Positions 1-64,000 of a stretch of 64,000 nt of DNA are shown here, piece by piece. The notes beneath the pieces were generated by a model that did no database searches, had not been told where the DNA came from, and saw only the letters and a program-made list of their open reading frames with translations. Origin of the DNA: Iodidimonas sp. SYSU 1G8. GTDB lineage: Bacteria > Pseudomonadota > Alphaproteobacteria > SMXS01. The translations under genes were made by a program, and so were the position numbers. Numbering within the stretch: position 1 is the first letter of the stretch; every line of letters begins with the position of its first letter. The stretch lies in assembly GCF_039655775.1 (NCBI RefSeq), contig NZ_JBBYXJ010000002.1, positions 558,001 to 622,000 of the forward strand. The letters run 5' to 3'.

Positions 1-83
1 GCGCGTGTCATGGGCATGGCCTTAGCTATGCCCCCGGAAAGGGCAAAGATCAATCGCTGCCTGCCGTGCGGGCCGGCGCTGGG

Positions 84-1175
84 TCATGCGACCGTGATCT
101 CGTAGCGGGCGACGGCGTCCTCGTTCCACGCCACGCCCGTGCCCGGCGTTTCCGGCACCACGTAGACGCCATTCTCCTGCCACGCCGGTTCGACCAGGAT
201 CGGGCTTGCCCATTCCAGGAACTCCAGCCAGTGCGCCGTGGGCGTGACGCACATCAGATGGGCGCTGATCTCCGGAAAGAAATGGCTCGACAGCGGCAGG
301 CCGTGCGCCTCGGCGAGGGCGGCGCATTGCAGCCATCCCGTGACGCCGCCGATGCGGGCGATGTCCAGCATGACGCAGTCGGTGGCGCCGGCCTTCACCG
401 CCTTCAGCATGTCGGGCGCGTTCCACCAGTTCTCGCCCATCTGGATCGGCGTGCGGAAATCGCGCGCCAGGGCGGCATGGCCGTCCAGATCGTTGAAGTC
501 CAGCGGCTCCTCGATCCACAGCAGGCCTTCCGGCTCCAGCAGCGCCATGCGCGCGGTGGCTTCCACATTGGTCAGCCGCTGATTGTAGTCGACCATCAGC
601 TGCATGCCCGGCACGGCCTCGCCGATGGCCCGAATGACGGCCAGATCGTCGGCCCCGGTCGCGTAGCCCAGCTTGATCTTGATGGTGCCGAAGCCCGCAT
701 CCGCCAGCTCGCGCGCTTCCCGCGCCACCGAGGCGGGACCGCCAAGGCCGGTGCTGTCATAGGTCGGCAGCGGGCGGGGTGCCCCGCCCAGATAGCGCGC
801 GAGCGGCAGGCCCGCCGCTTTCGAGGCCGCGTCCCAGGCCGCCATGTCGATGGCCGACGCGATGATCTGCATCAGTCCCTGCATGCCCAGATAGCGGAAC
901 CGGCCGGCAATAGCGCGGTTCAGCGCCAGCGGCGCGAGCTCGGCGCCGGTCACCACGTCCGCCATGTTGCGGGCCAGCGCGACCATCGGCTGCACGGCCT
1001 CATCGTGGTAGCAGAACAGATAGGCATGGCCGGTGACGCCGGCGTCCGTCTCCAGGTCGAGCAGCAGCAGCGGCGATTCCGAGAATACCGCGGTGTGGAA
1101 GATCAGCGGTCGGGGTCGCGGAACCATCGCCGCGCGGACCCGCAAGCCGGTGATCTTGATGCCTGTTGCCGTCAT
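84..1175 (-). CDS. Mandelate racemase/muconate lactonizing enzyme family protein (enolase superfamily)
   Basis: This is a 363-residue enolase-superfamily enzyme that should abstract a proton alpha to a carboxylate using a divalent metal. The visible active-site set matches the mandelate racemase subgroup: a KxK pair in GTIKIKLG (about K166 and K168), metal ligands D196 (LMVDYNQ), E222 (WIEEPLD) and E248 (QMGENWW), D271 (LDIARIGG) and H298 (SSHFFPE). It is therefore more likely a sugar-acid dehydratase or racemase than a muconate cycloisomerase; the substrate is not readable. The ATG at 1175 is preceded by GGGAGAAGG; an upstream in-frame start would add 18 arginine-rich residues and is less likely. 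It is divergent from the flavin-reductase-like gene across a short intergenic region with a perfect palindrome. Confidence 0.87.
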   Translation of the reverse strand: MTATGIKITGLRVRAAMVPRPRPLIFHTAVFSESPLLLLDLETDAGVTGHAYLFCYHDEAVQPMVALARNMADVVTGAELAPLALNRAIAGRFRYLGMQGLMQIIASAIDMAAWDAASKAAGLPLARYLGGAPRPLPTYDSTGLGGPASVAREARELADAGFGTIKIKLGYATGADDLAVIRAIGEAVPGMQLMVDYNQRLTNVEATARMALLEPEGLLWIEEPLDFNDLDGHAALARDFRTPIQMGENWWNAPDMLKAVKAGATDCVMLDIARIGGVTGWLQCAALAEAHGLPLSSHFFPEISAHLMCVTPTAHWLEFLEWASPILVEPAWQENGVYVVPETPGTGVAWNEDAVARYEITVA

Positions 1176-1246
1176 GAGCCTTCTCCCTGCCGAAGGCGCA
1201 TTGATAGACCGGCGGCGGCGACGTGGCAAAGGCGCTTGCGGATAAA

Positions 1247-1260
1247 TATATCATGATATA
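1247..1260. promoter_or_regulatory. 14-bp perfect palindrome, likely operator between divergent genes
   Basis: The sequence TATATCATGATATA reads the same on both strands. It lies between two divergent starts (1175 minus and 1292 plus) in an otherwise GC-rich region. Position and symmetry suit a dimeric repressor, for example of the GntR type, but no regulator gene is adjacent. The function is inferred; the palindrome itself is certain. Confidence 0.5.
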
Positions 1261-1291
1261 GTAAATGGCATTCACAACGGTGGAGCCTCCC

Positions 1292-1936
1292 ATGGAACTG
1301 GATTTCGCGACTCTCTCCCGCGCCGAGCGCTACAAGCTGCTGGTCTCCACCGTGGTGCCGCGGCCGATCGCGCTGGTCACCACCGTCAGCAAGACCGGTA
1401 TCGTCAATTCGGCGCCGTTCAGCTTCTTCAATGCCATGAGCAGCGAGCCGCCGCTCGTGGTGCTGGGGCTCGAGGTGACCGACTACGCGCCGCGCAAGGA
1501 TACCGGTGACAATATCCGTGACACGGGCGAGTTCGTCGTCAGCCTGGTCAGCCAGGCGATCGCCCCGCACATGAATCTGTGCGCCATGGACTTCCCCGCC
1601 GAGGAGGACGAGCTCGAGGGCGCCGGCCTGACAGCGGTGCCCAGCGTCAAGGTGAAGGCGCCCTACATCAAGGAATCGCCCGTCAGCTTCGAGTGCAGGC
1701 GCATGACCACGCTGGAAGTGGGGACGGGCAACCGCATCGTGGTCGGCGAGGTTCTCTACATGCATATCGACGACGCCTGCTTCGATCCCGCCACCTTCCA
1801 CGTGGACGCGCCCATGATGCAGCTGATCGGCCGCATGCATGGTGGCGGCTGGTACACCGACACAACCGGCACCTTCAACATGCCGCGCATCGCCTATGCC
1901 GACTGGGCGGTGGAGCGCCGCAAGGCGGGCGAATAG
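1292..1936 (+). CDS. Flavin reductase-like (split-barrel FMN-binding) family protein
   Basis: This 214-residue protein resembles the flavin reductase/DIM6-NTAB split-barrel family, whose members bind FMN. The early segment VVPRPIALVTTVSKTG followed by NSAPFSFFNAMSSEPP is typical of the FMN-binding part, and the length fits the family. The ATG at 1292 is preceded by GGTGGAG at a good distance; an ATG at 1265 in the same frame would add nine residues and lacks a site. It is divergent from the racemase-like gene, so the two may share the palindrome between them and act in one small pathway. The substrate or partner is unknown. Confidence 0.8.
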   Translation: MELDFATLSRAERYKLLVSTVVPRPIALVTTVSKTGIVNSAPFSFFNAMSSEPPLVVLGLEVTDYAPRKDTGDNIRDTGEFVVSLVSQAIAPHMNLCAMDFPAEEDELEGAGLTAVPSVKVKAPYIKESPVSFECRRMTTLEVGTGNRIVVGEVLYMHIDDACFDPATFHVDAPMMQLIGRMHGGGWYTDTTGTFNMPRIAYADWAVERRKAGE

Positions 1937-2031
1937 GCCGGTTCCCGACGCGTTCGCGCCACGGCACCTTGGAACCGCCGCGCGGCGGCCCCATGTAGCG
2001 TGCGACCTTCACACGCGGCACAGGGCATCCC

Positions 2032-3174
2032 ATGCGCCTTCCAGGCTTCTTCTACATCGCGCTCGGGCTGACCGCCCTGCTGCACGCCTATATCGGCGCG
2101 AGGCTGCTGCCTGATTTGTCCCTGGGCACGCCCGGCGTGCTGCTGGGCGCCGCGGCGTTGCTGGCCTCCGTCGTGCTTCTGCCCTTCGCCGTGCTGGGCC
2201 GATACATCCGTCACCAGCCCCTGGGCGACCGCCTCACTTGGGCGGGCTCGCTGGCGATGGGCGTGTTCTCATGGCTGCTGCTGTTCACCCTGCTCCGGGA
2301 TGTCCTGCTCCTCGTCGCCTGGATGGCCGTGTCGCCGGCGCTGCTGGCGGCCATCACCACCTGGTCCGCCCTGGCCGTGCTGGCGCTGACCCTGGTGGTC
2401 AGCATTGCCGGCTTCTTCTCGGCCCGGCGCCTTGCCCGGATCAAGCATGTGGACGTTCCCATCGCCGGCCTGGACGGGGCGCTGCACGGGTTCGTCATCG
2501 CCCAGATCAGTGACATTCATGTCGGGCCCACCATCAAGCGCGGCTATCTGGACCGGATCGTCGACGCGGTGAACCGGCTGGAGGCCGACATGATCGCCAT
2601 CACCGGCGATCTGGTCGACGGAAGCGTCGGCGATCTGGCGCATCATACCGCGCCGCTCGCCCGGCTCGGCGCGCGTCATGGCACCTATTTCGTCACCGGA
2701 AACCATGAATATTACGCCGGCGCCCATGCCTGGATCGACGAACTCCATCGCCTCGGGCTGACCGTGCTCGGCAACCGGCATGTGGTGCTGTCCCATGACG
2801 GCGCCTCGCTCGTCGTCGCCGGCGTGCACGACTATACCGCGCACCAGTTCGACCCGGACCACCGCAGCGATCCCGCCGGGGCGCTACACGGCGCGCCGGC
2901 CCACGCCGCCACGCGCATCCTGCTGGCGCACCAGCCGCGTACCGCGCACGCGGCGGCGGAGGCGGGCTATCATTTGCAGCTCTCCGGCCACACCCATGGC
3001 GGCCAGTTCTGGCCGTGGAACTTCTTCGTGCCGCTGCAGCAGCCCTTCACCGGCGGCCTCAACCGCCTGCGCGACCTGTGGGTCTATACCAGCCGGGGCA
3101 CCGGCTACTGGGGGCCGCCGAACCGGTTCGGGGTCCCGTCGGAGATCACCCGGATCCGGCTGGTCACGGCCTGA
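2032..3174 (+). CDS. Membrane-anchored metallophosphoesterase (YkuE/YaeI-like)
   Basis: The 380-residue protein has about four hydrophobic segments in its first 140 residues, then a calcineurin-like metallophosphoesterase domain. The metal-binding blocks are present in order: ISDIHVG (DxH), GDLVDG (GDxxD), GNHEYY (GNHE), LAHQPR and SGHTHGG. Close families hydrolyse lipid-linked phosphates such as UDP-2,3-diacylglucosamine or act as broad phosphodiesterases at the inner membrane; the true substrate is not clear. It converges with phaB and the two share a strong hairpin terminator just after its stop. Confidence 0.85.
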   Translation: MRLPGFFYIALGLTALLHAYIGARLLPDLSLGTPGVLLGAAALLASVVLLPFAVLGRYIRHQPLGDRLTWAGSLAMGVFSWLLLFTLLRDVLLLVAWMAVSPALLAAITTWSALAVLALTLVVSIAGFFSARRLARIKHVDVPIAGLDGALHGFVIAQISDIHVGPTIKRGYLDRIVDAVNRLEADMIAITGDLVDGSVGDLAHHTAPLARLGARHGTYFVTGNHEYYAGAHAWIDELHRLGLTVLGNRHVVLSHDGASLVVAGVHDYTAHQFDPDHRSDPAGALHGAPAHAATRILLAHQPRTAHAAAEAGYHLQLSGHTHGGQFWPWNFFVPLQQPFTGGLNRLRDLWVYTSRGTGYWGPPNRFGVPSEITRIRLVTA

Positions 3175-3190
3175 GCGGCCGGGCCAAGAA

Positions 3191-3214
3191 AAAGGGCGGC
3201 CGAAGCCGCCCTTT
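3191..3214. terminator. Bidirectional intrinsic terminator between convergent genes
   Basis: A 10-bp perfect stem (AAAGGGCGGC pairing with GCCGCCCTTT) closes a CGAA tetraloop, with A and T runs on either side. It lies between the stop of the metallophosphoesterase (plus) and the stop of phaB (minus), so it can serve both strands. Confidence 0.85.
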
Positions 3215-3234
3215 CGCGTGTCATGCGGGCTGGA

Positions 3235-3960
3235 TCAGCCGGCGATGTACTGGGCGCCGTTGATGGTCAGCGTCGATCCGGTGATGAAGCCGGCATCGTC
3301 CGCGGCCAGATAGACCACGCCGCGCGCGATGTCTTCCGGCTCGCCCAGGCGGCCGACGGGGATCGTCGCGATGATGCTCTCCAACACCTTCTCCGGCACG
3401 GCGGCGACCATCTCGGTGTTGATGTAGCCCGGCGCGATCACGTTGACGGTGATGCCCTTCTTGGCGGTTTCCTGCGCCAGCGCCTTGGTGAAGCCGATCA
3501 TGCCGGCCTTGGCGGCGGAGTAGTTGGTCTGGCCCATCTGACCCTTCTGGCCATTGATGGAGGTCATGTTGATGATGCGGCCGAAATTGCGCTCGCGCAT
3601 GCCGTCGATCAGGTGGCGGCACATGTTGAAGACCGAGGTGAGGTCGACGTTGAGAACGTCGTCCCACTGCTGCTTCGACATCTTGTGCAGCATGGCGTCG
3701 CGGGTGACGCCGGCATTGTTCACCAGGACGTCGATCGGGCCCAGTTCGGCCTCGATCTGCTTGATGCCCTCGCCGCAGGCGTCGAAGTCGCCGACGTTCC
3801 ATTTGTAGACGGCGATGCCGGTTTCCTTCTTGAACTCGGCGGCCGCCTCGTCGTTACCGGCGTAGTTCGCCGCGACGGTGTAGCCGGCGTTCTTGAGGGC
3901 GATGGAAACCGCCGCTCCGATACCGCGAGTCCCGCCCGTAACCAGCGCAACACGTGCCAT
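3235..3960 (-). CDS. phaB: Acetoacetyl-CoA reductase PhaB
   Basis: This 241-residue short-chain dehydrogenase reduces acetoacetyl-CoA to (R)-3-hydroxybutyryl-CoA with NADPH, the second step of polyhydroxybutyrate synthesis. Visible features are the Rossmann motif TGGTRGIG near the N-terminus, NNAG, and the catalytic YSAAKAG (Tyr-x3-Lys). The length matches PhaB. The ATG at 3960 follows an AGGAG-like site in the phaA-phaB gap. It lies 38 bases downstream of phaA on the same strand and ends at the shared terminator. Context with phaA and phaR separates it from the closely related FabG. Confidence 0.93.
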   Translation of the reverse strand: MARVALVTGGTRGIGAAVSIALKNAGYTVAANYAGNDEAAAEFKKETGIAVYKWNVGDFDACGEGIKQIEAELGPIDVLVNNAGVTRDAMLHKMSKQQWDDVLNVDLTSVFNMCRHLIDGMRERNFGRIINMTSINGQKGQMGQTNYSAAKAGMIGFTKALAQETAKKGITVNVIAPGYINTEMVAAVPEKVLESIIATIPVGRLGEPEDIARGVVYLAADDAGFITGSTLTINGAQYIAG

Positions 3961-3998
3961 AGGTCGTCTCCTGAAGTGTTCTTGTTGATGTTTCTGGA

Positions 3999-5174
<1,176 letters not shown>

Positions 5175-5288
5175 CATGATCTCCTGAGCTGCTGTGGCCG
5201 GGCGGCGCGGCTCGATTCGTCGTCCGGGAGGATGCCGCGGACCTTATAGTGCAGCGCAGTAGAATCAAGCGGTTTTCGGGATTCAGGG

Positions 5289-5318
5289 TCTTGCGCAATG
5301 CAGCATGAGCGCGCAAGA
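5289..5318. promoter_or_regulatory. Inverted repeat in the phaA-phaR divergent region
   Basis: TCTTGCGC (5289-5296) and GCGCAAGA (5311-5318) form an 8-bp perfect inverted repeat with a 14-base spacer that itself contains CTGCATTGC on the minus strand. It sits between phaA and phaR. PhaR proteins bind CTGC-N3/4-GCAG-like sites at their own promoters, and this resembles but does not match that box. An autoregulatory operator is an inference. Confidence 0.4.
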
Positions 5319-5365
5319 TGCTGAAAAAAGTACGAGCGCATAATCGTTTGGCGGGGGAAGAGTCG

Positions 5366-6007
5366 TTGAAGGAGCGTAAGATAGCTAAATCGACGGAAAC
5401 ACCGGCCACAGGTGACGTGGGTGTCGAAAAGGCGCCGATCGTCATCAAGAAATACGCCAATCGCCGTCTCTATAATACGGCCACCAGCAGTTACGTCACC
5501 CTGGATTATCTGCGCGAAATGGTGAAGGAAGGCGACAATTTCGTCGTGTTCGACGCCAAGAGCGGCGACGATATTACCCGCTCGGTTCTGGCCCAGATCA
5601 TCTTCGAACAGGAATCCAAGGGCGAGAACCTGCTGCCGATCAATTTCCTGCGCCAGTTGATCCGCTTCTACGACGACACCCTGCAGGCCGCGCTGCCGCG
5701 CTATCTCGACATGAGCATGGATCGCTTCACGCGGGACCAGGAGAAGATGCGCGAGTATCTGGTCAGCACCTTCACGCCGAAGCCGCCGCTCGCGCGGATC
5801 GAGGAGATGGCCCGCCAGAACATCGCGCTGTTCGAACGTATGTTCAACATGTTCTCCCCCTTTGCCGGAAAGGGTGAAATATCGGAGACGGATACGGCGG
5901 AAACGCCGGCCACGCCGGTACGCGAGGCCTCGGACGAATCGCTCGCGCAGGTGAAGGCGCAACTCGACGCGCTGCAAAAACAGCTGGAAGATCTGTCGAA
6001 AAAATAG
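5366..6007 (+). CDS. phaR: Polyhydroxyalkanoate synthesis repressor PhaR
   Basis: The protein (213 residues from this start) carries the N-terminal PHB/PHA DNA-binding domain (IVIKKYANRRLYNTATS, then YVTLDYLREMV) and the following PHA-accumulation regulator domain, with a C-terminal heptad-like segment of about 25 residues (LAQVKAQLDALQKQLEDL). PhaR represses phasin and its own gene, and lets go when it binds nascent PHA granules. I chose the TTG at 5366 because GGGGGAAGAG lies just upstream. An in-frame ATG at 5318 would add 16 residues but has no ribosome-binding site and overlaps an inverted repeat. It is divergent from phaA. Confidence 0.93.
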   Translation: MKERKIAKSTETPATGDVGVEKAPIVIKKYANRRLYNTATSSYVTLDYLREMVKEGDNFVVFDAKSGDDITRSVLAQIIFEQESKGENLLPINFLRQLIRFYDDTLQAALPRYLDMSMDRFTRDQEKMREYLVSTFTPKPPLARIEEMARQNIALFERMFNMFSPFAGKGEISETDTAETPATPVREASDESLAQVKAQLDALQKQLEDLSKK

Positions 6008-6042
6008 CTGGGAATTGGCTTTTTGGCTGATTTTTGTGGCTC

Positions 6043-6210
6043 TTTTGCAACCCTGAGTAGGCCTAGGCCGCTCCCGAGGGCATAAAAAGCTTGCGCGCCG
6101 TCAGGCAAGCAACTACCTCCCACCAGTCCGCTTGGGCTGGTTCGAGACAAGTGCCGGGCGAGCGGATACGGCAAAAGCCGCCGTTTATGCGCTAACTACG
6201 CAGGGCAAAA
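6043..6210. ncRNA. Candidate structured RNA (closed rod-like fold), strand unknown
   Basis: The two ends of this intergenic block pair: TTTTG (6043-6047), CCCTG (6051-6055) and GTAG (6057-6060) match CAAAA (6206-6210), CAGGG (6201-6205) and CTAC (6196-6199). Inside them GCATAAA (6080-6086) pairs with TTTATGC (6184-6190). The interior holds local hairpins: GCTTGC/GCAAGC (6089-6110), ACCAG/CTGGT (6122-6141) and CGGC-AAAA-GCCG (6169-6180). A terminal stem, an internal bubble and about 165 bases overall recall 6S RNA, but I cannot match the primary sequence to 6S. It could instead be a leader of the downstream hydrolase gene. There is no clear promoter or U-run terminator. Confidence 0.35.
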
Positions 6211-6217
6211 CATCGTA

Positions 6218-6835
6218 GTGAAGTCGATACACACCATCAGGCATGTCGCCGCTCTCCTTCTTCTGAGTGCAGGCATCATGTTTCTGCCATCGAGTGCGCG
6301 ACTCCATGAAGCACCGGCTCAACCCTGGGCTCAGCAACGCATGGCCGCTCTCGAGCACGCCATCGGCGCGCCGCTTCCCGCCACACTCGATCAACTCGTC
6401 GAATTCGCGAGAGTTCCCGATCTTGACGACAAGCAGCACCTGTGCCTGGCGCAGGCCGTCTATTTCGAGGCGCGCGGCGAACCGATGGAAGGTCAGGCCG
6501 CCGTCGCGCGGGTCATCCTGAACCGGGTTGGCGACGATCGTTATCCCAGCACCATCTGCGGGGTCGTGTTTCAGCACCATCGCAGCGTGTCGGGCTGCCA
6601 GTTCCATTTCGCCTGCGATGGCCTCCCCGAGCGGCCCCGCGATCTGGCGGCTTGGGAAAGGGCGAACCGCATCGCCTATCTGGTGCGCGAGAACTGGCTG
6701 CCGGTGTCGATCGGCGACGCCAAGTATTTCCATGCCACCTCGGTCGGCAAGCCTGACTGGACCCAGAAGCTCGTGCGCATCGCCAGTGTCGGCAGCCACG
6801 TCTTCTATGGCGACCGCCGGCGGCACGACAGCTGA
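6218..6835 (+). CDS. Cell wall hydrolase, SleB-like
   Basis: This 205-residue protein has an N-terminal hydrophobic segment (VAALLLLSAGIMFLP), consistent with export or anchoring. The SleB-type hydrolase domain (Hydrolase_2) follows, recognisable by LAQAVYFEARGEPMEGQ with the catalytic Glu, then VARVILNRV and FHAT. This fold acts on peptidoglycan as a lytic transglycosylase or amidase-like enzyme. The start is a GTG at 6218, eight bases beyond the 3' arm of the structured element just described. A large palindrome follows its stop. Its cellular role (division, spore-unrelated remodelling) cannot be read from sequence. Confidence 0.85.
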   Translation: MKSIHTIRHVAALLLLSAGIMFLPSSARLHEAPAQPWAQQRMAALEHAIGAPLPATLDQLVEFARVPDLDDKQHLCLAQAVYFEARGEPMEGQAAVARVILNRVGDDRYPSTICGVVFQHHRSVSGCQFHFACDGLPERPRDLAAWERANRIAYLVRENWLPVSIGDAKYFHATSVGKPDWTQKLVRIASVGSHVFYGDRRRHDS

Positions 6836-6843
6836 GCGCGGTG

Positions 6844-6869
6844 AGCGCCGGTGATTAATCACCGGCGCT
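6844..6869. terminator. 26-base perfect palindrome after the SleB gene
   Basis: The half-site AGCGCCGGTGATT is followed directly by its exact reverse complement, giving a 13-bp stem with TTAA at the centre. It starts eight bases after the hydrolase stop. There is no T-run, so it is either a weak or Rho-assisted terminator or an operator for the MFS gene that starts at 6944. Confidence 0.55.
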
Positions 6870-6943
6870 GAATCCGGCTCTAGGCGTTCGGGGCGATTGC
6901 CGCTAGGCTTCGCCCCCGACACGCGCTGAACCGGATCATTTCC

Positions 6944-8224
6944 TTGAACATAGCCACACTGCCCGCGGGCCTCGCCCTTCGGATTCTGTCCGCGTTCGGG
7001 TTCGGCTTTTTCCTGTCCATGTTCACCCGCTCCAGCGGCAACCTGCTGAAGGGGCCGATCCAGGCCGATCTCGGGCTGTCCGAGGCGACCATGGGCCTCA
7101 CCTTCGGCACGGCCTTCTTCATCGCCTTCGGTCTGGCGCAACTGCCCATCGGCGTGCTGCTCGACCGGTACGATCCGCGCAAGGTCAATGCGGGCATGCT
7201 TCTGGTGGCGGCCACGGGCACGCTGATCTTCGCCCTGTCTCATACCAGCGCGCACATGGCCATCGGCCGTATCCTCATGGGCATGGGTTTCGCGGCCTGC
7301 ATGATGGCGGCGCTCAAGACCTATTCCCTGTGGTTTCCGGTCAACAAGCTGCCGACCATCAACGGCGTGCAGTTCGCGGTCGGCATCCTGGGCGCCATCT
7401 CGGCCACCAAACCCACGGAATGGCTGCTGCAGGTCACCGACTGGCGCGGCATCAATCTGATCATGGCCGGGCTGTCGGTGCTGGCGGCGATCCTGCTGCT
7501 GGTGCTCGCGCCGCGCCACGGCGCCAAATCCTCGTCGGAGACGCTGCTCGACCAGATCAAGGGCATCGGCAAGGTCTATGGCAGCGGCTATTTCTGGCGC
7601 ACCACGCCCTGGGCCTTCATCTCCATCGGCATCTCGCAGGGCGTCGGCACGCTTTATGTCCTGTCCTGGCTGAAGGGCGTGGGCGGCGAGACCACGTCGA
7701 GCGCCACCAACGTGCTCTTTGCCATCGCCTTCGTGTCGATCTTCAATTACCTGCTGGTCGGCCATCTCATGGAATGGCTGGGCCGGCGCGGCTTCGGGCC
7801 GATGACCATTCCCTACACGGGCATCTTCGGCAGCATGCTCGTCCTGGGGCTGATCATCGCCTGGCCCGGCGCGACCCTGCTGTGGGTGTTCTGGGCGCTG
7901 TCGATCGGCTGGGCCAGCCTCACCGTGGCCAGCCTGGCGCGGGCGTTTCCGGTCTACCTGGCGGGCCGCGTCTATACCGGCTTCAACCAGATGAGCTTCC
8001 TGATGACCTCGATCATCCAGTGGCTCGTCGGCATGCTGCTCGACTTCTATCCGCGCGTCGGCGCCGACGCCGCGCCGGAAAGCTACCGGCTTGCCTTCGC
8101 CGCCGTGCTGGGGATACAGCTTCTCGGCGGTCTCTGGACCGTCGCCGCGCGTATGCTGCGCATCGGCGAGCAGACCATGATCGAACGGGAGAACGCCATG
8201 AGCGCGCAGGTGAAGGATGTCTGA
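6944..8224 (+). CDS. MFS transporter
   Basis: This 426-residue protein has about 12 hydrophobic segments and the major facilitator loop motif between helices 2 and 3 (GVLLDRYDPRKVN). It should be a secondary transporter in the inner membrane. A TTG start is used because no upstream ATG fits. Its stop overlaps the start of the phosphotransferase-like gene by eight bases, so the two are co-translated. The next genes encode acyl-CoA metabolism, which suggests uptake of a carboxylic acid, but the substrate is unknown. Confidence 0.85.
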   Translation: MNIATLPAGLALRILSAFGFGFFLSMFTRSSGNLLKGPIQADLGLSEATMGLTFGTAFFIAFGLAQLPIGVLLDRYDPRKVNAGMLLVAATGTLIFALSHTSAHMAIGRILMGMGFAACMMAALKTYSLWFPVNKLPTINGVQFAVGILGAISATKPTEWLLQVTDWRGINLIMAGLSVLAAILLLVLAPRHGAKSSSETLLDQIKGIGKVYGSGYFWRTTPWAFISIGISQGVGTLYVLSWLKGVGGETTSSATNVLFAIAFVSIFNYLLVGHLMEWLGRRGFGPMTIPYTGIFGSMLVLGLIIAWPGATLLWVFWALSIGWASLTVASLARAFPVYLAGRVYTGFNQMSFLMTSIIQWLVGMLLDFYPRVGADAAPESYRLAFAAVLGIQLLGGLWTVAARMLRIGEQTMIERENAMSAQVKDV

Positions 8225-9278
8225 GCAGGATCTGTTTTCGGGCACCCAGCCCGTCTCGCCCGGCCGCGCCTTCGACATCGCCCGGCTCCAGGCTTTCATG
8301 GAAAAGCATGTCGCCGGCTTCACCGGCACGGTCGACGTGCGCGAGTTCAAGGGCGGCCAGTCCAACCCGACCTACAGCCTCACCGCCGGCGGCAAGCGCT
8401 ATGTCATGCGCCGCAAGCCGCCGGGGCAGCTGCTGAAATCGGCCCACGCCGTCGACCGGGAATACAAGGTGATGAGCGCGCTCGGCGCCACCGACGTGCC
8501 GGTGCCGAAAACGTACGCGCTGTGCACCGACGAAAGCGTCATCGGCACCTGGTTCTACATCATGGACCATGTGGACGGCCGCATCATCTGGGGCAACGAG
8601 ATGCCCGATTCCGATCCGGAGGAACGGGCAGCGGTCTACGAATCCATGATCGAGGTGCTCGCCCGCCTGCACAAGGTCGATCATGTCGCCATCGGTCTGG
8701 GCGATTACGGCAAGCCCACCGACTACATCGCCCGCACGCTCAGCCGCTTCATCGGCCAGTACCGGCTGGAAGAGACGACCAAGATCCCCGAAATGGACTG
8801 GCTGGCCGACTGGCTCCCCGCCAACATCCCGCCCGAGGAGCCGGCCGGGATCGTCCATGGCGACTACAAGCTGGCCAATCTGGTGCTGCACCCGACCGAG
8901 CCGAAAGTGATCGCCATCCTGGACTGGGAGCTGTCGACCATCGGCGCGCCGCTCGCCGATCTGGCGGTGCATTGCCTTTACTACCGCCAGGGCGCCGACG
9001 TGCCGGGCGGGCTGGCGCATCTCGACCTCAAGGCCATGGGCATTCCCACCGAACAGGAACTGCTGGCGAGATACTGCCACCATGCCGGCCGCGACAGCAT
9101 CCCGCACTGGGAGTACTACATGGCCGCCATGCTGTTCCGTCACGCCCAGATCTCGCTCGGCATCCTGGCCCGCGCCCAGAAGGGCACCGCCGCCAGCGAC
9201 CAGGCCCTGATGATGGGCCGCCGCGCCTGGCCCCAGTCGAAGGCCGCGTATGATATCGCCAAGCGGTTGGCGGGGTAG
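8217..9278 (+). CDS. Phosphotransferase family protein (ACAD10/APH-like)
   Basis: The 353-residue protein has the aminoglycoside phosphotransferase/choline kinase fold. The catalytic loop is HGDYKLANL near residue 220 and the Mg-binding segment is ILDWELSTIGAPLADLA. An N-terminal part around VREFKGGQSNPTY forms the nucleotide-binding region. Proteins of this type are often encoded with acyl-CoA dehydrogenases and are related to the kinase part of eukaryotic ACAD10/11, which phosphorylates 4-hydroxy acids for breakdown. The gene overlaps the MFS transporter by eight bases and is followed by an acyl-CoA dehydrogenase, which supports that role. Confidence 0.88.
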   Translation: MSEQDLFSGTQPVSPGRAFDIARLQAFMEKHVAGFTGTVDVREFKGGQSNPTYSLTAGGKRYVMRRKPPGQLLKSAHAVDREYKVMSALGATDVPVPKTYALCTDESVIGTWFYIMDHVDGRIIWGNEMPDSDPEERAAVYESMIEVLARLHKVDHVAIGLGDYGKPTDYIARTLSRFIGQYRLEETTKIPEMDWLADWLPANIPPEEPAGIVHGDYKLANLVLHPTEPKVIAILDWELSTIGAPLADLAVHCLYYRQGADVPGGLAHLDLKAMGIPTEQELLARYCHHAGRDSIPHWEYYMAAMLFRHAQISLGILARAQKGTAASDQALMMGRRAWPQSKAAYDIAKRLAG

Positions 9279-9434
9279 GCGGCTGCGCCCGTTCGTCGGC
9301 CAGAACTGACCGCCCGGACAATATTCCGCGAACCTGCACCAGTGCCCTTTTACCGTTAACAGCCGGGAACCGACCGCTTATAGTGCGCGACGACCGCGCC
9401 TGTGCGCCGCCACCGTCCGATTGGGGAGAGAACC

Positions 9435-10712
9435 ATGGATTTCACGATTCCGGCCGATATTCAGGCCAAGCTCGATGCGCTGGATGCCTTCATCGAGAAG
9501 GAAATCAAGCCGCTCGAGAACGAGAACGACAACATCCGCTTCTTCGATCACCGCCGCGAGCACTCGCGCACCAACTGGGACAATGACGGCCAGCCCGAGG
9601 AAGAGTGGGAAGAGCTGCTGCGCGAGATGCGCCGCCGCGCCGACGCGGCCGGCCATTTGCGCTATGCGCTGCCCAAGGAAGCCGGAGGCGAAGGCGGCTC
9701 GAATCTGGGCATGGCGATCATCCGTGAGCACCTGGCCAAGAAGGGCCTGGGCCTGCACAACGACCTGCAGAACGAAAGCTCCATCGTGGGCAACTTCCCG
9801 TTCGTGCACATGCTGATGGCGTTCGGCAACAAGGAACAGAAGGACATGTTCCTGGAGAACACCATCACCGGCAAGGCGCGCGTCGCCTTCGGCCTGACCG
9901 AGCCCGATCACGGCTCGGACGCCACCTGGATGGAAACCACCGCCGTGCGCAAGGGCGACGACTGGGTCATCAACGGCGAGAAGATGTGGAACACCGGCCT
10001 GCATCACGCCACCCACGACATGATCTATGCCCGCACCTCGGGCAAGCCGGGCGACGCCAAGGGCATCACCTGCTTCTTCGTGCCGACCAACACGCCGGGC
10101 TTCAAGGTCGAGAAGTTCATGTGGACCTTCAACATGCCGACGGATCACGCCCACGTGACCCTGCGCGACGTGAAGGTGCCGCACTCGTCCATCTTCGGCG
10201 AGGAAGGCATGGGCCTGCAGGTCGCCCAGACCTTCCTGCACGAGAACCGCATCCGCCAGGCCGCCTCGGGCGTCGGCGTCGGCCAGTACTGCATCAATGA
10301 ATCGGTCGAATACGCCAACAACCGCATCGTCTTCGGCAAGCCGATCTCGGCCAACCAGGCGATCCAGTGGCCGCTCGCCGAGCTGCACACCGAATGCGAG
10401 ATGGTCCGCTGGCTGGTGCGCAAGACCGCTTGCGAGCTGGACAAGCACAACCACATGGAAGTGTCCGACGCCGTGTCCATGTGCAACTACCGCGGCAACC
10501 GCCTGGCCTGCAACGCGGCCGACACGGCGATCCAGGTGCATGGCGGCATGGGCTATTCACGCCACAAGCCGTTCGAGCACATCTATCGCCATCACCGCCG
10601 CTACCGCATCACCGAAGGCTCGGAAGAGATCCAGATCCGCAAGGTCGCGGGCTATCTGTTCGGCTTCCAGGGCCCGAAGAAGGCCGCGCGCCTGAAGAAG
10701 GCCGCCGAGTAG
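9435..10712 (+). CDS. Acyl-CoA dehydrogenase family protein
   Basis: The 425-residue FAD flavoprotein should introduce a 2,3 double bond into an acyl-CoA. It shows the FAD/substrate block VAFGLTEPDHGSDATWM, then INGEKMWNTG, and C-terminal blocks VHGGMGYSRHKPFEHIYR and ITEGSEEIQIRKVAG. The ATG at 9435 follows GGGGAGAG. The length is slightly above the usual 380 residues, as in the ACAD10/11-like branch, which fits the phosphotransferase upstream. The acyl-CoA synthetase starts only six bases after its stop, so these form one operon. Confidence 0.92.
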   Translation: MDFTIPADIQAKLDALDAFIEKEIKPLENENDNIRFFDHRREHSRTNWDNDGQPEEEWEELLREMRRRADAAGHLRYALPKEAGGEGGSNLGMAIIREHLAKKGLGLHNDLQNESSIVGNFPFVHMLMAFGNKEQKDMFLENTITGKARVAFGLTEPDHGSDATWMETTAVRKGDDWVINGEKMWNTGLHHATHDMIYARTSGKPGDAKGITCFFVPTNTPGFKVEKFMWTFNMPTDHAHVTLRDVKVPHSSIFGEEGMGLQVAQTFLHENRIRQAASGVGVGQYCINESVEYANNRIVFGKPISANQAIQWPLAELHTECEMVRWLVRKTACELDKHNHMEVSDAVSMCNYRGNRLACNAADTAIQVHGGMGYSRHKPFEHIYRHHRRYRITEGSEEIQIRKVAGYLFGFQGPKKAARLKKAAE

Positions 10713-10718
10713 GCCATC

Positions 10719-12254
10719 ATGCTGCTGTCTCTCGGCCTGCGCCGCACCGCGCAACTTCGCGGACACCACGCGGCGATCATCGAGCCGGGCAGGCAGCTCA
10801 ACTGGACCGAGGTCGAGAGCCGGGTTGCCCGGTTCGCCTCGGCCCTGCGCGGCCTCGGCGTCCGGACGGGCGACCGGGTCGCCGTCATGGCCGACAATGC
10901 CGGCTGGCATATCGAGGCCTATTTCGCCATCCCGTGGGCGGGCGCGGCCATCGCGCCCGTCAACACGCGCTGGGCCCTTCCCGAGATCATCGACAGCCTG
11001 AACGACTGCGCGCCGCGCGTGCTGATCGTCGATGACGCCCATCTGCCGCTGCTGGGCGGCGTGCTCGCGGGCGCGCCCTCCATCGAGACCGTGATCACCA
11101 CCGGCGCGGGAGCGGCGTCAGGGGCGCACGATCTGGAAACCCTGATCGCCATGGCCCGGCCCATGCCGCCCGAGCCGGTGGACAAGGACCAGCTGGCCGG
11201 CATCTTCTACACCGGCGGCACCACGGGCCGCTCCAAGGGCGTGATGCTCAGCCAGAACAATCTCTACATGCACAGCCTGATGATGATCGCCGAGGACATG
11301 TTCCACGCCGATTCCGTGGGCCTGCATGTGGCGCCCATGTTCCATCTCGCCGATGTTGGCACGGTGATGGGCGTGACCATGGCGGGCGGCAGTCATGTCT
11401 GCCTGCCCCGGTTCGAGCCCGCGGCGACCCTGCGCGCCATTCAGGATCACGGCGTCACCGAGGTCTATCTGGTCTCGACCATGCTGCGCGCCGTGCTCGA
11501 CGATCCGGGGTTCGACGAGTACGACCTGACCTCGCTGCGCGGCATGATCTACGGCGCCTCGCCCATCGCCGAGGCGCTGCTGACCCGCGCGCTGGAGAAG
11601 ATTCCCACCGCCGGCTTCATGCAGCGCTATGGCATGACCGAGACCACCGGTTTCATGACCTTGCTCAAGCCGCCCTTCCAGGTGGTCGGCGGCGCCAAGC
11701 TGCGCTCGGCCGGTCAGCCGATCCACGGCGTCGACGTGCGCGTGGTCGACGCGCATGGCGACGAGGTGCCGCGCGGCACCATCGGCGAGGTGGCGGCGTC
11801 CGGCCCGACCATCATGCTCGGCTATTGGGGCCGGCCCGAGGAAACCGCGCAGGCGCTGCGCGGCGGGCGCATGTTCACCGGCGATCTGGGCCACATGGAC
11901 GAGGACGGCTTTTTGTTCATCGCCGACCGGCTCAAGGACATGATCATCTCGGGCGGCGAGAATATCTATTCGGGCGAGGTCGAGAACGCGCTCTACCGTC
12001 ATCCGGCGGTCGCCCAATGCGCCGTGATCGGAGTTCCCAGCGAGAAATGGGGCGAGGCCGTCCATGCGGTGATCGTCCCGCGCGACGGCCATGACGTCAC
12101 CGCCGAGGCGCTGGGCGCCCATTGCCGGTCCCTGATCGCGGCCTACAAATGTCCCAAGAGCTACGAGTTCCGCACCGAGCCGCTGCCGCTCACGGGCGCG
12201 GGCAAGGTACGCAAATATTCGCTGCGCGAGCCTTACCGGAACGCCGCGCATTAG
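10719..12254 (+). CDS. AMP-dependent acyl-CoA synthetase/ligase
   Basis: This 511-residue adenylate-forming enzyme activates a carboxylic acid to its CoA thioester through an acyl-AMP. The P-loop-like A3 motif is YTGGTTGRSKGVMLS, then GMTETTG, the hinge FIADRLKDMIISGGENIYSG, and the catalytic lysine in TGAGKVRK near the C-terminus. It is the last gene of the MFS-phosphotransferase-dehydrogenase operon and probably supplies the CoA thioester for that pathway. Chain length and substrate are not readable. The 268 bases after it, up to 12522, hold no gene I can support. Confidence 0.92.
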   Translation: MLLSLGLRRTAQLRGHHAAIIEPGRQLNWTEVESRVARFASALRGLGVRTGDRVAVMADNAGWHIEAYFAIPWAGAAIAPVNTRWALPEIIDSLNDCAPRVLIVDDAHLPLLGGVLAGAPSIETVITTGAGAASGAHDLETLIAMARPMPPEPVDKDQLAGIFYTGGTTGRSKGVMLSQNNLYMHSLMMIAEDMFHADSVGLHVAPMFHLADVGTVMGVTMAGGSHVCLPRFEPAATLRAIQDHGVTEVYLVSTMLRAVLDDPGFDEYDLTSLRGMIYGASPIAEALLTRALEKIPTAGFMQRYGMTETTGFMTLLKPPFQVVGGAKLRSAGQPIHGVDVRVVDAHGDEVPRGTIGEVAASGPTIMLGYWGRPEETAQALRGGRMFTGDLGHMDEDGFLFIADRLKDMIISGGENIYSGEVENALYRHPAVAQCAVIGVPSEKWGEAVHAVIVPRDGHDVTAEALGAHCRSLIAAYKCPKSYEFRTEPLPLTGAGKVRKYSLREPYRNAAH

Positions 12255-12522
12255 ATCCTTTAGAACATGAACGAGGTTTCCAACGAAAGCTGGCGCGATT
12301 GCGTGGCAGTTCATGAATCTGGTCGGCCTGCATCCCTTCCCGACCACTCGGAGTCACCGTAAACCCAATGCGAATAGGGAATTAAGATTCATGACAAACG
12401 AATCCTGAAGCTAGTTAGGATCGACCGCTCTAACTGTGCATGGCGGCCCCGCTTTCGGCCCGCTGCGACCTATTGACGAGCAGGCTGTCTTGATCTCTGA
12501 TAGGGGAAATGGGGGGCTCGTC

Positions 12523-13257
12523 ATGCGTATTACATTTGTATTTGCGGTCGGTTTCATACTCTCGGGCGGGAATGACGCGTTAGCCCAGGACTGCCCCATG
12601 CCAAATGCGCTGCCATCCGAAGGGACATATTCGGGCATGACGCAGGAACAGGCTGAGCCGCTGATGAGTAGCGATCTGAAGCAGTTTCACGTGGCCATGA
12701 TGAAGTGGCGTGATTGCAAAATCGCTTACTTTCAGCGCCGGATGAACTCTCAAGGCGGAAAATTCGAGACCGTAGAAGACGAGACCTTGAAGATGTTTGA
12801 CTTCATTCGAAGCGCTCTTAGAGAACGCCAGCAATGGTATCGAACTCAATTGTCAAACCTACCATCTTCAGCGAAATTTAACTCGCCAAGCGATTCCTCT
12901 AAGACACAGCAGGATGCAGAAATGCAGCCAGGATTTCAACGGGGTGCCCCGAGTAAGAGCGCGACCGCTAACCACCCCAATGATCCACCAACGTCAACAC
13001 ACGCAGCTGAGCGGGAGGATCCTACAGATCAATACGGAGCTTCTTGCGGCAGGGTCGAGCCTGGCCGTAATGATGGGCAGTTCATTAAGTATTCTGCAGA
13101 AAATCGCTGCGACGGGAGTATTCGTATAGAAGGAAAAATTGGGCGTTATCCAGTCGGCGGACCCATCGGCCCTGGCCAAATGATCGAAATGACATGCATT
13201 GTTGTGTCAGGTTTGTGTGGAGACGGCAATCTATCCTATACATTTTATCGCATGTAG
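12523..13257 (+). CDS. Secreted protein of unknown function
   Basis: I do not recognise this gene. The 244-residue product starts with a clear signal peptide (MRITFVFAVGFILSGG, cleavage likely after DALA). The mature part begins with a Cys, has a charged helical middle (about residues 40-120), a low-complexity Ser/Pro/Thr-rich linker, and a C-terminal segment with two cysteines (ENRCDG and MTCIVVSGLCGDG). The ATG at 12523 was chosen for the signal peptide; a longer in-frame start at 12436 would bury it. Base composition is visibly lower in GC than its neighbours, which suggests recent acquisition. It stands alone between two catabolic units. Confidence 0.6.
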   Translation: MRITFVFAVGFILSGGNDALAQDCPMPNALPSEGTYSGMTQEQAEPLMSSDLKQFHVAMMKWRDCKIAYFQRRMNSQGGKFETVEDETLKMFDFIRSALRERQQWYRTQLSNLPSSAKFNSPSDSSKTQQDAEMQPGFQRGAPSKSATANHPNDPPTSTHAAEREDPTDQYGASCGRVEPGRNDGQFIKYSAENRCDGSIRIEGKIGRYPVGGPIGPGQMIEMTCIVVSGLCGDGNLSYTFYRM

Positions 13258-13487
13258 AGCGGGTTGATGACGATGACTTATCGGCCGGCTGAAGGCCAAT
13301 ACGAATCGCTCGACCCCTGGGCAAACGTGGGCGCAAGCCGAAGATTGGTTTCCCAAGTTGCATCTGCCACTCCTCGTCACCTGCCTTCCTGCACCATCAT
13401 TCAGCTTCATCGGAGGGGCTGGACAGCCTCGCTACACTCGCAGAATCACCGAGGGGAAAGCCCAAGAGGATGCGAGCGGCGTTTGCC

Positions 13488-15941
13488 CTAGAACTTGAAC
13501 GACGCCTCGATCGCGAGCTGACGGCCGCGGTTGTAGTTCAGGATCTGGTCGTCGCCGGCCGGCAGGCCCCGGACGTTGCCGGGGGGCGCCAGGAAGGGAC
13601 GGCCGCCGCTCGTCTGGACATACAGCTCGTCCGTCAGGTTGGTGCCGATCACCGCCAGCTGCCAGGTGCCGTCCGGATCGCCGATGGAGACGGCAAGGTC
13701 GAAGGTCACATAGGACGACTGGACGATGTCGTCGAACGAGTCTTCGTTGGTGAAGTACTTGCCGCTGAACTGGATGTTGCCGGTGATCCCCAGTTCCCAG
13801 GCATTGCCGACGGGAATGCGCAGATCGGCACCGATATTGCCGGCCCATTTCGGGGCGCGGGCGACCGACCGGCCATTGAGATCGTCGTCGATGGCGGGGT
13901 CGTTGTTGGGATTGGAGTCGAAGAAGTCGGTATATTTGGCGTCCGTGTAGGCCAGCGCGCCGAACAACCGCAAACCATCGACCGGTGTCACCCAGGCGAG
14001 ATCGAGATCCAGCCCCTTGGTGGTCACTTCACCGGCGTTGGACGTGGCGAACTGGATGGCGACCGCATCGAAGTTCTGCACCTGCAAGTCGTCGAAGACA
14101 TAGTAATATCCGGCCAGGTTCAGGGTCACGGTCTGATCCGCCCATTGCGACTTCATGCCGATTTCACCGCCCTTGGCCGTTTCGGAACGATAGATCAGGG
14201 CGTTCGCCGTCGCTTCACGCACGGCCGGATCGTCGCTGGCGAAACCGAGCAGGTTGGACGACGGCAGCGCGCTGTTGTCGATGCCGCCCGATTTGAAGCC
14301 GGTCTTGAACGAGCCATAGAAGTTGATGTCGTCCGTCGCCTGATAGCTCAAGGTCACTTCCGGCGAGAAATTGTCGTCCTTGAACCGGATCGGGCCTGAA
14401 TCGAATCCGCTGTCGATGAAGGCCGGGCCCGATGACAGGAACGTGTGCACATAGGGCACCAGGATGTTGTTGGTCTTCTTTTCCTTCGTCCAACGCAGGC
14501 CGCCGGAGAGCTCGAGGCGGTCGGTGATGTCGAAGGAGGCGCTGCCGAAGACCGAGAAGGCATCGCCATTGGTGATGTGCCGCTTGTACCAGTCGAATGT
14601 ATTGCCGGTCACCGGATCCCTGCCGACCAGCGAGATGTTCACCGCCTGCTGGCCGGTGTTGAACTCGCTGTGCCGGGTTTCATAGAAGGCGCCCAGCATG
14701 AAGTTGAAGGGACCGTTGAAGTCGCTCGCCAGCCGCAACTCCTGGCTGAACTGCTCGAGCTGGTGATCGGTCAGGCCGGTACCGACGCCGAACGACACCC
14801 CGTTCAGCAGGCCGCCATAGCTGTATTCGTCCTGGTCCTGGGCCGACTGGTCCACATACCCCGTCACCGAGGTAAGGGTCAGTGAGTCACTGATCTCCCA
14901 GTCCATCTTCAGGATGGCGAACAGGGTCGTGGCGACGCCATAGGGCACGCCGTTGTTGCTGCCGGGCTCGGGGGCCTCGGCGGGCGACTGGATCGCCAGC
15001 GGCGGCGCGATGTCGGGCAGGAAATAGGTCTTGCCGGACGAGTCGCAGCCATAGCCGGGCGGCACGACGAACCCGCCGCTGAGCAGGTAGATTTCGTCCG
15101 GCCGGCCGTTGGCGCCGCAATCGTTCACGGCGAAGAAAATGCCGCCATCATTTTCGTGGCGGACATAGTTCAGTTTCAGGTTGGCCGAGAAATTGTCGCT
15201 CGGGTCGAGCTGGAACGTGGCGCGGGCATTGATGTTCTGTTCGCCGCGCTTGGGATCGGCCACCGGCGCGGTGTTGTAGAGCAGCTTCTCGATGTCGTTG
15301 AATCGCGCCGCCAGCCGGATGCCGAGCGTGTCCGTGATCGGGCCCGACGTGTAGGCCTCGAGCGTGTAGCCGCGCTCCTCGATCTCATAGGCGACCTTGC
15401 CGCCATATTCCCAGTCCGGCGTCGGGTTCTTCGACTTGATCGACAGCACGCCGCCCGAGGCGCTCTTGCCGAAATACAGCGATTGCGGGCCCTTGAGCAC
15501 CTCGATCTGCTGCACGTCCATGAAGCCCGACTGCAGGATGCGCATAGTGCTGACCTGCACGCCGTCGAAATCCAGCGCGACGGCGGAATCGAAGGCGGCG
15601 GAAATGTTGGACGAACCGACGCCGCGCAGGCTCAGTTGCGCGCCCGAGCCCGAGCCGCCGATCTGCACGTTCAGCGTCGGGATGCGGGTGACCACGTCCT
15701 CGATCTTGTCGTACTGGAACCGGTCCAGATCCGCGCCGCCGACAGCGGTGACGGTCACCGGCACGGTCTGAAGGCTTTCCGCCTGTTTGCGCGCGGTGAC
15801 GGTCACGGACTCCGTGCGGCGTTGCTCGGGCGGCGCGTCCTGCCCCAGCGCCGGGAACGCCGCGACGGCCCCGGCCAGCCCGCCAGCGACGAGCGCGATC
15901 AGTCGCGGAGCGCGGGCGGACATTGTCATCCTCTGTTTCAT
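13488..15941 (-). CDS. TonB-dependent receptor
   Basis: This 817-residue outer-membrane receptor has a signal peptide (about residues 1-33, ending near FPALGQ), a plug domain (ESVTVTARKQAESLQTVPV, then LRGVGSSN, EVLKGPQSLYFGKSASGG) and a long beta-barrel ending in aromatic Phe (EASFKF), as expected for assembly by Bam. It should import a ligand with energy from TonB-ExbBD, none of which is here. GGAGGAAAGG precedes the ATG. It is divergent from enoyl-CoA hydratase and acyl-CoA ligase genes, so the ligand may be a carboxylic or aromatic compound rather than a siderophore; that is an inference from context. Confidence 0.93.
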   Translation of the reverse strand: MKQRMTMSARAPRLIALVAGGLAGAVAAFPALGQDAPPEQRRTESVTVTARKQAESLQTVPVTVTAVGGADLDRFQYDKIEDVVTRIPTLNVQIGGSGSGAQLSLRGVGSSNISAAFDSAVALDFDGVQVSTMRILQSGFMDVQQIEVLKGPQSLYFGKSASGGVLSIKSKNPTPDWEYGGKVAYEIEERGYTLEAYTSGPITDTLGIRLAARFNDIEKLLYNTAPVADPKRGEQNINARATFQLDPSDNFSANLKLNYVRHENDGGIFFAVNDCGANGRPDEIYLLSGGFVVPPGYGCDSSGKTYFLPDIAPPLAIQSPAEAPEPGSNNGVPYGVATTLFAILKMDWEISDSLTLTSVTGYVDQSAQDQDEYSYGGLLNGVSFGVGTGLTDHQLEQFSQELRLASDFNGPFNFMLGAFYETRHSEFNTGQQAVNISLVGRDPVTGNTFDWYKRHITNGDAFSVFGSASFDITDRLELSGGLRWTKEKKTNNILVPYVHTFLSSGPAFIDSGFDSGPIRFKDDNFSPEVTLSYQATDDINFYGSFKTGFKSGGIDNSALPSSNLLGFASDDPAVREATANALIYRSETAKGGEIGMKSQWADQTVTLNLAGYYYVFDDLQVQNFDAVAIQFATSNAGEVTTKGLDLDLAWVTPVDGLRLFGALAYTDAKYTDFFDSNPNNDPAIDDDLNGRSVARAPKWAGNIGADLRIPVGNAWELGITGNIQFSGKYFTNEDSFDDIVQSSYVTFDLAVSIGDPDGTWQLAVIGTNLTDELYVQTSGGRPFLAPPGNVRGLPAGDDQILNYNRGRQLAIEASFKF

Positions 15942-16278
15942 CCTTTCCTCCCCAAGAAAAATTATACCTATACGGTAATTTAGAGGCTTGTATCGGAAGT
16001 AACGGTAAAGTCAGATTCTTGGCGACTCGGGTTGTTTAGCGTTATTCTGATACAAGGTTCATAATTGATTATTTGTTGTCGTACCGCAATAACCGTTATT
16101 TATTACACTGCGGTATAGTCAGTGCCAGGAACCGCGCCATCTTTAAAAGCGCTGATGACTTTACGCGACGGCCCGCGGCGGAACTCCAGCCCCCGCGCAG
16201 CGCGGCGCACCGGCCAGTAACACGCGTTGCCAACCGCGCCCCGCCCCGCATACACTCACGCGGAACTGGGGAAACGGG
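15942..16278. promoter_or_regulatory. AT-rich divergent control region with several repeats
   Basis: This 337-base gap separates the TonB receptor from the enoyl-CoA hydratase and has no gene. It is AT-rich compared with its surroundings and repeat-laden. CTTGTATC (15987-15994) is inverted as GATACAAG (16049-16056). ACGGTAA occurs directly at 15972-15978 and 16002-16008, exactly 30 bases apart. TACCGCA (16082-16088) is inverted as TGCGGTA (16109-16115), and nested within that is AATAAC-C-GTTATT (16088-16100). The pattern suits binding of a dimeric regulator controlling both directions; the regulator is not encoded next to it. Confidence 0.55.
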
Positions 16279-17085
16279 ATGCTGAAGCCGGAAGAATTCG
16301 TCCACGTCATCTATGACGTGAAGGATCATGTCGCGACGGTCACACTGAACCGTCCGGAGATCTACAACGCCCTCAACCACCGCGCCTATGACGAGCTGGA
16401 GAGATCATTCCTGCTCGCCCATGACGATCCGGACGTGCGCGTCGTCGTGCTGACCGGCGCCGACCCGGGCTTCTGCTCGGGCGACGACGTCCGCGCCATC
16501 ATGGCCGGCGACGAGCGCGAGGGCAGCGTCCACCGTCTGACGCGGGTGAAGCCCATCCCGACCCCGGCCGCCACCGCCATCATGGATTGCGGCAAGCCGA
16601 TCATCGCCGCCGTGAACGGCGCGGCCATGGGCTGGGGCATGGACCTCTCGCTGATGGCCGATATCCGTATCGCCTCGGACAAGGCCAAGTTCGCCGAGCT
16701 GTTCGTCAAGCGCGGGCTGATCACCGACCTGGGCGGGCTGACGCGCCTGCCGCTGGTGGTCGGCGTGCAGAAGGCGGCCGAGCTGCTGTTCACCGGCGAC
16801 GTCATTGATGCCGCCGAGGCCGAGCGCATCGGCCTCGTGCTCAGGACCGTGCCGCATGCCGAGCTGATGCCGGCGGCCTATGCCATGGCCGGCAAGATCG
16901 CCGCCAATCCGCCGCTCGCCGTGCAGCACCTGAAGGAAGGGCTGCGCAAGACCACCTATGGCGAGCACCGCGAGATCGGCAGCTGGATCGCCCACATCCT
17001 GGGCGTCCTGTTCCAGACCGAAGACCACAAGGAAGGCGTCGCCAGCTTCCTCGAGAAGCGCCCCGCCTCGTTCAAAGGCCGCTGA
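16279..17085 (+). CDS. Enoyl-CoA hydratase/isomerase family protein
   Basis: The 268-residue crotonase-fold protein binds CoA thioesters through an oxyanion hole: residues around GADPGFCSGDDVRAI and AAVNGAAMGWGMDLSL are the two conserved blocks. It should hydrate or isomerise an enoyl-CoA; some relatives cleave feruloyl-CoA-type hydroxyacyl-CoAs. It is followed ten bases later by a feruloyl-CoA-synthase-like ligase, so a side-chain-shortening (phenylpropanoid-like) role is plausible but unproven. It is the first gene rightward of the repeat-rich control region. Confidence 0.88.
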   Translation: MLKPEEFVHVIYDVKDHVATVTLNRPEIYNALNHRAYDELERSFLLAHDDPDVRVVVLTGADPGFCSGDDVRAIMAGDEREGSVHRLTRVKPIPTPAATAIMDCGKPIIAAVNGAAMGWGMDLSLMADIRIASDKAKFAELFVKRGLITDLGGLTRLPLVVGVQKAAELLFTGDVIDAAEAERIGLVLRTVPHAELMPAAYAMAGKIAANPPLAVQHLKEGLRKTTYGEHREIGSWIAHILGVLFQTEDHKEGVASFLEKRPASFKGR

Positions 17086-17095
17086 GAGAACCGTC

Positions 17096-18952
17096 ATGGA
17101 CCAGAAGACCAATCTCGCCCCGTTCTTCCCGATCCCCCATGCGGATCCGAACGGCCGCATGACCCGGCGCCCCGACGGCTCGATCATCGTCGAGAGCCTG
17201 CTCGATCTGGGCGACTACGAACGCAACGTGGTCGCCTACCTGCACAAATGGGCGGCGCAAACCCCTGATCGCCTGTGGATGGCCCAGCGCGCCAGGGACC
17301 GGACCTGGGAATCCATCACCTATGGCGACGGCCTGAGGAAGGTGAATGCCCTGTCGCAGGCGCTGCTCGACCGCGGGCTCGACGCCGGCAAGCCGGTGAT
17401 GATCCTGTCCGGCAACTCCATCAACCACGCGCTGCTGGTGATGGCGGCCATGCAGGTCGGCATTCCGGCCTCGCCGGTCGCGACCGCCTATTCCACCATG
17501 CCGGGCGCCCATTCCAAGCTGCATCACGTGTTCAACCTGATCCAGCCCCGGCTGATCTTCGTCGAGCAGGGCACGGCGTTCGAAGGCGCGCTGGCGTCGC
17601 TTGACCTGGACGGCGTCGAGATCGTCGGCCACGAGGATCCGCCGCGCGGCGTCAAGGCGACGCCCTTGACCGACCTGCTGGCGGTGACGCCCACCGACGC
17701 CGTGCGCGCCGCGTTCGCGCGCACCGGTCCCGACAGCATCGGCAAGTACCTGTTCACCTCCGGCTCCACCGGCATGCCCAAGGGCGTGGCGCAGACCCAG
17801 CGCATGATGTGCTCCAACCAGCGCGCCAACGAGGTGATCTTCCCGCGCGACCCGGCGATCCCGCCGGTGCTGGTCGATTGGCTGCCCTGGAATCACTGCT
17901 ATGGCGGCAATTCCAATTTCAACGGCATCCTCAGCCAGGGCGGCTCGTTCTACATCGATGACGGCAAGCCGCTGCCGGAAATGCTCCACCGCACCATCGA
18001 CAATCTGCGCGAGATCGCGCCGACCGAATATCTCTCGGTCGCCGCCGGTCACGCGCTCGTCGTACATGCGCTGGAGGAAGACGCCGAGGTGCGGCGCAAT
18101 TTCTTCAGCCGGGTGCGCAAGCTGGGCTATGGCGGCGCCAGCCTGCCGCACGAGATCTGGCAGCGCTATCAGGACCTCGCCGTGCGCGAGATCGGCCAGC
18201 GCCTGCTGTTCCGCACCGGCTGGGGCTCCACCGAGACCGGCCCGGTATCATCGACCCTGCACTGGCCCATCGAGGGCACGGGCAATGTGGGCCTGCCCAT
18301 GCCGGGCACCACCCTGAAGCTGGTGCCCAACGGCGACAAGCTCGAGGTGCGCGTGAAGGGCCCGAACGTGTTCACCGGCTATTACCGCCAGCCGGACAAG
18401 ACCGCCGAGGCCTTCGACGAGGAAGGCTTCTACAAGATCGGCGACGCGCTGAAACTGGTCGACGAGACCGACATCAACAAGGGCCTGACCTTCAACGGCC
18501 GCGTCGTCGAGGATTTCAAGCTGACCTCGGGCACCTTCGTGTCGGTCGGCACCCTGCGCGTGCAGGTCAACGATGCCTGCGCGCCGGCCATCGCCGACAA
18601 TCTGATCGCCGGCCACGACAAGGACTTCGTCGGCAGCCTGCTCTGGCCGAACGTGGCCGCCTGCCGCCGCATCGCCGGCGTGGACGAGACGGTGCCGGTC
18701 GCCGACCTGATCCGAGACCCCAAGGTCACCGCGCATATCGCCCATGGCCTGCGGGCGCACAACCAGGCCTATCCCGGGTCGTCCACGCGCATCCAGCGGG
18801 CGATCCTGATGGCCGAGCCGCCCTCCATGGAGAACCACGAGATCACCGAGAAGGGCTACGTCAACCAGCGCGCGGCGCTGGACCGGCGCGCCGATCTGGC
18901 CGCGCGCCTGTTCGAGGCGGCGCCCGGGCCGGACGTGATCGATCTGGCGTAA
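17096..18952 (+). CDS. Feruloyl-CoA synthase-like AMP-binding ligase
   Basis: This 618-residue adenylate-forming ligase has the motif FTSGSTGMPKGVAQTQ, then WGSTETGPVSS, and the length and N-terminal layout of feruloyl-CoA synthases. It would join CoA to an aromatic or alkenoic acid. The C-terminal hinge region departs from ordinary fatty-acid ligases (FNGRVVEDFKLTSGTFVSVG), which is typical of this subgroup. The ATG at 17096 lies ten bases after the hydratase stop. Together they look like the activation and hydration/lyase steps of a degradation route served by the divergent TonB receptor. Confidence 0.85.
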   Translation: MDQKTNLAPFFPIPHADPNGRMTRRPDGSIIVESLLDLGDYERNVVAYLHKWAAQTPDRLWMAQRARDRTWESITYGDGLRKVNALSQALLDRGLDAGKPVMILSGNSINHALLVMAAMQVGIPASPVATAYSTMPGAHSKLHHVFNLIQPRLIFVEQGTAFEGALASLDLDGVEIVGHEDPPRGVKATPLTDLLAVTPTDAVRAAFARTGPDSIGKYLFTSGSTGMPKGVAQTQRMMCSNQRANEVIFPRDPAIPPVLVDWLPWNHCYGGNSNFNGILSQGGSFYIDDGKPLPEMLHRTIDNLREIAPTEYLSVAAGHALVVHALEEDAEVRRNFFSRVRKLGYGGASLPHEIWQRYQDLAVREIGQRLLFRTGWGSTETGPVSSTLHWPIEGTGNVGLPMPGTTLKLVPNGDKLEVRVKGPNVFTGYYRQPDKTAEAFDEEGFYKIGDALKLVDETDINKGLTFNGRVVEDFKLTSGTFVSVGTLRVQVNDACAPAIADNLIAGHDKDFVGSLLWPNVAACRRIAGVDETVPVADLIRDPKVTAHIAHGLRAHNQAYPGSSTRIQRAILMAEPPSMENHEITEKGYVNQRAALDRRADLAARLFEAAPGPDVIDLA

Positions 18953-18955
18953 GGC

Positions 18956-19615
18956 TCAGGCCCGCAGGCGGCGTTCCGGGGTGACGAGCCCCGCCATCTC
19001 GGCGGGGCGCTCGATCAGCCGGCGCGCGCCCGCGCCGACCAGTTCCTCGCGGTCGCCATAGCCGTACAGCACGCCGACCGGCGTCAATCCCACATGCAGC
19101 GCGCCCAGCACGTCGTGCTTGCGGTCGCCGATCATCAGTCCCCTGGCCGGGTCCGCGCCGGTCCTGGCGATGGCGTGCGGCAGCAGATCGGTTTTGCGGA
19201 TGTTGGTGCCGTCCAGCTCCGAGCCGAACACGCTGTCGAAGAAGCGCGCCAGATCGAAATGCTCCAGGATGCGCTCGGCATAGACCCAGGGCTTGCTGGT
19301 CGCCAGATGCAGCCGCAGGCCCATGGCGCGCAGCGCGGCCAGCGACTCCGGAATGCCGGGATAGACCGCGTTCTCGAACAGGCCGATGGTGCCGAACCGG
19401 TCGCGGTAATGCTGCAGCGCCGCCGCCGCCAGCGCGTCGCTGCCGGTCAGCTGCACCAGGCTTTCCTGCATGGGCGGACCGATGATCCAGTCCAGGCTGT
19501 GATCCTCGGCGACCGGCATGCCCAGCTTGTCGAGCGCATAGCGCACCGAGCCGGTGATGCCGGGCTTGGGATCGGTCAGTGTCCCGTCCAGATCGATGAA
19601 CAGGGTATCGATCAT
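18956..19615 (-). CDS. HAD-family phosphatase (phosphoglycolate phosphatase-like)
   Basis: The 219-residue protein is a HAD-superfamily hydrolase with all core motifs: nucleophile IDLDGTLTD near the N-terminus, the motif II region LHLATSKPW, and MIGDRKHDVLGA with the metal-binding Asp residues. Closest types are phosphoglycolate phosphatase and related Gph/PpaX enzymes; the substrate is not clear. Its ATG overlaps the metW stop as ATGA, so it is translated after metX and metW in one operon. It converges with the ligase gene, with only three bases between the stops. Confidence 0.85.
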   Translation of the reverse strand: MIDTLFIDLDGTLTDPKPGITGSVRYALDKLGMPVAEDHSLDWIIGPPMQESLVQLTGSDALAAAALQHYRDRFGTIGLFENAVYPGIPESLAALRAMGLRLHLATSKPWVYAERILEHFDLARFFDSVFGSELDGTNIRKTDLLPHAIARTGADPARGLMIGDRKHDVLGALHVGLTPVGVLYGYGDREELVGAGARRLIERPAEMAGLVTPERRLRA

Positions 19616-20289
19616 CGCGGCCGGTACAGCGGCGCGCCCGACGCGTCGCGCTCGCCATGATAGGCCAGCAGGAACAGCGCTTGTTCCGCCAGCAGATTGG
19701 CCTGCCGGGTCGAATGGGCCATGCGCGCCGGCTTGCCGCTGGCGTCGATGGCCAGGAAGCGTTCCACGGTGATGCCCAGCTCCTCGCACAGGTCGGCGAA
19801 GTCGCGGATGGTGCACAAATGGATGTTGGGCGTGTTGTACCAGGGATATTCCAGCGCCCGGGATTCGGGCATGCGGCCGGTGACCAGCAATTGCAGCCGC
19901 ACCTTCCAGAAGCCGAAATTGGGGAACGACACGATGGCGCGCTTGCCGATGCGCAGCATCTGTTCCAGCCCCGCGCGGGTGTCGCGCATGGCCTGCAGGG
20001 TCTGGCTCAGCACGGCATAGTCGAAGGCGCCGGTCGGATAGTCGCCCAGGTCGCGGTCCGCGTCGCCCTGCACCACCGACAGGCCGCGCGCCACGCAGGC
20101 GTTCACGCCCTCGCGGGTCAGTTCCATGCCGCGCGCGTCCACGCGCCGGTCGTGGACCAGATGGTAGAGCAGGTCGCCGTCGCCGCAGCCGATGTCCAGC
20201 ACGCGGCTGCCCGGCTCGATCATCCGGCCGATTTCCAGCAGGTCGACGCGGATGTCCCGGGCGCGGATGTCGGCTTCGCGCGTCGCCAT
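19612..20289 (-). CDS. metW: Methionine biosynthesis protein MetW
   Basis: This methyltransferase-fold protein (about 225 residues) has the SAM-binding motif VLDIGCGDGDLLYHL and the MetW-specific middle part SFPNFGFWKVRLQLL and NTPNIHLCTIRDF. MetW partners with MetX in many proteobacteria and supports homoserine O-acetyltransferase activity. The ATG at 20289 overlaps the metX stop (TGATG); a GTG three bases earlier is also possible. Its own stop overlaps the following phosphatase start as ATGA. Confidence 0.93.
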   Translation of the reverse strand: MATREADIRARDIRVDLLEIGRMIEPGSRVLDIGCGDGDLLYHLVHDRRVDARGMELTREGVNACVARGLSVVQGDADRDLGDYPTGAFDYAVLSQTLQAMRDTRAGLEQMLRIGKRAIVSFPNFGFWKVRLQLLVTGRMPESRALEYPWYNTPNIHLCTIRDFADLCEELGITVERFLAIDASGKPARMAHSTRQANLLAEQALFLLAYHGERDASGAPLYRPR

Positions 20290-21479
20290 CACAGACCCCG
20301 CTTTTCCGCCGCCGCGCCGATGAAGCCGCGCAGCACGTCGTAGAATTCCGGCACGTCGAGCAGGAAGCTGTCGTGGCCCTTGTCGGTCTCGAATTCCAGG
20401 AAGCTCACCTGGGCCGCCGCCGCGTTCAGGGCGTGCACGATCGCCCGGCTTTCCGTGGTGGGATAGAGCCAGTCGCTGGTGAACGACACCACGCAGAAGC
20501 GGGTCTTCGTGCCCTTGAAGGCATTGGCCAGCATCCCGCCGTAATCCGCCGCCAGATCGAAGTAGTCCATGGCGCGGGTGATGTAGAGATACGAGTTGGC
20601 GTCGAAGCGCTCGACGAAGGTGCTGCCCTGATGGCGCAGATAGCTTTCGATCTGGAAGTCGGCGTCGAAGCCGAAGGTCAGCGCATCGCGGTCCTGCAGC
20701 TTGCGCCCGAACTTCTGGTGCAGCCCGGCCTCGGACAGATAGGTGATGTGCGCGGCCATGCGCGCCACCGACAGCCCCGCTTTCGGGCCGTGCGGCGCGT
20801 CATAGTAACGGCCGCCGCGCCAGTCCGGGTCGGCCATGATCGCCTGGCGCCCGACCTCGTCGAAGGCGATGTTCTGGGCCGACTGGCGCGCGGTCGTGGC
20901 GATCGGCACGGCCGAGAACACCCGGCCCGGAAAACGCGCGGCCCAGTCCAGCACCTGCATGCCGCCCATGGAGCCGCCGATGGCGCAGAACAGGTCGGGG
21001 ATGCCCAGCTGATCCAGCAGCGCCGCCTGCAGCTTGACCATGTCGCCGATGGTGATGACCGGGAAGTCGATGCCCCAGGGCTCGCCGGTCGCCGGATTGA
21101 TCTCCTTCGGCCCTGTCGTGCCCAGGCAGCCGCCCAGCACGTTGGTGCAGATGACGAAGAACCGGTCGGTGTCGATCACCATGCCGGGGCCGACCATGCT
21201 TTCCCACCAGCCATCCTTGCCGGTGATGGGATGGGGATTGGCCACGTGCTGGTCGCCGGTCAGGGCGTGGCAGACCAGCACGGCATTGGTCTTGTCGGCG
21301 TTCAGCGTGCCATAGGTCTGGTAGGCGACCGTCACCTCGGGCAGTTCCGCGCCGCTCACCAGGCGGAACGGCACGGCATCCAACCGCAGCACGTTGCCGC
21401 GCGGATCCTCGTCCATTCCGAACTGGCGGCGCGCCTCGACATAACGGGGGTGGGGCGCCGGGTGGTTAAGCGAATTCAT
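20289..21479 (-). CDS. metX: Homoserine O-acetyltransferase MetX
   Basis: This 396-residue alpha/beta-hydrolase transfers the acyl group of acetyl- or succinyl-CoA to L-homoserine in methionine synthesis. The nucleophile elbow is GGSMGGMQ, and the acid and base are visible in FTSDWLYPT and [11 protein letters not shown] placed the start at ATG 21479; another in-frame ATG lies 13 codons upstream. It leads a metX-metW-phosphatase operon and is divergent from the chorismate mutase gene. No SAM-II-type riboswitch could be recognised in its leader. Confidence 0.93.
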
Positions 21480-21535
21480 GGGCGTCTTTTGCGGGCCTGG
21501 AACAGTGCCGGATGACATAGGGCTGCGCGGGGCAT

Positions 21536-21565
21536 TAGCTAGGGTCGTGTGTCGCGGAGTGTCAA
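21536..21565 (-). promoter_or_regulatory. Candidate sigma-70 promoter for metX
   Basis: On the minus strand a perfect TTGACA (21565-21560) is followed after 18 bases by TAGCTA (21541-21536). Transcription would begin about 50 bases before the metX start. The -10 box is imperfect. Confidence 0.45.
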
Positions 21566-21573
21566 TGTTTTCT

Positions 21574-21602
21574 TTGATTTTCGGGGGGTGCCCGACTAGT
21601 AA
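21574..21602 (+). promoter_or_regulatory. Candidate sigma-70 promoter for the chorismate mutase operon
   Basis: TTGATT (21574-21579) and TAGTAA (21597-21602) are separated by 17 bases. The predicted transcript start is about 25 bases before the chorismate mutase start. It lies back to back with the metX promoter. Confidence 0.45.
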
Positions 21603-21633
21603 TGGCGCTTCTCGATCAAGGGGCGCACGAGGC

Positions 21634-22404
21634 ATGTCCCAGCCGACGCTGGAGCAGATACGCGAGAAAATCGATGCCGTGGACAACCAGATCCACGCGC
21701 TGCTGATGGAACGCGCCAGGCTGGGCGAGCTGGTGGTCGCCGCCAAGAACGGCGCCGCGCCGAACGCGCCGCGTCTGCGCCCGGGCCGCGAGGCCTCGAT
21801 CCTGCGCCGGCTCAAGGGCCGGCATGAAGGCAACATTCCGTTCTCCGTGATCGGTCATATCTGGCGCGAGCTGATGACCGCGTTCCTCAATCGCCAGTCG
21901 CCCATCGAGGTCGCCGTCTGGGGCGGCACCGACCGCATCGCCGTCTGGGATGTGGCGCGCGGCCATTTCGGCGTGAACATTCCCTTCACCCCCATGATGG
22001 ACGTCAAGGCGGTGATCGATCACGTGGCCGGCAAACCGGGCGCCATCGGCGTCCTGGCGTTCGAGCCCGATGGCGAGCCGTGGTGGCGATTGCTGGCATC
22101 CGAGACGACCGGGGCAGGCCTGCGGATCTTCGCGCGCCTGCCCTTTTTCATGGCGAATGGCGCGACCGCCTTCGCCATCGCCCCGGTCCGCGAGGACAGC
22201 GGCGGTCCCGAGACCACGCTGGTGGTGCTCGACGGCGTGGCGGGCGACGGACCCGCGCTGGCACGACATAACGGCACGGCGCTGGTTGCCCTTCCGGGCT
22301 TTCTCCGGGATGGCGACGCGGCGCTGGAAGACGCCCGCGCCGCCTATGGCGCGCAGACCGCCGTCATCATTGGCGGCTACGCCAACCCGCTCATCGAAGG
22401 CTGA
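21634..22404 (+). CDS. Chorismate mutase (AroQ-type) with C-terminal prephenate-dehydratase-like remnant domain
   Basis: Residues 1-95 of this 256-residue protein form an AroQ-type chorismate mutase domain: [20 protein letters not shown], then [21 protein letters not shown] and [10 protein letters not shown]. It converts chorismate to prephenate. The remaining 160 residues (from [13 protein letters not shown]) resemble the prephenate dehydratase fold, with ARGHFG and AIGVLAFE, but I see no catalytic TRF-type motif, so activity is doubtful. It starts a tight operon with an aminotransferase and prephenate dehydrogenase, so it feeds tyrosine synthesis. A longer in-frame start upstream is rejected because the family begins near this ATG. 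Confidence 0.82.
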
Positions 22405-22409
22405 AAATC

Positions 22410-23498
22410 ATGACCGGACCGATTCCCCGCCCAGGGGTGCTCGATATCGAGCCGTACCAGGGCGGCAAGTCCAAGGACACCAGTTACGTCGGCAAGATGT
22501 CGTCCAACGAGGCCGCGCTCGGCCCCAGCCCCAAGGCGCTGGAGGCCTACCGCAAGGCCGAGGCGACGCTCCAGCGCTATCCGGACGGCGGCGCGCACAA
22601 GCTGCGCGAGGCCATCGCCCGTCACCACGATGTGGAATTCGACCGTGTCGTCTGCGGTTTCGGCTCGGACGATCTGCTCCAGCTTCTCGCCCGTGGCTAT
22701 GCCGGGCCGGGCGACGAGGTGCTGTACAGCGAACATGGCTTCCTGATCTATCCGATCGCCGCCCGCGCCGTGGGCGCCGAACCGGTGGCGGCCAGGGATG
22801 ATGGCTATACCGTCTCGGTCGACGCCATGCTGGCGGCGGTGACGGAACGCACGAAGATCGTCTTCATCGCCAACCCCAACAATCCGACCGGCACCTATAT
22901 ACCGGCCACCGAGCTTGAGCGGCTGCATGCCGGTCTGCCCGAGCATGTGGTGCTGGTGGTCGATGCCGCCTATGCCGAATTCGTCACCGACCCGGCCTAT
23001 GATTCGGGCCAGCAGCTGGCCAGCTGGGCGCCCAACGTCATCATGACCCGCACCTTCTCCAAGGTGTACGGCCTCGCCGCCCTGCGCGTGGGCTGGGCCT
23101 ATGGCGCGCCGGGCATCGTCGACGTGCTGAACCGCCTGCGCGGCCCGTTCAACGTGGCCGCTCCGGCCCAGGCCGCCGCCGTCGCCGCGCTGGACGACCG
23201 CGAGTTCCTGGAAAAGGCGCTGGCCCACAACAGCCGCTGGCGCGACTGGCTTTTCCAGCGTCTCGGCGGTCTCGGTCTCGACGTGGTGCCCAGTGCCGGC
23301 AATTTCCTGCTCATCGGCTTCGGCTCGACCGAACGGGCCCGCGCGGCCGATGCCTACCTGCAGGACAAGGGCTGGTACCTGCGCCGCATGGATTCCTACG
23401 GCTTTACCGACCATCTGCGCCTGACCGTGGGCACCGAGGCGGAAAATCGTGGGGTCACCGACGTGCTGGCCGCCTTCATGGGGCAGGCGCGTGTTTGA
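22410..23498 (+). CDS. hisC: Histidinol-phosphate/aromatic aminotransferase (HisC family)
   Basis: This 362-residue fold-type I PLP enzyme belongs to the HisC family. NPNNPTGTYIPA and the lysine segment RTFSKVYGLAALRVGW (Schiff-base Lys in SK) are clear. HisC enzymes transaminate histidinol phosphate, and in many alphaproteobacteria also phenylpyruvate, hydroxyphenylpyruvate or prephenate. The flanking chorismate mutase and prephenate dehydrogenase genes favour the aromatic role. It starts five bases after the mutase stop and overlaps the next gene by eight bases. Confidence 0.9.
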   Translation: MTGPIPRPGVLDIEPYQGGKSKDTSYVGKMSSNEAALGPSPKALEAYRKAEATLQRYPDGGAHKLREAIARHHDVEFDRVVCGFGSDDLLQLLARGYAGPGDEVLYSEHGFLIYPIAARAVGAEPVAARDDGYTVSVDAMLAAVTERTKIVFIANPNNPTGTYIPATELERLHAGLPEHVVLVVDAAYAEFVTDPAYDSGQQLASWAPNVIMTRTFSKVYGLAALRVGWAYGAPGIVDVLNRLRGPFNVAAPAQAAAVAALDDREFLEKALAHNSRWRDWLFQRLGGLGLDVVPSAGNFLLIGFGSTERARAADAYLQDKGWYLRRMDSYGFTDHLRLTVGTEAENRGVTDVLAAFMGQARV

Positions 23499-24402
23499 AC
23501 GGCTGGCGCTAATCGGCGTCGGCCTCATCGGCTCGTCGATCGCGCACCGCGTCCGGCGCGAGGGGCTGGCGAAGGAAATCGTCGCCCACGCCCGCTCGCG
23601 GGAAACGCGCGACACCGTGCTGCGCCTCGGCATCGCCGACCGGGTCACCGACACGGCGGCGATGGCGGTGACCGGCGCCGATCTGGTGATCTTGTGCACG
23701 CCCGTGGGCGCCTTCGCCGCCGTCGCGGCGGAGATCGGCCCGCATCTGATGCAGGGCGCCATCGTCTCCGACGTCGGCTCGGTCAAGCAGGCGGTGATCG
23801 ACGATGTCGGCCCGTACATCCCGCCGGGCGTGCATCTGATCCCCGGCCATCCGGTGGCGGGCACCGAGAATTCCGGCCCGGAATCGGGCTTCGCCGAACT
23901 GTTCGACGGCCGCTGGTGCATCATCACCCCGCCGGAAGGCGCCGACGCGGACGCCGCCGACCGGCTGGTGCGCTTCTGGCAGACCCTGGGCAGCAAGACC
24001 GAGGTGATGGACGCGCGCCATCACGATCTGGTGCTGGCCATCACCAGCCACGTGCCGCACCTCATCGCCTACAACATCGTCGGCACGGCGGCGGACCTGG
24101 AAACCGTGACCCAGTCCGAAGTGATCAAGTTCTCGGCCGGCGGTTTCCGCGACTTCACCCGCATCGCCGCGTCCGACCCCACCATGTGGCGCGACATCTT
24201 CCTCAATAACAAGGAAGCCGTGCTGGAGATGCTGGGCCGCTTCACCGAGGACCTGACCGCCCTGCAGCGCGCCATCCGCTGGGGCGACGGCGACACCCTG
24301 TTCAACCTCTTCACCCGCACGCGGGCGATCCGCCGGGAAGTGATCGACGCCGGCCAGGAGACACCGGCACCCGATTTCGGGCGGTCGCACGGGAAGGGGT
24401 AG
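23491..24402 (+). CDS. tyrC: Prephenate/arogenate dehydrogenase
   Basis: This 303-residue NAD(P)-dependent enzyme oxidatively decarboxylates prephenate or arogenate in tyrosine synthesis. The nucleotide-binding motif is LIGVGLIGSSIAHRV at the very N-terminus, followed by the substrate block PGHPVAGTENSGPESG and ITSHVPHLIAYNIV. The GTG at 23491 gives a normal family N-terminus and overlaps the aminotransferase by eight bases. It closes the operon. Base composition drops sharply 50 bases after its stop, at the edge of the AT-rich island. Confidence 0.9.
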   Translation: MFERLALIGVGLIGSSIAHRVRREGLAKEIVAHARSRETRDTVLRLGIADRVTDTAAMAVTGADLVILCTPVGAFAAVAAEIGPHLMQGAIVSDVGSVKQAVIDDVGPYIPPGVHLIPGHPVAGTENSGPESGFAELFDGRWCIITPPEGADADAADRLVRFWQTLGSKTEVMDARHHDLVLAITSHVPHLIAYNIVGTAADLETVTQSEVIKFSAGGFRDFTRIAASDPTMWRDIFLNNKEAVLEMLGRFTEDLTALQRAIRWGDGDTLFNLFTRTRAIRREVIDAGQETPAPDFGRSHGKG

Positions 24403-24457
24403 TCACCCATAGCATCAATGATTAAGAATGTTTACGTGATCACCTTCGGAGATGATG

Positions 24458-25057
24458 ATGTTGCCTTCTTTTCCAGAAATTGAAGATCACTGCGCCGGGG
24501 AAGCCCAACGAGCGATTGACCGAAAGATGATACAGATATCCCCGATACTAGGGGAGATTCGCCGTCATGTACAATTTGAAGGTGACGGATCAATAATATT
24601 TCGCGCTGATCAAAGCATAGGCCATTCGCCGCTTGAGACAGTGTCGTCAGAAGTAACCTCCTCACGCATGCCACTTCATAGATTTAGAAATGAAGAACTG
24701 CCGCGGATCATTGACGAGATTGCTCGACAAAAGGCAGAAGCGCTCACCAAGCAGCTATTCGACACTGTTGGTCGCGCAACAGCAGAAACGGGCAACGTCG
24801 TAGATGGAGGCGGAAAGCCGTTGGACGAAGACCTCCTCCTCCAGATACTTGAAAAGTTGGAGCACACTTTTCACCCTGACGGCACTTGGAACCCTCCCAC
24901 TATGGTGGTGTCCCCCGAAATAGCAAAGCGGCTAGCCGAATCCGCCGGCCCTGATGGGCTGGGGTCTAAAAATTTTCAGATGTCCCTGCAGAAGATAGTA
25001 TCGAGAAAGAGAGATGAGTTCCGTAATCGAGAAGCTAATAGAGTCTTGGCTGGATAG
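24458..25057 (+). CDS. Unknown protein, first gene of an AT-rich two-gene cassette
   Basis: I do not recognise this protein of about 199 residues. It has no signal peptide or membrane segment, looks mostly helical, and is acidic in its middle part. A charged helix (RIIDEIARQKAEALTKQL) precedes a Gly-rich turn (GNVVDGGGKP) and the segment PTMVVSPEIAKRLAE. Three ATGs run in tandem after CGGAG; the third, at 24458, has the best spacing. The reading frame overlaps the nuclease gene by 44 bases, so the two are very likely translated together and act together. The island is far richer in A and T, and in rare codons such as ATA and AGA, than the flanking genes. Confidence 0.65.
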   Translation: MLPSFPEIEDHCAGEAQRAIDRKMIQISPILGEIRRHVQFEGDGSIIFRADQSIGHSPLETVSSEVTSSRMPLHRFRNEELPRIIDEIARQKAEALTKQLFDTVGRATAETGNVVDGGGKPLDEDLLLQILEKLEHTFHPDGTWNPPTMVVSPEIAKRLAESAGPDGLGSKNFQMSLQKIVSRKRDEFRNREANRVLAG

Positions 25058-26666
25058 CCAAACTGAACGTAGATATCAACCAGCCTTTGTGCAGTTATTA
25101 ATAGCGGAAGGTTGGCGGGTGCTTCATAATACAAGGCACTCACCAATTGAATTTGGAAAGGATATAATAGCAAGAGATCCCAAAGGCGACCTTTATTGTA
25201 TTCAATTAAAAGGGGACCCCGGCGGGAGATTGCGAAAAAGTGCTGCGACATCAATTATTCCGCAGCTCATAGAGCTTATAGAGATCGCTCCTGCGCAGGA
25301 TTTTCTAGTATCGTCGGATGAGCGGTATATATCCGTTCTAGTGACCAATGGTGAGATTGACGAGGAAGCTCGACTAATTTTAGGTAACCTCGCCAGCAGA
25401 ACGGAACAGGAAAGGTGTCCCTCGGTACGATTCGAAATATGGAGTAGGGGTGACCTGTTGGCTAGATTTATAAGTGCGTCTAAAAGCATCTGGCCAACAA
25501 CACCAGAGGGGATGCGCAGGATATTGGCTCTGTTTACGTCCAATGGAGAGGGCACGCCCAGCCCCAGAGATATTTCAGGCGCGCTTAGTTTGATTTCATC
25601 GAGGCCTCAAGAAATAAAAGAAAGTCAAACATCTATAGACTCTTTTCTAAACAAGACTATTTTGCTTGTGGAGATAATAAAAAATCCATGGCTTCAACGC
25701 AACAATCATTTTTCTCTATTCGTCATATCAGTGATTTCGAGCATGTATATTTTAGGTTCTTGTCGCAGTGAAAAAGACATACGGAGGGTGGAGCAATACG
25801 CCACATCTTGTCTTGTTCACATAAAAGACCTTATAGAAGAAGCTCGCGATAAAAATTATGATCCTGGTCTTTCTTGGGTTCAGAAGAATATTTTTAGTGA
25901 CTATGAAATTATGTGGGAGAGAAGAAATATAATTGGATTATGCGCGGCAGTTCTTGTGCTTTCTTCATCAACTATTATGCGAAAAGACTCAGAATATATT
26001 AAATCTCTATTGATAGAATCTTTAAAGGACCCTCAAATTTGGGGTGCAGCGTGTATTCCAAGCATAATAATACGTTATTGGGCGTCTTGTAGATTAAAGG
26101 CTGATTTGGAGCCCGAGTCAATATTTATTCAAATAGTTAACACTATATTTTGTTTGAACGTTCATAAGAAAACATATTTTCCTGCGCTGCCCTCACCTTA
26201 CTATGATTTTGTAGATTGCTGGGCATACCATCACGATATTAGATATTTTGGAGAAAATAAAATATGGGATGACGACTTTAGTAACAGGATGTGGTTCGGA
26301 AGAGCAGTGATGTTTATTTTGGCCAAGCGCAACTGGAAACAGACATGCAAAAGACTATGGTCGCGCTTTTCTCGCATATCTCATGAGGAGCCGGAATTTA
26401 CTTCCAACAATTTTTTTGACCCGAGCTACCACAACGAAGGAAAAATTGAGACTTACATGTTCCACGAAGGAGGCTGGGATGCATTGGTCAACAGTGCCAT
26501 TGATTCTGGCATTGAGCCTCAGTTAGATAGGCTTGGGAAACTATCTTGGCTAGTGGCGGCTTACATTGCGCTCGTGCCGTACAGGGGCTCAACTACATTA
26601 ATAATGTGGTTAGACAGCGAATTAAATTCGACTTGGTACAATGATTTTCACCGTCCAAGCTCGTGA
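25014..26666 (+). CDS. Mrr-like restriction endonuclease-fold protein with large C-terminal domain
   Basis: The 550-residue protein starts with a PD-(D/E)xK-type nuclease domain (about residues 15-155). FVQLLIAEGWRVLHNTRH leads into EFGKDIIARD, giving the catalytic Asp (D50), and YCIQLKGD gives the QxK pair (Q64, K66) that is characteristic of Mrr-type enzymes. FEIWSRGDLLARFI ends the domain as in related nucleases. The remaining 390 residues are helical and Trp/Tyr-rich with no family I can name; one stretch (HFSLFVISVISSMYILG) is hydrophobic but may be a buried helix. It overlaps the upstream unknown gene by 44 bases. A defence role against foreign DNA is the simplest reading, not proven. 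Confidence 0.7.
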   Translation: MSSVIEKLIESWLDSQTERRYQPAFVQLLIAEGWRVLHNTRHSPIEFGKDIIARDPKGDLYCIQLKGDPGGRLRKSAATSIIPQLIELIEIAPAQDFLVSSDERYISVLVTNGEIDEEARLILGNLASRTEQERCPSVRFEIWSRGDLLARFISASKSIWPTTPEGMRRILALFTSNGEGTPSPRDISGALSLISSRPQEIKESQTSIDSFLNKTILLVEIIKNPWLQRNNHFSLFVISVISSMYILGSCRSEKDIRRVEQYATSCLVHIKDLIEEARDKNYDPGLSWVQKNIFSDYEIMWERRNIIGLCAAVLVLSSSTIMRKDSEYIKSLLIESLKDPQIWGAACIPSIIIRYWASCRLKADLEPESIFIQIVNTIFCLNVHKKTYFPALPSPYYDFVDCWAYHHDIRYFGENKIWDDDFSNRMWFGRAVMFILAKRNWKQTCKRLWSRFSRISHEEPEFTSNNFFDPSYHNEGKIETYMFHEGGWDALVNSAIDSGIEPQLDRLGKLSWLVAAYIALVPYRGSTTLIMWLDSELNSTWYNDFHRPSS

Positions 26667-26813
26667 TTCTGCCTAGGTCAATATGGATCAATTGTTATTA
26701 GATGGCTAACTCTGAGAGTCAGATATTCCATCTACCAGTAGTATCTTGTCGAAACCGACAATAGATTGAGTATCCTTATCGACCCCTGTGGAAGGTGGAG
26801 TTGCGTCATCACC

Positions 26814-26927
26814 ATGTCCCGTCCCACCGGTAGCGCCGATCTGCCTTTGCACAATGGAAGGGGGCCGCTCCGGCTGGCGGCGCGGTGATGGGCGAGGGGG
26901 TGGTGCATCACTGCAGGCGCGGCTGAC
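26814..26927 (+). pseudogene. Decayed 5' fragment of a DUF763 gene
   Basis: An ATG preceded by GGTGGAG opens 24 codons (MSRPTGSADLPLHNG, then RGPLRLAAR) that match the start of the intact DUF763 protein at 29798 (MARRAGSADLPLHGG, then HVPKWLADR) almost position by position, and then hit TGA. After a deletion of about seven codons and a frame change, similarity resumes as EGVVHHCRRG against EAIVHHYGRD. It stops where the dioxygenase gene starts. It is therefore the first 45 or so codons of a lost DUF763 gene, lying next to the right edge of the AT-rich island. Confidence 0.7.
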
Positions 26928-27707
26928 TTGCTCACGCGGGACCAGACCGAAGGTTTCTACCGCGACGGCTTTCTCCGCATCGATCATGGATTCCCTAGCG
27001 AGATAGCCGACGAGGCGCGCGCGATCCTGTGGCGCGACACGGGTTGCGCTCCCGATGATCCAGACACGTGGATCAGGCCCGTCATCCGCCTCGGCATGTA
27101 TCATGACGCCCCGTTCCGCGAAGCGGCGGCCTCACCGCTGTTGCGGGAGACGTTCGACGCGCTGGCCGGTCCCGGACGCTGGCTGCAGCCGGGCGCCATC
27201 GGCACCTTTCCCGTTCGCTTTCCGTCGGACGAGGACCCCGGCGATACCGGCTGGCACATCGATGTCAGCTTCGGCACCGAGAACCCGGACTTCATGGAAT
27301 GGCGCGCCAACGTCTTCTCCCGGGGACGGGCGCTGCTGATGCTGTTCCTGTTCTCCGATGTGGGACCGGACGATGCACCAACGCGGATCAGGGTCGGCTC
27401 GCACCTGCCAATGGCCCGCATGCTGGCACCGGCGGGCGAGGCCGGTCTGACCCTGCGCGAGATGGCGGCAGGCGGCTTTGGTGGTACCGAAGACTATCCC
27501 GAGGCGCTGGCGACCGGGGCGGCCGGCACGGTCTATCTGTGCCATCCTTTTCTTGTCCATTCCGCCCAGAGCCATCGGGGAACGCAGCCGCGCTTCATGG
27601 CACAGCCGCCGCTGTTGCCGGCAACGCCGCTTTCGCTCGACCGGGCGAACGGCGATCATTCTCCCGTCGAACAGGCCATCAGGCTGGCCCTGTCGGGCGC
27701 GGCCTAG
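26928..27707 (+). CDS. Phytanoyl-CoA dioxygenase (PhyH) family protein
   Basis: This 259-residue protein resembles Fe(II)/2-oxoglutarate dioxygenases of the PhyH family. The N-terminus LTRDQTEGFYRDGFLRI is typical. The proximal iron ligands lie in GWHIDVSFG (HxD) and the distal His in HPFLVHSAQSHRGTQPRF, where the Arg would bind 2-oxoglutarate. The only suitable start is a TTG at 26928, with an in-frame TGA shortly before it; no good ribosome-binding site is seen, and the upstream DNA is a DUF763 relic. Its 3' end overlaps the convergent kinase gene by four bases. The substrate is unknown. Confidence 0.8.
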   Translation: MLTRDQTEGFYRDGFLRIDHGFPSEIADEARAILWRDTGCAPDDPDTWIRPVIRLGMYHDAPFREAAASPLLRETFDALAGPGRWLQPGAIGTFPVRFPSDEDPGDTGWHIDVSFGTENPDFMEWRANVFSRGRALLMLFLFSDVGPDDAPTRIRVGSHLPMARMLAPAGEAGLTLREMAAGGFGGTEDYPEALATGAAGTVYLCHPFLVHSAQSHRGTQPRFMAQPPLLPATPLSLDRANGDHSPVEQAIRLALSGAA

Positions 27708-29686
27708 CCGCCGGTCAGCTCGGCGATCAGGCGCGCGGCGTCGTCCTGGCCGAAGGGCTTGGGCAGGCGCGGCAGGTCCGGCGGGGTGTCCTGGGGCAGC
27801 TCGGCATATCCGGTGGCCAGCGCCACGGGCAAGGCAGGCCATTCGGCGCGGATTTCGTCGGCCAGCTGGGCGCCGGTCATGCGCGGCATGGCGTGATCGG
27901 TCAGCACCAGGTCGATGGCGAGGCCGCTGCGCAGCAGGGCCAGCGCCTCCTCGCCCGATCCGGCTTCCAGCACCCGGTGGCCCAGATCGGCCAGCATGGC
28001 GGCCGTGTTGGCCAGCACCAAGGGATCGTCGTCCACGGCGAGAATGGTCCGGGGCCCGGCGGAGACATTGGCGGATGGGGGCTCCGCGACGGGCGGGTGC
28101 CGGAACTCCGCCCCGGCCGCGCCGGCGGGCAGCCACAGTTCGGCGACGGTTCCCTCGCCGGGCTTGCTGGCCAGCAGCAGCTTGCCGCCCGACTGTTCGG
28201 CGAGACCCTGTACCATGGACAGCCCAAGGCCTGTGCCCTTGCCGACACCCTTCGTGGTGAAGAACGGGTCGACGGCGCGCGCCAGGGTGTCCGTGTCCAT
28301 GCCCTCGCCGCTGTCGGCGACCGAGACGCAGACATAGTCACCGGGGGCCAGTCCCGCGGTGTCGTCCGACACCGTTTCGGCGCGGGCGGCGATGGTGATG
28401 GTGCCGCTGTCGTGCATGGCGTCGCGCGCGTTCACCGTCAGGTTCAGCAATGCCGCCTCGAGCTGGTTGGGATCGGTCAGCGCCGGCGGCAGATCGGGAG
28501 CAAAGCAGGTTTCGATGAGCAGCGCCGGGCCGAGCGAGCGGTGCAGCAACTCGTTCATCCCGGCGACCAGCTCGGCCAGGTCGACGGGGCGGGTGTCCAG
28601 ATCCTGCCGCCGGGCGAACGCCAGCATGCGCTGGGTCAGCGAGGCGCCGCGCTGGGCGCCCTGAATGGCGTTGTCGACCAGCGGCGCCAGGTCGGAGGCG
28701 GGCGGCAGGCGCTTGCGGACCAGTTGCAGGCTGCCCAGGACCACCATCAGCAGATTGTTGAAATCATGGGCGATGCCGCCGGTCAGCTGGCCGATGGCCT
28801 CCAGCTTCTGCGCCTGGAACAGCTGCTCGCGCGCCATTCTGAGCGACTGTTCGGCCGCCCGCCGTTCGGTGATGTCGCGGGTGATCTTGGCGAAGCCGAG
28901 CAGCGTGCCGTCCTCCGACCGGATGGCGTCGATCACCACATGGGCCCAGAAGCGGCTGCCATCCTTGCGCATGCGGATCGCTTCCTTCTCGAAGCGGCCC
29001 TCGCGCGTGGCGGTCTCCAGCGCCCGCTCCGGCGCGCCGTCGGCGCGGTCCTCGGGCGTGTAGAACGCGGAAAAATGCCGTCCGACGATTTCGCTGGCGG
29101 CATAGCCCTTGATGCGCTCGGCGCCCTGGTTCCAGTTGCTGACCATGCCGCCCGGATCGAGCATGTAGATGGCGTAATCGGTCACGCCCTGTACCAGCAG
29201 GCGGAACTGTTCCTGGCTCTGGCGCAGGCTTTCCTCGGCCAGCTTGCGTTCGGTCAGGTCGCGGGTGATCTTGGCGTAGCCGATCACGTCGCCATTGGCG
29301 GCCCGGATCGGATCGATCACCACATGGGCCCAGAAGCGGCTGCCGTCCTGGCGCACGCGCCAGCCATGCCCCTCGAAACGCCCCTCGCGCGCGGCGGTCG
29401 CCAGCGCCCATTGCGGCTTCCCGGCGCGGCGGTCCGCATCGGTATAGAAGCGCGAGAAATGGTGGCCGATGATCTCGGCCTCGGTATAGCCCTTGAAGCG
29501 CTGCGCGCCGGCGTTCCAGCTGCTCACATGGCCGTCCGCGTCCAGCATGTAGATGGCATAGTCGGTGATCGCGTCGAGCAGGAGTCTATGGCGCCCCTCG
29601 TCGGCGGATGCGGCGGCCAGCCGTTCGGCTGCGGTCATGGGGACGTCTTTCATCGCTCGCGGGTTCCAGCCCCGTCTTGTCGGCAT
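27704..29686 (-). CDS. PAS-PAS hybrid sensor histidine kinase with receiver domain
   Basis: The 660-residue protein has no membrane segment, so it is a cytoplasmic sensor. Two PAS domains (about 35-155 and 160-285) are near copies: ITDYAIYMLD against VTDYAIYMLD, and DGSRFWAHVVID occurs in both. The kinase core follows, with the phospho-acceptor in [15 protein letters not shown] (about residue 315) and ATPase blocks LNLTVNARDAM, DSGEGMD and [10 protein letters not shown] receiver domain ends the protein (AVDDDP, phospho-Asp in VLTDHAMPRMTG, Lys in LPKPF). The start could also be the ATG at 29653. No partner regulator is adjacent. Confidence 0.9.
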   Translation of the reverse strand: MPTRRGWNPRAMKDVPMTAAERLAAASADEGRHRLLLDAITDYAIYMLDADGHVSSWNAGAQRFKGYTEAEIIGHHFSRFYTDADRRAGKPQWALATAAREGRFEGHGWRVRQDGSRFWAHVVIDPIRAANGDVIGYAKITRDLTERKLAEESLRQSQEQFRLLVQGVTDYAIYMLDPGGMVSNWNQGAERIKGYAASEIVGRHFSAFYTPEDRADGAPERALETATREGRFEKEAIRMRKDGSRFWAHVVIDAIRSEDGTLLGFAKITRDITERRAAEQSLRMAREQLFQAQKLEAIGQLTGGIAHDFNNLLMVVLGSLQLVRKRLPPASDLAPLVDNAIQGAQRGASLTQRMLAFARRQDLDTRPVDLAELVAGMNELLHRSLGPALLIETCFAPDLPPALTDPNQLEAALLNLTVNARDAMHDSGTITIAARAETVSDDTAGLAPGDYVCVSVADSGEGMDTDTLARAVDPFFTTKGVGKGTGLGLSMVQGLAEQSGGKLLLASKPGEGTVAELWLPAGAAGAEFRHPPVAEPPSANVSAGPRTILAVDDDPLVLANTAAMLADLGHRVLEAGSGEEALALLRSGLAIDLVLTDHAMPRMTGAQLADEIRAEWPALPVALATGYAELPQDTPPDLPRLPKPFGQDDAARLIAELTGG

Positions 29687-29797
29687 GTGAACACATTACA
29701 CGTCTGCAAGTTCCGTCAACAAGCCGTGCGCGCGCGGGCTTTCCACCGCGCCGCCGCGTGCTACATCAGGGACGGTCCCTCACGAACAAGGATGCGC

Positions 29798-31030
29798 ATG
29801 GCCCGCCGCGCCGGAAGCGCCGATCTGCCGCTGCATGGCGGCCACGTGCCGAAATGGCTGGCCGACCGCATGACCCGGCTGGGCGCGGTGGTCAGCGAGG
29901 CGATCGTGCACCATTACGGGCGCGACGAGTTGCTGCGCCGCCTGTCGCACCCTTTCTGGTTCCAGTCCTTCGGCGCGGTGATGGGCATGGACTGGCATTC
30001 CTCCGGCATCACCACCAGCGTCATCGGCGCGCTCAAGCGCGGCCTCACGCCGCTGTCGCACGAGCTGGGCATCCATGTCTGCGGCGGGCGGGGCCGGCAT
30101 TCGCGGCAGACGCCGCACGAGCTGGCGGCCATCGGGCAGAGAGTTGGCTTCGACGGCGCGGCGCTCGCCACGGCCAGCCGCCTGGTCGCCAAGGTGGACA
30201 GCGCCGCCGTGCAGGACGGGTTCGACCTTTACCTGCACGGTTTCTTCGTCACCGATGAGGGCAAGTGGTGCGTCGTCCAGCAAGGCATGGACGGCGAACG
30301 CCGGCAGGCGCGGCGCTATCACTGGCTGTCGGAAGGCATTGAAAACTTCGTCGAGGAACCGCACGCCGCCATCGACGGCGCGGCGCGGGGCGAGATCGTC
30401 AACCTGACGGACCGGCGCGCCGATGGTTCGCGGCGCGGCCAGCTCGACCTGCTGCACGATCTGGGGCCGGACGGTATCGCCCGCGAGCTGGCGCTGCTGG
30501 AGCCGAGGGCCGCGCCGGCCCAGCTGGCGTTGCCGCACCTGGACATGCCGGGCCACCACGATGTCCGCGCCGAAGACGTGATCGCGCCGCGTCTGCACGC
30601 CACCCTGGCGGCGGCGGCGGAACGCGGCCCGGAGGATTTCGCCGGTCTGCTGCTGGTGCCGGGTGTTGGCGCGCGAACGGTAAGAGCGCTGGCCATGGTG
30701 GCCGAGGTGGTGCACGGCGCGCCGTTCCGCTTCAGCGATCCGGCGCGGTTCTCCCTCGCCCATGGCGGCAAGGACCGGCATCCCTATCCCGTGCCGCTCA
30801 AGGTCTACGACCAGACGATCCAGGTGCTCAAGACCGCGGTCGCCAATGCCAGGCTCGGCCGCGACGACGAGCTGGCGGCGCTGAAGCGTCTCGACGATCA
30901 GGCGCGCCGCATCGACGCCGTCGTCGGCGGCCAGACGCTGGAAGAAGTGATCGCAGAGGAGCGTCTGTTGTCGCATGGCCATGGCGGACGCAGCGTGTTC
31001 GGCTGGGAGCCGCCGCCCGCATCGTCCTGA
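29798..31030 (+). CDS. DUF763 domain-containing protein
   Basis: The 410-residue protein is a full-length DUF763 member, a family conserved in archaea and some bacteria without a settled function. Its start SADLPLHGGHVPKWLADRM, the block HPFWFQSFGAVMGMDWHSSG and VCGGRGRHSRQTPHEL are family hallmarks. A helix-hairpin-helix-like segment (LLLVPGVGARTVRALAMV) in the second half suggests nucleic acid contact. The ATG at 29798 was chosen; an alternative lies two codons upstream. A broken copy of the first part of such a gene lies 3 kb away at 26814. Confidence 0.88.
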   Translation: MARRAGSADLPLHGGHVPKWLADRMTRLGAVVSEAIVHHYGRDELLRRLSHPFWFQSFGAVMGMDWHSSGITTSVIGALKRGLTPLSHELGIHVCGGRGRHSRQTPHELAAIGQRVGFDGAALATASRLVAKVDSAAVQDGFDLYLHGFFVTDEGKWCVVQQGMDGERRQARRYHWLSEGIENFVEEPHAAIDGAARGEIVNLTDRRADGSRRGQLDLLHDLGPDGIARELALLEPRAAPAQLALPHLDMPGHHDVRAEDVIAPRLHATLAAAAERGPEDFAGLLLVPGVGARTVRALAMVAEVVHGAPFRFSDPARFSLAHGGKDRHPYPVPLKVYDQTIQVLKTAVANARLGRDDELAALKRLDDQARRIDAVVGGQTLEEVIAEERLLSHGHGGRSVFGWEPPPASS

Positions 31031-31037
31031 CGCGGGT

Positions 31038-31063
31038 GTAACTTTTCGCTCCGCCACGGCGTT
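31038..31063 (+). promoter_or_regulatory. Candidate EcfG-type promoter for the small membrane protein
   Basis: GTAAC (31038-31042) and CGTT (31060-31063) are 17 bases apart, one base off the general stress consensus GGAAC-N16/17-CGTT. The transcript would start about 27 bases before the next gene, an ideal distance. The same bases also form a bulged stem (GCGGGT-g-TAAC with GTTACCCGC). Confidence 0.4.
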
Positions 31064-31096
31064 ACCCGCCTGTAATGACGTTGCAGGAGGAAAACA

Positions 31097-31363
31097 ATGT
31101 CTCGAGGCGTAGTGATTGGTGTGGCCGCCGCGGCGGTCGTGGTCGTGGGTGTTCTGTTCGCCACCGGCTTCTGGTCGGCCGACGTGACCGACGAAGGGCG
31201 CCTGCCCGACGTGGATGTGAGCGCGACGCCGGGCGAGATGCCGGAAGTCGATCTCGACTCCAAGGAAGTGGTGATCGGCACCGAGAAGAAGGAAGTCGAG
31301 GTCCCGACCGTCGAGACCGAGACCAAGGAAATCGACGTGCCGGTGGTCGGCGTCACCGACTAA
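31097..31363 (+). CDS. Small single-span membrane protein, unknown function
   Basis: The 88-residue protein begins with one strong hydrophobic helix (VVIGVAAAAVVVVGVLFATG, about residues 5-24) and continues as a highly acidic, Val/Glu-rich tail of about 60 residues with a repeating alternation such as KEVVIGTEKKEVEVP and TETKEIDVPVV. The tail is probably periplasmic. An excellent ribosome-binding site (AGGAGGAAAAC) precedes the ATG. It is monocistronic, with a strong terminator after it and a candidate stress promoter before it, so an envelope stress role is possible. I recognise no named family. Confidence 0.75.
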   Translation: MSRGVVIGVAAAAVVVVGVLFATGFWSADVTDEGRLPDVDVSATPGEMPEVDLDSKEVVIGTEKKEVEVPTVETETKEIDVPVVGVTD

Positions 31364-31379
31364 TCGCGCGATCTCCAGG

Positions 31380-31409
31380 GCCGTGGAGGGGCGACCTTCC
31401 ACGGCTTTT
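31380..31409 (+). terminator. Intrinsic terminator after the small membrane protein
   Basis: GCCGTGGA (31380-31387) pairs with TCCACGGC (31398-31405), with a 10-base loop and a TTTT run directly after. It also lies at the 3' end of the convergent methyltransferase gene. Confidence 0.8.
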
Positions 31410-31421
31410 GTTCGTCCGGCG

Positions 31422-32120
31422 TCAGGCGCGGGCGTAGGCTAGGGCGGTCCGTTTCTGCCCGCCGTCGATGCGCGCCGTCACCGACTTGCGCGCCTCGACC
31501 AGCAGCACGCCCGCCAGCCTCGGCCACAGCCTTGCGCCGGGTCGCTCCATCCATCGCACCAGGCTGATGGCCGCCCGGTTCTGCGCGGGCAGGCTGAACA
31601 GCGCCCCGCCCCAGCTCAGCGGCTCCAGCATGGCGCCCGCCAGCAGCCGCCTCGCCTGCCCCACCGAATAGGGCCGGCCGTGCCCGAACGGCGTGCGTTC
31701 CATGAACGACCACGGACTGCCCCGGTGCGGCAAGATCACCAGGATGCGCCCCTCCGGCGCCAGGATCCGCCAGAACTCGCGCAGCAGCTTGCGGGTGTTC
31801 TCCGTATGCTCGAGCCCGTGAACGACGACCAGATGGTCCACCGACGCATCCGCCAGCGGCAGATGCTCGTCCTCCACCAGCGCGGCGCGGTTGGGCAGTC
31901 CGCGCGGCCAATGCGCGACGCCCTGTTGCGCGGGCATCAGCAGCACCGGCGGCCGGACATGGTCCAGTCCGCGCAGCAGCGGACCGGCGTAGCCGAAGCC
32001 GACGACCTGCCCATGCATGTCCGGCCATGTCTCGACCATGCGGGCGCGCAGCAGCATCTGGGCCAGGCGCCCCAGCGGACTGGCGTAGAACGCCTGAAGT
32101 TCGGTGATATCCAGAGACAC
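31422..32120 (-). CDS. Class I SAM-dependent methyltransferase
   Basis: The 232-residue protein resembles the Methyltransf_11 family, although the classical glycine-rich SAM loop is weak (QVVGFGYAGPLL). The post-I acidic strand (ALVEDEHLPLADASVDHLVV) and the segment LLREFWRILAPEGRILVILPHRGSPW are typical. The methyl acceptor is unknown. I chose the GTG at 32120; an upstream TTG would add seven residues. It is divergent from the glyoxalase II gene, 49 bases away, an arrangement seen often in alphaproteobacteria. Confidence 0.83.
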   Translation of the reverse strand: MSLDITELQAFYASPLGRLAQMLLRARMVETWPDMHGQVVGFGYAGPLLRGLDHVRPPVLLMPAQQGVAHWPRGLPNRAALVEDEHLPLADASVDHLVVVHGLEHTENTRKLLREFWRILAPEGRILVILPHRGSPWSFMERTPFGHGRPYSVGQARRLLAGAMLEPLSWGGALFSLPAQNRAAISLVRWMERPGARLWPRLAGVLLVEARKSVTARIDGGQKRTALAYARA

Positions 32121-32169
32121 CGGCCTGCCGCACCTTCTCAAAGCCCCTTGCCGGGACTATGTTAACGCC

Positions 32170-32934
32170 ATGCTTGAAATACATCAGATACCCGTCCTTT
32201 CGGACAACTATGTGTACCTGGCGCACGATGTGGCGACGGGACAGACCGCGGTCGTCGATCCGGCGACCCATGAGGAAGTGCTCGAGGCGCTGGCCGAGAA
32301 GGGCTGGACGCTGACCCACATCCTCAACACCCATCACCACGCCGACCACACGGGCGGCAACATGGAACTGAAGAAGCAGACCGGCTGCGTCATCGTCGGC
32401 CCGCGCGCCGACCGGGATCGCATTCCCGGCATCGACGTGGAAGTGGGCGAGGGCGACATCTACGCGCTCGGCGAAAGCATCGCGCGGGTCTTCGACGTCC
32501 CCGGCCACACGCGCGGTCACAACGCCTACTGGTTCGATGACTCCGACGCGCTGTTCTGCGGCGACACCATGTTCGCGCTGGGCTGCGGCCGCCTGTTCGA
32601 GGGCACGCCCGCGCAGATGTGGGACTCGTTGTCCAAGCTGCGCGCGCTGCCGCCATCGACCAAGGTCTACTGCGCGCACGAATACACCAAGTCCAACGCC
32701 GCCTTCGCCGTCACGGTCGAGCCCGACAACGGCGCCTTGGTCGCCCGCAAGTCCATGATCGACGACATGCGCGCGCGGGGCGAGCGCACGGTGCCCTCGA
32801 CCCTGGCCGAGGAGATCGCGACCAACCCGTTCCTGCGTCCCGACAGCGCCGATCTGCAGCGCACTCTGGGCATGGTGGGCGCGCCGCTGGTCGATGTCTT
32901 CGCCGAGACGCGCCGACGCAAGGATAATTTCTGA
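32170..32934 (+). CDS. gloB: Hydroxyacylglutathione hydrolase (glyoxalase II)
   Basis: This 254-residue metallo-beta-lactamase-fold enzyme hydrolyses S-D-lactoylglutathione in methylglyoxal detoxification. The metal-binding motif THHHADHTGGN is intact, with further ligands in PGHTRGHN, FCGDTMFALGCGR and CAHEYTKSN. The C-terminal substrate-binding domain, ending RRRKDNF, is typical. The ATG at 32170 gives the usual N-terminus (LEIHQIPVLSDNYVYL). It ends at a shared terminator opposite phyR. Confidence 0.95.
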   Translation: MLEIHQIPVLSDNYVYLAHDVATGQTAVVDPATHEEVLEALAEKGWTLTHILNTHHHADHTGGNMELKKQTGCVIVGPRADRDRIPGIDVEVGEGDIYALGESIARVFDVPGHTRGHNAYWFDDSDALFCGDTMFALGCGRLFEGTPAQMWDSLSKLRALPPSTKVYCAHEYTKSNAAFAVTVEPDNGALVARKSMIDDMRARGERTVPSTLAEEIATNPFLRPDSADLQRTLGMVGAPLVDVFAETRRRKDNF

Positions 32935-32940
32935 GCCAAA

Positions 32941-32966
32941 AAAAGGGCGCCGCGCGGCGCCCTTTT
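32941..32966. terminator. Bidirectional terminator between gloB and phyR
   Basis: A 26-base perfect palindrome (half-site AAAAGGGCGCCGC followed by its reverse complement) gives an 11-bp stem around GCGC, flanked by A and T runs. It serves the convergent gloB and phyR transcripts. Confidence 0.88.
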
Positions 32967-32986
32967 CGTATCCGGTGCCGCGCGGC

Positions 32987-33784
32987 TTACGCGACCAGCG
33001 CGTCGGCGGTGTTGAAGAACAGCGCCTGGCTGATGGTCGCCTGCACCGTGCGGTGATCGAACGGCTTGGTGATCAGGAAGGTCGGTTCGGGACGCTCGCC
33101 GGTCAGCAGGCGTTCCGGGAAGGCGGTGATGAAGATCACCGGCACGTCGACCTGGCTCAGGATGTCCTTCACCGCGTCGAGGCCTGAGCTGCCGTCCGCC
33201 AGCTGGATATCCGCCAGCACCAGGCCCGGCTTGTACTCGCGCGCCGCCTTCACCGCCTGCTGGCGGGTCATGGCGATGGCCGCGACCTCATGGCCCAGAT
33301 CGCCGACCAGCGCGGCCAGATCCATGGAAATGGCGGGCTCGTCCTCGATGATCAGCACCTTGGTGCGGCTCTGCGACTGCACGTCGGCCAGCGCCGCCTC
33401 GATCAGCTCGCCGATTTCGCCCGGCGTCAGGTCGACGATCTCGGCGGCCTCGTTCTCGCCGAAGCCTTCCATAGCGGTCAACAACAGTACCTGCCGGCTC
33501 AGCGGCGTCAGCCCCCCGATCTGGCTCTGGAAGCGCTGTTCCGGCTTGGGCAGGCTTTCCACGTCGATAGGCGCGTCCACATGCGACGTCATCCAGATGG
33601 CATGAAAGACCTTGTAAAGGCCGACCTTGGCGCCGACCTCGCGCGGGAATTCCTCGGGCGCGGCGACGATGGTTTCAAGACACGCGCGCACATAGGCGTC
33701 GCCGTGGGCCTGGCTTCCCGTCAGCGCGCGGGCATAGCGCCGCAGATAGGAAAGATGGGGCGCGAGATCGGAAGCGAGCGACAT
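32987..33784 (-). CDS. phyR: General stress response anti-anti-sigma regulator PhyR
   Basis: This 265-residue protein joins an N-terminal sigma-factor-like domain (about residues 1-137; sigma-2-like LSYLRRYARALTGS and sigma-4-like LTPLSRQVLLLTAMEGFG) to a C-terminal receiver domain (VLIIEDEPAIS, phospho-Asp D192 in VLADIQLADGSSG, Thr in FITAFPERLL, Lys in LITKPF). When phosphorylated, PhyR mimics sigma and sequesters NepR, freeing EcfG. GGAGAG precedes the ATG. It is divergent from nepR, the standard arrangement. Confidence 0.96.
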   Translation of the reverse strand: MSLASDLAPHLSYLRRYARALTGSQAHGDAYVRACLETIVAAPEEFPREVGAKVGLYKVFHAIWMTSHVDAPIDVESLPKPEQRFQSQIGGLTPLSRQVLLLTAMEGFGENEAAEIVDLTPGEIGELIEAALADVQSQSRTKVLIIEDEPAISMDLAALVGDLGHEVAAIAMTRQQAVKAAREYKPGLVLADIQLADGSSGLDAVKDILSQVDVPVIFITAFPERLLTGERPEPTFLITKPFDHRTVQATISQALFFNTADALVA

Positions 33785-33786
33785 GG

Positions 33787-33811
33787 GGAACTCTCCACGA
33801 GATTGGGTGTT
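33787..33811 (+). promoter_or_regulatory. Candidate EcfG-type promoter toward nepR
   Basis: A perfect -35 GGAAC (33787-33791) is followed after 16 bases by TGTT (33808-33811), one base off CGTT. It points toward nepR (start 33959) with a leader of about 140 bases, and overlaps the phyR ribosome-binding region. Autoregulation of nepR by EcfG is usual in this class. Confidence 0.4.
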
Positions 33812-33875
33812 TAAGATCGGCGGCAGGCAACGCCCTGCACGAAAATCCTACCGTCCTGGCACGATACGCGTTCAG

Positions 33876-33914
33876 CCATTGACCAGTTCTTACTATAAGA
33901 CCGATAGTCAATGG
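33876..33914. repeat. Inverted repeat upstream of nepR
   Basis: CCATTGAC (33876-33883) and GTCAATGG (33907-33914) are perfect 8-bp inverted copies with a 23-base AT-rich spacer containing TATAAG. It may be an operator or an RNA stem in the nepR leader; the function is unknown. Confidence 0.45.
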
Positions 33915-33958
33915 ATGCACAACCGGCCAGGCCATAACGACCGACAGGACAGGCAAGA

Positions 33959-34135
33959 GTGACACAGGGCAAGGACTCTCCCGGCAACAAGCGGGGCGCC
34001 GGCAGAACCGAAGGGCGCAAGCGTTTGGGCGACAATCTGCGGCAGATGTACGACGAGGTCGTGCAGGAGCCGATTCCAAAGGAAATGCTCGACCTGCTCG
34101 CCCGGCTCAAGGACGACGGCGACACCAAGCGCTGA
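33959..34135 (+). CDS. nepR: Anti-sigma factor NepR
   Basis: This 58-residue protein is easily missed for its size. The conserved NepR core is clear: LGDNLRQMYDEVVQEPIPKE (helix 1 and the linker Pro) followed by MLDLLARLKD (helix 2). NepR binds the EcfG sigma factor and keeps it off RNA polymerase until phospho-PhyR takes NepR away. The start is a GTG at 33959 after AGGACAGGCAAGA. It lies divergent from phyR and ends 19 bases before the convergent HWE kinase. Unlike many relatives, ecfG is not directly downstream but 6.3 kb away. Confidence 0.93.
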   Translation: MTQGKDSPGNKRGAGRTEGRKRLGDNLRQMYDEVVQEPIPKEMLDLLARLKDDGDTKR

Positions 34136-34154
34136 CGGCTCGTCCAGGGCGCGT

Positions 34155-35498
34155 TCATCCGCCGCTCCGTTCGTCGATCACCGGAAATTTCATCGTGCAG
34201 CAGACGCCCTCGGGCGGATAGTCGAAAGACGCGCGACCGCCCAGGGCCATGATGTTGTGGCTGACGAGGCGCGTGCCGAAACCGGTCTTGGCCGGCGCCT
34301 CGACGGCCGGGCCGCCGGACTCGCACCATTCCATCGTGACCTGCAGTTCGCCATCGTCGTCGGTCATCGCGTGCCAGCGCACGATCACCCGGCCCTTGCC
34401 GTCGGAAAGCGCGCCATGGCGGGCGGCGTTGCTGACCAGTTCATGCAGGGTCATGGCCATGGTCAGGGTGGCGCGCGGACCCAGTTCGACCTCTTCTCCC
34501 TGGATATCCAGGCGCCCGGCGCCATAGGCGTTCAGCGCGTCGGACAGCACCGTCTTCAGCGGCGTCTCCTGCCACTGGCTACGCACGAGGAGATCATGCG
34601 CCCGGCTCAGCGCGAGCAGCCGCGCGCCGAAGGATTCCCGGAACGACTCGATGGAATCCGTGTAGCGCATCGTCTGCATGGCGATGGCATAGACCGTCGC
34701 CAGCGCGTTCTTTACGCGGTGATTGAGCTCGCGGGCGAACAGGGTGTGCCGCTCCTCCGCTTCCTTGCGGTGCGTGATGTCCAACAACATGTTCACCGCG
34801 CCGACGAATTCGCCCGCCGCGTCGTAGAGCGGCGTGGGGTAGGGCAAGATCGGAATACGCGTGCCGTCCGGGCGCTCCATCAGGACCTCGGTATTCCGGA
34901 TCGGCTGACGTTCGGCGATGGTGCGGGTCATGGCGCACTCGGTCAGCGGCATGGGGCTGCCATCGGGATAGAGCAGCGACCAGGGCGCCGCGCGCACGCT
35001 GGTGCCGATGGCGGGCGCGACGCCCCAAAGGTCGGCGGCGGCCTTGTTGTAGAAATTGATGTGCCCGTCGGCATCCGCCGTGTAGACGGCGGTCGGCAGT
35101 GCATCCAGCGTATCGCGCAGCCTGCCGCCGACGTCGTTCCAGGTGTCCGGGCAGCGCTGGAAGGTGATGACCGTGTCCGTGCCCGGCGATGGTTCGGCAT
35201 TCACCAGAAGACGCATGTGCACGCCGGCCTCTCCGGCGACCACGATACTGGCTGACGTGACGGGACGGCCGGCGCGCAGCGCTTCTCCGATGACCGCGGC
35301 GGCGGGCTCATCCTGCCACATGGTCTCCCAGGTCTCTCCCGCGCGCGGCGCGCGGCCCCAGAGGGCGGCGGCCTTGGCATTGTAATGCAGCACGGAACCA
35401 TGCCTGTCGCAGACGCACGCGGCCATGGGCAGCAGGCCGAGCCAGTGCCCGGCGCCCGATCGGTCGCTCAGTTCGCCTGATCCAACGGCACTCATCGC
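34155..35498 (-). CDS. HWE-family PAS sensor histidine kinase, likely PhyR kinase
   Basis: The protein (447 residues from this start) is soluble and has two PAS-like domains (about 15-115 and 125-245, the second with TAVYTADADGHINFYN). The kinase region follows: phospho-acceptor H259 in ELNHRVKNALATVYAI, and ATPase blocks LVSNAARHGAL and TGFGTRLV. This is the HWE/HisKA_2 type, the class of kinases known to phosphorylate PhyR. AAAGGA precedes the ATG at 35498; earlier in-frame ATGs lack a site. Its position beside nepR-phyR makes it the best candidate for the PhyR kinase here. Confidence 0.88.
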   Translation of the reverse strand, partial: AMSAVGSGELSDRSGAGHWLGLLPMAACVCDRHGSVLHYNAKAAALWGRAPRAGETWETMWQDEPAAAVIGEALRAGRPVTSASIVVAGEAGVHMRLLVNAEPSPGTDTVITFQRCPDTWNDVGGRLRDTLDALPTAVYTADADGHINFYNKAAADLWGVAPAIGTSVRAAPWSLLYPDGSPMPLTECAMTRTIAERQPIRNTEVLMERPDGTRIPILPYPTPLYDAAGEFVGAVNMLLDITHRKEAEERHTLFARELNHRVKNALATVYAIAMQTMRYTDSIESFRESFGARLLALSRAHDLLVRSQWQETPLKTVLSDALNAYGAGRLDIQGEEVELGPRATLTMAMTLHELVSNAARHGALSDGKGRVIVRWHAMTDDDGELQVTMEWCESGGPAVEAPAKTGFGTRLVSHNIMALGGRASFDYPPEGVCCTMKFPVIDERSGG

Positions 35499-35880
35499 AT
35501 GTCCTTTGCCGGAAACGCCGAGCGTCTCCCCGTGTCCCAGCATGGCAAAATCGGTTCTCTTGTCCGAGAAAATTCCCATGACTCCATCTGGCCGGAACAC
35601 TGCTGGTTCCTTCGCCAAAACGCGCGCGGGGACTGCACCGCCGCGATGCGCGCAAAGTGCTCAACGGGAATCTGGAAAGGAAGTTCCTGAGCGCCGTGGC
35701 CAGCGATGGCTGTTTCACCGGGGCACGATGCTTCAGGCACGTGCCGATGACACGGCAAGACATTGAACGAAAAGAAACTATTGGTCATGTGGAACGCCCC
35801 CATCCCGTTCTGCGAACCCCATGGAACGAAAGAAGCGCTCAATGGTTCAACACGAAGCTCCCCAAAATGGGTTTCGCGTG
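35499..35880 (-). promoter_or_regulatory. Gene-free region upstream of the HWE kinase with a candidate EcfG-type site
   Basis: I see no gene in these 382 bases; the open frames here have no sensible composition. On the minus strand TGAAC (35849-35845) and CGTT (35828-35825) are separated by 16 bases, one base off the EcfG consensus. Transcription from there would give the kinase a leader of about 320 bases. Confidence 0.35.
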
Positions 35881-36255
35881 TCAGCGACCGCCTTGGCGGG
35901 CAAGCGGTTGGCCGAGCAGGCGCTCCATCAATGCTTCCAGGTCGCTTTCACCGAACGGCTTGGGAAGGCGTGGATGTTCGGCGAACTCCTTCAGCCCATC
36001 CTTGCCGTATCCGGTAAAGAATGCGAATGGAATGCCGCGCGCGCCTAACGTCCGGGCCACCTCAAAGGTCTCTTGTCCATGAAGCTTGAGGTCCAGAATG
36101 ACGCAGTCGAACGCGCCATGTCGCGCCGCTTCCATGGCGCCGGGCAATCTGCCCTCCACGGTGACGCTGTCCGCCCCCAGATCCAGAAGCATTTCTTCGA
36201 GAAGCATGGCAATCGCAGGGTCGTCTTCGACCAGGAGAATGCTGGAAGCCGGCAT
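35881..36255 (-). CDS. Single-domain response regulator
   Basis: The 124-residue protein is a receiver domain with no output domain: ILLVEDDPAIAM with the acidic pocket, phospho-Asp in CVILDLKLHGQ, Thr in FAFFTGYG and Lys in RLPKPFGE. Such stand-alone receivers act as phosphate sinks or tune kinases in general stress circuits. It lies between the HWE kinase and the giant hybrid kinase on the same strand. Which kinase it pairs with is unknown. Confidence 0.9.
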   Translation of the reverse strand: MPASSILLVEDDPAIAMLLEEMLLDLGADSVTVEGRLPGAMEAARHGAFDCVILDLKLHGQETFEVARTLGARGIPFAFFTGYGKDGLKEFAEHPRLPKPFGESDLEALMERLLGQPLARQGGR

Positions 36256-36455
36256 GTCTATCCCCCAACTGTTCCGTTGCTCGGATGATGTCTGCCCTCG
36301 AACCCGTACGTTCGGGGGATATGCCTCGCTCGCACCGTTGATCGGTGGCTTATACGAAATCTATCCAGGCCCGGCATCATCTTATCGGCGCGGGTTCCCC
36401 CGGCCAAGCCACTAAACTCACGAGCCTGTGATCTGTTCCACGTAAAATGTCGCGG

Positions 36456-36479
36456 AACGGAAGTTTTTTCAGACGTTCC
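36456..36479 (-). promoter_or_regulatory. Candidate EcfG-type promoter upstream of the single-domain regulator
   Basis: On the minus strand perfect GGAAC (36479-36475) and CGTT (36459-36456) elements are 15 bases apart, one base shorter than usual. The site is symmetrical, so the same pair reads on the plus strand, where it would fire into the 3' end of the big kinase. The short spacing lowers confidence. Confidence 0.3.
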
Positions 36480-36482
36480 TGC

Positions 36483-39400
36483 TCAGTCCGCCGCCGCGTC
36501 CCGGCCCGCGAGCACCTGCCGCAGCTTGCGGGCCAGCGTCTCGCGCGTATAGGGCTTGCTCAGCAGGTTCGTGCCGGTATCGAGCTGGCCGCCATGAACG
36601 ATGGCGTTTTCCGTATAGCCGGACGTGAACAGCACGATCAGTTCGGGCAGACGCTCTTTCGCCTTGCGGGCGAGTTCGGGACTGCGAAGCGGGCCGGGCA
36701 TTACCACGTCGGTAAACAACAGGTCGATGGGTACCCCGCTTTCGACGATGGCGAGTGCGCTCTGCGCGTCTCTCGCCGTCAAAATCCTGTAGCCCAGGTC
36801 GGACAGGATCTCGACCACCGTGTTGCGCACGCCTTCGTCGTCCTCGACGACGAGGACGGTCTCGCTGCCGCCGCGAACCGGCCCCGTGTCGACCGGCGCC
36901 GGCATATCCTCCTGCTGGGTCGAACGCGGCAGGTAGATGCGCACCGTCGTGCCTTGGCCGACTTCGCTGTAGATCTTGGCATGACCGCCCGACTGCTTGA
37001 CGAAACCATAGACCATGCTGAGGCCCAGACCCGTCCCCTGGCCTTCGGGCTTCGTGGTGAAGAAGGGCTCGAACACCTGATCTAGGATTTCGGGCGGGAT
37101 GCCGGAGCCGGTGTCGGTGACGGCGAGCATGACGTACTGGCCCGGCGGGATGTCCGAGTGGCGGGCGGCGTAGGCGTCATCCAGATAGGCGTTGCCGGCC
37201 TCGATAGTCAGCCGGCCGCGGCCGCCCATGGCGTCACGGGCGTTGATGGCCAGGTTGAGCAGGGCGTTCTCCACCTGGGCGGGATCGACGAACGTGTTCC
37301 ACAGTCCGCCGCCGATGACGGTCTCCAGCTCGATCTCCTCGCCGATGGCGCGGCGCAGCAGGTCATCGAGGCTGCGCACGAACCTCCCAAGATTGACCAC
37401 GCGCGGATCGAGCGGCTGGCGGCGGCCAAAGGCCAGTAGCTGCGACGCCAGTTTCGAGCCTCGGAACACGCCGCCAAGGGCGTTGCGCAGCCGCCGCTCG
37501 GCCCGCTCGTTGCCGACGACATCCTTGGACAGAAGCTGCAGATTGCCGGCGATCACCTGAAGCAGGTTGTTGAAATCATGGGCGACACCGCCGGTCAGCT
37601 TGCCCACGGCCTCCATCTTCTGGGCCTGCCGCAGCTGTTCCTCGGCCTGGCGCAGCGCTTGGGCGGCCTCTTTCTCGGCCGTGACGTCGCGGCCGATGGC
37701 GTGAACCTTCCCGCCTTCCGAAACCGCGTCCCAGGCGATCCAGCGGAAGCCGCCATCACGATGGCGGTAGCGGTTCTCGAAGCGATGGGTCTCCTGTTCC
37801 ACCCGCTGCCGCCGCGCCTGTTCGGCGGTCATCTCGCGGTCTTCGGGGTGGATGAAATCCTGCGCTGGACGGCCGATCAGCTCATGTTCGCGCCACCCGA
37901 GCGCCGTTTCCCACGCCGGGTTCACGCTCAGGATATCGCGTTGTTCGTCCAGCACCAGCATGAGATCGCTGGTATTGCGCCAGATCCGGTCCCTGTCGGC
38001 GGTGGCTTCCTCGGCCCGCTCGCGCAGGCCCGCGTTCAGCTCGCGCAAGGTTTCCGCGTGCCGCCGCCGCAGGCGCGACAGCTTGAGCAGCGAATTGACC
38101 CGGGCGATGACCTCGCGCGCCGAAAACGGCTTCACCAGATAATCGTCGGCGCCGGCCTGCAGCCCCTCCACGCCCGCTTCCTCGCCGGCGCGCGCCGACA
38201 GCAGCACCACGGGCGTATCGCGCAGATCGGCGTCTTCGCGGATACGCCGGAGCAGCTCATAGCCGTCCATCCGCGGCATCATGATGTCGGTCAGGATCAG
38301 ATCCGGTCGCGCCGTGCGCGCCGCGTCCAGTGCCTCCTGCCCGTCGGCGGCGACGATCAGCTGATGCGCCGGCGAAAGAAGGCGCGCCACGTAACGGCGC
38401 ATGTCGGCATTGTCGTCCGCGAGCAGGATGAGGCTGCGGTCTTCATTCTGGGTCCCCGGCGAGGCGGGCACCGTTTCGGCGTCCTCATCATCGCCTGGAT
38501 CGACCCAGCGCAGCGCCTCGTCGGCATAGATGCCGGTCAGCGCGCCGGGAAGCGCCTCGTCGGCCGTTTCCCTGACCTGCGCCTGGGGCAGGTGGCTGGT
38601 GCCCGACGGGATCATGATGCGAAAGCACGTGCCCTCGCCCTCGCGGCTGGAGACCTCGATGGCGCCGCCATGCAGCTTGACCAGTTCATGCACGGTCGCG
38701 AGGCCGATGCCGCTGCCTTCGTGGCTGCGTCCCCGTGCGCCGTCGACGCGGTGAAAACGCTCGAACAGCCGTGGCAGCTCGGCGTCGGGAATGCCGGTTC
38801 CGGTATCGGTGACGCTGAAATCGATTACCCCGTCATGGGCGCTCAGCGAAACATGGATCCCGCCCTCGAAGGTGAACTTGAAGGCATTCGACAGCAGGTT
38901 GAGCACGATGCGCTCCCACATGCCGCGATCAACATGGACCGGACCTGGAAGGGGCGCGCAATCGATCCGCAGCGAGAGTCCGGCCTTCTCGCAGGCCGAA
39001 CGGAAGTTGCTGGCGAGATCGTGGGTGAACGCCGCCAGATCCGTCGGCTGGAACTGGGCGTTGGCACGGCCCGCCTCCATGCGCGAGAAATCCAGTAGCG
39101 TGTTCACAAGGGTCAACAGCCGCAATGCGTTCCGGTGGGCCATGTCGACCCGGCCTCGCGCGCCGTCGTCCAGCGGCGTTCCGTGAAGCAATTCCTCCAG
39201 CGGACCGAGCAACAACGTCAGGGGCGTGCGGAACTCGTGGCTGACATTGGAAAAGAAGGCGGTCTTGGCGCGGTCAAGCGCGGCCAGTGCCTCGGCCCGG
39301 CGTCGGGCCTCGTCCATGGCGCGCGCATTGGCGAGACTGGTCGCGATCTGGCCCACCAGCAGATCGACGAAGGCGAGATAGTCGCCGTCAACCTCGTGAT

Positions 39401-40340
39401 ACGGATTGACCCCGAAGACCATGACCCCGGCGGGCATCGCGTGGCCTGAACGGGGTATCGGGACCGCCACCGCCTGTGACGGCGGGCGGTCCCACGGTCC
39501 AGAGGGGACGGGCCCGGAGAAACGGGTCTCCAGACTGTCGATCAGTACGGAGGGACTACCCTCGATGATCGCCCGGAGCGGCCAGGATATGTAGGGCGCG
39601 GCAATGGGCTCGCCGCCCGTCGAGAACGCAAGTCTGGCCGACGTCTCGGTTTCGCCGTCGAACAGGTAGATATGGACGAAGGGAAGATCCCGTTGTGCCC
39701 GCAGCACATCCAGCGCGTCCAGCCGGTCGATCTCCAGAGGCGACACGCCGATGGCGGCCGCGAGATCGCGCAACAGCGCAAGGCGGCGCTCGCCGATGAC
39801 TCGAACCGTATCTTCCGTGACCACGCACAGCATGCCCGCGATGACGCCGGTGTCATCCGTCAGGGGGCTGTAAGAGAACGTGTGGTACGTTTCTTCGGCG
39901 AACCCGCTGCGTTCGAGAAACAGAAGCAGGTGTTCGTCATAGGTGGCGACGCCCTGCTTCAGAACGGAATCCACCCGTGGGCCGATATCGGCCCAGATTT
40001 CCGCCCAGACCTGCGCCGCGGGCTTGCCCAACGCAGTGCCTTCCTTGACGCCCAGCGTGGGCGCGTAGGCGTCATTATGCAGAAAAATCAGATCCTCGCC
40101 CCAGCCCATCCACATGGCATAGCGGGAGGTCAGCATCATGCTGACAACGGTCTTCAGGCTCTGCGGCCACTGATCCGGTGTTCCGAGACAAGACGTGGCC
40201 CAATCATAGGCACGCATGCGCGCGGCCATATCGCCCCCGCGCGCGAATAGTTCCGAGCCTGCATTGATCGCGGGCACGGCTAACGTCCCATCGGCGCCAG
40301 CTGGGAAACGTGTCGTGTCATGTGTTGGTCCCACCCTCAT
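36483..40340 (-). CDS. Giant hybrid sensor kinase with two kinase cores and two receivers
   Basis: The 1285-residue protein has no membrane span. In order: a PAS-like sensor (about 45-175), a GAF-like domain (190-345), HisKA with H368 in [13 protein letters not shown] and its ATPase ([26 protein letters not shown]), a receiver (640-755, D685 in [13 protein letters not shown]), a PAS domain (785-895), a second and different HisKA with H921 in [14 protein letters not shown] and its ATPase, and a last receiver (about 1165-1275, [10 protein letters not shown]). Two complete kinase-receiver modules in one chain could pass phosphate internally. It is downstream of ecfG on the same strand, 75 bases away. 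Confidence 0.92.
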
Positions 40341-40385
40341 TCATGCCGGCGGCATGTCGACTTATTCTGGGTCTCTTGGCTGCTC

Positions 40386-40411
40386 AACCGCGTCCCTGTG
40401 ATGGAAGTTCC
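40386..40411 (-). promoter_or_regulatory. Candidate EcfG-type promoter for the giant hybrid kinase
   Basis: On the minus strand a perfect GGAAC (40411-40407) is followed after 17 bases by GGTT (40389-40386), one base off CGTT. The transcript would start about 40 bases before the kinase start. It lies in the short gap after the ecfG stop. Confidence 0.4.
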
Positions 40412-40415
40412 CGGC

Positions 40416-40958
40416 CTATTTATCCGGGATGCCGTTCATCAGCCGCTCCACTTCGGCGCGGGCGCGCGCCACGCGGCTTCGGATGGTGCCGATGGGACAG
40501 CCGCAGATCTCGGCCGCTTCCTGATAGGATAGCCCGCTGGCGCCCACCAGAACCAGCGCCTCGCGCCACGGCTCCGGCAGCTTCATCAGCGCTTTCTGCA
40601 AATCGTTGATCATCAGCCCCTGATCCTGCGACGCCGGCGCGGTTATCATGTCGTCGGTCAGTTCCTTGCCTGATTCCATCTGGGACGCAAGACGCCGGCG
40701 ATCGGACAGGAAAGCGTTGCGGAGAATGACGAAGGTCCAGGCCCGGAAGCTTGTTCCCGCGCGGAACCGGGTCCGTGCCGACCAGGCTTTCATCAGCGTG
40801 TCCTGGACCAGATCGTCCGCCCGGTCGCGCGAGCCGCTCAGGCTGCGGCCGAAAGCGCGCAGCGACGGCACCACCTCCTGCAACTCGAGCGCGAACTGCT
40901 CGTCGGTCAGGGTTTCGAAGGTTTCGGGTTCTTGTTGTGTCAAATCCTTGGCATTCAA
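40416..40958 (-). CDS. ecfG: ECF sigma factor, EcfG family (general stress response)
   Basis: The protein (180 residues from this start) has sigma-2 (LRAFGRSLSGSRDRADDLVQ, then AWSARTRFRAGTSFRAW) and sigma-4 (LPEPWREALVLVGASGLSYQ, then GTIRSRVARARAEVERL) regions of the EcfG/ECF15 group. It directs RNA polymerase to general stress promoters and is held by NepR. The ATG at 40988 lacks a ribosome-binding site and lies at or before the start point expected from the candidate promoter; the TTG at 40958 follows GGAG, so I prefer it, with moderate certainty. It is placed among kinases rather than next to nepR. Confidence 0.9.
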   Translation of the reverse strand: MNAKDLTQQEPETFETLTDEQFALELQEVVPSLRAFGRSLSGSRDRADDLVQDTLMKAWSARTRFRAGTSFRAWTFVILRNAFLSDRRRLASQMESGKELTDDMITAPASQDQGLMINDLQKALMKLPEPWREALVLVGASGLSYQEAAEICGCPIGTIRSRVARARAEVERLMNGIPDK

Positions 40959-40992
40959 AATGCGCAGTTCTCCGCCGGTGCAGATCATGAAG

Positions 40993-41017
40993 AACGGACG
41001 AGAGCAGGAAAGGTTCG
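40993..41017 (-). promoter_or_regulatory. Candidate EcfG-type promoter for ecfG itself
   Basis: On the minus strand CGAAC (41017-41013) and CGTT (40996-40993) are separated by 16 bases, one base off consensus. The start point would fall near 40985, inside the longer reading frame, which supports the downstream TTG start of ecfG. It suggests positive autoregulation. Confidence 0.4.
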
Positions 41018-41034
41018 CGGACCATCCGCCCGGA

Positions 41035-42888
41035 TCATGCGGTTTCCACTGATCGAATGACCTCGTGGATCTTGATCGCCAGTTGTTCGAGCGTAAACGG
41101 CTTCCCGATGAGATGCACCCCCGGATCGACGATGCCGTTGTGAACGACCGCGTTTCTCGTGTAGCCGGTGGTGAACAGAACCTTCAGTCCCGGCCGTCGC
41201 TGGCGCGCCATGTCGGCGAGTTGGCGGCCGTTGATCTCGGGCATGACGATATCGGTGAACAGCAGGACGATGCCCGGATTGCCGTCCAGCAGCGTCAGGC
41301 CGCGCGCCGCGCTATCGGCGTGGATGACGGTGTAGCCAAGGTCGCGCAGGGCATCCACGCTCATGCGGCGGACCCGCTCGTCATCCTCGACGACCAGAAT
41401 AATCTGGTCCGGATGGCCTTGCGGCACCTCGTGTGGCAGAACCTTGTCGCCGCGTCCCGCGTCGCGGACGCCATAGTGACGGGGCAGGTAGATCTTCACG
41501 GTTGTCCCCGCGCCCGCCTCTGAATAAATCTTCACGTGGCCGCCGGACTGATAGACGAAGCCGTGGACCTGGGAGAGGCCGAGGCCGGTTCCCTTGCCGG
41601 CTTCCTTGGTGGTGAAGAACGGATCGAAGGCGCGCGCGATGACCTCTTCGGGCATGCCCGTGCCGGTATCGGTGATGGCCAGCATCACGTACTGGCCGGC
41701 GGGCACGCCCACATGGCCCGCCGCGTACAGGTCGTCCAGATGGGCATTGGCGGTCTCGATGGTCAGCTTGCCGCCCTGCGGCATGGCGTCGCGGGCGTTC
41801 ACCGCCAGATTGAGGATCGCGCTCTCCAGCTGGCCGGGATCGGCATGCAGGGTCCACAGTCCGCCGGCCAGCACCGTTTCGATCCGGATCGCCTCGCCCA
41901 GGGTGCGCGACAGCATTTCCGAAAGACTGGACACGAGGCGGTTGATCTCCAGCGGCTCGGGCGACAGCGCCTGTTTCCGGGCGAAGGCCAGCAGCCGATG
42001 GGTGAGCGTCGTCGCCCGCTCCGCGCCTTCCAGCGCTTGCACCGCGTAGCGTTCCACGTCGGTTTCGCCGCGCGCCAGACGCCGTCTGAGCAGGTTGAGG
42101 TTGCCGATCACGACCGCGAGCATGTTGTTGAAATCATGGGCGAGGCCGCCTGTGAGCTGGCCCATGGCCTCCAGTTTCTGCGAATGGCGAAGTTGCTCTT
42201 CCACGCTGGCACGCGTCCTGATCTCGTCGGTGAGGCGGCTGTTGGCCGTGGCGAGCGCGTTGCGCGCCTGCACCAGGCCGCGATTGCGCCGATAGGCGTC
42301 ATAGATGGAATAGGCCGCCAGGAGGCAGACGGCGACGACGGCGGTCAGGACCGCCAGTTGCATCCGCAAAACCGCCTGGCGGTGACGTTCCTTGAGCGCG
42401 TCCAGCGCCGCCGCTTCGGCGTCCTTGAGCCGGGCGATGATGACCCGAACCTCGTCCATCAGCCGTTTGCCCTCGCCGGCGCGGATCAGCGAGGTGGACT
42501 CGGCGATGTTGCCGGACCGGTGCAGGGCGATCACGGTGTTCATGGCGGCCATCCGCCGGTCGGTGACATCGGCCAGTTGATCGAGAGAGCCGCGATAGCC
42601 CGGCCGGTCCTCCGCCAGCGCGTACAGCGCCCGGAAATGGTCGTCGATCAGGGGCGCGGCCCGTTTGTAGGGGACAAGATAGGATTCGTCGTCGGTCAAC
42701 AGATAGCCGCGCTGGCCGGTCTCGGCATCCTGCAGCGAGGACAGCAGTCGCCACAAGCCGTTCTCCAGTTCGAGCGAGACGCGCACCCGCTCGGTCATGC
42801 GCTCCTGTGTGGCGACCAGCGCTCCGGTGGTCACGACGATGGCGACGAGCAACATGAAGCCCGCGATCAGCGGCAGGATGCTTCTCAT
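41035..42888 (-). CDS. CHASE3-domain membrane hybrid sensor histidine kinase
   Basis: The 617-residue protein has an N-terminal membrane helix (about 5-27), a periplasmic CHASE3 sensor (about 40-175; [20 protein letters not shown] is the hallmark) and a second helix (about 178-197). The cytoplasmic part has HisKA (phospho-His in [15 protein letters not shown]), ATPase blocks [11 protein letters not shown] and GKGTGLGLS, and a C-terminal receiver (VVEDDERVR, phospho-Asp in [13 protein letters not shown], Lys in LIGKPF). The signal sensed is unknown. It is 46 bases upstream of the ecfG start codon region, on the same strand. Confidence 0.92.
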
Positions 42889-43074
42889 GGCGCGAGGCGG
42901 CCCGCCGGATGCCGGCGCGGACCCGGAAAATGCCGCCCCGGGCCTGTGCAGCAGATCGGCAACGCTTGAGCCCCTTTCCCGTCGAAGCGCGGACCTTTGC
43001 CCCGCCAGTGATCACGCCTGCGTGAGCTTAGACCAATTCCGCCAATGGGCCTACAGGCTCAAGCACACGCGGTA

Positions 43075-43785
43075 TCAGATCGACGCGCCGCCATCGAGCA
43101 CGACGAGGCTGCCCGTCATGAAGGGGTTGAGCATGCAGGCGATGATTTGCCGCGCCACGTCGTCCGCCGTGCCGACCCGGCCGAGCGGCAGTCCCTTGCC
43201 GATCTGCTCGAGCCGCGCGGTCCGCTGTTCGGGCGGCATGCCGTCCCACAGCGGCGTGTCGGCCGGCCCGGGGATCACGGTGTTGACGCGGACCGGCGCC
43301 ATCTCGAGAGCCAGTCCGCGCGACAGGGCGTTGACGGCCGCGCCAATGGCCGAGAGGACGGCGATCCCCTTGGGCGGGCGCAGCGTCGCCGAGCCGGTGA
43401 CGAGGGTCAGCGATCCGCCCGGATTGAAGCGGGCGCCGCGCGCGATGTGCACGGCGCTCCAGAACCGGGCGTCGGCCTGTTCCTTCATGTGCTCGAGGCT
43501 GAGCGGGCCGGGCGGGGGGAGCTGGCCGGCGGTGAGCACGATGTGATCGAACGGCTCCTGTCCGGCGAAGAAGTTGTCGATGGCGCCGCCGTCACGCACG
43601 TCGAGCACCGCCGTGGCGCACTGGCCGCCGATGCGCCCGGCGGCGGCGCGTAGCTTGTCGGCCGAGCGGGATGCGAGAGTCACCCGCGCGTCCGCCGCCG
43701 CGGCATGCCGGCCCACGGCCTCGCCGAAGCCGGAGCTGCCTCCGATCACGAGGACTTTCGCGTTCTCCAGCGTCAGCGTGGCCAT
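43075..43785 (-). CDS. SDR-family protein with a degenerate active site
   Basis: The 236-residue protein has the short-chain dehydrogenase fold. The cofactor motif VIGGSSGFGEAVG is intact (TGxxxGxG variant), as are LDVRD and the C-terminal GSLVVLDGGAS. The catalytic Ser is present in LVTGSATLR (S132), but the usual Tyr-x3-Lys is missing: the equivalent stretch reads VLSAIGAAV, with Leu and Gly where Tyr and Lys belong. It may be a non-redox binding protein, or use other residues. It lies 12 bases downstream of a cytochrome P450 on the same strand, so the two are probably co-expressed. Confidence 0.83.
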   Translation of the reverse strand: MATLTLENAKVLVIGGSSGFGEAVGRHAAAADARVTLASRSADKLRAAAGRIGGQCATAVLDVRDGGAIDNFFAGQEPFDHIVLTAGQLPPPGPLSLEHMKEQADARFWSAVHIARGARFNPGGSLTLVTGSATLRPPKGIAVLSAIGAAVNALSRGLALEMAPVRVNTVIPGPADTPLWDGMPPEQRTARLEQIGKGLPLGRVGTADDVARQIIACMLNPFMTGSLVVLDGGASI

Positions 43786-43797
43786 CGGCGATCCGTC

Positions 43798-45105
43798 CTA
43801 TGCCGACTTGGTGAAGTTGAGGTTCAGCTTGAGCAGACCCATCATGATGCCGGGCTGATGCTCGAACGTGTTGCCTTCGCCATATTCCAGGCTGTCGATC
43901 CGGTCGAGCAGCCGATCCCAGGCGATCTGCTGTTCCAGCCGCGAGATGCCGGCGCCGGGGCAGATGCGCGGACCCTGCGAGAAGGTCAGGTGACGGCCCA
44001 CGCCCTTGCGGTCCAGCATGACGTCGTGCGGGCATTCGAACTCGTCCGGGTCCAGATTGCCGGCCGCCCAGCGCATGTGGAGAATGGAGCCCTTGGGCAC
44101 TTTCACGCCCTGGAATTCCTCGTCCTGGATGGTGTAGCGGGTCGACAGGCCCTGCGTCGGCGCGCGCAGCCGCATGCCTTCCTCGGTAAAGGGCCGCAGC
44201 TTGGAGCGATCGTTCTTGATGGTCTTGAACAGATCGGGATCCTCGCACAGCAGCTGCGCCTGTTCGGCGATGGCGTACTGGGTGGTCTCCAGGCCGCCGA
44301 TCAGCATGGCATAGACGATGCCGTTGATCTCGATGTCCGTCAGCTTGCGGTCGAGGGCCTTGTAGTGGACCTGGGTCAGGAACGAGATCATGTCGTCCTG
44401 CGGGTTCTTGCGCTTCTCGACGACCCAGTCGGCGACATATTCCTTGAAGCCGTCCAGAATCCTGAACTGTTCGGCGGTCTCCTCGGGGGTGAGGAGGTTG
44501 CGGTGGCCGCGCCCGTAGACGAAGGCAGCGACCTGCGCGGTGCCCCAGGTCTCCAGCTTCTTCAGGTCGGACAGGGGGAAGCCGAGCACGCTCGCCATCA
44601 CCATCTGCGGCAGGGGGCGGGCGAACTCGTTGACGAAGTCCACCGTGCCGTTGTCGATCCAGTTGTCGATCAACTCATCCGCGAAACGGGTGATCATGGC
44701 GGTGTTCCGCGTGGCGCCGGGGCCGACCCACGGATCGGTCAGCTCCTGACGGTGCGAGCGCCACAGCTCCACGTTCGGGCGCAGGCTGAGAATCGAGACC
44801 TGCATGGCATTGAGCTGCGGGATGGTGCCGTCCGGATTGGGCTTGGGCTTGTCGGACAGGAAGGCCGGAAACCGAACCGGGTCCTTCACCACCAGCGAGA
44901 TGTCCTCGTACTTGCTGAGGATGAAGCCGTCATGGTTTGGCGTGGTGCCTTCGCCGGGAATCCGGTGAACCGGCGCTTCCCTGTGCAGGATCGGATAGGC
45001 CTCGTACCAGTGCTCCTGCGCGCCGGGCGAGAACAGGTCCACGTCCCGCAGGGACATGGGGCACTTCATTTCGGTTTCCGCGGTGCGCGGCGTTGTCCTT
45101 GGCAT
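43798..45105 (-). CDS. Cytochrome P450
   Basis: This P450 of about 435 residues has the heme-binding loop FSQGPRICPGAGISRLE with the axial Cys, the ExxR motif in EEGMRLR, and an I-helix MLIGGLETTQY, in which Glu replaces the more common Asp before the conserved Thr. It is soluble and needs a ferredoxin and reductase, neither of which is adjacent. Two tandem ATGs follow GGGAG; the second (45105) has better spacing. The partner gene downstream is a degenerate SDR. The substrate is unknown. Confidence 0.93.
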   Translation of the reverse strand: MPRTTPRTAETEMKCPMSLRDVDLFSPGAQEHWYEAYPILHREAPVHRIPGEGTTPNHDGFILSKYEDISLVVKDPVRFPAFLSDKPKPNPDGTIPQLNAMQVSILSLRPNVELWRSHRQELTDPWVGPGATRNTAMITRFADELIDNWIDNGTVDFVNEFARPLPQMVMASVLGFPLSDLKKLETWGTAQVAAFVYGRGHRNLLTPEETAEQFRILDGFKEYVADWVVEKRKNPQDDMISFLTQVHYKALDRKLTDIEINGIVYAMLIGGLETTQYAIAEQAQLLCEDPDLFKTIKNDRSKLRPFTEEGMRLRAPTQGLSTRYTIQDEEFQGVKVPKGSILHMRWAAGNLDPDEFECPHDVMLDRKGVGRHLTFSQGPRICPGAGISRLEQQIAWDRLLDRIDSLEYGEGNTFEHQPGIMMGLLKLNLNFTKSA

Positions 45106-45213
45106 CATGGTCTCCCGTTTTCGTCGCGGTCGTGCGGGGTTCAGTCCGCACAGTCATGACTGCAGGTGAACAGGATTGCGCGAAATTTGCAACCGGGATG
45201 ACGGCCTTCCGCG

Positions 45214-48200
45214 CTAAGTGTCCTGCCACGGATCGAGCGACAGCAGGTCGGTAACGCCGCCAATGGCCGCCACATTGCTCGACGTCACCCGCTCGACGGC
45301 GAAGCGCGTCAAATAATGGGGGCCGCCGGCTTTCGGTCCGGTGCCCGAGCGGCCCTCGCCGCCAAACGGCTGGCTGCCGACCACGGCGCCGATCTGGTCG
45401 CGGTTGATGTAGATGTTGCCCACCTTCATGCGCCGCTCGACGCTCTCGATCACCGGCGGCAGGCGGGTGTGCAGCGACAGGGTCAGGCCGAAGCCGGTGG
45501 CGTTGATCTCGTCGCACAGGGCGTCCAGTTCGCTGGCCTCGTACGGCATCAGGTGCAGGACCGGGCCGAATATCTCCCGCTGCAGCGTTTCGCGTTCGGA
45601 AAACACGATCAGATGCGGCGCGAGGAAGCTTCCCTGTGGTGGAACCGTGGCCAAAGTGTGAACTTCCAGTGCCCGTTGGCGCATTTCCTCCACGTAGGCG
45701 GCAAGAGACCGGCGCGCGGACTCATCGATCACGGGGCCGATATCGGTCGCCAAATCCATCGGGTCGCCCAGCCGCAACTCGGCCATGGCGCCCTTCAGCA
45801 GGTCGAGAAAAGGCGCGAAGATATCGCGCTGGACATAGGCGACGCGGGCCGCCGAACAGCGCTGTCCGGCGCTGTCGAAGGCCGAACGCACCAGGTCGAC
45901 AACGGCGCGTTCCAGGAATGCGCTCGAGTCGATGATCATGGCGTTGACGCCGCCGGTCTCGGCGATCAGCGGAATGATCGGCCCGTCGCGCCCGGCAACG
46001 GCCCGATGGATGGAGGCGGCGGTCTCCGATGATCCGGTGAAGGCGATCCCGGCGACTCGCGTATCCGCCGCCAGCGCGCCGCCGACAAGGCTGCCGCTGC
46101 CCGGCACGAAGTGGAGGATATCCGCGGGAATCCCGGCGTCCAGCAGCAGCCGGACGGCGGTGAACGCGACCAGCGGGGTCTGGCCGGCAGGTTTGGCGAG
46201 CACGGCGTTTCCAGCCGCGAGCGCCGCCGCGACCTGTCCGGTGAAGATGGCGAGGGGGAAGTTCCAGGGGCTGATGCAGGCGAACACGCCGCGTCCGTGC
46301 AGACGCAGCCGGTTCTGCTCGCCCACCGGACCGGGCAGGTCCAGCGGCGCGCCGAACAGCCGGCGGGCTTCGGCGGCGTAGTAGCGCAGGAAATCCACGG
46401 CCTCGCGCACCTCGGCGAGCGCATTGGGCACCGTCTTGCCGCCCTCGCGCACGCACAGCGCCATCAGCAGGGCCCGGTCACGCTCGAACAGATCGGCGGC
46501 ACGCTCGAGAATGGCCGCCCGCCGCTCACCGCCCATCAGGTCCCAGCGCGGCGCGGCGTCCACGGCGAGCGCCAGCGCGCGGTCCACATCGTCCAGGCTG
46601 GCATCGGCGGTCCGGCCGACGATCCGCGACGGATCGGACGGGTCCATCACGTCACGCCGCGGTGGACCGGCCTTGCCGCCGACCAGGGGGCCTGCCTCGG
46701 GCGCCTCGGCCAGCGCCTCGGCCATTTCCTCGCGGATGTCGTCGGAGAACGGCGGCTCGGAAACGAGCAGGCCCCGCGCGTTGCGGCGATCCGCCCCGTA
46801 GAGACGCGGTGGCGGCGGTATGGCCGGATGGGGTTTGCTGCGAAGGGCGGCCATGGCCTCGACCGGATCGGCGACGACGGCATCGATGGGGACACCGTCA
46901 TCGGCAAGCCGATTGACGAAGGAGGTGTTCGCGCCGTTCTCCAGCAGACGCCGTACGAAATAGGGCAGCAGGGTTTCGTGACTGCCGACCGGTGCGTAGA
47001 TTCGCGAGGCGATGCCCAGGGTGTCCAGCACCTCCTCGTGCAGCGCATCGCCCATGCCGAACAGGCGCTGGAACTCGAAATCGCGCCGGCCGCCGGCCAT
47101 GGCGTGGATCGCGGCGACGGTATGGGCGTTGTGCGTCGCGAACTGGGCCACGAAAAACTCGGGCGCGGCCAGCATCTGGCGGGCGCAGGCCAGATAGGAG
47201 ACGTCGGTGGCCCCCTTGCGGGTGAAGACGGGATAATCGTCGTGGCCGGCCTGCTGAGCGAGCTTGATCTCGCTGTCCCAATAGGCGCCCTTGACCAGCC
47301 GGACGGGCCAGCGCCGGCCCTGCGCCCGGCCACGCGCCGCCAGCCAATCCAGCACCGCCGGGGCGCGTTTGCCATAGGCCTGGACGGCGAGGCCGAGGCC
47401 GTCCCAGCCGCGCACGCCCGGATGCGCGCTGGCGGCGGCGAGCAGCCGAAGCGACAGGTCGAGGCGGTTCGATTCCTCGGCATCCAGCGTCAGGATGATC
47501 CGCGCCTCGCGGGCCGCGCCCGCCAGCGCGATCAGGCGGGGCAGCACCTCGGCCATGACCCGCTCCCGCTGCGCGGGGTCGTATCGAGGCGACAGGGCCG
47601 ACAGCTTGACGGAAATGCCCGGGCTGGTGAGTGGATCGAAGCCGGGCGCGCCGCGGCCAACAGCGGCGATGGCGTCGAGATACCGGGTCATGAAGGCCTC
47701 GGCCTGCGCGGCGGTCAGCGCCGCCTCGCCCAGCATGTCGAACGAGAACCGGTAGCCGCGTTCCTCCCAGTCCGAAGCCGCGCGCAGCGCGTCCTCGATG
47801 GTTTCACCGATCACGAACTTGCGGGCCAGCAGCAGCATCGCCTGACGGATGGCGGCGCGCACCACGGGCTCGCCGCTGCGTCCGGCCAGGCGGGAGAGAA
47901 GGCTCAGCGGATCGCGGCCGTCATCCCGCGCCAGCCGCAGCACCCTGGCGCCGAGCATCAGGCCGAAGGTGGAGGCGTTGACCAGCAGCGAGTCCGAGCC
48001 GAGATGGGTCCGCCAGGCGGCCGAGCCGATGCGGCTTTCGATCAGGGCATCGGCGGTCGCGGCATCGGGGATGCGCAGCAGCGCCTCGGCCACGCAGAGC
48101 AGCGCCACGCCTTCTTCCGTGGCCAGATCGTATTCCTGCATGAAGCGGTCGATACCGCCGGGCCGCCGCCTGCCGCCGCGCGCGGCCTCGACGAGGCGCC

Positions 48201-48354
48201 GCGCGGTCCGGTCCGTCAGGGCGGCTTCCGCGCCGCTCAGTCGGGCGCGGGGAAGCAGCGCCTCGACGCACGCGCTTTCATCCTCGAGATAGATCGCGGC
48301 GATGGCCTCCAGCCCGGGGTCGTCCGTGTTCGCCATGTGCTCGGGATGCTGCAT
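45214..48354 (-). CDS. putA: Bifunctional proline dehydrogenase/P5C dehydrogenase PutA
   Basis: The 1046-residue enzyme oxidises proline to glutamate in two steps. The FAD-dependent proline dehydrogenase domain (about 75-445) shows ISVKLSALSPRYDP and VRLVKGAYWDSEIK. The aldehyde dehydrogenase domain (about 520-1000) shows ISPWNFPLAIFTGQ, IAETGGVNAM and the catalytic Cys in SAGQRCSAARVAY. There is no N-terminal ribbon-helix-helix DNA-binding part, so it is not the autoregulatory type of PutA, and it lacks the long C-terminal extension. It lies 20 bases downstream of a solute-binding-like gene. Confidence 0.95.
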   Translation of the reverse strand: MQHPEHMANTDDPGLEAIAAIYLEDESACVEALLPRARLSGAEAALTDRTARRLVEAARGGRRRPGGIDRFMQEYDLATEEGVALLCVAEALLRIPDAATADALIESRIGSAAWRTHLGSDSLLVNASTFGLMLGARVLRLARDDGRDPLSLLSRLAGRSGEPVVRAAIRQAMLLLARKFVIGETIEDALRAASDWEERGYRFSFDMLGEAALTAAQAEAFMTRYLDAIAAVGRGAPGFDPLTSPGISVKLSALSPRYDPAQRERVMAEVLPRLIALAGAAREARIILTLDAEESNRLDLSLRLLAAASAHPGVRGWDGLGLAVQAYGKRAPAVLDWLAARGRAQGRRWPVRLVKGAYWDSEIKLAQQAGHDDYPVFTRKGATDVSYLACARQMLAAPEFFVAQFATHNAHTVAAIHAMAGGRRDFEFQRLFGMGDALHEEVLDTLGIASRIYAPVGSHETLLPYFVRRLLENGANTSFVNRLADDGVPIDAVVADPVEAMAALRSKPHPAIPPPPRLYGADRRNARGLLVSEPPFSDDIREEMAEALAEAPEAGPLVGGKAGPPRRDVMDPSDPSRIVGRTADASLDDVDRALALAVDAAPRWDLMGGERRAAILERAADLFERDRALLMALCVREGGKTVPNALAEVREAVDFLRYYAAEARRLFGAPLDLPGPVGEQNRLRLHGRGVFACISPWNFPLAIFTGQVAAALAAGNAVLAKPAGQTPLVAFTAVRLLLDAGIPADILHFVPGSGSLVGGALAADTRVAGIAFTGSSETAASIHRAVAGRDGPIIPLIAETGGVNAMIIDSSAFLERAVVDLVRSAFDSAGQRCSAARVAYVQRDIFAPFLDLLKGAMAELRLGDPMDLATDIGPVIDESARRSLAAYVEEMRQRALEVHTLATVPPQGSFLAPHLIVFSERETLQREIFGPVLHLMPYEASELDALCDEINATGFGLTLSLHTRLPPVIESVERRMKVGNIYINRDQIGAVVGSQPFGGEGRSGTGPKAGGPHYLTRFAVERVTSSNVAAIGGVTDLLSLDPWQDT

Positions 48355-48373
48355 GCTCTTGACATAGCGCGGC

Positions 48374-49588
48374 TCAGGCCATGCTCAACTCGCGCCAGCG
48401 GCGCTGGAGATGGGCGTGTTCGTCCATCACCGTGTTCCAGCAGGTGATCCGCCCGATCCGGTCCCAGAGCGGGCCGCCGAAGCGGCTGTCGCCGGGCTGG
48501 GCGGATACGTTGCCATAGGGGTCGGTGATCGGCTCGGCCGCCGGTTTGCCCTCGTACCAGAAGTTCCATTCGCTGGCGGTCAGGAACCAGGGCACGCTGC
48601 CGGGCACCGGACTGTAATAACCTTCCCGGGCGATGAACGCGCCGGCCCAGCCCGCATTGTACCAGTTGAGGTACTGGTAGGCCGCCTCCAGCGTCGGCCC
48701 GGTCACATGCCGCATGATGGAGAGGCCGGCCGCCCAGCCCCTGTAGCCCTCGGCAAGGCCCGGATAGCCGCATCTGACGCCCCGCGAGCGGGCCCGGGCG
48801 ATGGCGGGCGCCCACATGGACTGGATCACCACCTCGCCGGACTCCATCAGGTCGACCGAATCCTCGAAGCGCTGCCAGAGATTGGCGAAATGGCCCGACC
48901 GCCGCAGGCCGATCAGCTGGTCGACCGTCCGGTCGATCTCGCCGCGCGTCATGTTGCCCTTGTCCGCGTAGATCATCAGGCCGGCCGCTTCCAGCGCCAT
49001 GGCCGCGTCCAGAATGCCGATGGTGGGAATGTCGACCAGACCGGCGCGGCCCGCGAACTCACTGCTCAGCAGATCGGCCCAGCTCGTCACCGGCCGCTCG
49101 ACAAGATCGGTGCGTACCCCCAGCGTATCGGCGTTCAGCATGTGGGGCACCATGGCGATCAGGTCGCGGGGTCCGTCGGCGAAGCGGGTGCTGTCGGCGG
49201 CGTCCAGATACTGGACGGTATAGGGGTTGGTGCCGACACGGGATGTCGCCGTGCCGTCGGGCAGGGTGCCCTGCGTGAAGATCGGCAGTGTCCAGTCCCA
49301 CCACAGGTAGCGGTCCAGTGGTATTCCCTGCAACACGCCGTGGGGCAGCACCAGACGATACGCCCAGTGATCGAGGTCGAAGATATCCATGGTCTCCGGA
49401 CGGTTGATCGCCCGGTCGATCAGGGTGTCCTCGTCCTCCACATGCATCTCGATGCGAAACCCCAGATCCTTTTCCGCCTGAAGCGCGATCTGGCCAATGG
49501 CCGAATAGCTCGGCCCGTAATGGCGAAGGGTGACGTCCCGGAATTTCTGGTCCCAGAAGATGGGGCCGGTATGTGCGTTCTTGTCCAT
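48374..49588 (-). CDS. Extracellular solute-binding protein-like, no signal peptide
   Basis: The 404-residue protein resembles the ABC-type solute-binding proteins of the spermidine/putrescine (PotD-like) group, for example in TSWADLLSSEFAGRAGLVDI and NWYNAGWAGAFIAREGYYSP. The N-terminus (MDKNAHTGPIFWDQKFRDVT) is charged and has no signal sequence, and no permease or ATPase genes are adjacent. Either export is lost, or the fold works in the cytoplasm. The ATG at 49588 follows AGGGGGCG; a longer frame upstream does not give a good signal peptide. It is directly upstream of putA, so a role in proline or amine metabolism is possible. Confidence 0.75.
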   Translation of the reverse strand: MDKNAHTGPIFWDQKFRDVTLRHYGPSYSAIGQIALQAEKDLGFRIEMHVEDEDTLIDRAINRPETMDIFDLDHWAYRLVLPHGVLQGIPLDRYLWWDWTLPIFTQGTLPDGTATSRVGTNPYTVQYLDAADSTRFADGPRDLIAMVPHMLNADTLGVRTDLVERPVTSWADLLSSEFAGRAGLVDIPTIGILDAAMALEAAGLMIYADKGNMTRGEIDRTVDQLIGLRRSGHFANLWQRFEDSVDLMESGEVVIQSMWAPAIARARSRGVRCGYPGLAEGYRGWAAGLSIMRHVTGPTLEAAYQYLNWYNAGWAGAFIAREGYYSPVPGSVPWFLTASEWNFWYEGKPAAEPITDPYGNVSAQPGDSRFGGPLWDRIGRITCWNTVMDEHAHLQRRWRELSMA

Positions 49589-49715
49589 TGGCGTCGCCCC
49601 CTGGCACGACGGAAACGCGGGGCCGCGACGGCACCCGGCTACCCCATGCCGCAAGCGTCTCCAATCCCGCCGGGCAGATCAACTGGTTTGTGCGAGCGGC
49701 CCGGAGTGCCGGTGC

Positions 49716-50537
49716 CTATCCCTGGATGAAGGCCAGCAGATCTTCGTTGAAACGGTCCTGATGGGTCTGGGCCAGCCCGTGCGGCGCGCCCTCGTAAATC
49801 TTGAGGACGGCGCCGGGGACGATCTTGGCGGACATCAGCGCCGAGGCGCCGATGGGCACGATCTGGTCGTCGTCGCCATGCACGATCAGGGTGGGAATAT
49901 CGAACTTGCGGAGGTCCTCGGTGTAGTCCACTTCCGAGAACTCGCGGATACAGTCCAGTTGCCCCTTCAGGCCGCCCATCATGCCCTGCAGCCAGAAGGA
50001 ATCGCGGATGCCTTCCGACAGCACCGCGCCCTCGCGGTTGTAGCCGTAGAACGGCGTGACAAGGTCTTTGTAGAATTGGGCGCGGTTGTCGTAGGTGCCT
50101 TTGCGGATGCCGTCGAACACCTCCAGGGGCAGCCCGCCCGGATTGGCGTCGGTCTTCAGCATCAGGGGCGGTACGGCGCCCAGCAGCACCGCCTTGGCGA
50201 CCCGGCTGGTGCCGTGGCGGCCGATATAGTGGGCGACTTCGCCGCCGCCGGTCGAATGACCGACCATGATGGCGTCCTTCAGGTCGAGCGCCTCGAACAG
50301 ATCGGCCAGATCGTCTGCGTACTGGTCCATGTGGTTGCCATCCCAGGTCTGGTCGGAACGGCCGTGGCTGCGGCGGTCATGGGCGATGACCCGGTAGCCG
50401 GCCTTGCCGAGGAAGACCATCTGGGCATCCCAGGCATCGGCGCTCAGCGGCCAGCCGTGAGAGAACACGACGGGCTGTCCCGTGCCCCAGTCCTTGTAGA
50501 AAATCGACGTGCCGTCCTTGGTCGTGATGGTGCTCAT
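49716..50537 (-). CDS. Alpha/beta hydrolase, non-heme chloroperoxidase type
   Basis: This 273-residue alpha/beta-hydrolase resembles the cofactor-free haloperoxidases/esterases: [14 protein letters not shown] near residue 27, [14 protein letters not shown], nucleophile elbow [14 protein letters not shown], acid in [10 protein letters not shown] and His in [10 protein letters not shown]. It probably acts as a serine esterase with perhydrolase side activity. The ATG at 50537 follows AGGATCG. It stands alone, divergent from the MFS transporter. Confidence 0.9.
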
Positions 50538-50716
50538 GGCGATCCTCGCGCATCGGTGCAGACGATGGAAATGAGTGTGGCCGAGTCGCCTGGCGCGCGC
50601 CATCCCCCGGATGACGTAGACCCGCCGCCGAGGCGTTTCAGCGGGCCCGCTGAAAATCCCGGTTTACGCCGTGGGCGAAGCAGCCGAGACTGCGGGCCTG
50701 TCAAAGGGGAGAGTTC

Positions 50717-51961
50717 ATGCGCTGGTACCATGGCTGGAACGTGCTCGCGGCGGCAATCGTCTTTCAGGCGCTGATGATCGGGATCGTGTTCTATGGCTTC
50801 ACCGTCTGGGCCACGCCGTGGATCGACGAATTCCAGGTGGGCCACGGCCTGCTCATGACGGCCAATGCCGGCGCGACGCTGGCCACGGGCGCGCTGATGC
50901 TGATCGCGGGCCGGGCGATGGACCGCTATCCCATGCGGCTTCTCATCATCGGCGGCACGCTGCTGCTGGCGACGGGCATGGTGCTGATCGCGCAGGCGAC
51001 CGCCATGTGGCAGATCATCGGCCTCTACACGACGCTGATCGCGGCGGGTTATGCGTTCTCGACCACGCTGGCCGGTCAGGTTCTCGCCGCCAAATGGTTT
51101 CCGGACCGTGTCGGTTTCGCCGTGGGTCTTGTCTCCCTGGGATCGTCGCTGGGCGGTATCGTCATGCCGCCCCTGCTCGCGACCCTGCTGGTCCGCTACG
51201 GCTGGCGCGACGCCAACATGATGCTTGCCGCCGTGGTTGTCGCGGTCGTGGTGCCGCTGGTCTGGTTCGTCGTCCGGTTCCCGCGGCCCGGCGAGGCGCG
51301 GGCGGCGCCGCAGGACGCGGGAGCACCCGCGCCGGCCGCGGACGAGTCACCGTGGGAATTTGGCGCCGTCTTGCGCGAGCCGACTTTCTGGATCATCGGG
51401 TTCGCCTTCTTCGGCACCAGCATCGCGTCCTACGCCTTCCTCACCAGCATCGGGCCGTATTCCCATGAACTGGGCATCGACCCCCAGGCCATGTCGCTGC
51501 TGATTCCGGTGCTCGCGGTGGCGGGCATCGCGGGCCGTCTGGTCCTGGGCGCGATGGCCGACCGGGTCGACCCGCGCTATCCCTACTGGCTTGCCACCGC
51601 GATCATCTGGGGCACGCTCCTTCTGACGCTGGGGCATCCCAGCTATGCGATGATGATCGTGATCAGCGGGCTCATCGGGCTTGGTGCCGGCGGTCTGCTG
51701 CCGGTCTGCTGCACCATCGTCAACCAAAAGTTCGGCGCGCGCTCGTTCAGCCGGGTGATGGGCATGGCGACACCGTTCTTCTCGCTCGCCGCCGCCAGCG
51801 GGCCGGTGCTGTCGGGGCAGATCCGCGATATCGCCGGGAATTATTCGGCGGCCTTCGCCGTTTATCTGGCCGTCCTGCCGCTGGCTGCCGCGACCATGTT
51901 CTTTCTGCACCGCCGCCCCATGCGCCGGCCCGCGCCGCTGGTTTCGATGGCGGCGGAATGA
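50717..51961 (+). CDS. MFS transporter
   Basis: This 414-residue protein has about 12 membrane segments and begins with MRWYHGWNVLAAAIVFQAL, the start typical of the monocarboxylate/oxalate-formate-like MFS group. A polar central loop with AAPQDAGAPAPAAD separates the two halves. GGGGAGAG lies upstream of the ATG. The substrate is unknown. The CsoR-type repressor begins 44 bases after its stop, but the operator-like repeat there suggests the repressor has its own control. Confidence 0.87.
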   Translation: MRWYHGWNVLAAAIVFQALMIGIVFYGFTVWATPWIDEFQVGHGLLMTANAGATLATGALMLIAGRAMDRYPMRLLIIGGTLLLATGMVLIAQATAMWQIIGLYTTLIAAGYAFSTTLAGQVLAAKWFPDRVGFAVGLVSLGSSLGGIVMPPLLATLLVRYGWRDANMMLAAVVVAVVVPLVWFVVRFPRPGEARAAPQDAGAPAPAADESPWEFGAVLREPTFWIIGFAFFGTSIASYAFLTSIGPYSHELGIDPQAMSLLIPVLAVAGIAGRLVLGAMADRVDPRYPYWLATAIIWGTLLLTLGHPSYAMMIVISGLIGLGAGGLLPVCCTIVNQKFGARSFSRVMGMATPFFSLAAASGPVLSGQIRDIAGNYSAAFAVYLAVLPLAAATMFFLHRRPMRRPAPLVSMAAE

Positions 51962-51984
51962 CGGGAGGAATTGATCGGGCTACG

Positions 51985-52001
51985 ATACCCCGGTAAGGTA
52001 T
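51985..52001. promoter_or_regulatory. Operator-like inverted repeat at the CsoR start
   Basis: ATACC (51985-51989) and GGTAT (51997-52001) are inverted around a CCGGTAA centre, resembling the ATACCCC-type operators of CsoR/RcnR repressors. It overlaps the ribosome-binding region of the repressor gene, which fits autorepression. Confidence 0.45.
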
Positions 52002-52005
52002 GAAC

Positions 52006-52281
52006 ATGGCGCATGCATCGCATCAGGACACCATTCCCCGGCTCAAGCGGGTCGAGGGACAGGTGCGCGGGATCATCCGGATGATCGAGGAGGAGCGCTA
52101 TTGCATGGATATCCTGATCCAGGTGCAAGCGGTCAAGGCGGCGCTCGCCAAGGTCGAGGCCGAGGTGCTCAGGCAGCATGCCGGCCATTGCGTCGAGGAC
52201 GCCATCCGGAGCGGCGATGCCGCCGAACAGCGGCGCCTGTTCACCGAACTCGCCGAGCTTATGGGCAAGTTCCGCGGCTAG
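52006..52281 (+). CDS. Metal-sensitive transcriptional regulator, CsoR/RcnR family
   Basis: The 91-residue helical repressor has RLKRVEGQVRGIIRMIEE and a metal site of the copper-sensing type: Cys in RYCMDIL, then His and Cys in RQHAGHCVEDA (C-x24/25-H-x3-C). It would leave DNA on binding Cu(I) or a similar ligand. I prefer the ATG at 52006 over that at 52000 because the AAGG site has proper spacing and 52000 lies in the inverted repeat. No copper exporter is adjacent, so its target may be elsewhere. Its stop overlaps the stop of the convergent arsC-like gene (CTAG). Confidence 0.85.
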   Translation: MAHASHQDTIPRLKRVEGQVRGIIRMIEEERYCMDILIQVQAVKAALAKVEAEVLRQHAGHCVEDAIRSGDAAEQRRLFTELAELMGKFRG

Positions 52282-52625
52282 AGAATCTCCAGCACCGCTT
52301 CCGGCGGCCGGCCGAGGCGCGCCTTGCCGCCCGCGATCACGATGGGCCGCTCGATCAGGATTGGATGCGCGACCATGGCCGCGACCAATTCGCCGCGGCT
52401 GAGGGCCGGATTGTCGAGCGCGAGGTCCTTGTAGGGCGCTTCCTGCTTGCGCATGACCTCGCGCGGCTCCAGACCCAGCTTGGTGAGGATACCGTCCATG
52501 GCCTCGGCGGAGGGCGGCGTCTTCAGATACTCGATGACGTCGGGCGTGATGCCCCGTTCCTGGATCAGCGCGAGGGTCTGACGGGATTTGGAGCATCGGG
52601 GATTGTGCAGGATGGTCACGGTCAC
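52278..52625 (-). CDS. ArsC-family arsenate reductase-like protein
   Basis: The 115-residue thioredoxin-fold protein has the redox Cys in HNPRCSKSRQTL and the ArsC C-terminal signature PILIERPIVIAGGKARLGRP. This matches the glutaredoxin-linked arsenate reductase family (ArsC/YfgD). No other ars genes are present, so a general reductase role is equally possible. The GTG at 52625 follows GAGAGG. It converges on the CsoR gene with overlapping stop codons. Confidence 0.87.
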   Translation of the reverse strand: MTVTILHNPRCSKSRQTLALIQERGITPDVIEYLKTPPSAEAMDGILTKLGLEPREVMRKQEAPYKDLALDNPALSRGELVAAMVAHPILIERPIVIAGGKARLGRPPEAVLEIL

Positions 52626-52716
52626 GGCTTGCCTCTCGTCCAAAGTTCACCGCATCAATACACGAACATGCCGCCGAGAGCACGAGCAGGCATTGAGACT
52701 TATTATCGCCGGGTAA

Positions 52717-52744
52717 TTGACACTCATTCGCATCGCGATATATA
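52717..52744 (+). promoter_or_regulatory. Strong sigma-70 promoter for bfd, with iron-box-like context
   Basis: TTGACA (52717-52722) and TATATA (52739-52744) are 16 bases apart. The surrounding AT-rich stretch (TTGAGACTTATTATC at 52693-52707 and TGACACTCATTC from 52718) loosely resembles Fur-type iron boxes, as expected for bfd, but no box is perfect. Confidence 0.6.
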
Positions 52745-52770
52745 CAGGGTCATCTCGGAGAGCGAATCGA

Positions 52771-52971
52771 ATGTACGTCTGCATCTGTAACGCCTTACGC
52801 GAAACCCAGGTCCGCCAGATGGCTGTCGAAAAGCCGAAGGCGACCGCGGAAGAGATTTACGCCGCCCTTGGCGTCGATCCGGACTGCGGCACCTGCCTGT
52901 ATTACGCGCAAGACGTGATCGATGCCGAACGCGCCAAGCTCGCCGCTCCGGTGGAGTTGGTGTCGCTCTAA
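52771..52971 (+). CDS. bfd: Bacterioferritin-associated ferredoxin
   Basis: The 66-residue protein is a Bfd-type [2Fe-2S] ferredoxin with the four cluster cysteines at C4, C6 (MYVCICN) and C39, C42 (PDCGTC). It delivers electrons to bacterioferritin to release stored iron. The ATG at 52771 gives the canonical N-terminus; a longer frame from 52717 would start inside the promoter. It is followed 88 bases later by bfr, which has its own promoter. Confidence 0.95.
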   Translation: MYVCICNALRETQVRQMAVEKPKATAEEIYAALGVDPDCGTCLYYAQDVIDAERAKLAAPVELVSL

Positions 52972-52995
52972 CAACCCGTCCATCAGCCTGGGGGT

Positions 52996-53041
52996 TTGAC
53001 CTGGCTGGGGAGCGGGCCTATCCTGTTGTCTTGACGTCAAG
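52996..53041 (+). promoter_or_regulatory. Promoter and operator-like palindrome for bfr
   Basis: TTGACC (52996-53001) and TATCCT (53019-53024) are 17 bases apart. The predicted start point falls on a 12-bp perfect palindrome, CTTGACGTCAAG (53030-53041), which ends 18 bases before the bfr ATG. A regulator bound there would block transcription. Confidence 0.5.
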
Positions 53042-53059
53042 GATTCAAGGAGCGCACCC

Positions 53060-53542
53060 ATGCAGGGCGACAAGAAGGTCATTCAGTTTCTCAATCTGGC
53101 CCTGAAAAACGAGTTGACCGCCATCAACCAGTACTTTCTTCATGCGCGCATGCTGACCAATTGGGGTCTGAAGAAGCTCGGCGATTACGAGTACGAAGAA
53201 TCCATCGACGAGATGAAGCACGCGGACAGGCTGATCAACCGCATCCTGTTCCTCGAAGGCCTGCCCAACCTGCAGGATCTGGGCCGCCTCCGGATCGGCG
53301 AGACCGTTCCCGAACTGCTGAAGGCCGATCTGGACACCGAACTGGAAGCCGTGCCGCTGCTGAAGGACGCCATCGCCCATTGCGAGACGGTGCGCGACTA
53401 CATCTCCCGCGAACTGTTCGAGGATATCCTGGAGTCCGAGGAAGAGCACATCGACTTCCTGGAAACCCAGCTGGACCTGATCGAAAAGGTGGGCCTGCAG
53501 AACTACCAGCAGTCGCAGATGGGCAGCCCCGGCGACGAGTGA
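53060..53542 (+). CDS. bfr: Bacterioferritin
   Basis: The 160-residue protein forms the 24-subunit iron-storage shell with heme between subunit pairs. The ferroxidase ligands are visible: E18, E51 and H54, E94, E127 and H130 (ESEEEHIDF), and the heme-ligand M52 in DEMKHADRL is present. AAGGAG precedes the ATG. It follows bfd, its electron donor, on the same strand. It converges with pyrD. Confidence 0.96.
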
Positions 53543-53563
53543 TCTCTCCGCGCGGACGGTCGG

Positions 53564-54634
53564 TTATCGGCTTTCGGTACCGACCGCCTGCGCGATGTTG
53601 GTAAAGCCATCCCGGCGCAGCAGTGCGGTCAGGTCACGCTTGATCCGCCGCACCAGCCCGGGACCTTCGAACACCAGCGCCGTGTATAGCTGGATGACCG
53701 CCGCGCCGGCGCGAATGCGGTCGTAGGCGTCCTGACCCGACGCGATGCCCCCCACGCCCACCAGCGGAATCCTTCCGCCCGTCAGCGCCCGCATGCGGCG
53801 AAGATTGTCGAGCGCCATGGTGCGGAGCGGCGCGCCGGACAGGCCGCCCGATTCCTCGCGCAGTGGGCTCCGCAGCGCGCCGGGGCGGCCGATGGTGGTG
53901 TTGCCCACGATCAGGCCGTCGATGTCGTAGTGGACCGCCAGCTCGGCGATGTCCTCGCATTCGGCCGGGCTCAGGTCCGGGGCCAGCTTCACCAGCAGCG
54001 GCGGGCGGCGGACCTTGCTCATCTGCTCGCGCACCGCTAGCAGCCTGTCCAGCAGCGGCTTCAGCGCGTCGCGCGTCTGCAGCGACCGCAGGCCGGGCGT
54101 ATTCGGCGACGAGATGTTGATGGTGTAGTAGTCGCCCAGTCCGGAAAACCGTTTCAGACCGTTGCAGTAATCCTCGATCCAGTCCTCTGACGTCTTGTTG
54201 GCGCCGATGTTGATGCCGATCTTGCCCATGCGCGAGGCGGCGCGACGCTCCGACAGTCGGCGGGTGACGATGTCGGCGCCGTCATTGGCGAAGCCGATGC
54301 GATTGATGACGGCCTCGTCCTCCATGAGACGGAAGATGCGCGGCACCGGATTGCCCTGCTGCGGCTTCGGCGTCACCGTGCCCACCTCGACGAAGCCGAA
54401 GCCCAGCTTCAGCATGGCATCGGGAACTTCGGCGTTCTTGTCGAAGCCCGCGGCCAGGCCGACCGGATTGGGCAGCCGGATGCCCATGAACACCGTCTCC
54501 AGCTCGGGCGCGTCGTCGCCGCCGCCCAGCAGCGCCGCGAGCGGCGACTTCAGCAGTTTCAGGGTCAGCCGGTGCGCCTTCTCGGCGTCCAGCTTCATCA
54601 TCATCGGACGGATCAGCGCGTAGGCATCAAGCAT
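53564..54634 (-). CDS. pyrD: Dihydroorotate dehydrogenase (quinone)
   Basis: The 356-residue membrane-associated FMN enzyme oxidises dihydroorotate in pyrimidine synthesis and passes electrons to quinone. Class 2 features are the N-terminal helical part, FDKNAEVPDAML, the catalytic Ser in NISSPNTPGLRSL, VKLAPDL and LVGVGGIASGQDAYDRI. GGGAGG precedes the ATG. It overlaps the upstream DUF952 gene by eight bases, so the two are translated together. Confidence 0.95.
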   Translation of the reverse strand: MLDAYALIRPMMMKLDAEKAHRLTLKLLKSPLAALLGGGDDAPELETVFMGIRLPNPVGLAAGFDKNAEVPDAMLKLGFGFVEVGTVTPKPQQGNPVPRIFRLMEDEAVINRIGFANDGADIVTRRLSERRAASRMGKIGINIGANKTSEDWIEDYCNGLKRFSGLGDYYTINISSPNTPGLRSLQTRDALKPLLDRLLAVREQMSKVRRPPLLVKLAPDLSPAECEDIAELAVHYDIDGLIVGNTTIGRPGALRSPLREESGGLSGAPLRTMALDNLRRMRALTGGRIPLVGVGGIASGQDAYDRIRAGAAVIQLYTALVFEGPGLVRRIKRDLTALLRRDGFTNIAQAVGTESR

Positions 54635-54983
54635 CGACTACGCCTCCCGGAAAGCGGTGGCCCTCCCCATCGTACCACGGCAACGGATCGATGCGGATCA
54701 CGGCCTCCAGGGGAAGGGGCCCGTAGAGATGGGGAAACAGCGCGCCGCCGCGCGAGGCTTCCCATTTGAGCGCGCCCACGGGCAGCCGCCCGGCGTCGAC
54801 CGTCACCAGCACAAGGTCGGTCTGGCCGGCGAAGTGCTTCGCGGCGGTCTCGGCCACCTGCGGCGCCGTCGAAAAATGGATGAAGCCATCCCGTGCGTCG
54901 ACGGACGACCCCTCGTAGCGACCGCGCTCGGCGGCGGCCGTCCACTCGGCGTGGGTGCATATCTTGTAGATCGGATGGGCCAT
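54627..54983 (-). CDS. DUF952 domain-containing protein
   Basis: The 118-residue protein is a full-length DUF952 member: IYKICTHAEWTAA, DGFIHFSTAPQV and FPHLYGPLPLEAV are the usual blocks. The fold is related to ADP-ribosyltransferase/2'-phosphotransferase-like proteins, but the function is not established. I chose the ATG at 54983 for its family-typical start; the frame extends seven codons further. It overlaps pyrD by eight bases, an arrangement common in alphaproteobacteria. Confidence 0.87.
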   Translation of the reverse strand: MAHPIYKICTHAEWTAAAERGRYEGSSVDARDGFIHFSTAPQVAETAAKHFAGQTDLVLVTVDAGRLPVGALKWEASRGGALFPHLYGPLPLEAVIRIDPLPWYDGEGHRFPGGVVDA

Positions 54984-55082
54984 TTCGCCGGGACCGTAGC
55001 GCAACCCGCCCTGGCTGAACAGCGTCCATTCAGCAGGGTCGGGCGCTAATTTGTCGAGGGTGAGGGCGCCGCGCCAGCGCGC

Positions 55083-56423
55083 TTACTGGCTCGCCACCGC
55101 CGCCGGCTTCTCGAACAGGGTCGGCGAGTCGAAATACGCGCCATTGGGCAGCTTGTGATGTCCCCATTGCCGCGGCGCATGGCCGCCGCCGGGAATCAGC
55201 ACGCCTTCCGGGCCGAACAGGCTGTGGGTTTCGCCGGCGCTGCGGTAGAGGCGCAGCAAACGGTCATACTGGGTCAGGACGTAGAGATTGCGCGTCTGGC
55301 CGCTCCAGGCGCCGACATGGCTGATCGTCCGGGTGCTGGCATCCACCGTAACGGCCACGCGGTCGCCGTCTGGAACCTCGGGGATCGCGACCGCGCCCGG
55401 CGCGGTGAGTCCGGCGCCGGCCAGCAGCAGATAGCCGCTGCCATCGGTGCGGATGCTGTCATAGGCCAGCGGACGTCCATCCGGCCCGATGGTCACGCGC
55501 CAGATCAGCCCGTCCACGGGCTGCGCCTTGAACCAGACCACGTAACTGATCTGCAGCAGGGCCTGGCCCTTGAACTTGGTATTGGTCACCAGCGTGTAGG
55601 CCGCGGCCACCTCCGAACTGGTCGCCGGTTTGCCCTCGCGCCATTCCGGCAGCACCAGCGCGTCGTCGGCCCGGCCGTTCACCACCCAGACGGGCGCGAA
55701 GGCGGCGATGAGCCGTTCGGTGACGTCTTCCTTGGGCTGGGGAATGCGCAGCGCGTCCGTGCGGGCGGTCTCGACCACCAGCTTGACCGCGTGCGGCGAC
55801 ATGGTGAGGCCCGCGGCGGGCGCGAACACCGAGGCGTCGGGGCTCGTCTCGCGCGGGGCGGTGAGCGCCGCCAGCTGCTCCTTCGACCAGGATGTCGGAC
55901 GCGCGGGAGCGGGATCCTCACCGGTCACCTTGGCGCGCGGGGGCAGCGCCTGATGGGCTTCCTTCTTCTGATGGTCGAAGGCGCGCATGGTCTCGGCGCA
56001 GGCTTCCACGGTCTGCATGGGATCGCGGCCGAGGCGCGCGAACAGGACACCGCGCTGATACGCCGGCAGATTGCCGATCTCGATCGCCCGGGCCTGCTTG
56101 TCGGCCTCGACCAGACGGCCGATCCATTCGGTCTTCTGGGCCGGCTGGAACTTGGTGAAGTCGTAGCTGGCGAGGAAGCGGTCGATGCGGAAATAGGGGA
56201 AGCCCTCGATCCGGGCATAGCCGCTATCCGCGACGCCGGCCTGCTGCACCACCGAGTCGATCGCCTCGTACTCGACGAGGCAGCGTTCCACGGCGGGATC
56301 GCCGGTGCGCCAGCCAATGGGTGAGAACCCCGCCAGACCGGCGGCGGCGACGATGACCAAACCGACTTTCAGCACTCCGGACTCCTTGTACCCGCCCTGT
56401 TTGGCGGGCTTCTTAAACGTCAT
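55083..56423 (-). CDS. Exported or membrane-anchored protein of unknown function
   Basis: I do not recognise this family. The 446-residue product has one hydrophobic segment near the N-terminus (VLKVGLVIVAAAGLAGFSPI, about residues 17-36) and is otherwise soluble, so it is probably periplasmic and anchored. The first part is charged and helical (residues 40-150); a Pro-rich linker follows (PRAKVTGEDPAPARPTSWS); the C-terminal half is beta-rich (LVTNTKFKGQALLQISYVVW, then GLIWRVTIGPDGRPLAYDSI) and ends with GGGHAPRQWGHHKLPNG. It is 136 bases downstream of lysS on the opposite side and alone on its transcript. Confidence 0.7.
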   Translation of the reverse strand: MTFKKPAKQGGYKESGVLKVGLVIVAAAGLAGFSPIGWRTGDPAVERCLVEYEAIDSVVQQAGVADSGYARIEGFPYFRIDRFLASYDFTKFQPAQKTEWIGRLVEADKQARAIEIGNLPAYQRGVLFARLGRDPMQTVEACAETMRAFDHQKKEAHQALPPRAKVTGEDPAPARPTSWSKEQLAALTAPRETSPDASVFAPAAGLTMSPHAVKLVVETARTDALRIPQPKEDVTERLIAAFAPVWVVNGRADDALVLPEWREGKPATSSEVAAAYTLVTNTKFKGQALLQISYVVWFKAQPVDGLIWRVTIGPDGRPLAYDSIRTDGSGYLLLAGAGLTAPGAVAIPEVPDGDRVAVTVDASTRTISHVGAWSGQTRNLYVLTQYDRLLRLYRSAGETHSLFGPEGVLIPGGGHAPRQWGHHKLPNGAYFDSPTLFEKPAAVASQ

Positions 56424-56559
56424 GGCTCTGCCGCCGGGAATCCAGCGAAAAAACAGGGCCGTTGTGACAACGGCCAGGCCGCGCCGGGGTTTCGCCCGGC
56501 ACCGGCAATAGGTTGTTATGATTTGCAAAGCACCGTCAAGATGCGCGGCAATGGGCTAT

Positions 56560-58140
56560 TCAGCCCGCCAGCCTGCCATCCAGGGCCTTCGCCAGCAGCG
56601 CGCGGCTGTTGTCGAGGCCGTACAGGGCGAAGAACGAGCCCATGCGCGGTCCCTGGCTCTGGCCCAACAGCGTCTCGTACAGTGCCTTGAACCAATCGCG
56701 CAGCGGCTCGAAGCCGTGCGCCTTGCCGATGGCGTAGACCTCGTTCTGGATGTCCTCGGCGGTCGCGCCGGCGGCCAGGCCGTCGAGCGCCGCGGCCAGG
56801 TCGGACAGCGCCGCGCGCTCGCGATCGTCGGGCTGGCGGAACTGCTTCGCCGGCTTCACGAAATCGTCGTAATAGGCCACGGCGTAGCGCACCAGCCGGT
56901 CGAGCAGCGGATGGGTTCGCGGCGAGGCGCCGGGCGCGTAGCGGCTGATGAAGCCCCACAGGGTCGCCGGGTCCTCGGAATTGCTGGCGCTGACCAGGTT
57001 GAGCAGCAGGCCGAAGGTGACGGGCACCTCCTCGCGCGGCGGGTTGCCGGCATGGATGTGCCAGACCGGATTGTTCAGCTTTTCCTCGGGCGCGGTCTGC
57101 CGGTGATAGGCGTCGAGGAAGCTGATGTACTCGTCCACCGCCTTCGGGATCACGTCGAAATACAGCCGCTTGGCCTTGCGGGGCGACTGGAACATGTACA
57201 GCGACAGGCTCTCGGCCGGTGCGTAGCGCAGCCATTCCTCGATGCTCAGCCCGTTGCCGCGCGACTTGGAGATTTTCTCGCCGTTCTCGTCGAGGAACAG
57301 TTCGTAGTTGAAGCCTTCCGGCGGCGTGCCGCCCAGCACCGTGCAGATCCGGCTGGACAGGCGCACCGAGTCGATCAGGTCCTTGCCGGCCATTTCGTAA
57401 TGCACGCCGAGCGCCACCCAGCGCATGGCCCAGTCCGCCTTCCACTGTAGCTTGCAGTGGCCGCCGGTCACCGGCACCGTGATGCGCGCGCCGTCCTGCT
57501 CGTAGGTGACCGTGCCCGCGTCCACGTCGCGGTCGATGATCGGCACCTGCAACACCTGCCCCGTGGTCGGGCAGACCGGCAGGAACGGGCTGTAGGTGGC
57601 GCGCCGGTCCGGGCCGAGCGTGGGCAGGATCACGTTGATGACGTCGTCATAGTGGCGCAGCACGCTGAGGAGCGTCTCGTCGAACCGGCCGCTCTTGTAG
57701 CAGTCGGTCGCGCTCATGAATTCGTACTCGAAGCCGAATTCGTCCAGGAAGGCGCGCAGCCGGGCGTTGTTGTGGGCGCCGAAGCTGGAATGGGTGCCGA
57801 ACGGGTCGGGTACCTGGGTCAGCGGCTTGCCCAGATGGGGCGCCATCTCTTCCCGGTTCGGGATGTTGTCGGGCACCTTGCGCAGCCCGTCCATGTCGTC
57901 CGAGAACGCGATCAGCCGGGTCGGAATGTCCGACAGGGTCGCGAAGGCGTGCCGGACCATTGTGGTGCGCGCGACCTCGCCGAAGGTGCCGATATGGGGC
58001 AGGCCGGACGGACCATAACCGGTCTCGAAGATGACGGCGTCGGGCTTCGTGCCGGTCTTCTCGAAACGGTCGACCAGCTTGCGGGCTTCCTCGAAGGGCC
58101 AGGCCTTGCTGTTCAGGGCGATATCGCGAAGATCGGACAT
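56560..58140 (-). CDS. lysS: Lysyl-tRNA synthetase, class I
   Basis: The 526-residue enzyme charges tRNA-Lys. It is the class I (archaeal-type) form, unrelated to the usual bacterial class II enzyme: the HIGH-like motif is [13 protein letters not shown] near residue 48 and the KMSKS-like motif is KISKSRGNG near residue 290. Class I LysRS is found in archaea, spirochaetes and alphaproteobacteria, so this supports the taxonomic placement. It is divergent from the helicase gene, with 106 bases between them. Confidence 0.96.
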
Positions 58141-58246
58141 GGGGGTTCTCAGGGTTGGAAAGCGCGGAACCTAAGGCGAAGGGCCGGGAGCGTCAATGTT
58201 TCAGGGCGCATGGCGCGGCGCCCGAAGCATCCTTATATTGGCGGCG

Positions 58247-61000
58247 ATGTCGTCCCTAGAGCCCACGCCGCCGCTCCCGGACGCCCCGGCGCTCGCCGTG
58301 GGCTTTCGTGGCGGCGTTCTGGTGACGGCGGATGGCGAGGTGACGCCGCTGGGGCTCGGCGAGGCCGCCGTTCAGGCCGCGCGCGGCGGGGTGCTGGTGT
58401 GCCACGAGCCGGCGGTCAGCGCCCGGCTGGGCGCCGAGCCGCTCACCCGCGTGCTCGACGTGCTGGATCTCTATGCCTTCACCCGCCCCGCCAGTTTCTG
58501 CATTCCCACGCCCGGCGGCCTGGCAGCCGCGCTCGGGCTGCCGGCGCCCGGTCCCGCGCTCGAGGATCAGGCCGTGGCGCTGCACCGGGCGGCGGCGCGA
58601 TTGCTGGCGCAACTGGCCGACCCGCGCTATCCCGACCGGCCCGAGGCGCAGCGTGTCGCCCAGACCATGGCCAGGGCAGGCTGGGTCTGGGGCCGGTATG
58701 TGACCGCCGCGCTTGGCGCGCCGCTGTCCGGCGGCGACGCGGGGACGGGGCTGGATGTCTGGCGCCGTCTGCCGCAATGGGAGGACGAAGCCCCGCGCCC
58801 GCCGCCCGACGATTATCCCGTGGGCGGCGCCGAAGTGCAGGAGCGGCTCACCGCCCTGCGTGGCCGGGGGGCCGAAGACCGCGAGAGCCAGCGGGATTAC
58901 GCCGGCGTGATCGCCGCCGCCTTCGCGCCGCGCGAGATCGCCTCGGCGCCCAACGCGGTACTGGCCGAGGCGGGGACGGGCATCGGCAAGACGCTGGGTT
59001 ACATCGCGCCGTCCAGTGTCTGGGCCCAGCGGAACAAGGGCGCGGTCTGGCTCTCCACCTACACCAAGAACCTGCAACGCCAGCTCGATCAGGAACTGGA
59101 CCGGCTGTTTCCCGACCGGCGCGAGAAGGCGCGCAAGGTGGTCGTGCGCAAGGGGCGCGAGAACTATCTGTGCCTGCTCAATCTGGAAGAGGCGGTCGGA
59201 CGGGCGCAGATGACGCCGGACAATCTGGTCCGGCTTGCGCTGATCGTGCGCTGGGCGCGCTATACGCGCGACGGCGACATGGTCGGCGGCGACCTGCCGG
59301 CCTGGCTGCTGCAGCGCATCGGACCGGGCCGTGCCTCGGGCCTCACCGACCGGCGCGGCGAATGCGTCTATTCGGCCTGCGCCCACTGGCGCACCTGTTT
59401 CATCGAACATTCCAGCCGCAAGGCGCGCGGCGCCGACCTGGTCATCGCCAACCACGCGCTGGTGATGATCCGCGCCGCGCTCTACGGGTCCGAGGAGGAC
59501 CGGCCGACCCGCTATGTGTTCGACGAAGGGCACCATTTGTTCGACGCGGCGGACAGCGCGTTCTCGGCGCATCTATCGGGCCTCGAGGCGGTCGAGCTGC
59601 GGCGCTGGGTGCGCGGGCCGGAAGCGGGCGGGCGCAAGGGCCGCGCGCGCGGCATCGAGGCGCGGATCGGCGATCTGCTGGCCGATCATCCGGAATCGGA
59701 AAAACTCATGCGCGAGGCGATCCGTGCCGCCGCCGCTCTTCCGGCCGAAGGCTGGCTGGGGAGGATCGCCAGCGGCAGCGCGCAGGGCGCGGCGGAGACG
59801 TTCCTCGCCAGCGTGCGCACCCATGTCTACGCTCGCGCCCAGCGGCCCGACGATCCCTACACGCTGGAGGCGGCGACCCATACGCTCACCGACGCGCTGC
59901 GCGCCGACGCGGCGGCGCTGGAGCAGGCGCTGGCCGAGTTGGCCGTGCCCATGCAGCAGCTCGCCAAGGTCCTCGGCGCGCGCCTCGGTGACGAGGCCGA
60001 GGAGCTGGAGTCTTCGGAACGGACGCGCCTGGAGGCCGCGCGCAACGGCATCGCCCGGCGCATTGAGGGCATGGTGCAGCCCTGGCGCGCCATGCTGCGC
60101 GACCTGGAAAAGGGCACGGCGGAAGGGTTCGTCGACTGGTTCTCGGTCGAGCGCGGCGGGCAGCGGGAATATGATGTGGGCCTGCACCGCCACTGGATCG
60201 ATCCGACCAAGCCGTTCTCCGACGTGGTGCTGGCGCCGGCTCACGGGGTGGTCGTTACCTCGGCGACGCTGCGTGACGAGGTGGCCGAGGACGACGATGG
60301 CTGGCGCAACGCCGAGGTGCGCACTGGCTTCAACCATCTGGTGCTGCCGGCGCGCCGCTCCAGCCATGCCTCGCCCTTCGACTATGCCGCGCAATCCCGG
60401 GTGCTGGTGGTGCGCGACGTGAAGCGGACCGATGCCCAGCAGGTGGCGGGCGCGTACCGGGCGCTGTTCGAGGCGTCGGGCGGCGGCGCGCTGGGCCTGT
60501 TCACCGCGATCAACCGGCTGCGCGACGTGTATGGCCGAATCGCCGCGCCGCTGGCCCAGCGCGGCATCGGGCTTCACGCCCAGCACGTGGACGCGTTCGA
60601 TCCGGGGACCCTGATCGATATCTTCCGCGCCGAGGCCAATTCCTGCCTGTTGGGCACGGACGCGGTGCGCGACGGGGTCGACGTCCCCGGTGAGGCGCTG
60701 CGGCTGATCGTCTTCGACCGGGTCCCCTGGCCGCGCCCCTCGATCCTGCACCGGGCACGCCGCGACGCCTTTGGCGGCAACCGCTATGACGACATGCTGA
60801 CCCGGCTGAAGCTGAAACAGGCTTTCGGCAGGCTCATCCGCCGGGCGGGCGACCGGGGCCTGTTCGTCATGCTCGACAGCGCCATGCCGTCGCGGCTGCT
60901 GACCGCCTTCCCGGAGGGCGTCGCCGTCGACCGCGTCGGTCTGGCGGACGCGGTCGAGATCGCGCGCGGCTTCTTCGCCGCCGAAACGGTAGCGGGATAG
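58247..61000 (+). CDS. DinG/XPD-like iron-sulfur ATP-dependent DNA helicase
   Basis: The 917-residue superfamily 2 helicase has the Walker A motif EAGTGIGKTLGYIAPS, the DEGH box (VFDEGHHLFDAAD), ANHALV, and C-terminal motifs GTDAVRDGVDVPGEALR and QAFGRLIRRAGDRG. Cysteines between motifs Ia and II (ENYLCLLN, then GECVYSACAHWRTC) form the iron-sulfur cluster site of the DinG/XPD type. Such enzymes unwind DNA, including D-loops and R-loops. The N-terminal 200 residues are an extension. The ATG at 58247 is used; an upstream frame adds 17 residues. Confidence 0.92.
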   Translation: MSSLEPTPPLPDAPALAVGFRGGVLVTADGEVTPLGLGEAAVQAARGGVLVCHEPAVSARLGAEPLTRVLDVLDLYAFTRPASFCIPTPGGLAAALGLPAPGPALEDQAVALHRAAARLLAQLADPRYPDRPEAQRVAQTMARAGWVWGRYVTAALGAPLSGGDAGTGLDVWRRLPQWEDEAPRPPPDDYPVGGAEVQERLTALRGRGAEDRESQRDYAGVIAAAFAPREIASAPNAVLAEAGTGIGKTLGYIAPSSVWAQRNKGAVWLSTYTKNLQRQLDQELDRLFPDRREKARKVVVRKGRENYLCLLNLEEAVGRAQMTPDNLVRLALIVRWARYTRDGDMVGGDLPAWLLQRIGPGRASGLTDRRGECVYSACAHWRTCFIEHSSRKARGADLVIANHALVMIRAALYGSEEDRPTRYVFDEGHHLFDAADSAFSAHLSGLEAVELRRWVRGPEAGGRKGRARGIEARIGDLLADHPESEKLMREAIRAAAALPAEGWLGRIASGSAQGAAETFLASVRTHVYARAQRPDDPYTLEAATHTLTDALRADAAALEQALAELAVPMQQLAKVLGARLGDEAEELESSERTRLEAARNGIARRIEGMVQPWRAMLRDLEKGTAEGFVDWFSVERGGQREYDVGLHRHWIDPTKPFSDVVLAPAHGVVVTSATLRDEVAEDDDGWRNAEVRTGFNHLVLPARRSSHASPFDYAAQSRVLVVRDVKRTDAQQVAGAYRALFEASGGGALGLFTAINRLRDVYGRIAAPLAQRGIGLHAQHVDAFDPGTLIDIFRAEANSCLLGTDAVRDGVDVPGEALRLIVFDRVPWPRPSILHRARRDAFGGNRYDDMLTRLKLKQAFGRLIRRAGDRGLFVMLDSAMPSRLLTAFPEGVAVDRVGLADAVEIARGFFAAETVAG

Positions 61001-61065
61001 TCATTGAAGGCCTTCCCCGCCGATCCTATGTTGACGCCGTCCACAACACTCGCAGGGATGATTTC

Positions 61066-61488
61066 GTGAGCGATCCGGTTCTGACGCCGCATTCGGCGAT
61101 GGTGTATCTGATGGTCATGGTCGCGGCGGCGGATGCCCGCATGAGCGACGCCGAGATCGCCGCCATGTCTCATTCCGTGGCGGATCTGCCGGTGTTCCGG
61201 GGCTATGACCGCGCCAAGCTGCTGACCGCCGTTCAGGCGTGCGCCGACATTCTGGAGGACCGCGAGGGTCTCGATACCGTCCTTGCGCTCGTCTGCGACG
61301 CACTGCCGGAGACGCTGCGCGACACCGGTTACGCCATCGCCTGCACGGTGGCGATCAGTGACGGTAAGGTGGGGCAGAAGGAACTCCGGCTGCTGGAGAT
61401 GATCCGGGAAGCCCTGGGCATCGACCGCCTCGCCGCCGCCGGCATCGAACGCGGTGTCGCGGCCCTGCACCGGAGCGTGCCGGCCTGA
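61066..61488 (+). CDS. TerB-like (tellurite resistance family) protein
   Basis: The 140-residue helical protein belongs to the TerB fold. HSAMVYLMVMVAAADARMSDAE carries the conserved acidic patch at the end of helix 1, repeated as CTVAISDGKVGQKELRLL, giving two calcium-binding-like acid clusters. No other ter genes are near, so it is not evidence for tellurite resistance. The start is a GTG. It follows the helicase gene on the same strand, 65 bases later. Confidence 0.82.
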   Translation: MSDPVLTPHSAMVYLMVMVAAADARMSDAEIAAMSHSVADLPVFRGYDRAKLLTAVQACADILEDREGLDTVLALVCDALPETLRDTGYAIACTVAISDGKVGQKELRLLEMIREALGIDRLAAAGIERGVAALHRSVPA

Positions 61489-61579
61489 GGTTTAAAAGCC
61501 GGGCGCCTCTCCCACATTCACACCAACGACACGCTCGACGACTATGGTTCGGCACGCCCCGAACCGGAGAGACATCCCG

Positions 61580-62089
61580 ATGAAGCGTTTGCTGCTGTTG
61601 CGCCATGGCAAGTCCGACTGGAACAATCCGGATCAGCCCGACATCGAACGGCCCCTCAATTCGCGGGGACAGCGCGCGGCGGCGCTGATGGGCGCCTATA
61701 TGCGCCAGCGCGCCATGACGCCCGATCTGATCCTGTCCTCCTCCGCCGTGCGGACGCGGGAGACGGCGCAGCGCGTGCTTGCGGCGCTGGAGGCCGAGGT
61801 GCCGCTGGAGTTCGTGCCGGCGCTGTATCTTGCCGAGCCCAAGACCATCATCGATACCGTGTGCGCCGCGCCCGACACGGTCGGCACCCTGCTGCTGGTC
61901 GGCCACAATCCCGGCATGCAGCTGGCGGCGCTCAAGCTGTCGGGCCGGAACAGTTCGGGCCGGCGCGGCGATATCGAGGACAAGTTCCCCACCGCGGCGC
62001 TGGCGGTGATCGAGTTCGACGCGGCGACCTGGAGCGGGGCCAGGGACGGCGATCTGGTCGCGTTTGAAGTTCCCAAGGCGCTGGTCTGA
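61580..62089 (+). CDS. sixA: SixA-type histidine phosphatase
   Basis: The 169-residue protein of the histidine phosphatase superfamily has the RHG motif at its start (LLLLRHGKSDWNNPDQPD) and the second His in LVGHNPGMQ. SixA removes phosphate from histidine-phosphotransfer proteins; close relatives also act on small phosphoesters. The ATG at 61580 is the usual start; the frame is open for another 12 codons upstream. It is probably a single-gene unit. Confidence 0.88.
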   Translation: MKRLLLLRHGKSDWNNPDQPDIERPLNSRGQRAAALMGAYMRQRAMTPDLILSSSAVRTRETAQRVLAALEAEVPLEFVPALYLAEPKTIIDTVCAAPDTVGTLLLVGHNPGMQLAALKLSGRNSSGRRGDIEDKFPTAALAVIEFDAATWSGARDGDLVAFEVPKALV

Positions 62090-62175
62090 CCATGAGCCGC
62101 GTCCGCGGGCCGCGTTGATTTTGCCGCCGGTCCATGGCCTGATGGCCGGCCTTGGGGAACGGGCGGTGGAGCACG

Positions 62176-64000
62176 ATGGCGGCGGCGGACGAGGGCATGG
62201 TGGCTGACCCGGTACAGGAGCCGGCGCGCGGGCCCTTGCCCGAGAAGGAGCTGCGCCTTGCCATCGTGTGCAGCGGCGGCATTTCTCTCGCCGTCTACAT
62301 GCACGGCATCGTCAAGGAAATCCTCAAGCTGGCGCGCGCCTCCAAGCTGTACCATGCGGCGCCCGACATCGCCCTCAAGCACAAGCGCACCTTCGAGGAC
62401 CTGCCGCCGGTGCGTGATCGCGCCATCGATACCGAGGCGGTCTATTTCGAGTTGCTGCGCGAAATCGGCCAACGGCTCGACCTGCGGGTGATCGTCGATG
62501 TGATCGCCGGGGCCAGCGCGGGCGGTATCAACAGCGTGCTGCTGGCGCGCGCGCTGGCGCATGACCTGCCGTTCAACGCCCTGCGCGAGATGTGGCTCAC
62601 CGGCGCCGACGTGGATGCCCTGATGTCGGAAGGCGCGCGGACGGGCTGGGGCGACCGAATGTTCTGGCCGCTGGTGCGCTGGGTGGCTGGCGACAGGCTC
62701 AGCGACATCGAGATGGACGCCGAGGTCTCGGCCAAGCTTCGATCCATGATGCAGATCGTGCGCCTGCGTCCGCCTTTCGACGGGGAACGACTGATCGAGT
62801 CGCTGATCGCGGCGATGGAGGCCATGGGCGGTCCGCGCCATCCGACGGATTCGCTGATCCCCGCCGGTCTGCGGCTCGACATGTATGTCACACTGACCGA
62901 TTTCTTCGGCTATGCCCGGTCCATTCCGCTGTACGATCCACCCCGCATCGAGGAGCGCGAGCACCGGCACCGCCTTCATTTCCACTACCGGCGCTGGACC
63001 GACGGGCAGGTCGAGACGGATTTCGACATGGCCAGCATTCCGGCCCTGGCCTTCGCGGCCCGCGCCACCGCCAGCTTCCCCGCCGCGTTTCCCCCGGCCC
63101 AACTGGGCGAGGTCGACAGGGTCATGGCGCGGCGCGGCGGGAAGTGGACGGCGAAGGACCGTTTCCTGCGCGGCAATTTCCGCCCCTATCTGATGGCGGG
63201 AATGGATCCGGAGAAAACCTCGTTCATTGATGGCAGCGTGCTGAACAACAAGCCTTTCGGCCCCGCCATCGAGGCGATCGGCCGGCAGCCGGCCTACCGC
63301 CGTGTCGACCGGCGGCTTGTGTACATCAATCCCAATCCCGCCGATACGCCGCCACCGCCCACCGGAAAGCCGCCGGGCGTGCTGCGCACGCTCAAGGCCG
63401 CGCTGTCGGATATTCCCCGGAACGAACCCCTGGCCGACGACCTGGCCTGGGTGGAGGAACTGAACATCCGCACGCGCCGGACGCGCGAGGTCGTGGAGGC
63501 GGCGCGTCCCGACATCGCGGCGGCCGTCGACAAGCTGACCCGCGGCAAGCTCGAGGCGCGCCACCTCACCGCCCAACAGGTCGCCGATTGGCGGGGCCTT
63601 GCCAACGCCCAGGCCGCCGAACAGTCGGGTTTTGCCTACAAGGGGTATCTGCGCCTCAAGCTGCACGCCGCCGTCGCCCAGACCGCCAAGCTGGCGGCCG
63701 ATCTGTGCGCGCTCGAGCACGCGACGCCGGCGGCGCTCTTCATTGAAGACGCGCTGCGCGCGTGGGCCATCCAGCGCCATGTGCTGCCCGGCACGGAATG
63801 GGCGCCGGAAACCGGCGACCTACGGCACGACGCGCCCGACTGGGTGCGGCTGCTGCGCAATTTCGATCTGGATTTTCGCAACCGGCGCATCCGTTTCGTC
63901 ATCCAGGCCCTCAACGGCCTGTACGGCAAGGTCGGCCACACCGCCGACCTCAACGCCCATCGCCTGGATTATCTCAAGGGGCAGTTTTACGACGTGCTGG
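62176..64000 (+). CDS. Patatin-like phospholipase-related protein, truncated by the window end
   Basis: The frame is open for 608 codons to the end of the window, so the gene is incomplete at its 3' end. The patatin signature is clear: the oxyanion loop VCSGGISLAVYMHG (about residue 31), nucleophile S114 in AGASAGGINS, and the catalytic Asp D352 in FIDGSVLNNKPF. This matches the large patatin-related proteins of alphaproteobacteria, which often carry a long C-terminal region (DUF3376). It would hydrolyse lipid acyl esters. GGTGGAG precedes the ATG at 62176. Confidence 0.88.
   Translation, partial: MAAADEGMVADPVQEPARGPLPEKELRLAIVCSGGISLAVYMHGIVKEILKLARASKLYHAAPDIALKHKRTFEDLPPVRDRAIDTEAVYFELLREIGQRLDLRVIVDVIAGASAGGINSVLLARALAHDLPFNALREMWLTGADVDALMSEGARTGWGDRMFWPLVRWVAGDRLSDIEMDAEVSAKLRSMMQIVRLRPPFDGERLIESLIAAMEAMGGPRHPTDSLIPAGLRLDMYVTLTDFFGYARSIPLYDPPRIEEREHRHRLHFHYRRWTDGQVETDFDMASIPALAFAARATASFPAAFPPAQLGEVDRVMARRGGKWTAKDRFLRGNFRPYLMAGMDPEKTSFIDGSVLNNKPFGPAIEAIGRQPAYRRVDRRLVYINPNPADTPPPPTGKPPGVLRTLKAALSDIPRNEPLADDLAWVEELNIRTRRTREVVEAARPDIAAAVDKLTRGKLEARHLTAQQVADWRGLANAQAAEQSGFAYKGYLRLKLHAAVAQTAKLAADLCALEHATPAALFIEDALRAWAIQRHVLPGTEWAPETGDLRHDAPDWVRLLRNFDLDFRNRRIRFVIQALNGLYGKVGHTADLNAHRLDYLKGQFYDVL

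Follow-up and report, generated by a model that had tools for sequence, protein, structure and literature searches.

A rare two-gene family that joins a constant small protein to an exchangeable nuclease or caspase-like effector and probably serves in virus defence

A foreign cassette downstream of tyrC

Downstream of tyrC, the window (the whole stretch of 64,000 nucleotides from Iodidimonas sp. SYSU 1G8 that was analysed) carries a 2.4 kb cassette with two overlapping genes, which we call A and B (Table 1). The GC content of the cassette is 0.44, compared with 0.66 for the remaining window. Calculated per 1 kb, it is 0.71 at 23-24 kb, 0.42-0.46 at 25-27 kb and 0.70 again near 27 kb, bearing out the abrupt change in composition after tyrC that an earlier note on this DNA had described. 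The pair is flanked by tyrC and a dioxygenase-like gene, and the flanking genes of the window are ordinary metabolic and signalling genes. A second open reading frame that is locally AT-rich in this GC-rich window lies at 12436-13257 (273 aa, GC 0.52).

The right edge of the cassette is formed by the 5' remnant of a gene, which matches the start of an intact gene located beside the tyrC site in another genome of the genus (L034). We take both to be of the DUF763 type, a family name that does not rest on a profile search. A full-length relative of the remnant is found further along the window, near 29.7-31.0 kb. Flanking repeats that could mark the cassette were looked for and none were found, no tRNA is present, and scans for promoters and terminators returned sites no more numerous than in shuffled sequence.

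Table 1. Positions of the cassette, its genes and domains in the window
Feature	Position	Strand	Description
AT-rich foreign cassette	24403..26812	+	Between the tyrC stop codon and the 5' DUF763 remnant; GC profile
Gene A, constant partner	24458..25057	+	199 aa (201 aa from ATG 24452); soluble, helical by prediction
A/B overlap, 44 nt	25014..25057	+	One stretch of DNA writes both invariant W12-L13-D14 of B and the conserved C-terminal L-x-G-stop of A
Gene B, effector	25014..26666	+	550 aa; N-terminal Mrr-type PD-(D/E)xK nuclease domain and C-terminal helical domain
Nuclease domain of B, about residues 1-158	25014..25487	+	Alignment, structure model and Mrr_cat matches of homologues
C-terminal helical domain of B, about residues 159-550	25488..26663	+	AF2 model; without family match
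5' remnant of a DUF763-type gene	26814..26891	+	Right edge of the cassette; reads MSRPTGSADLPLHNGR...stop

The two proteins of the cassette

The open reading frame of A (24452-25057) starts with three ATG codons in a row. The third, at 24458, is most likely the start of the gene because the family alignment begins at 'MLP', the residues with which most nuclease-type relatives of A start. This agrees with the length of about 199 residues given in the earlier note, and its statement that the first gene matches nothing known holds as well: neither A nor B has a significant match in Pfam, NCBIfam or PADLOC, and PADLOC-DB 2.0.0 contains no match to either window protein at E values up to 10. The structure model of A is modest (pLDDT 74, pTM 0.47), consisting of long helices and a short hairpin. 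Hydropathy predicts no transmembrane segment in A, given that the maximum over 19 residues is 0.22 for the window protein and does not exceed 1.23 among 13 homologues. Weak matches to SU10_MCP (E 0.086) and phrog_371 (E 0.31) raised the idea that A could be an HK97 capsid-like decoy. The single match to A in the phage collection is one of the A-caspase loci described below, and Foldseek with the model of A against viral models and the PDB returned no structural match; we regard the idea as unsupported rather than excluded because the model is poor.

The nuclease domain of B contains nine invariant residues (E10, E18, R19, H42, E46, K49, D50, Q64 and K66). The earlier note had assigned D50 and Q64-x-K66 to an Mrr-type site; these positions are correct, and they are invariant in the eight closer proteobacterial nucleases. 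A more distant nuclease from Rhodococcus has equivalent GKD and QxK motifs, and the catalytic D ... (E/Q)xK motif of Mrr-type nucleases is present and conserved in the B family. In the Pfam search the window protein itself has no match to Mrr_cat (PF04471), the homologue from locus L014 scores 13.1 bits, below the cut-off of 21, and the Rhodococcus homologue reaches 22.8 bits. According to the AF2 model (mean pLDDT 78.6, pTM 0.78), the core, an alpha-beta structure, follows the helix-strand order of the PD-(D/E)xK fold: D50 comes just before strand 51-54, and Q64 and K66 lie in the strand next to it (60-66), a placement compatible with one site for the three residues. In Foldseek, about 100-117 columns of this region were paired with EndoMS (prob 0.97) and Card1 (prob 0.89), with no E value below 0.001; the top match of B, the LmuA nuclease, is insignificant (E 0.13). 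Beyond the nuclease core, the model is nearly all helix. These are the roughly 390 residues that had been left without assignment, and they remain so after searches of Pfam, NCBIfam and PADLOC. WD-40 matches of the B profile in the PDB, covering 29 residues, were ignored.

Rare relatives in which A is constant

Beyond the window we identified 12 related loci, eight with an A-nuclease pair and four in which A is accompanied by a caspase-like protease. All statements made here rest on these 13 loci because the family is rare, occurring in about 1 in 80 to 1 in 400 sampled genomes. A scan of a genome collection with B recovered five full-length homologues, 25-40% identical, from Sphingomonas azotifigens, Pelagibacterium xiamenense, two gammaproteobacterial MAGs and one alphaproteobacterial MAG. 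A sample of 385 genomes of the class searched with B added one more (G139), and a search with the L014 homologue led to the more distant nuclease, on a Rhodococcus qingshengii plasmid, which matches the B profile in the nuclease domain, over residues 11-132, and whose partner is recognised by the A profile (47 bits; hhalign E 6e-11). Homologues of the nuclease that never occur with the first gene would have spoken against the pair as a unit; in each of the seven loci to which the nuclease alone had led, A lies immediately upstream. Conversely, each of the five loci found with A alone carries an effector, a nuclease in G614 and a caspase-like protease in a Sulfitobacter pontiacus plasmid, a faecal scaffold labelled Bacteriophage sp. 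(MT835554.1), G951 and G814. The scaffold, an unverified 'phage' record, is probably a bacterial fragment and carries Gabija genes in addition to the A-caspase pair. On the Sulfitobacter plasmid (CP144550.1) there are two copies of A, near 11769 and 342949, with identical search scores. The viral contigs of IMG/VR yielded no relatives of any of the three proteins (A, B and the caspase), and A is absent from nine other genomes of the host's order. Marginal matches to A from the class-wide search (L005-L010) were judged spurious, L006 for example being an aminotransferase, and a partial match over 58 residues in a gammaproteobacterial sample (L049, E 9e-4) was not accepted.

Gene A lies 5' of the effector gene in 13 of 13 loci and the two genes overlap in all of them, which extends to the whole family what had been called an obligate overlap of 44 bases in the window. 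The overlap is not due to chance because it measures 44 nt in four loci (the window, L011, L012 and L019), 35 nt in five (L013, L014, L015, L020 and Rhodococcus) and 4 nt in all four caspase-type loci. Moreover, the identities of A and B are correlated across the nine nuclease loci (r=0.91, Mantel 2/5000). No conserved third gene was found among the neighbours of the loci. The methyltransferase, ATPase and transposase that the earlier note had reported as lacking beside the pair are not conserved with the pair across loci either, and no cognate methyltransferase or specificity subunit was found; as that note had argued, this is not a classical restriction-modification system.

The four caspase-like effectors, encoded downstream of A, are 625-637 aa long and match Peptidase_C14, the PADLOC 'caspase' profile or metacaspase structures; within PADLOC they match solely the generic 'caspase' profile. 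His85 (GHG) and Cys134 (DAC) are invariant in all four. By hhalign, the A profile of the nuclease loci is homologous to that of the caspase loci (prob 99.6, E 1e-23), and on the tree of A, in which most inner branches are weak, one single change of effector suffices. Because A persists where a caspase-like protease takes the place of the nuclease, it is A, common to all loci, and not the enzyme that appears to define the system. As far as sequences can tell, the exchange also argues that A carries the specificity or control of the system. An explanation that starts from the enzyme instead would be a type IV-like restriction, in which the C-terminal domain of B recognises modified or foreign DNA, the Mrr-type domain cuts it, and A is an accessory for folding or DNA binding. 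The Mrr_cat match of a homologue, the predicted PD-(D/E)xK core and the absence of a methyltransferase nearby would all fit such a role. Nonetheless, we consider it improbable: it leaves unexplained why homologues of A stand beside caspase-like proteases, enzymes for which DNA is not a substrate, and profile searches recognised no DNA-reading domain in the C-terminal half of B.

In a profile-profile comparison with hhalign, the C-terminal half of the nuclease type aligned with that of the caspase type over its whole length (E 0.01) at a score of 27.9, compared with at most 21.6 in 60 column shuffles. Single caspase sequences, by contrast, scored no better than 92 unrelated decoy proteins and so did not uphold the similarity. 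This is a hint at most that the C-terminal halves, which are only weakly alike, may be homologous. It is possible that in B this domain is the region that binds A or takes part in sensing. A shared domain matters for another explanation, namely that the pair is toxin-antitoxin-like, with A acting purely as the antitoxin of a nuclease or caspase that is constitutively toxic, and sensing nothing itself. The pair would then maintain the element that carries it, or defend just when A is lost or degraded. The gene order and overlap of A and B resemble the usual type II arrangement, in which the gene of a small protein comes first and runs into the toxin gene, and the two proteins co-evolve as an antitoxin and its toxin might. 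On the other hand, B is a large, two-domain protein, and a simple toxin would not need some 390 residues past the catalytic domain; A has no match to a DNA-binding family; and one antitoxin family serving two unrelated folds would be unusual unless it bound a shared domain, which is no more than hinted at by the comparison above. A plain antitoxin seems unlikely to us.

Genomic neighbourhood and the case for defence

The gene tyrC is 83-84% identical in six genomes of the same genus, and the sequence downstream of it differs or the site is empty. In G039 the site is empty and a histidine-kinase gene, the same gene that is located at 27.7 kb in the window, follows about 70 bp after tyrC. In G744 (L034:3839-5335) the site is occupied by a gene with a GC content of 0.44, encoding a 498-aa AAA/STAND-like and TIR protein that matches the candidate defence family PDC-S59 and adjoins the intact DUF763-type gene. 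Given that the tyrC site holds this other AT-rich AAA-TIR gene in G744, it receives different defence-type cargo, pointing to a defence insertion hotspot after tyrC in the genus. In G167 (L036:5397-6017) a gene with a DUF433 domain follows tyrC; DUF433 proteins are often antitoxin-like.

In other loci, the neighbours of the A-effector pair include Gabija GajAB, Dsr1, AbiJ_NTD3, HEPN-MNT and DUF4365. The faecal scaffold (L022:20662-24830) carries a complete Gabija GajA/GajB pair, and in G614 (L019:10145-12477) a DUF4365 gene and AbiJ_NTD3 plus a DUF559-like gene lie directly 3' of the pair, a region that is likely a defence island. No recognised defence neighbour was seen in L012, L013, L015 and L020, among the minority of neighbours that were profiled. 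Alternatively, the pair could be ordinary cargo of mobile DNA that serves housekeeping or competition and has no part in phage defence, and several of the homologous loci do lie among metabolic genes. However, this reading has to contend with the Gabija, Dsr1, AbiJ_NTD3 and HEPN-MNT neighbours of other loci and with the AAA-TIR gene at the tyrC site of a same-genus genome, and we hold it to be very improbable. The variable site and the neighbouring defence genes that the earlier note expected of a defence cassette are thus both found, and its reading is supported: neighbourhood, foreign composition, variable site and type of enzyme all suggest defence, and the family probably acts against viruses.

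Proposed function

We favour, with moderate confidence, the reading that the two genes form an immune module, with A regulating or triggering a toxic effector that can be swapped. The small soluble A would be the constant regulatory part, binding the effector and keeping it silent. Upon perceiving an invader, A would release or activate the effector. In the window the N-terminal Mrr-type domain of B would then cut DNA, either that of the invader or the cell's own, and the outcome would be restriction or abortive infection. In the sister loci a caspase-like protease would act as the effector in place of the nuclease, with A kept. The sensing role of A is a guess because the protein has no recognisable fold, and its sequence fits a sensor, an activator or an inhibitor alike. 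More tentatively still, A could be the first recognised member of a new family of immune sensors or switches, present in Pseudomonadota and on an actinomycetotal plasmid, that gates two unrelated killing outcomes, Mrr-type DNA destruction or caspase-like proteolysis. If so, the pair would offer a minimal two-gene model of how one control step is coupled to different execution domains, including the caspase route. Because the pair is conserved and compact and its catalytic residues are known, it lends itself to a direct test of whether A senses or inhibits.

Comparison with known systems

Neither protein belongs to any named system in the libraries searched, and no description of the A-effector family was found in the literature searched, which did not include subscription papers and preprints. 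The closest enzymatic parallel to B is with the Mrr-type restriction endonucleases (PF04471), with which it shares D50 and Q64-x-K66 in the expected strands; unlike these, B carries a large C-terminal domain and has an overlapping partner gene.

In EACC1 two-gene systems, the 5' gene encodes the constant component, EACC1 itself, which spans the membrane with a single segment, and the 3' gene encodes an effector that varies and often has a caspase domain; in these systems it is usually the caspase that is constant and the C-terminus that varies (Kaur et al., 2020; PMC7159879). The pair described here likewise places a constant gene 5' of a variable effector gene, with caspases among the effectors. 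However, A lacks a transmembrane segment and has no EACC1 match in Pfam, the N-terminal enzyme is the part that is exchanged, and where the 3' gene of EACC1 systems has an N-terminal caspase, the window has a nuclease, caspases being found in four relatives only. Canu loci, which lie in defence islands, combine the gene of a caspase-family protease with separate partner genes; their nuclease, a gated pro-nuclease of the metallo-beta-lactamase type, is encoded 3' of the caspase (Tuck et al., 2025; PMC12799240). A caspase-family protease alongside a separate partner gene is common to both, whereas A is located upstream of the caspase, matches no MBL family and has no HxHxDH motif.

The likeness to Lamassu lies in the combination of a constant regulatory part with an exchangeable effector. 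In Lamassu, constant LmuB and LmuC are joined to an exchangeable LmuA effector, and the SMC ATPase is needed. By contrast, no SMC-type (LmuB-like) ATPase or other third gene is conserved beside the pair, and there is no PADLOC match. By analogy, the pair may work like an EACC1- or Lamassu-style module while belonging to neither. A constant component with an exchangeable effector is a known plan, which is here built on an undescribed protein family.
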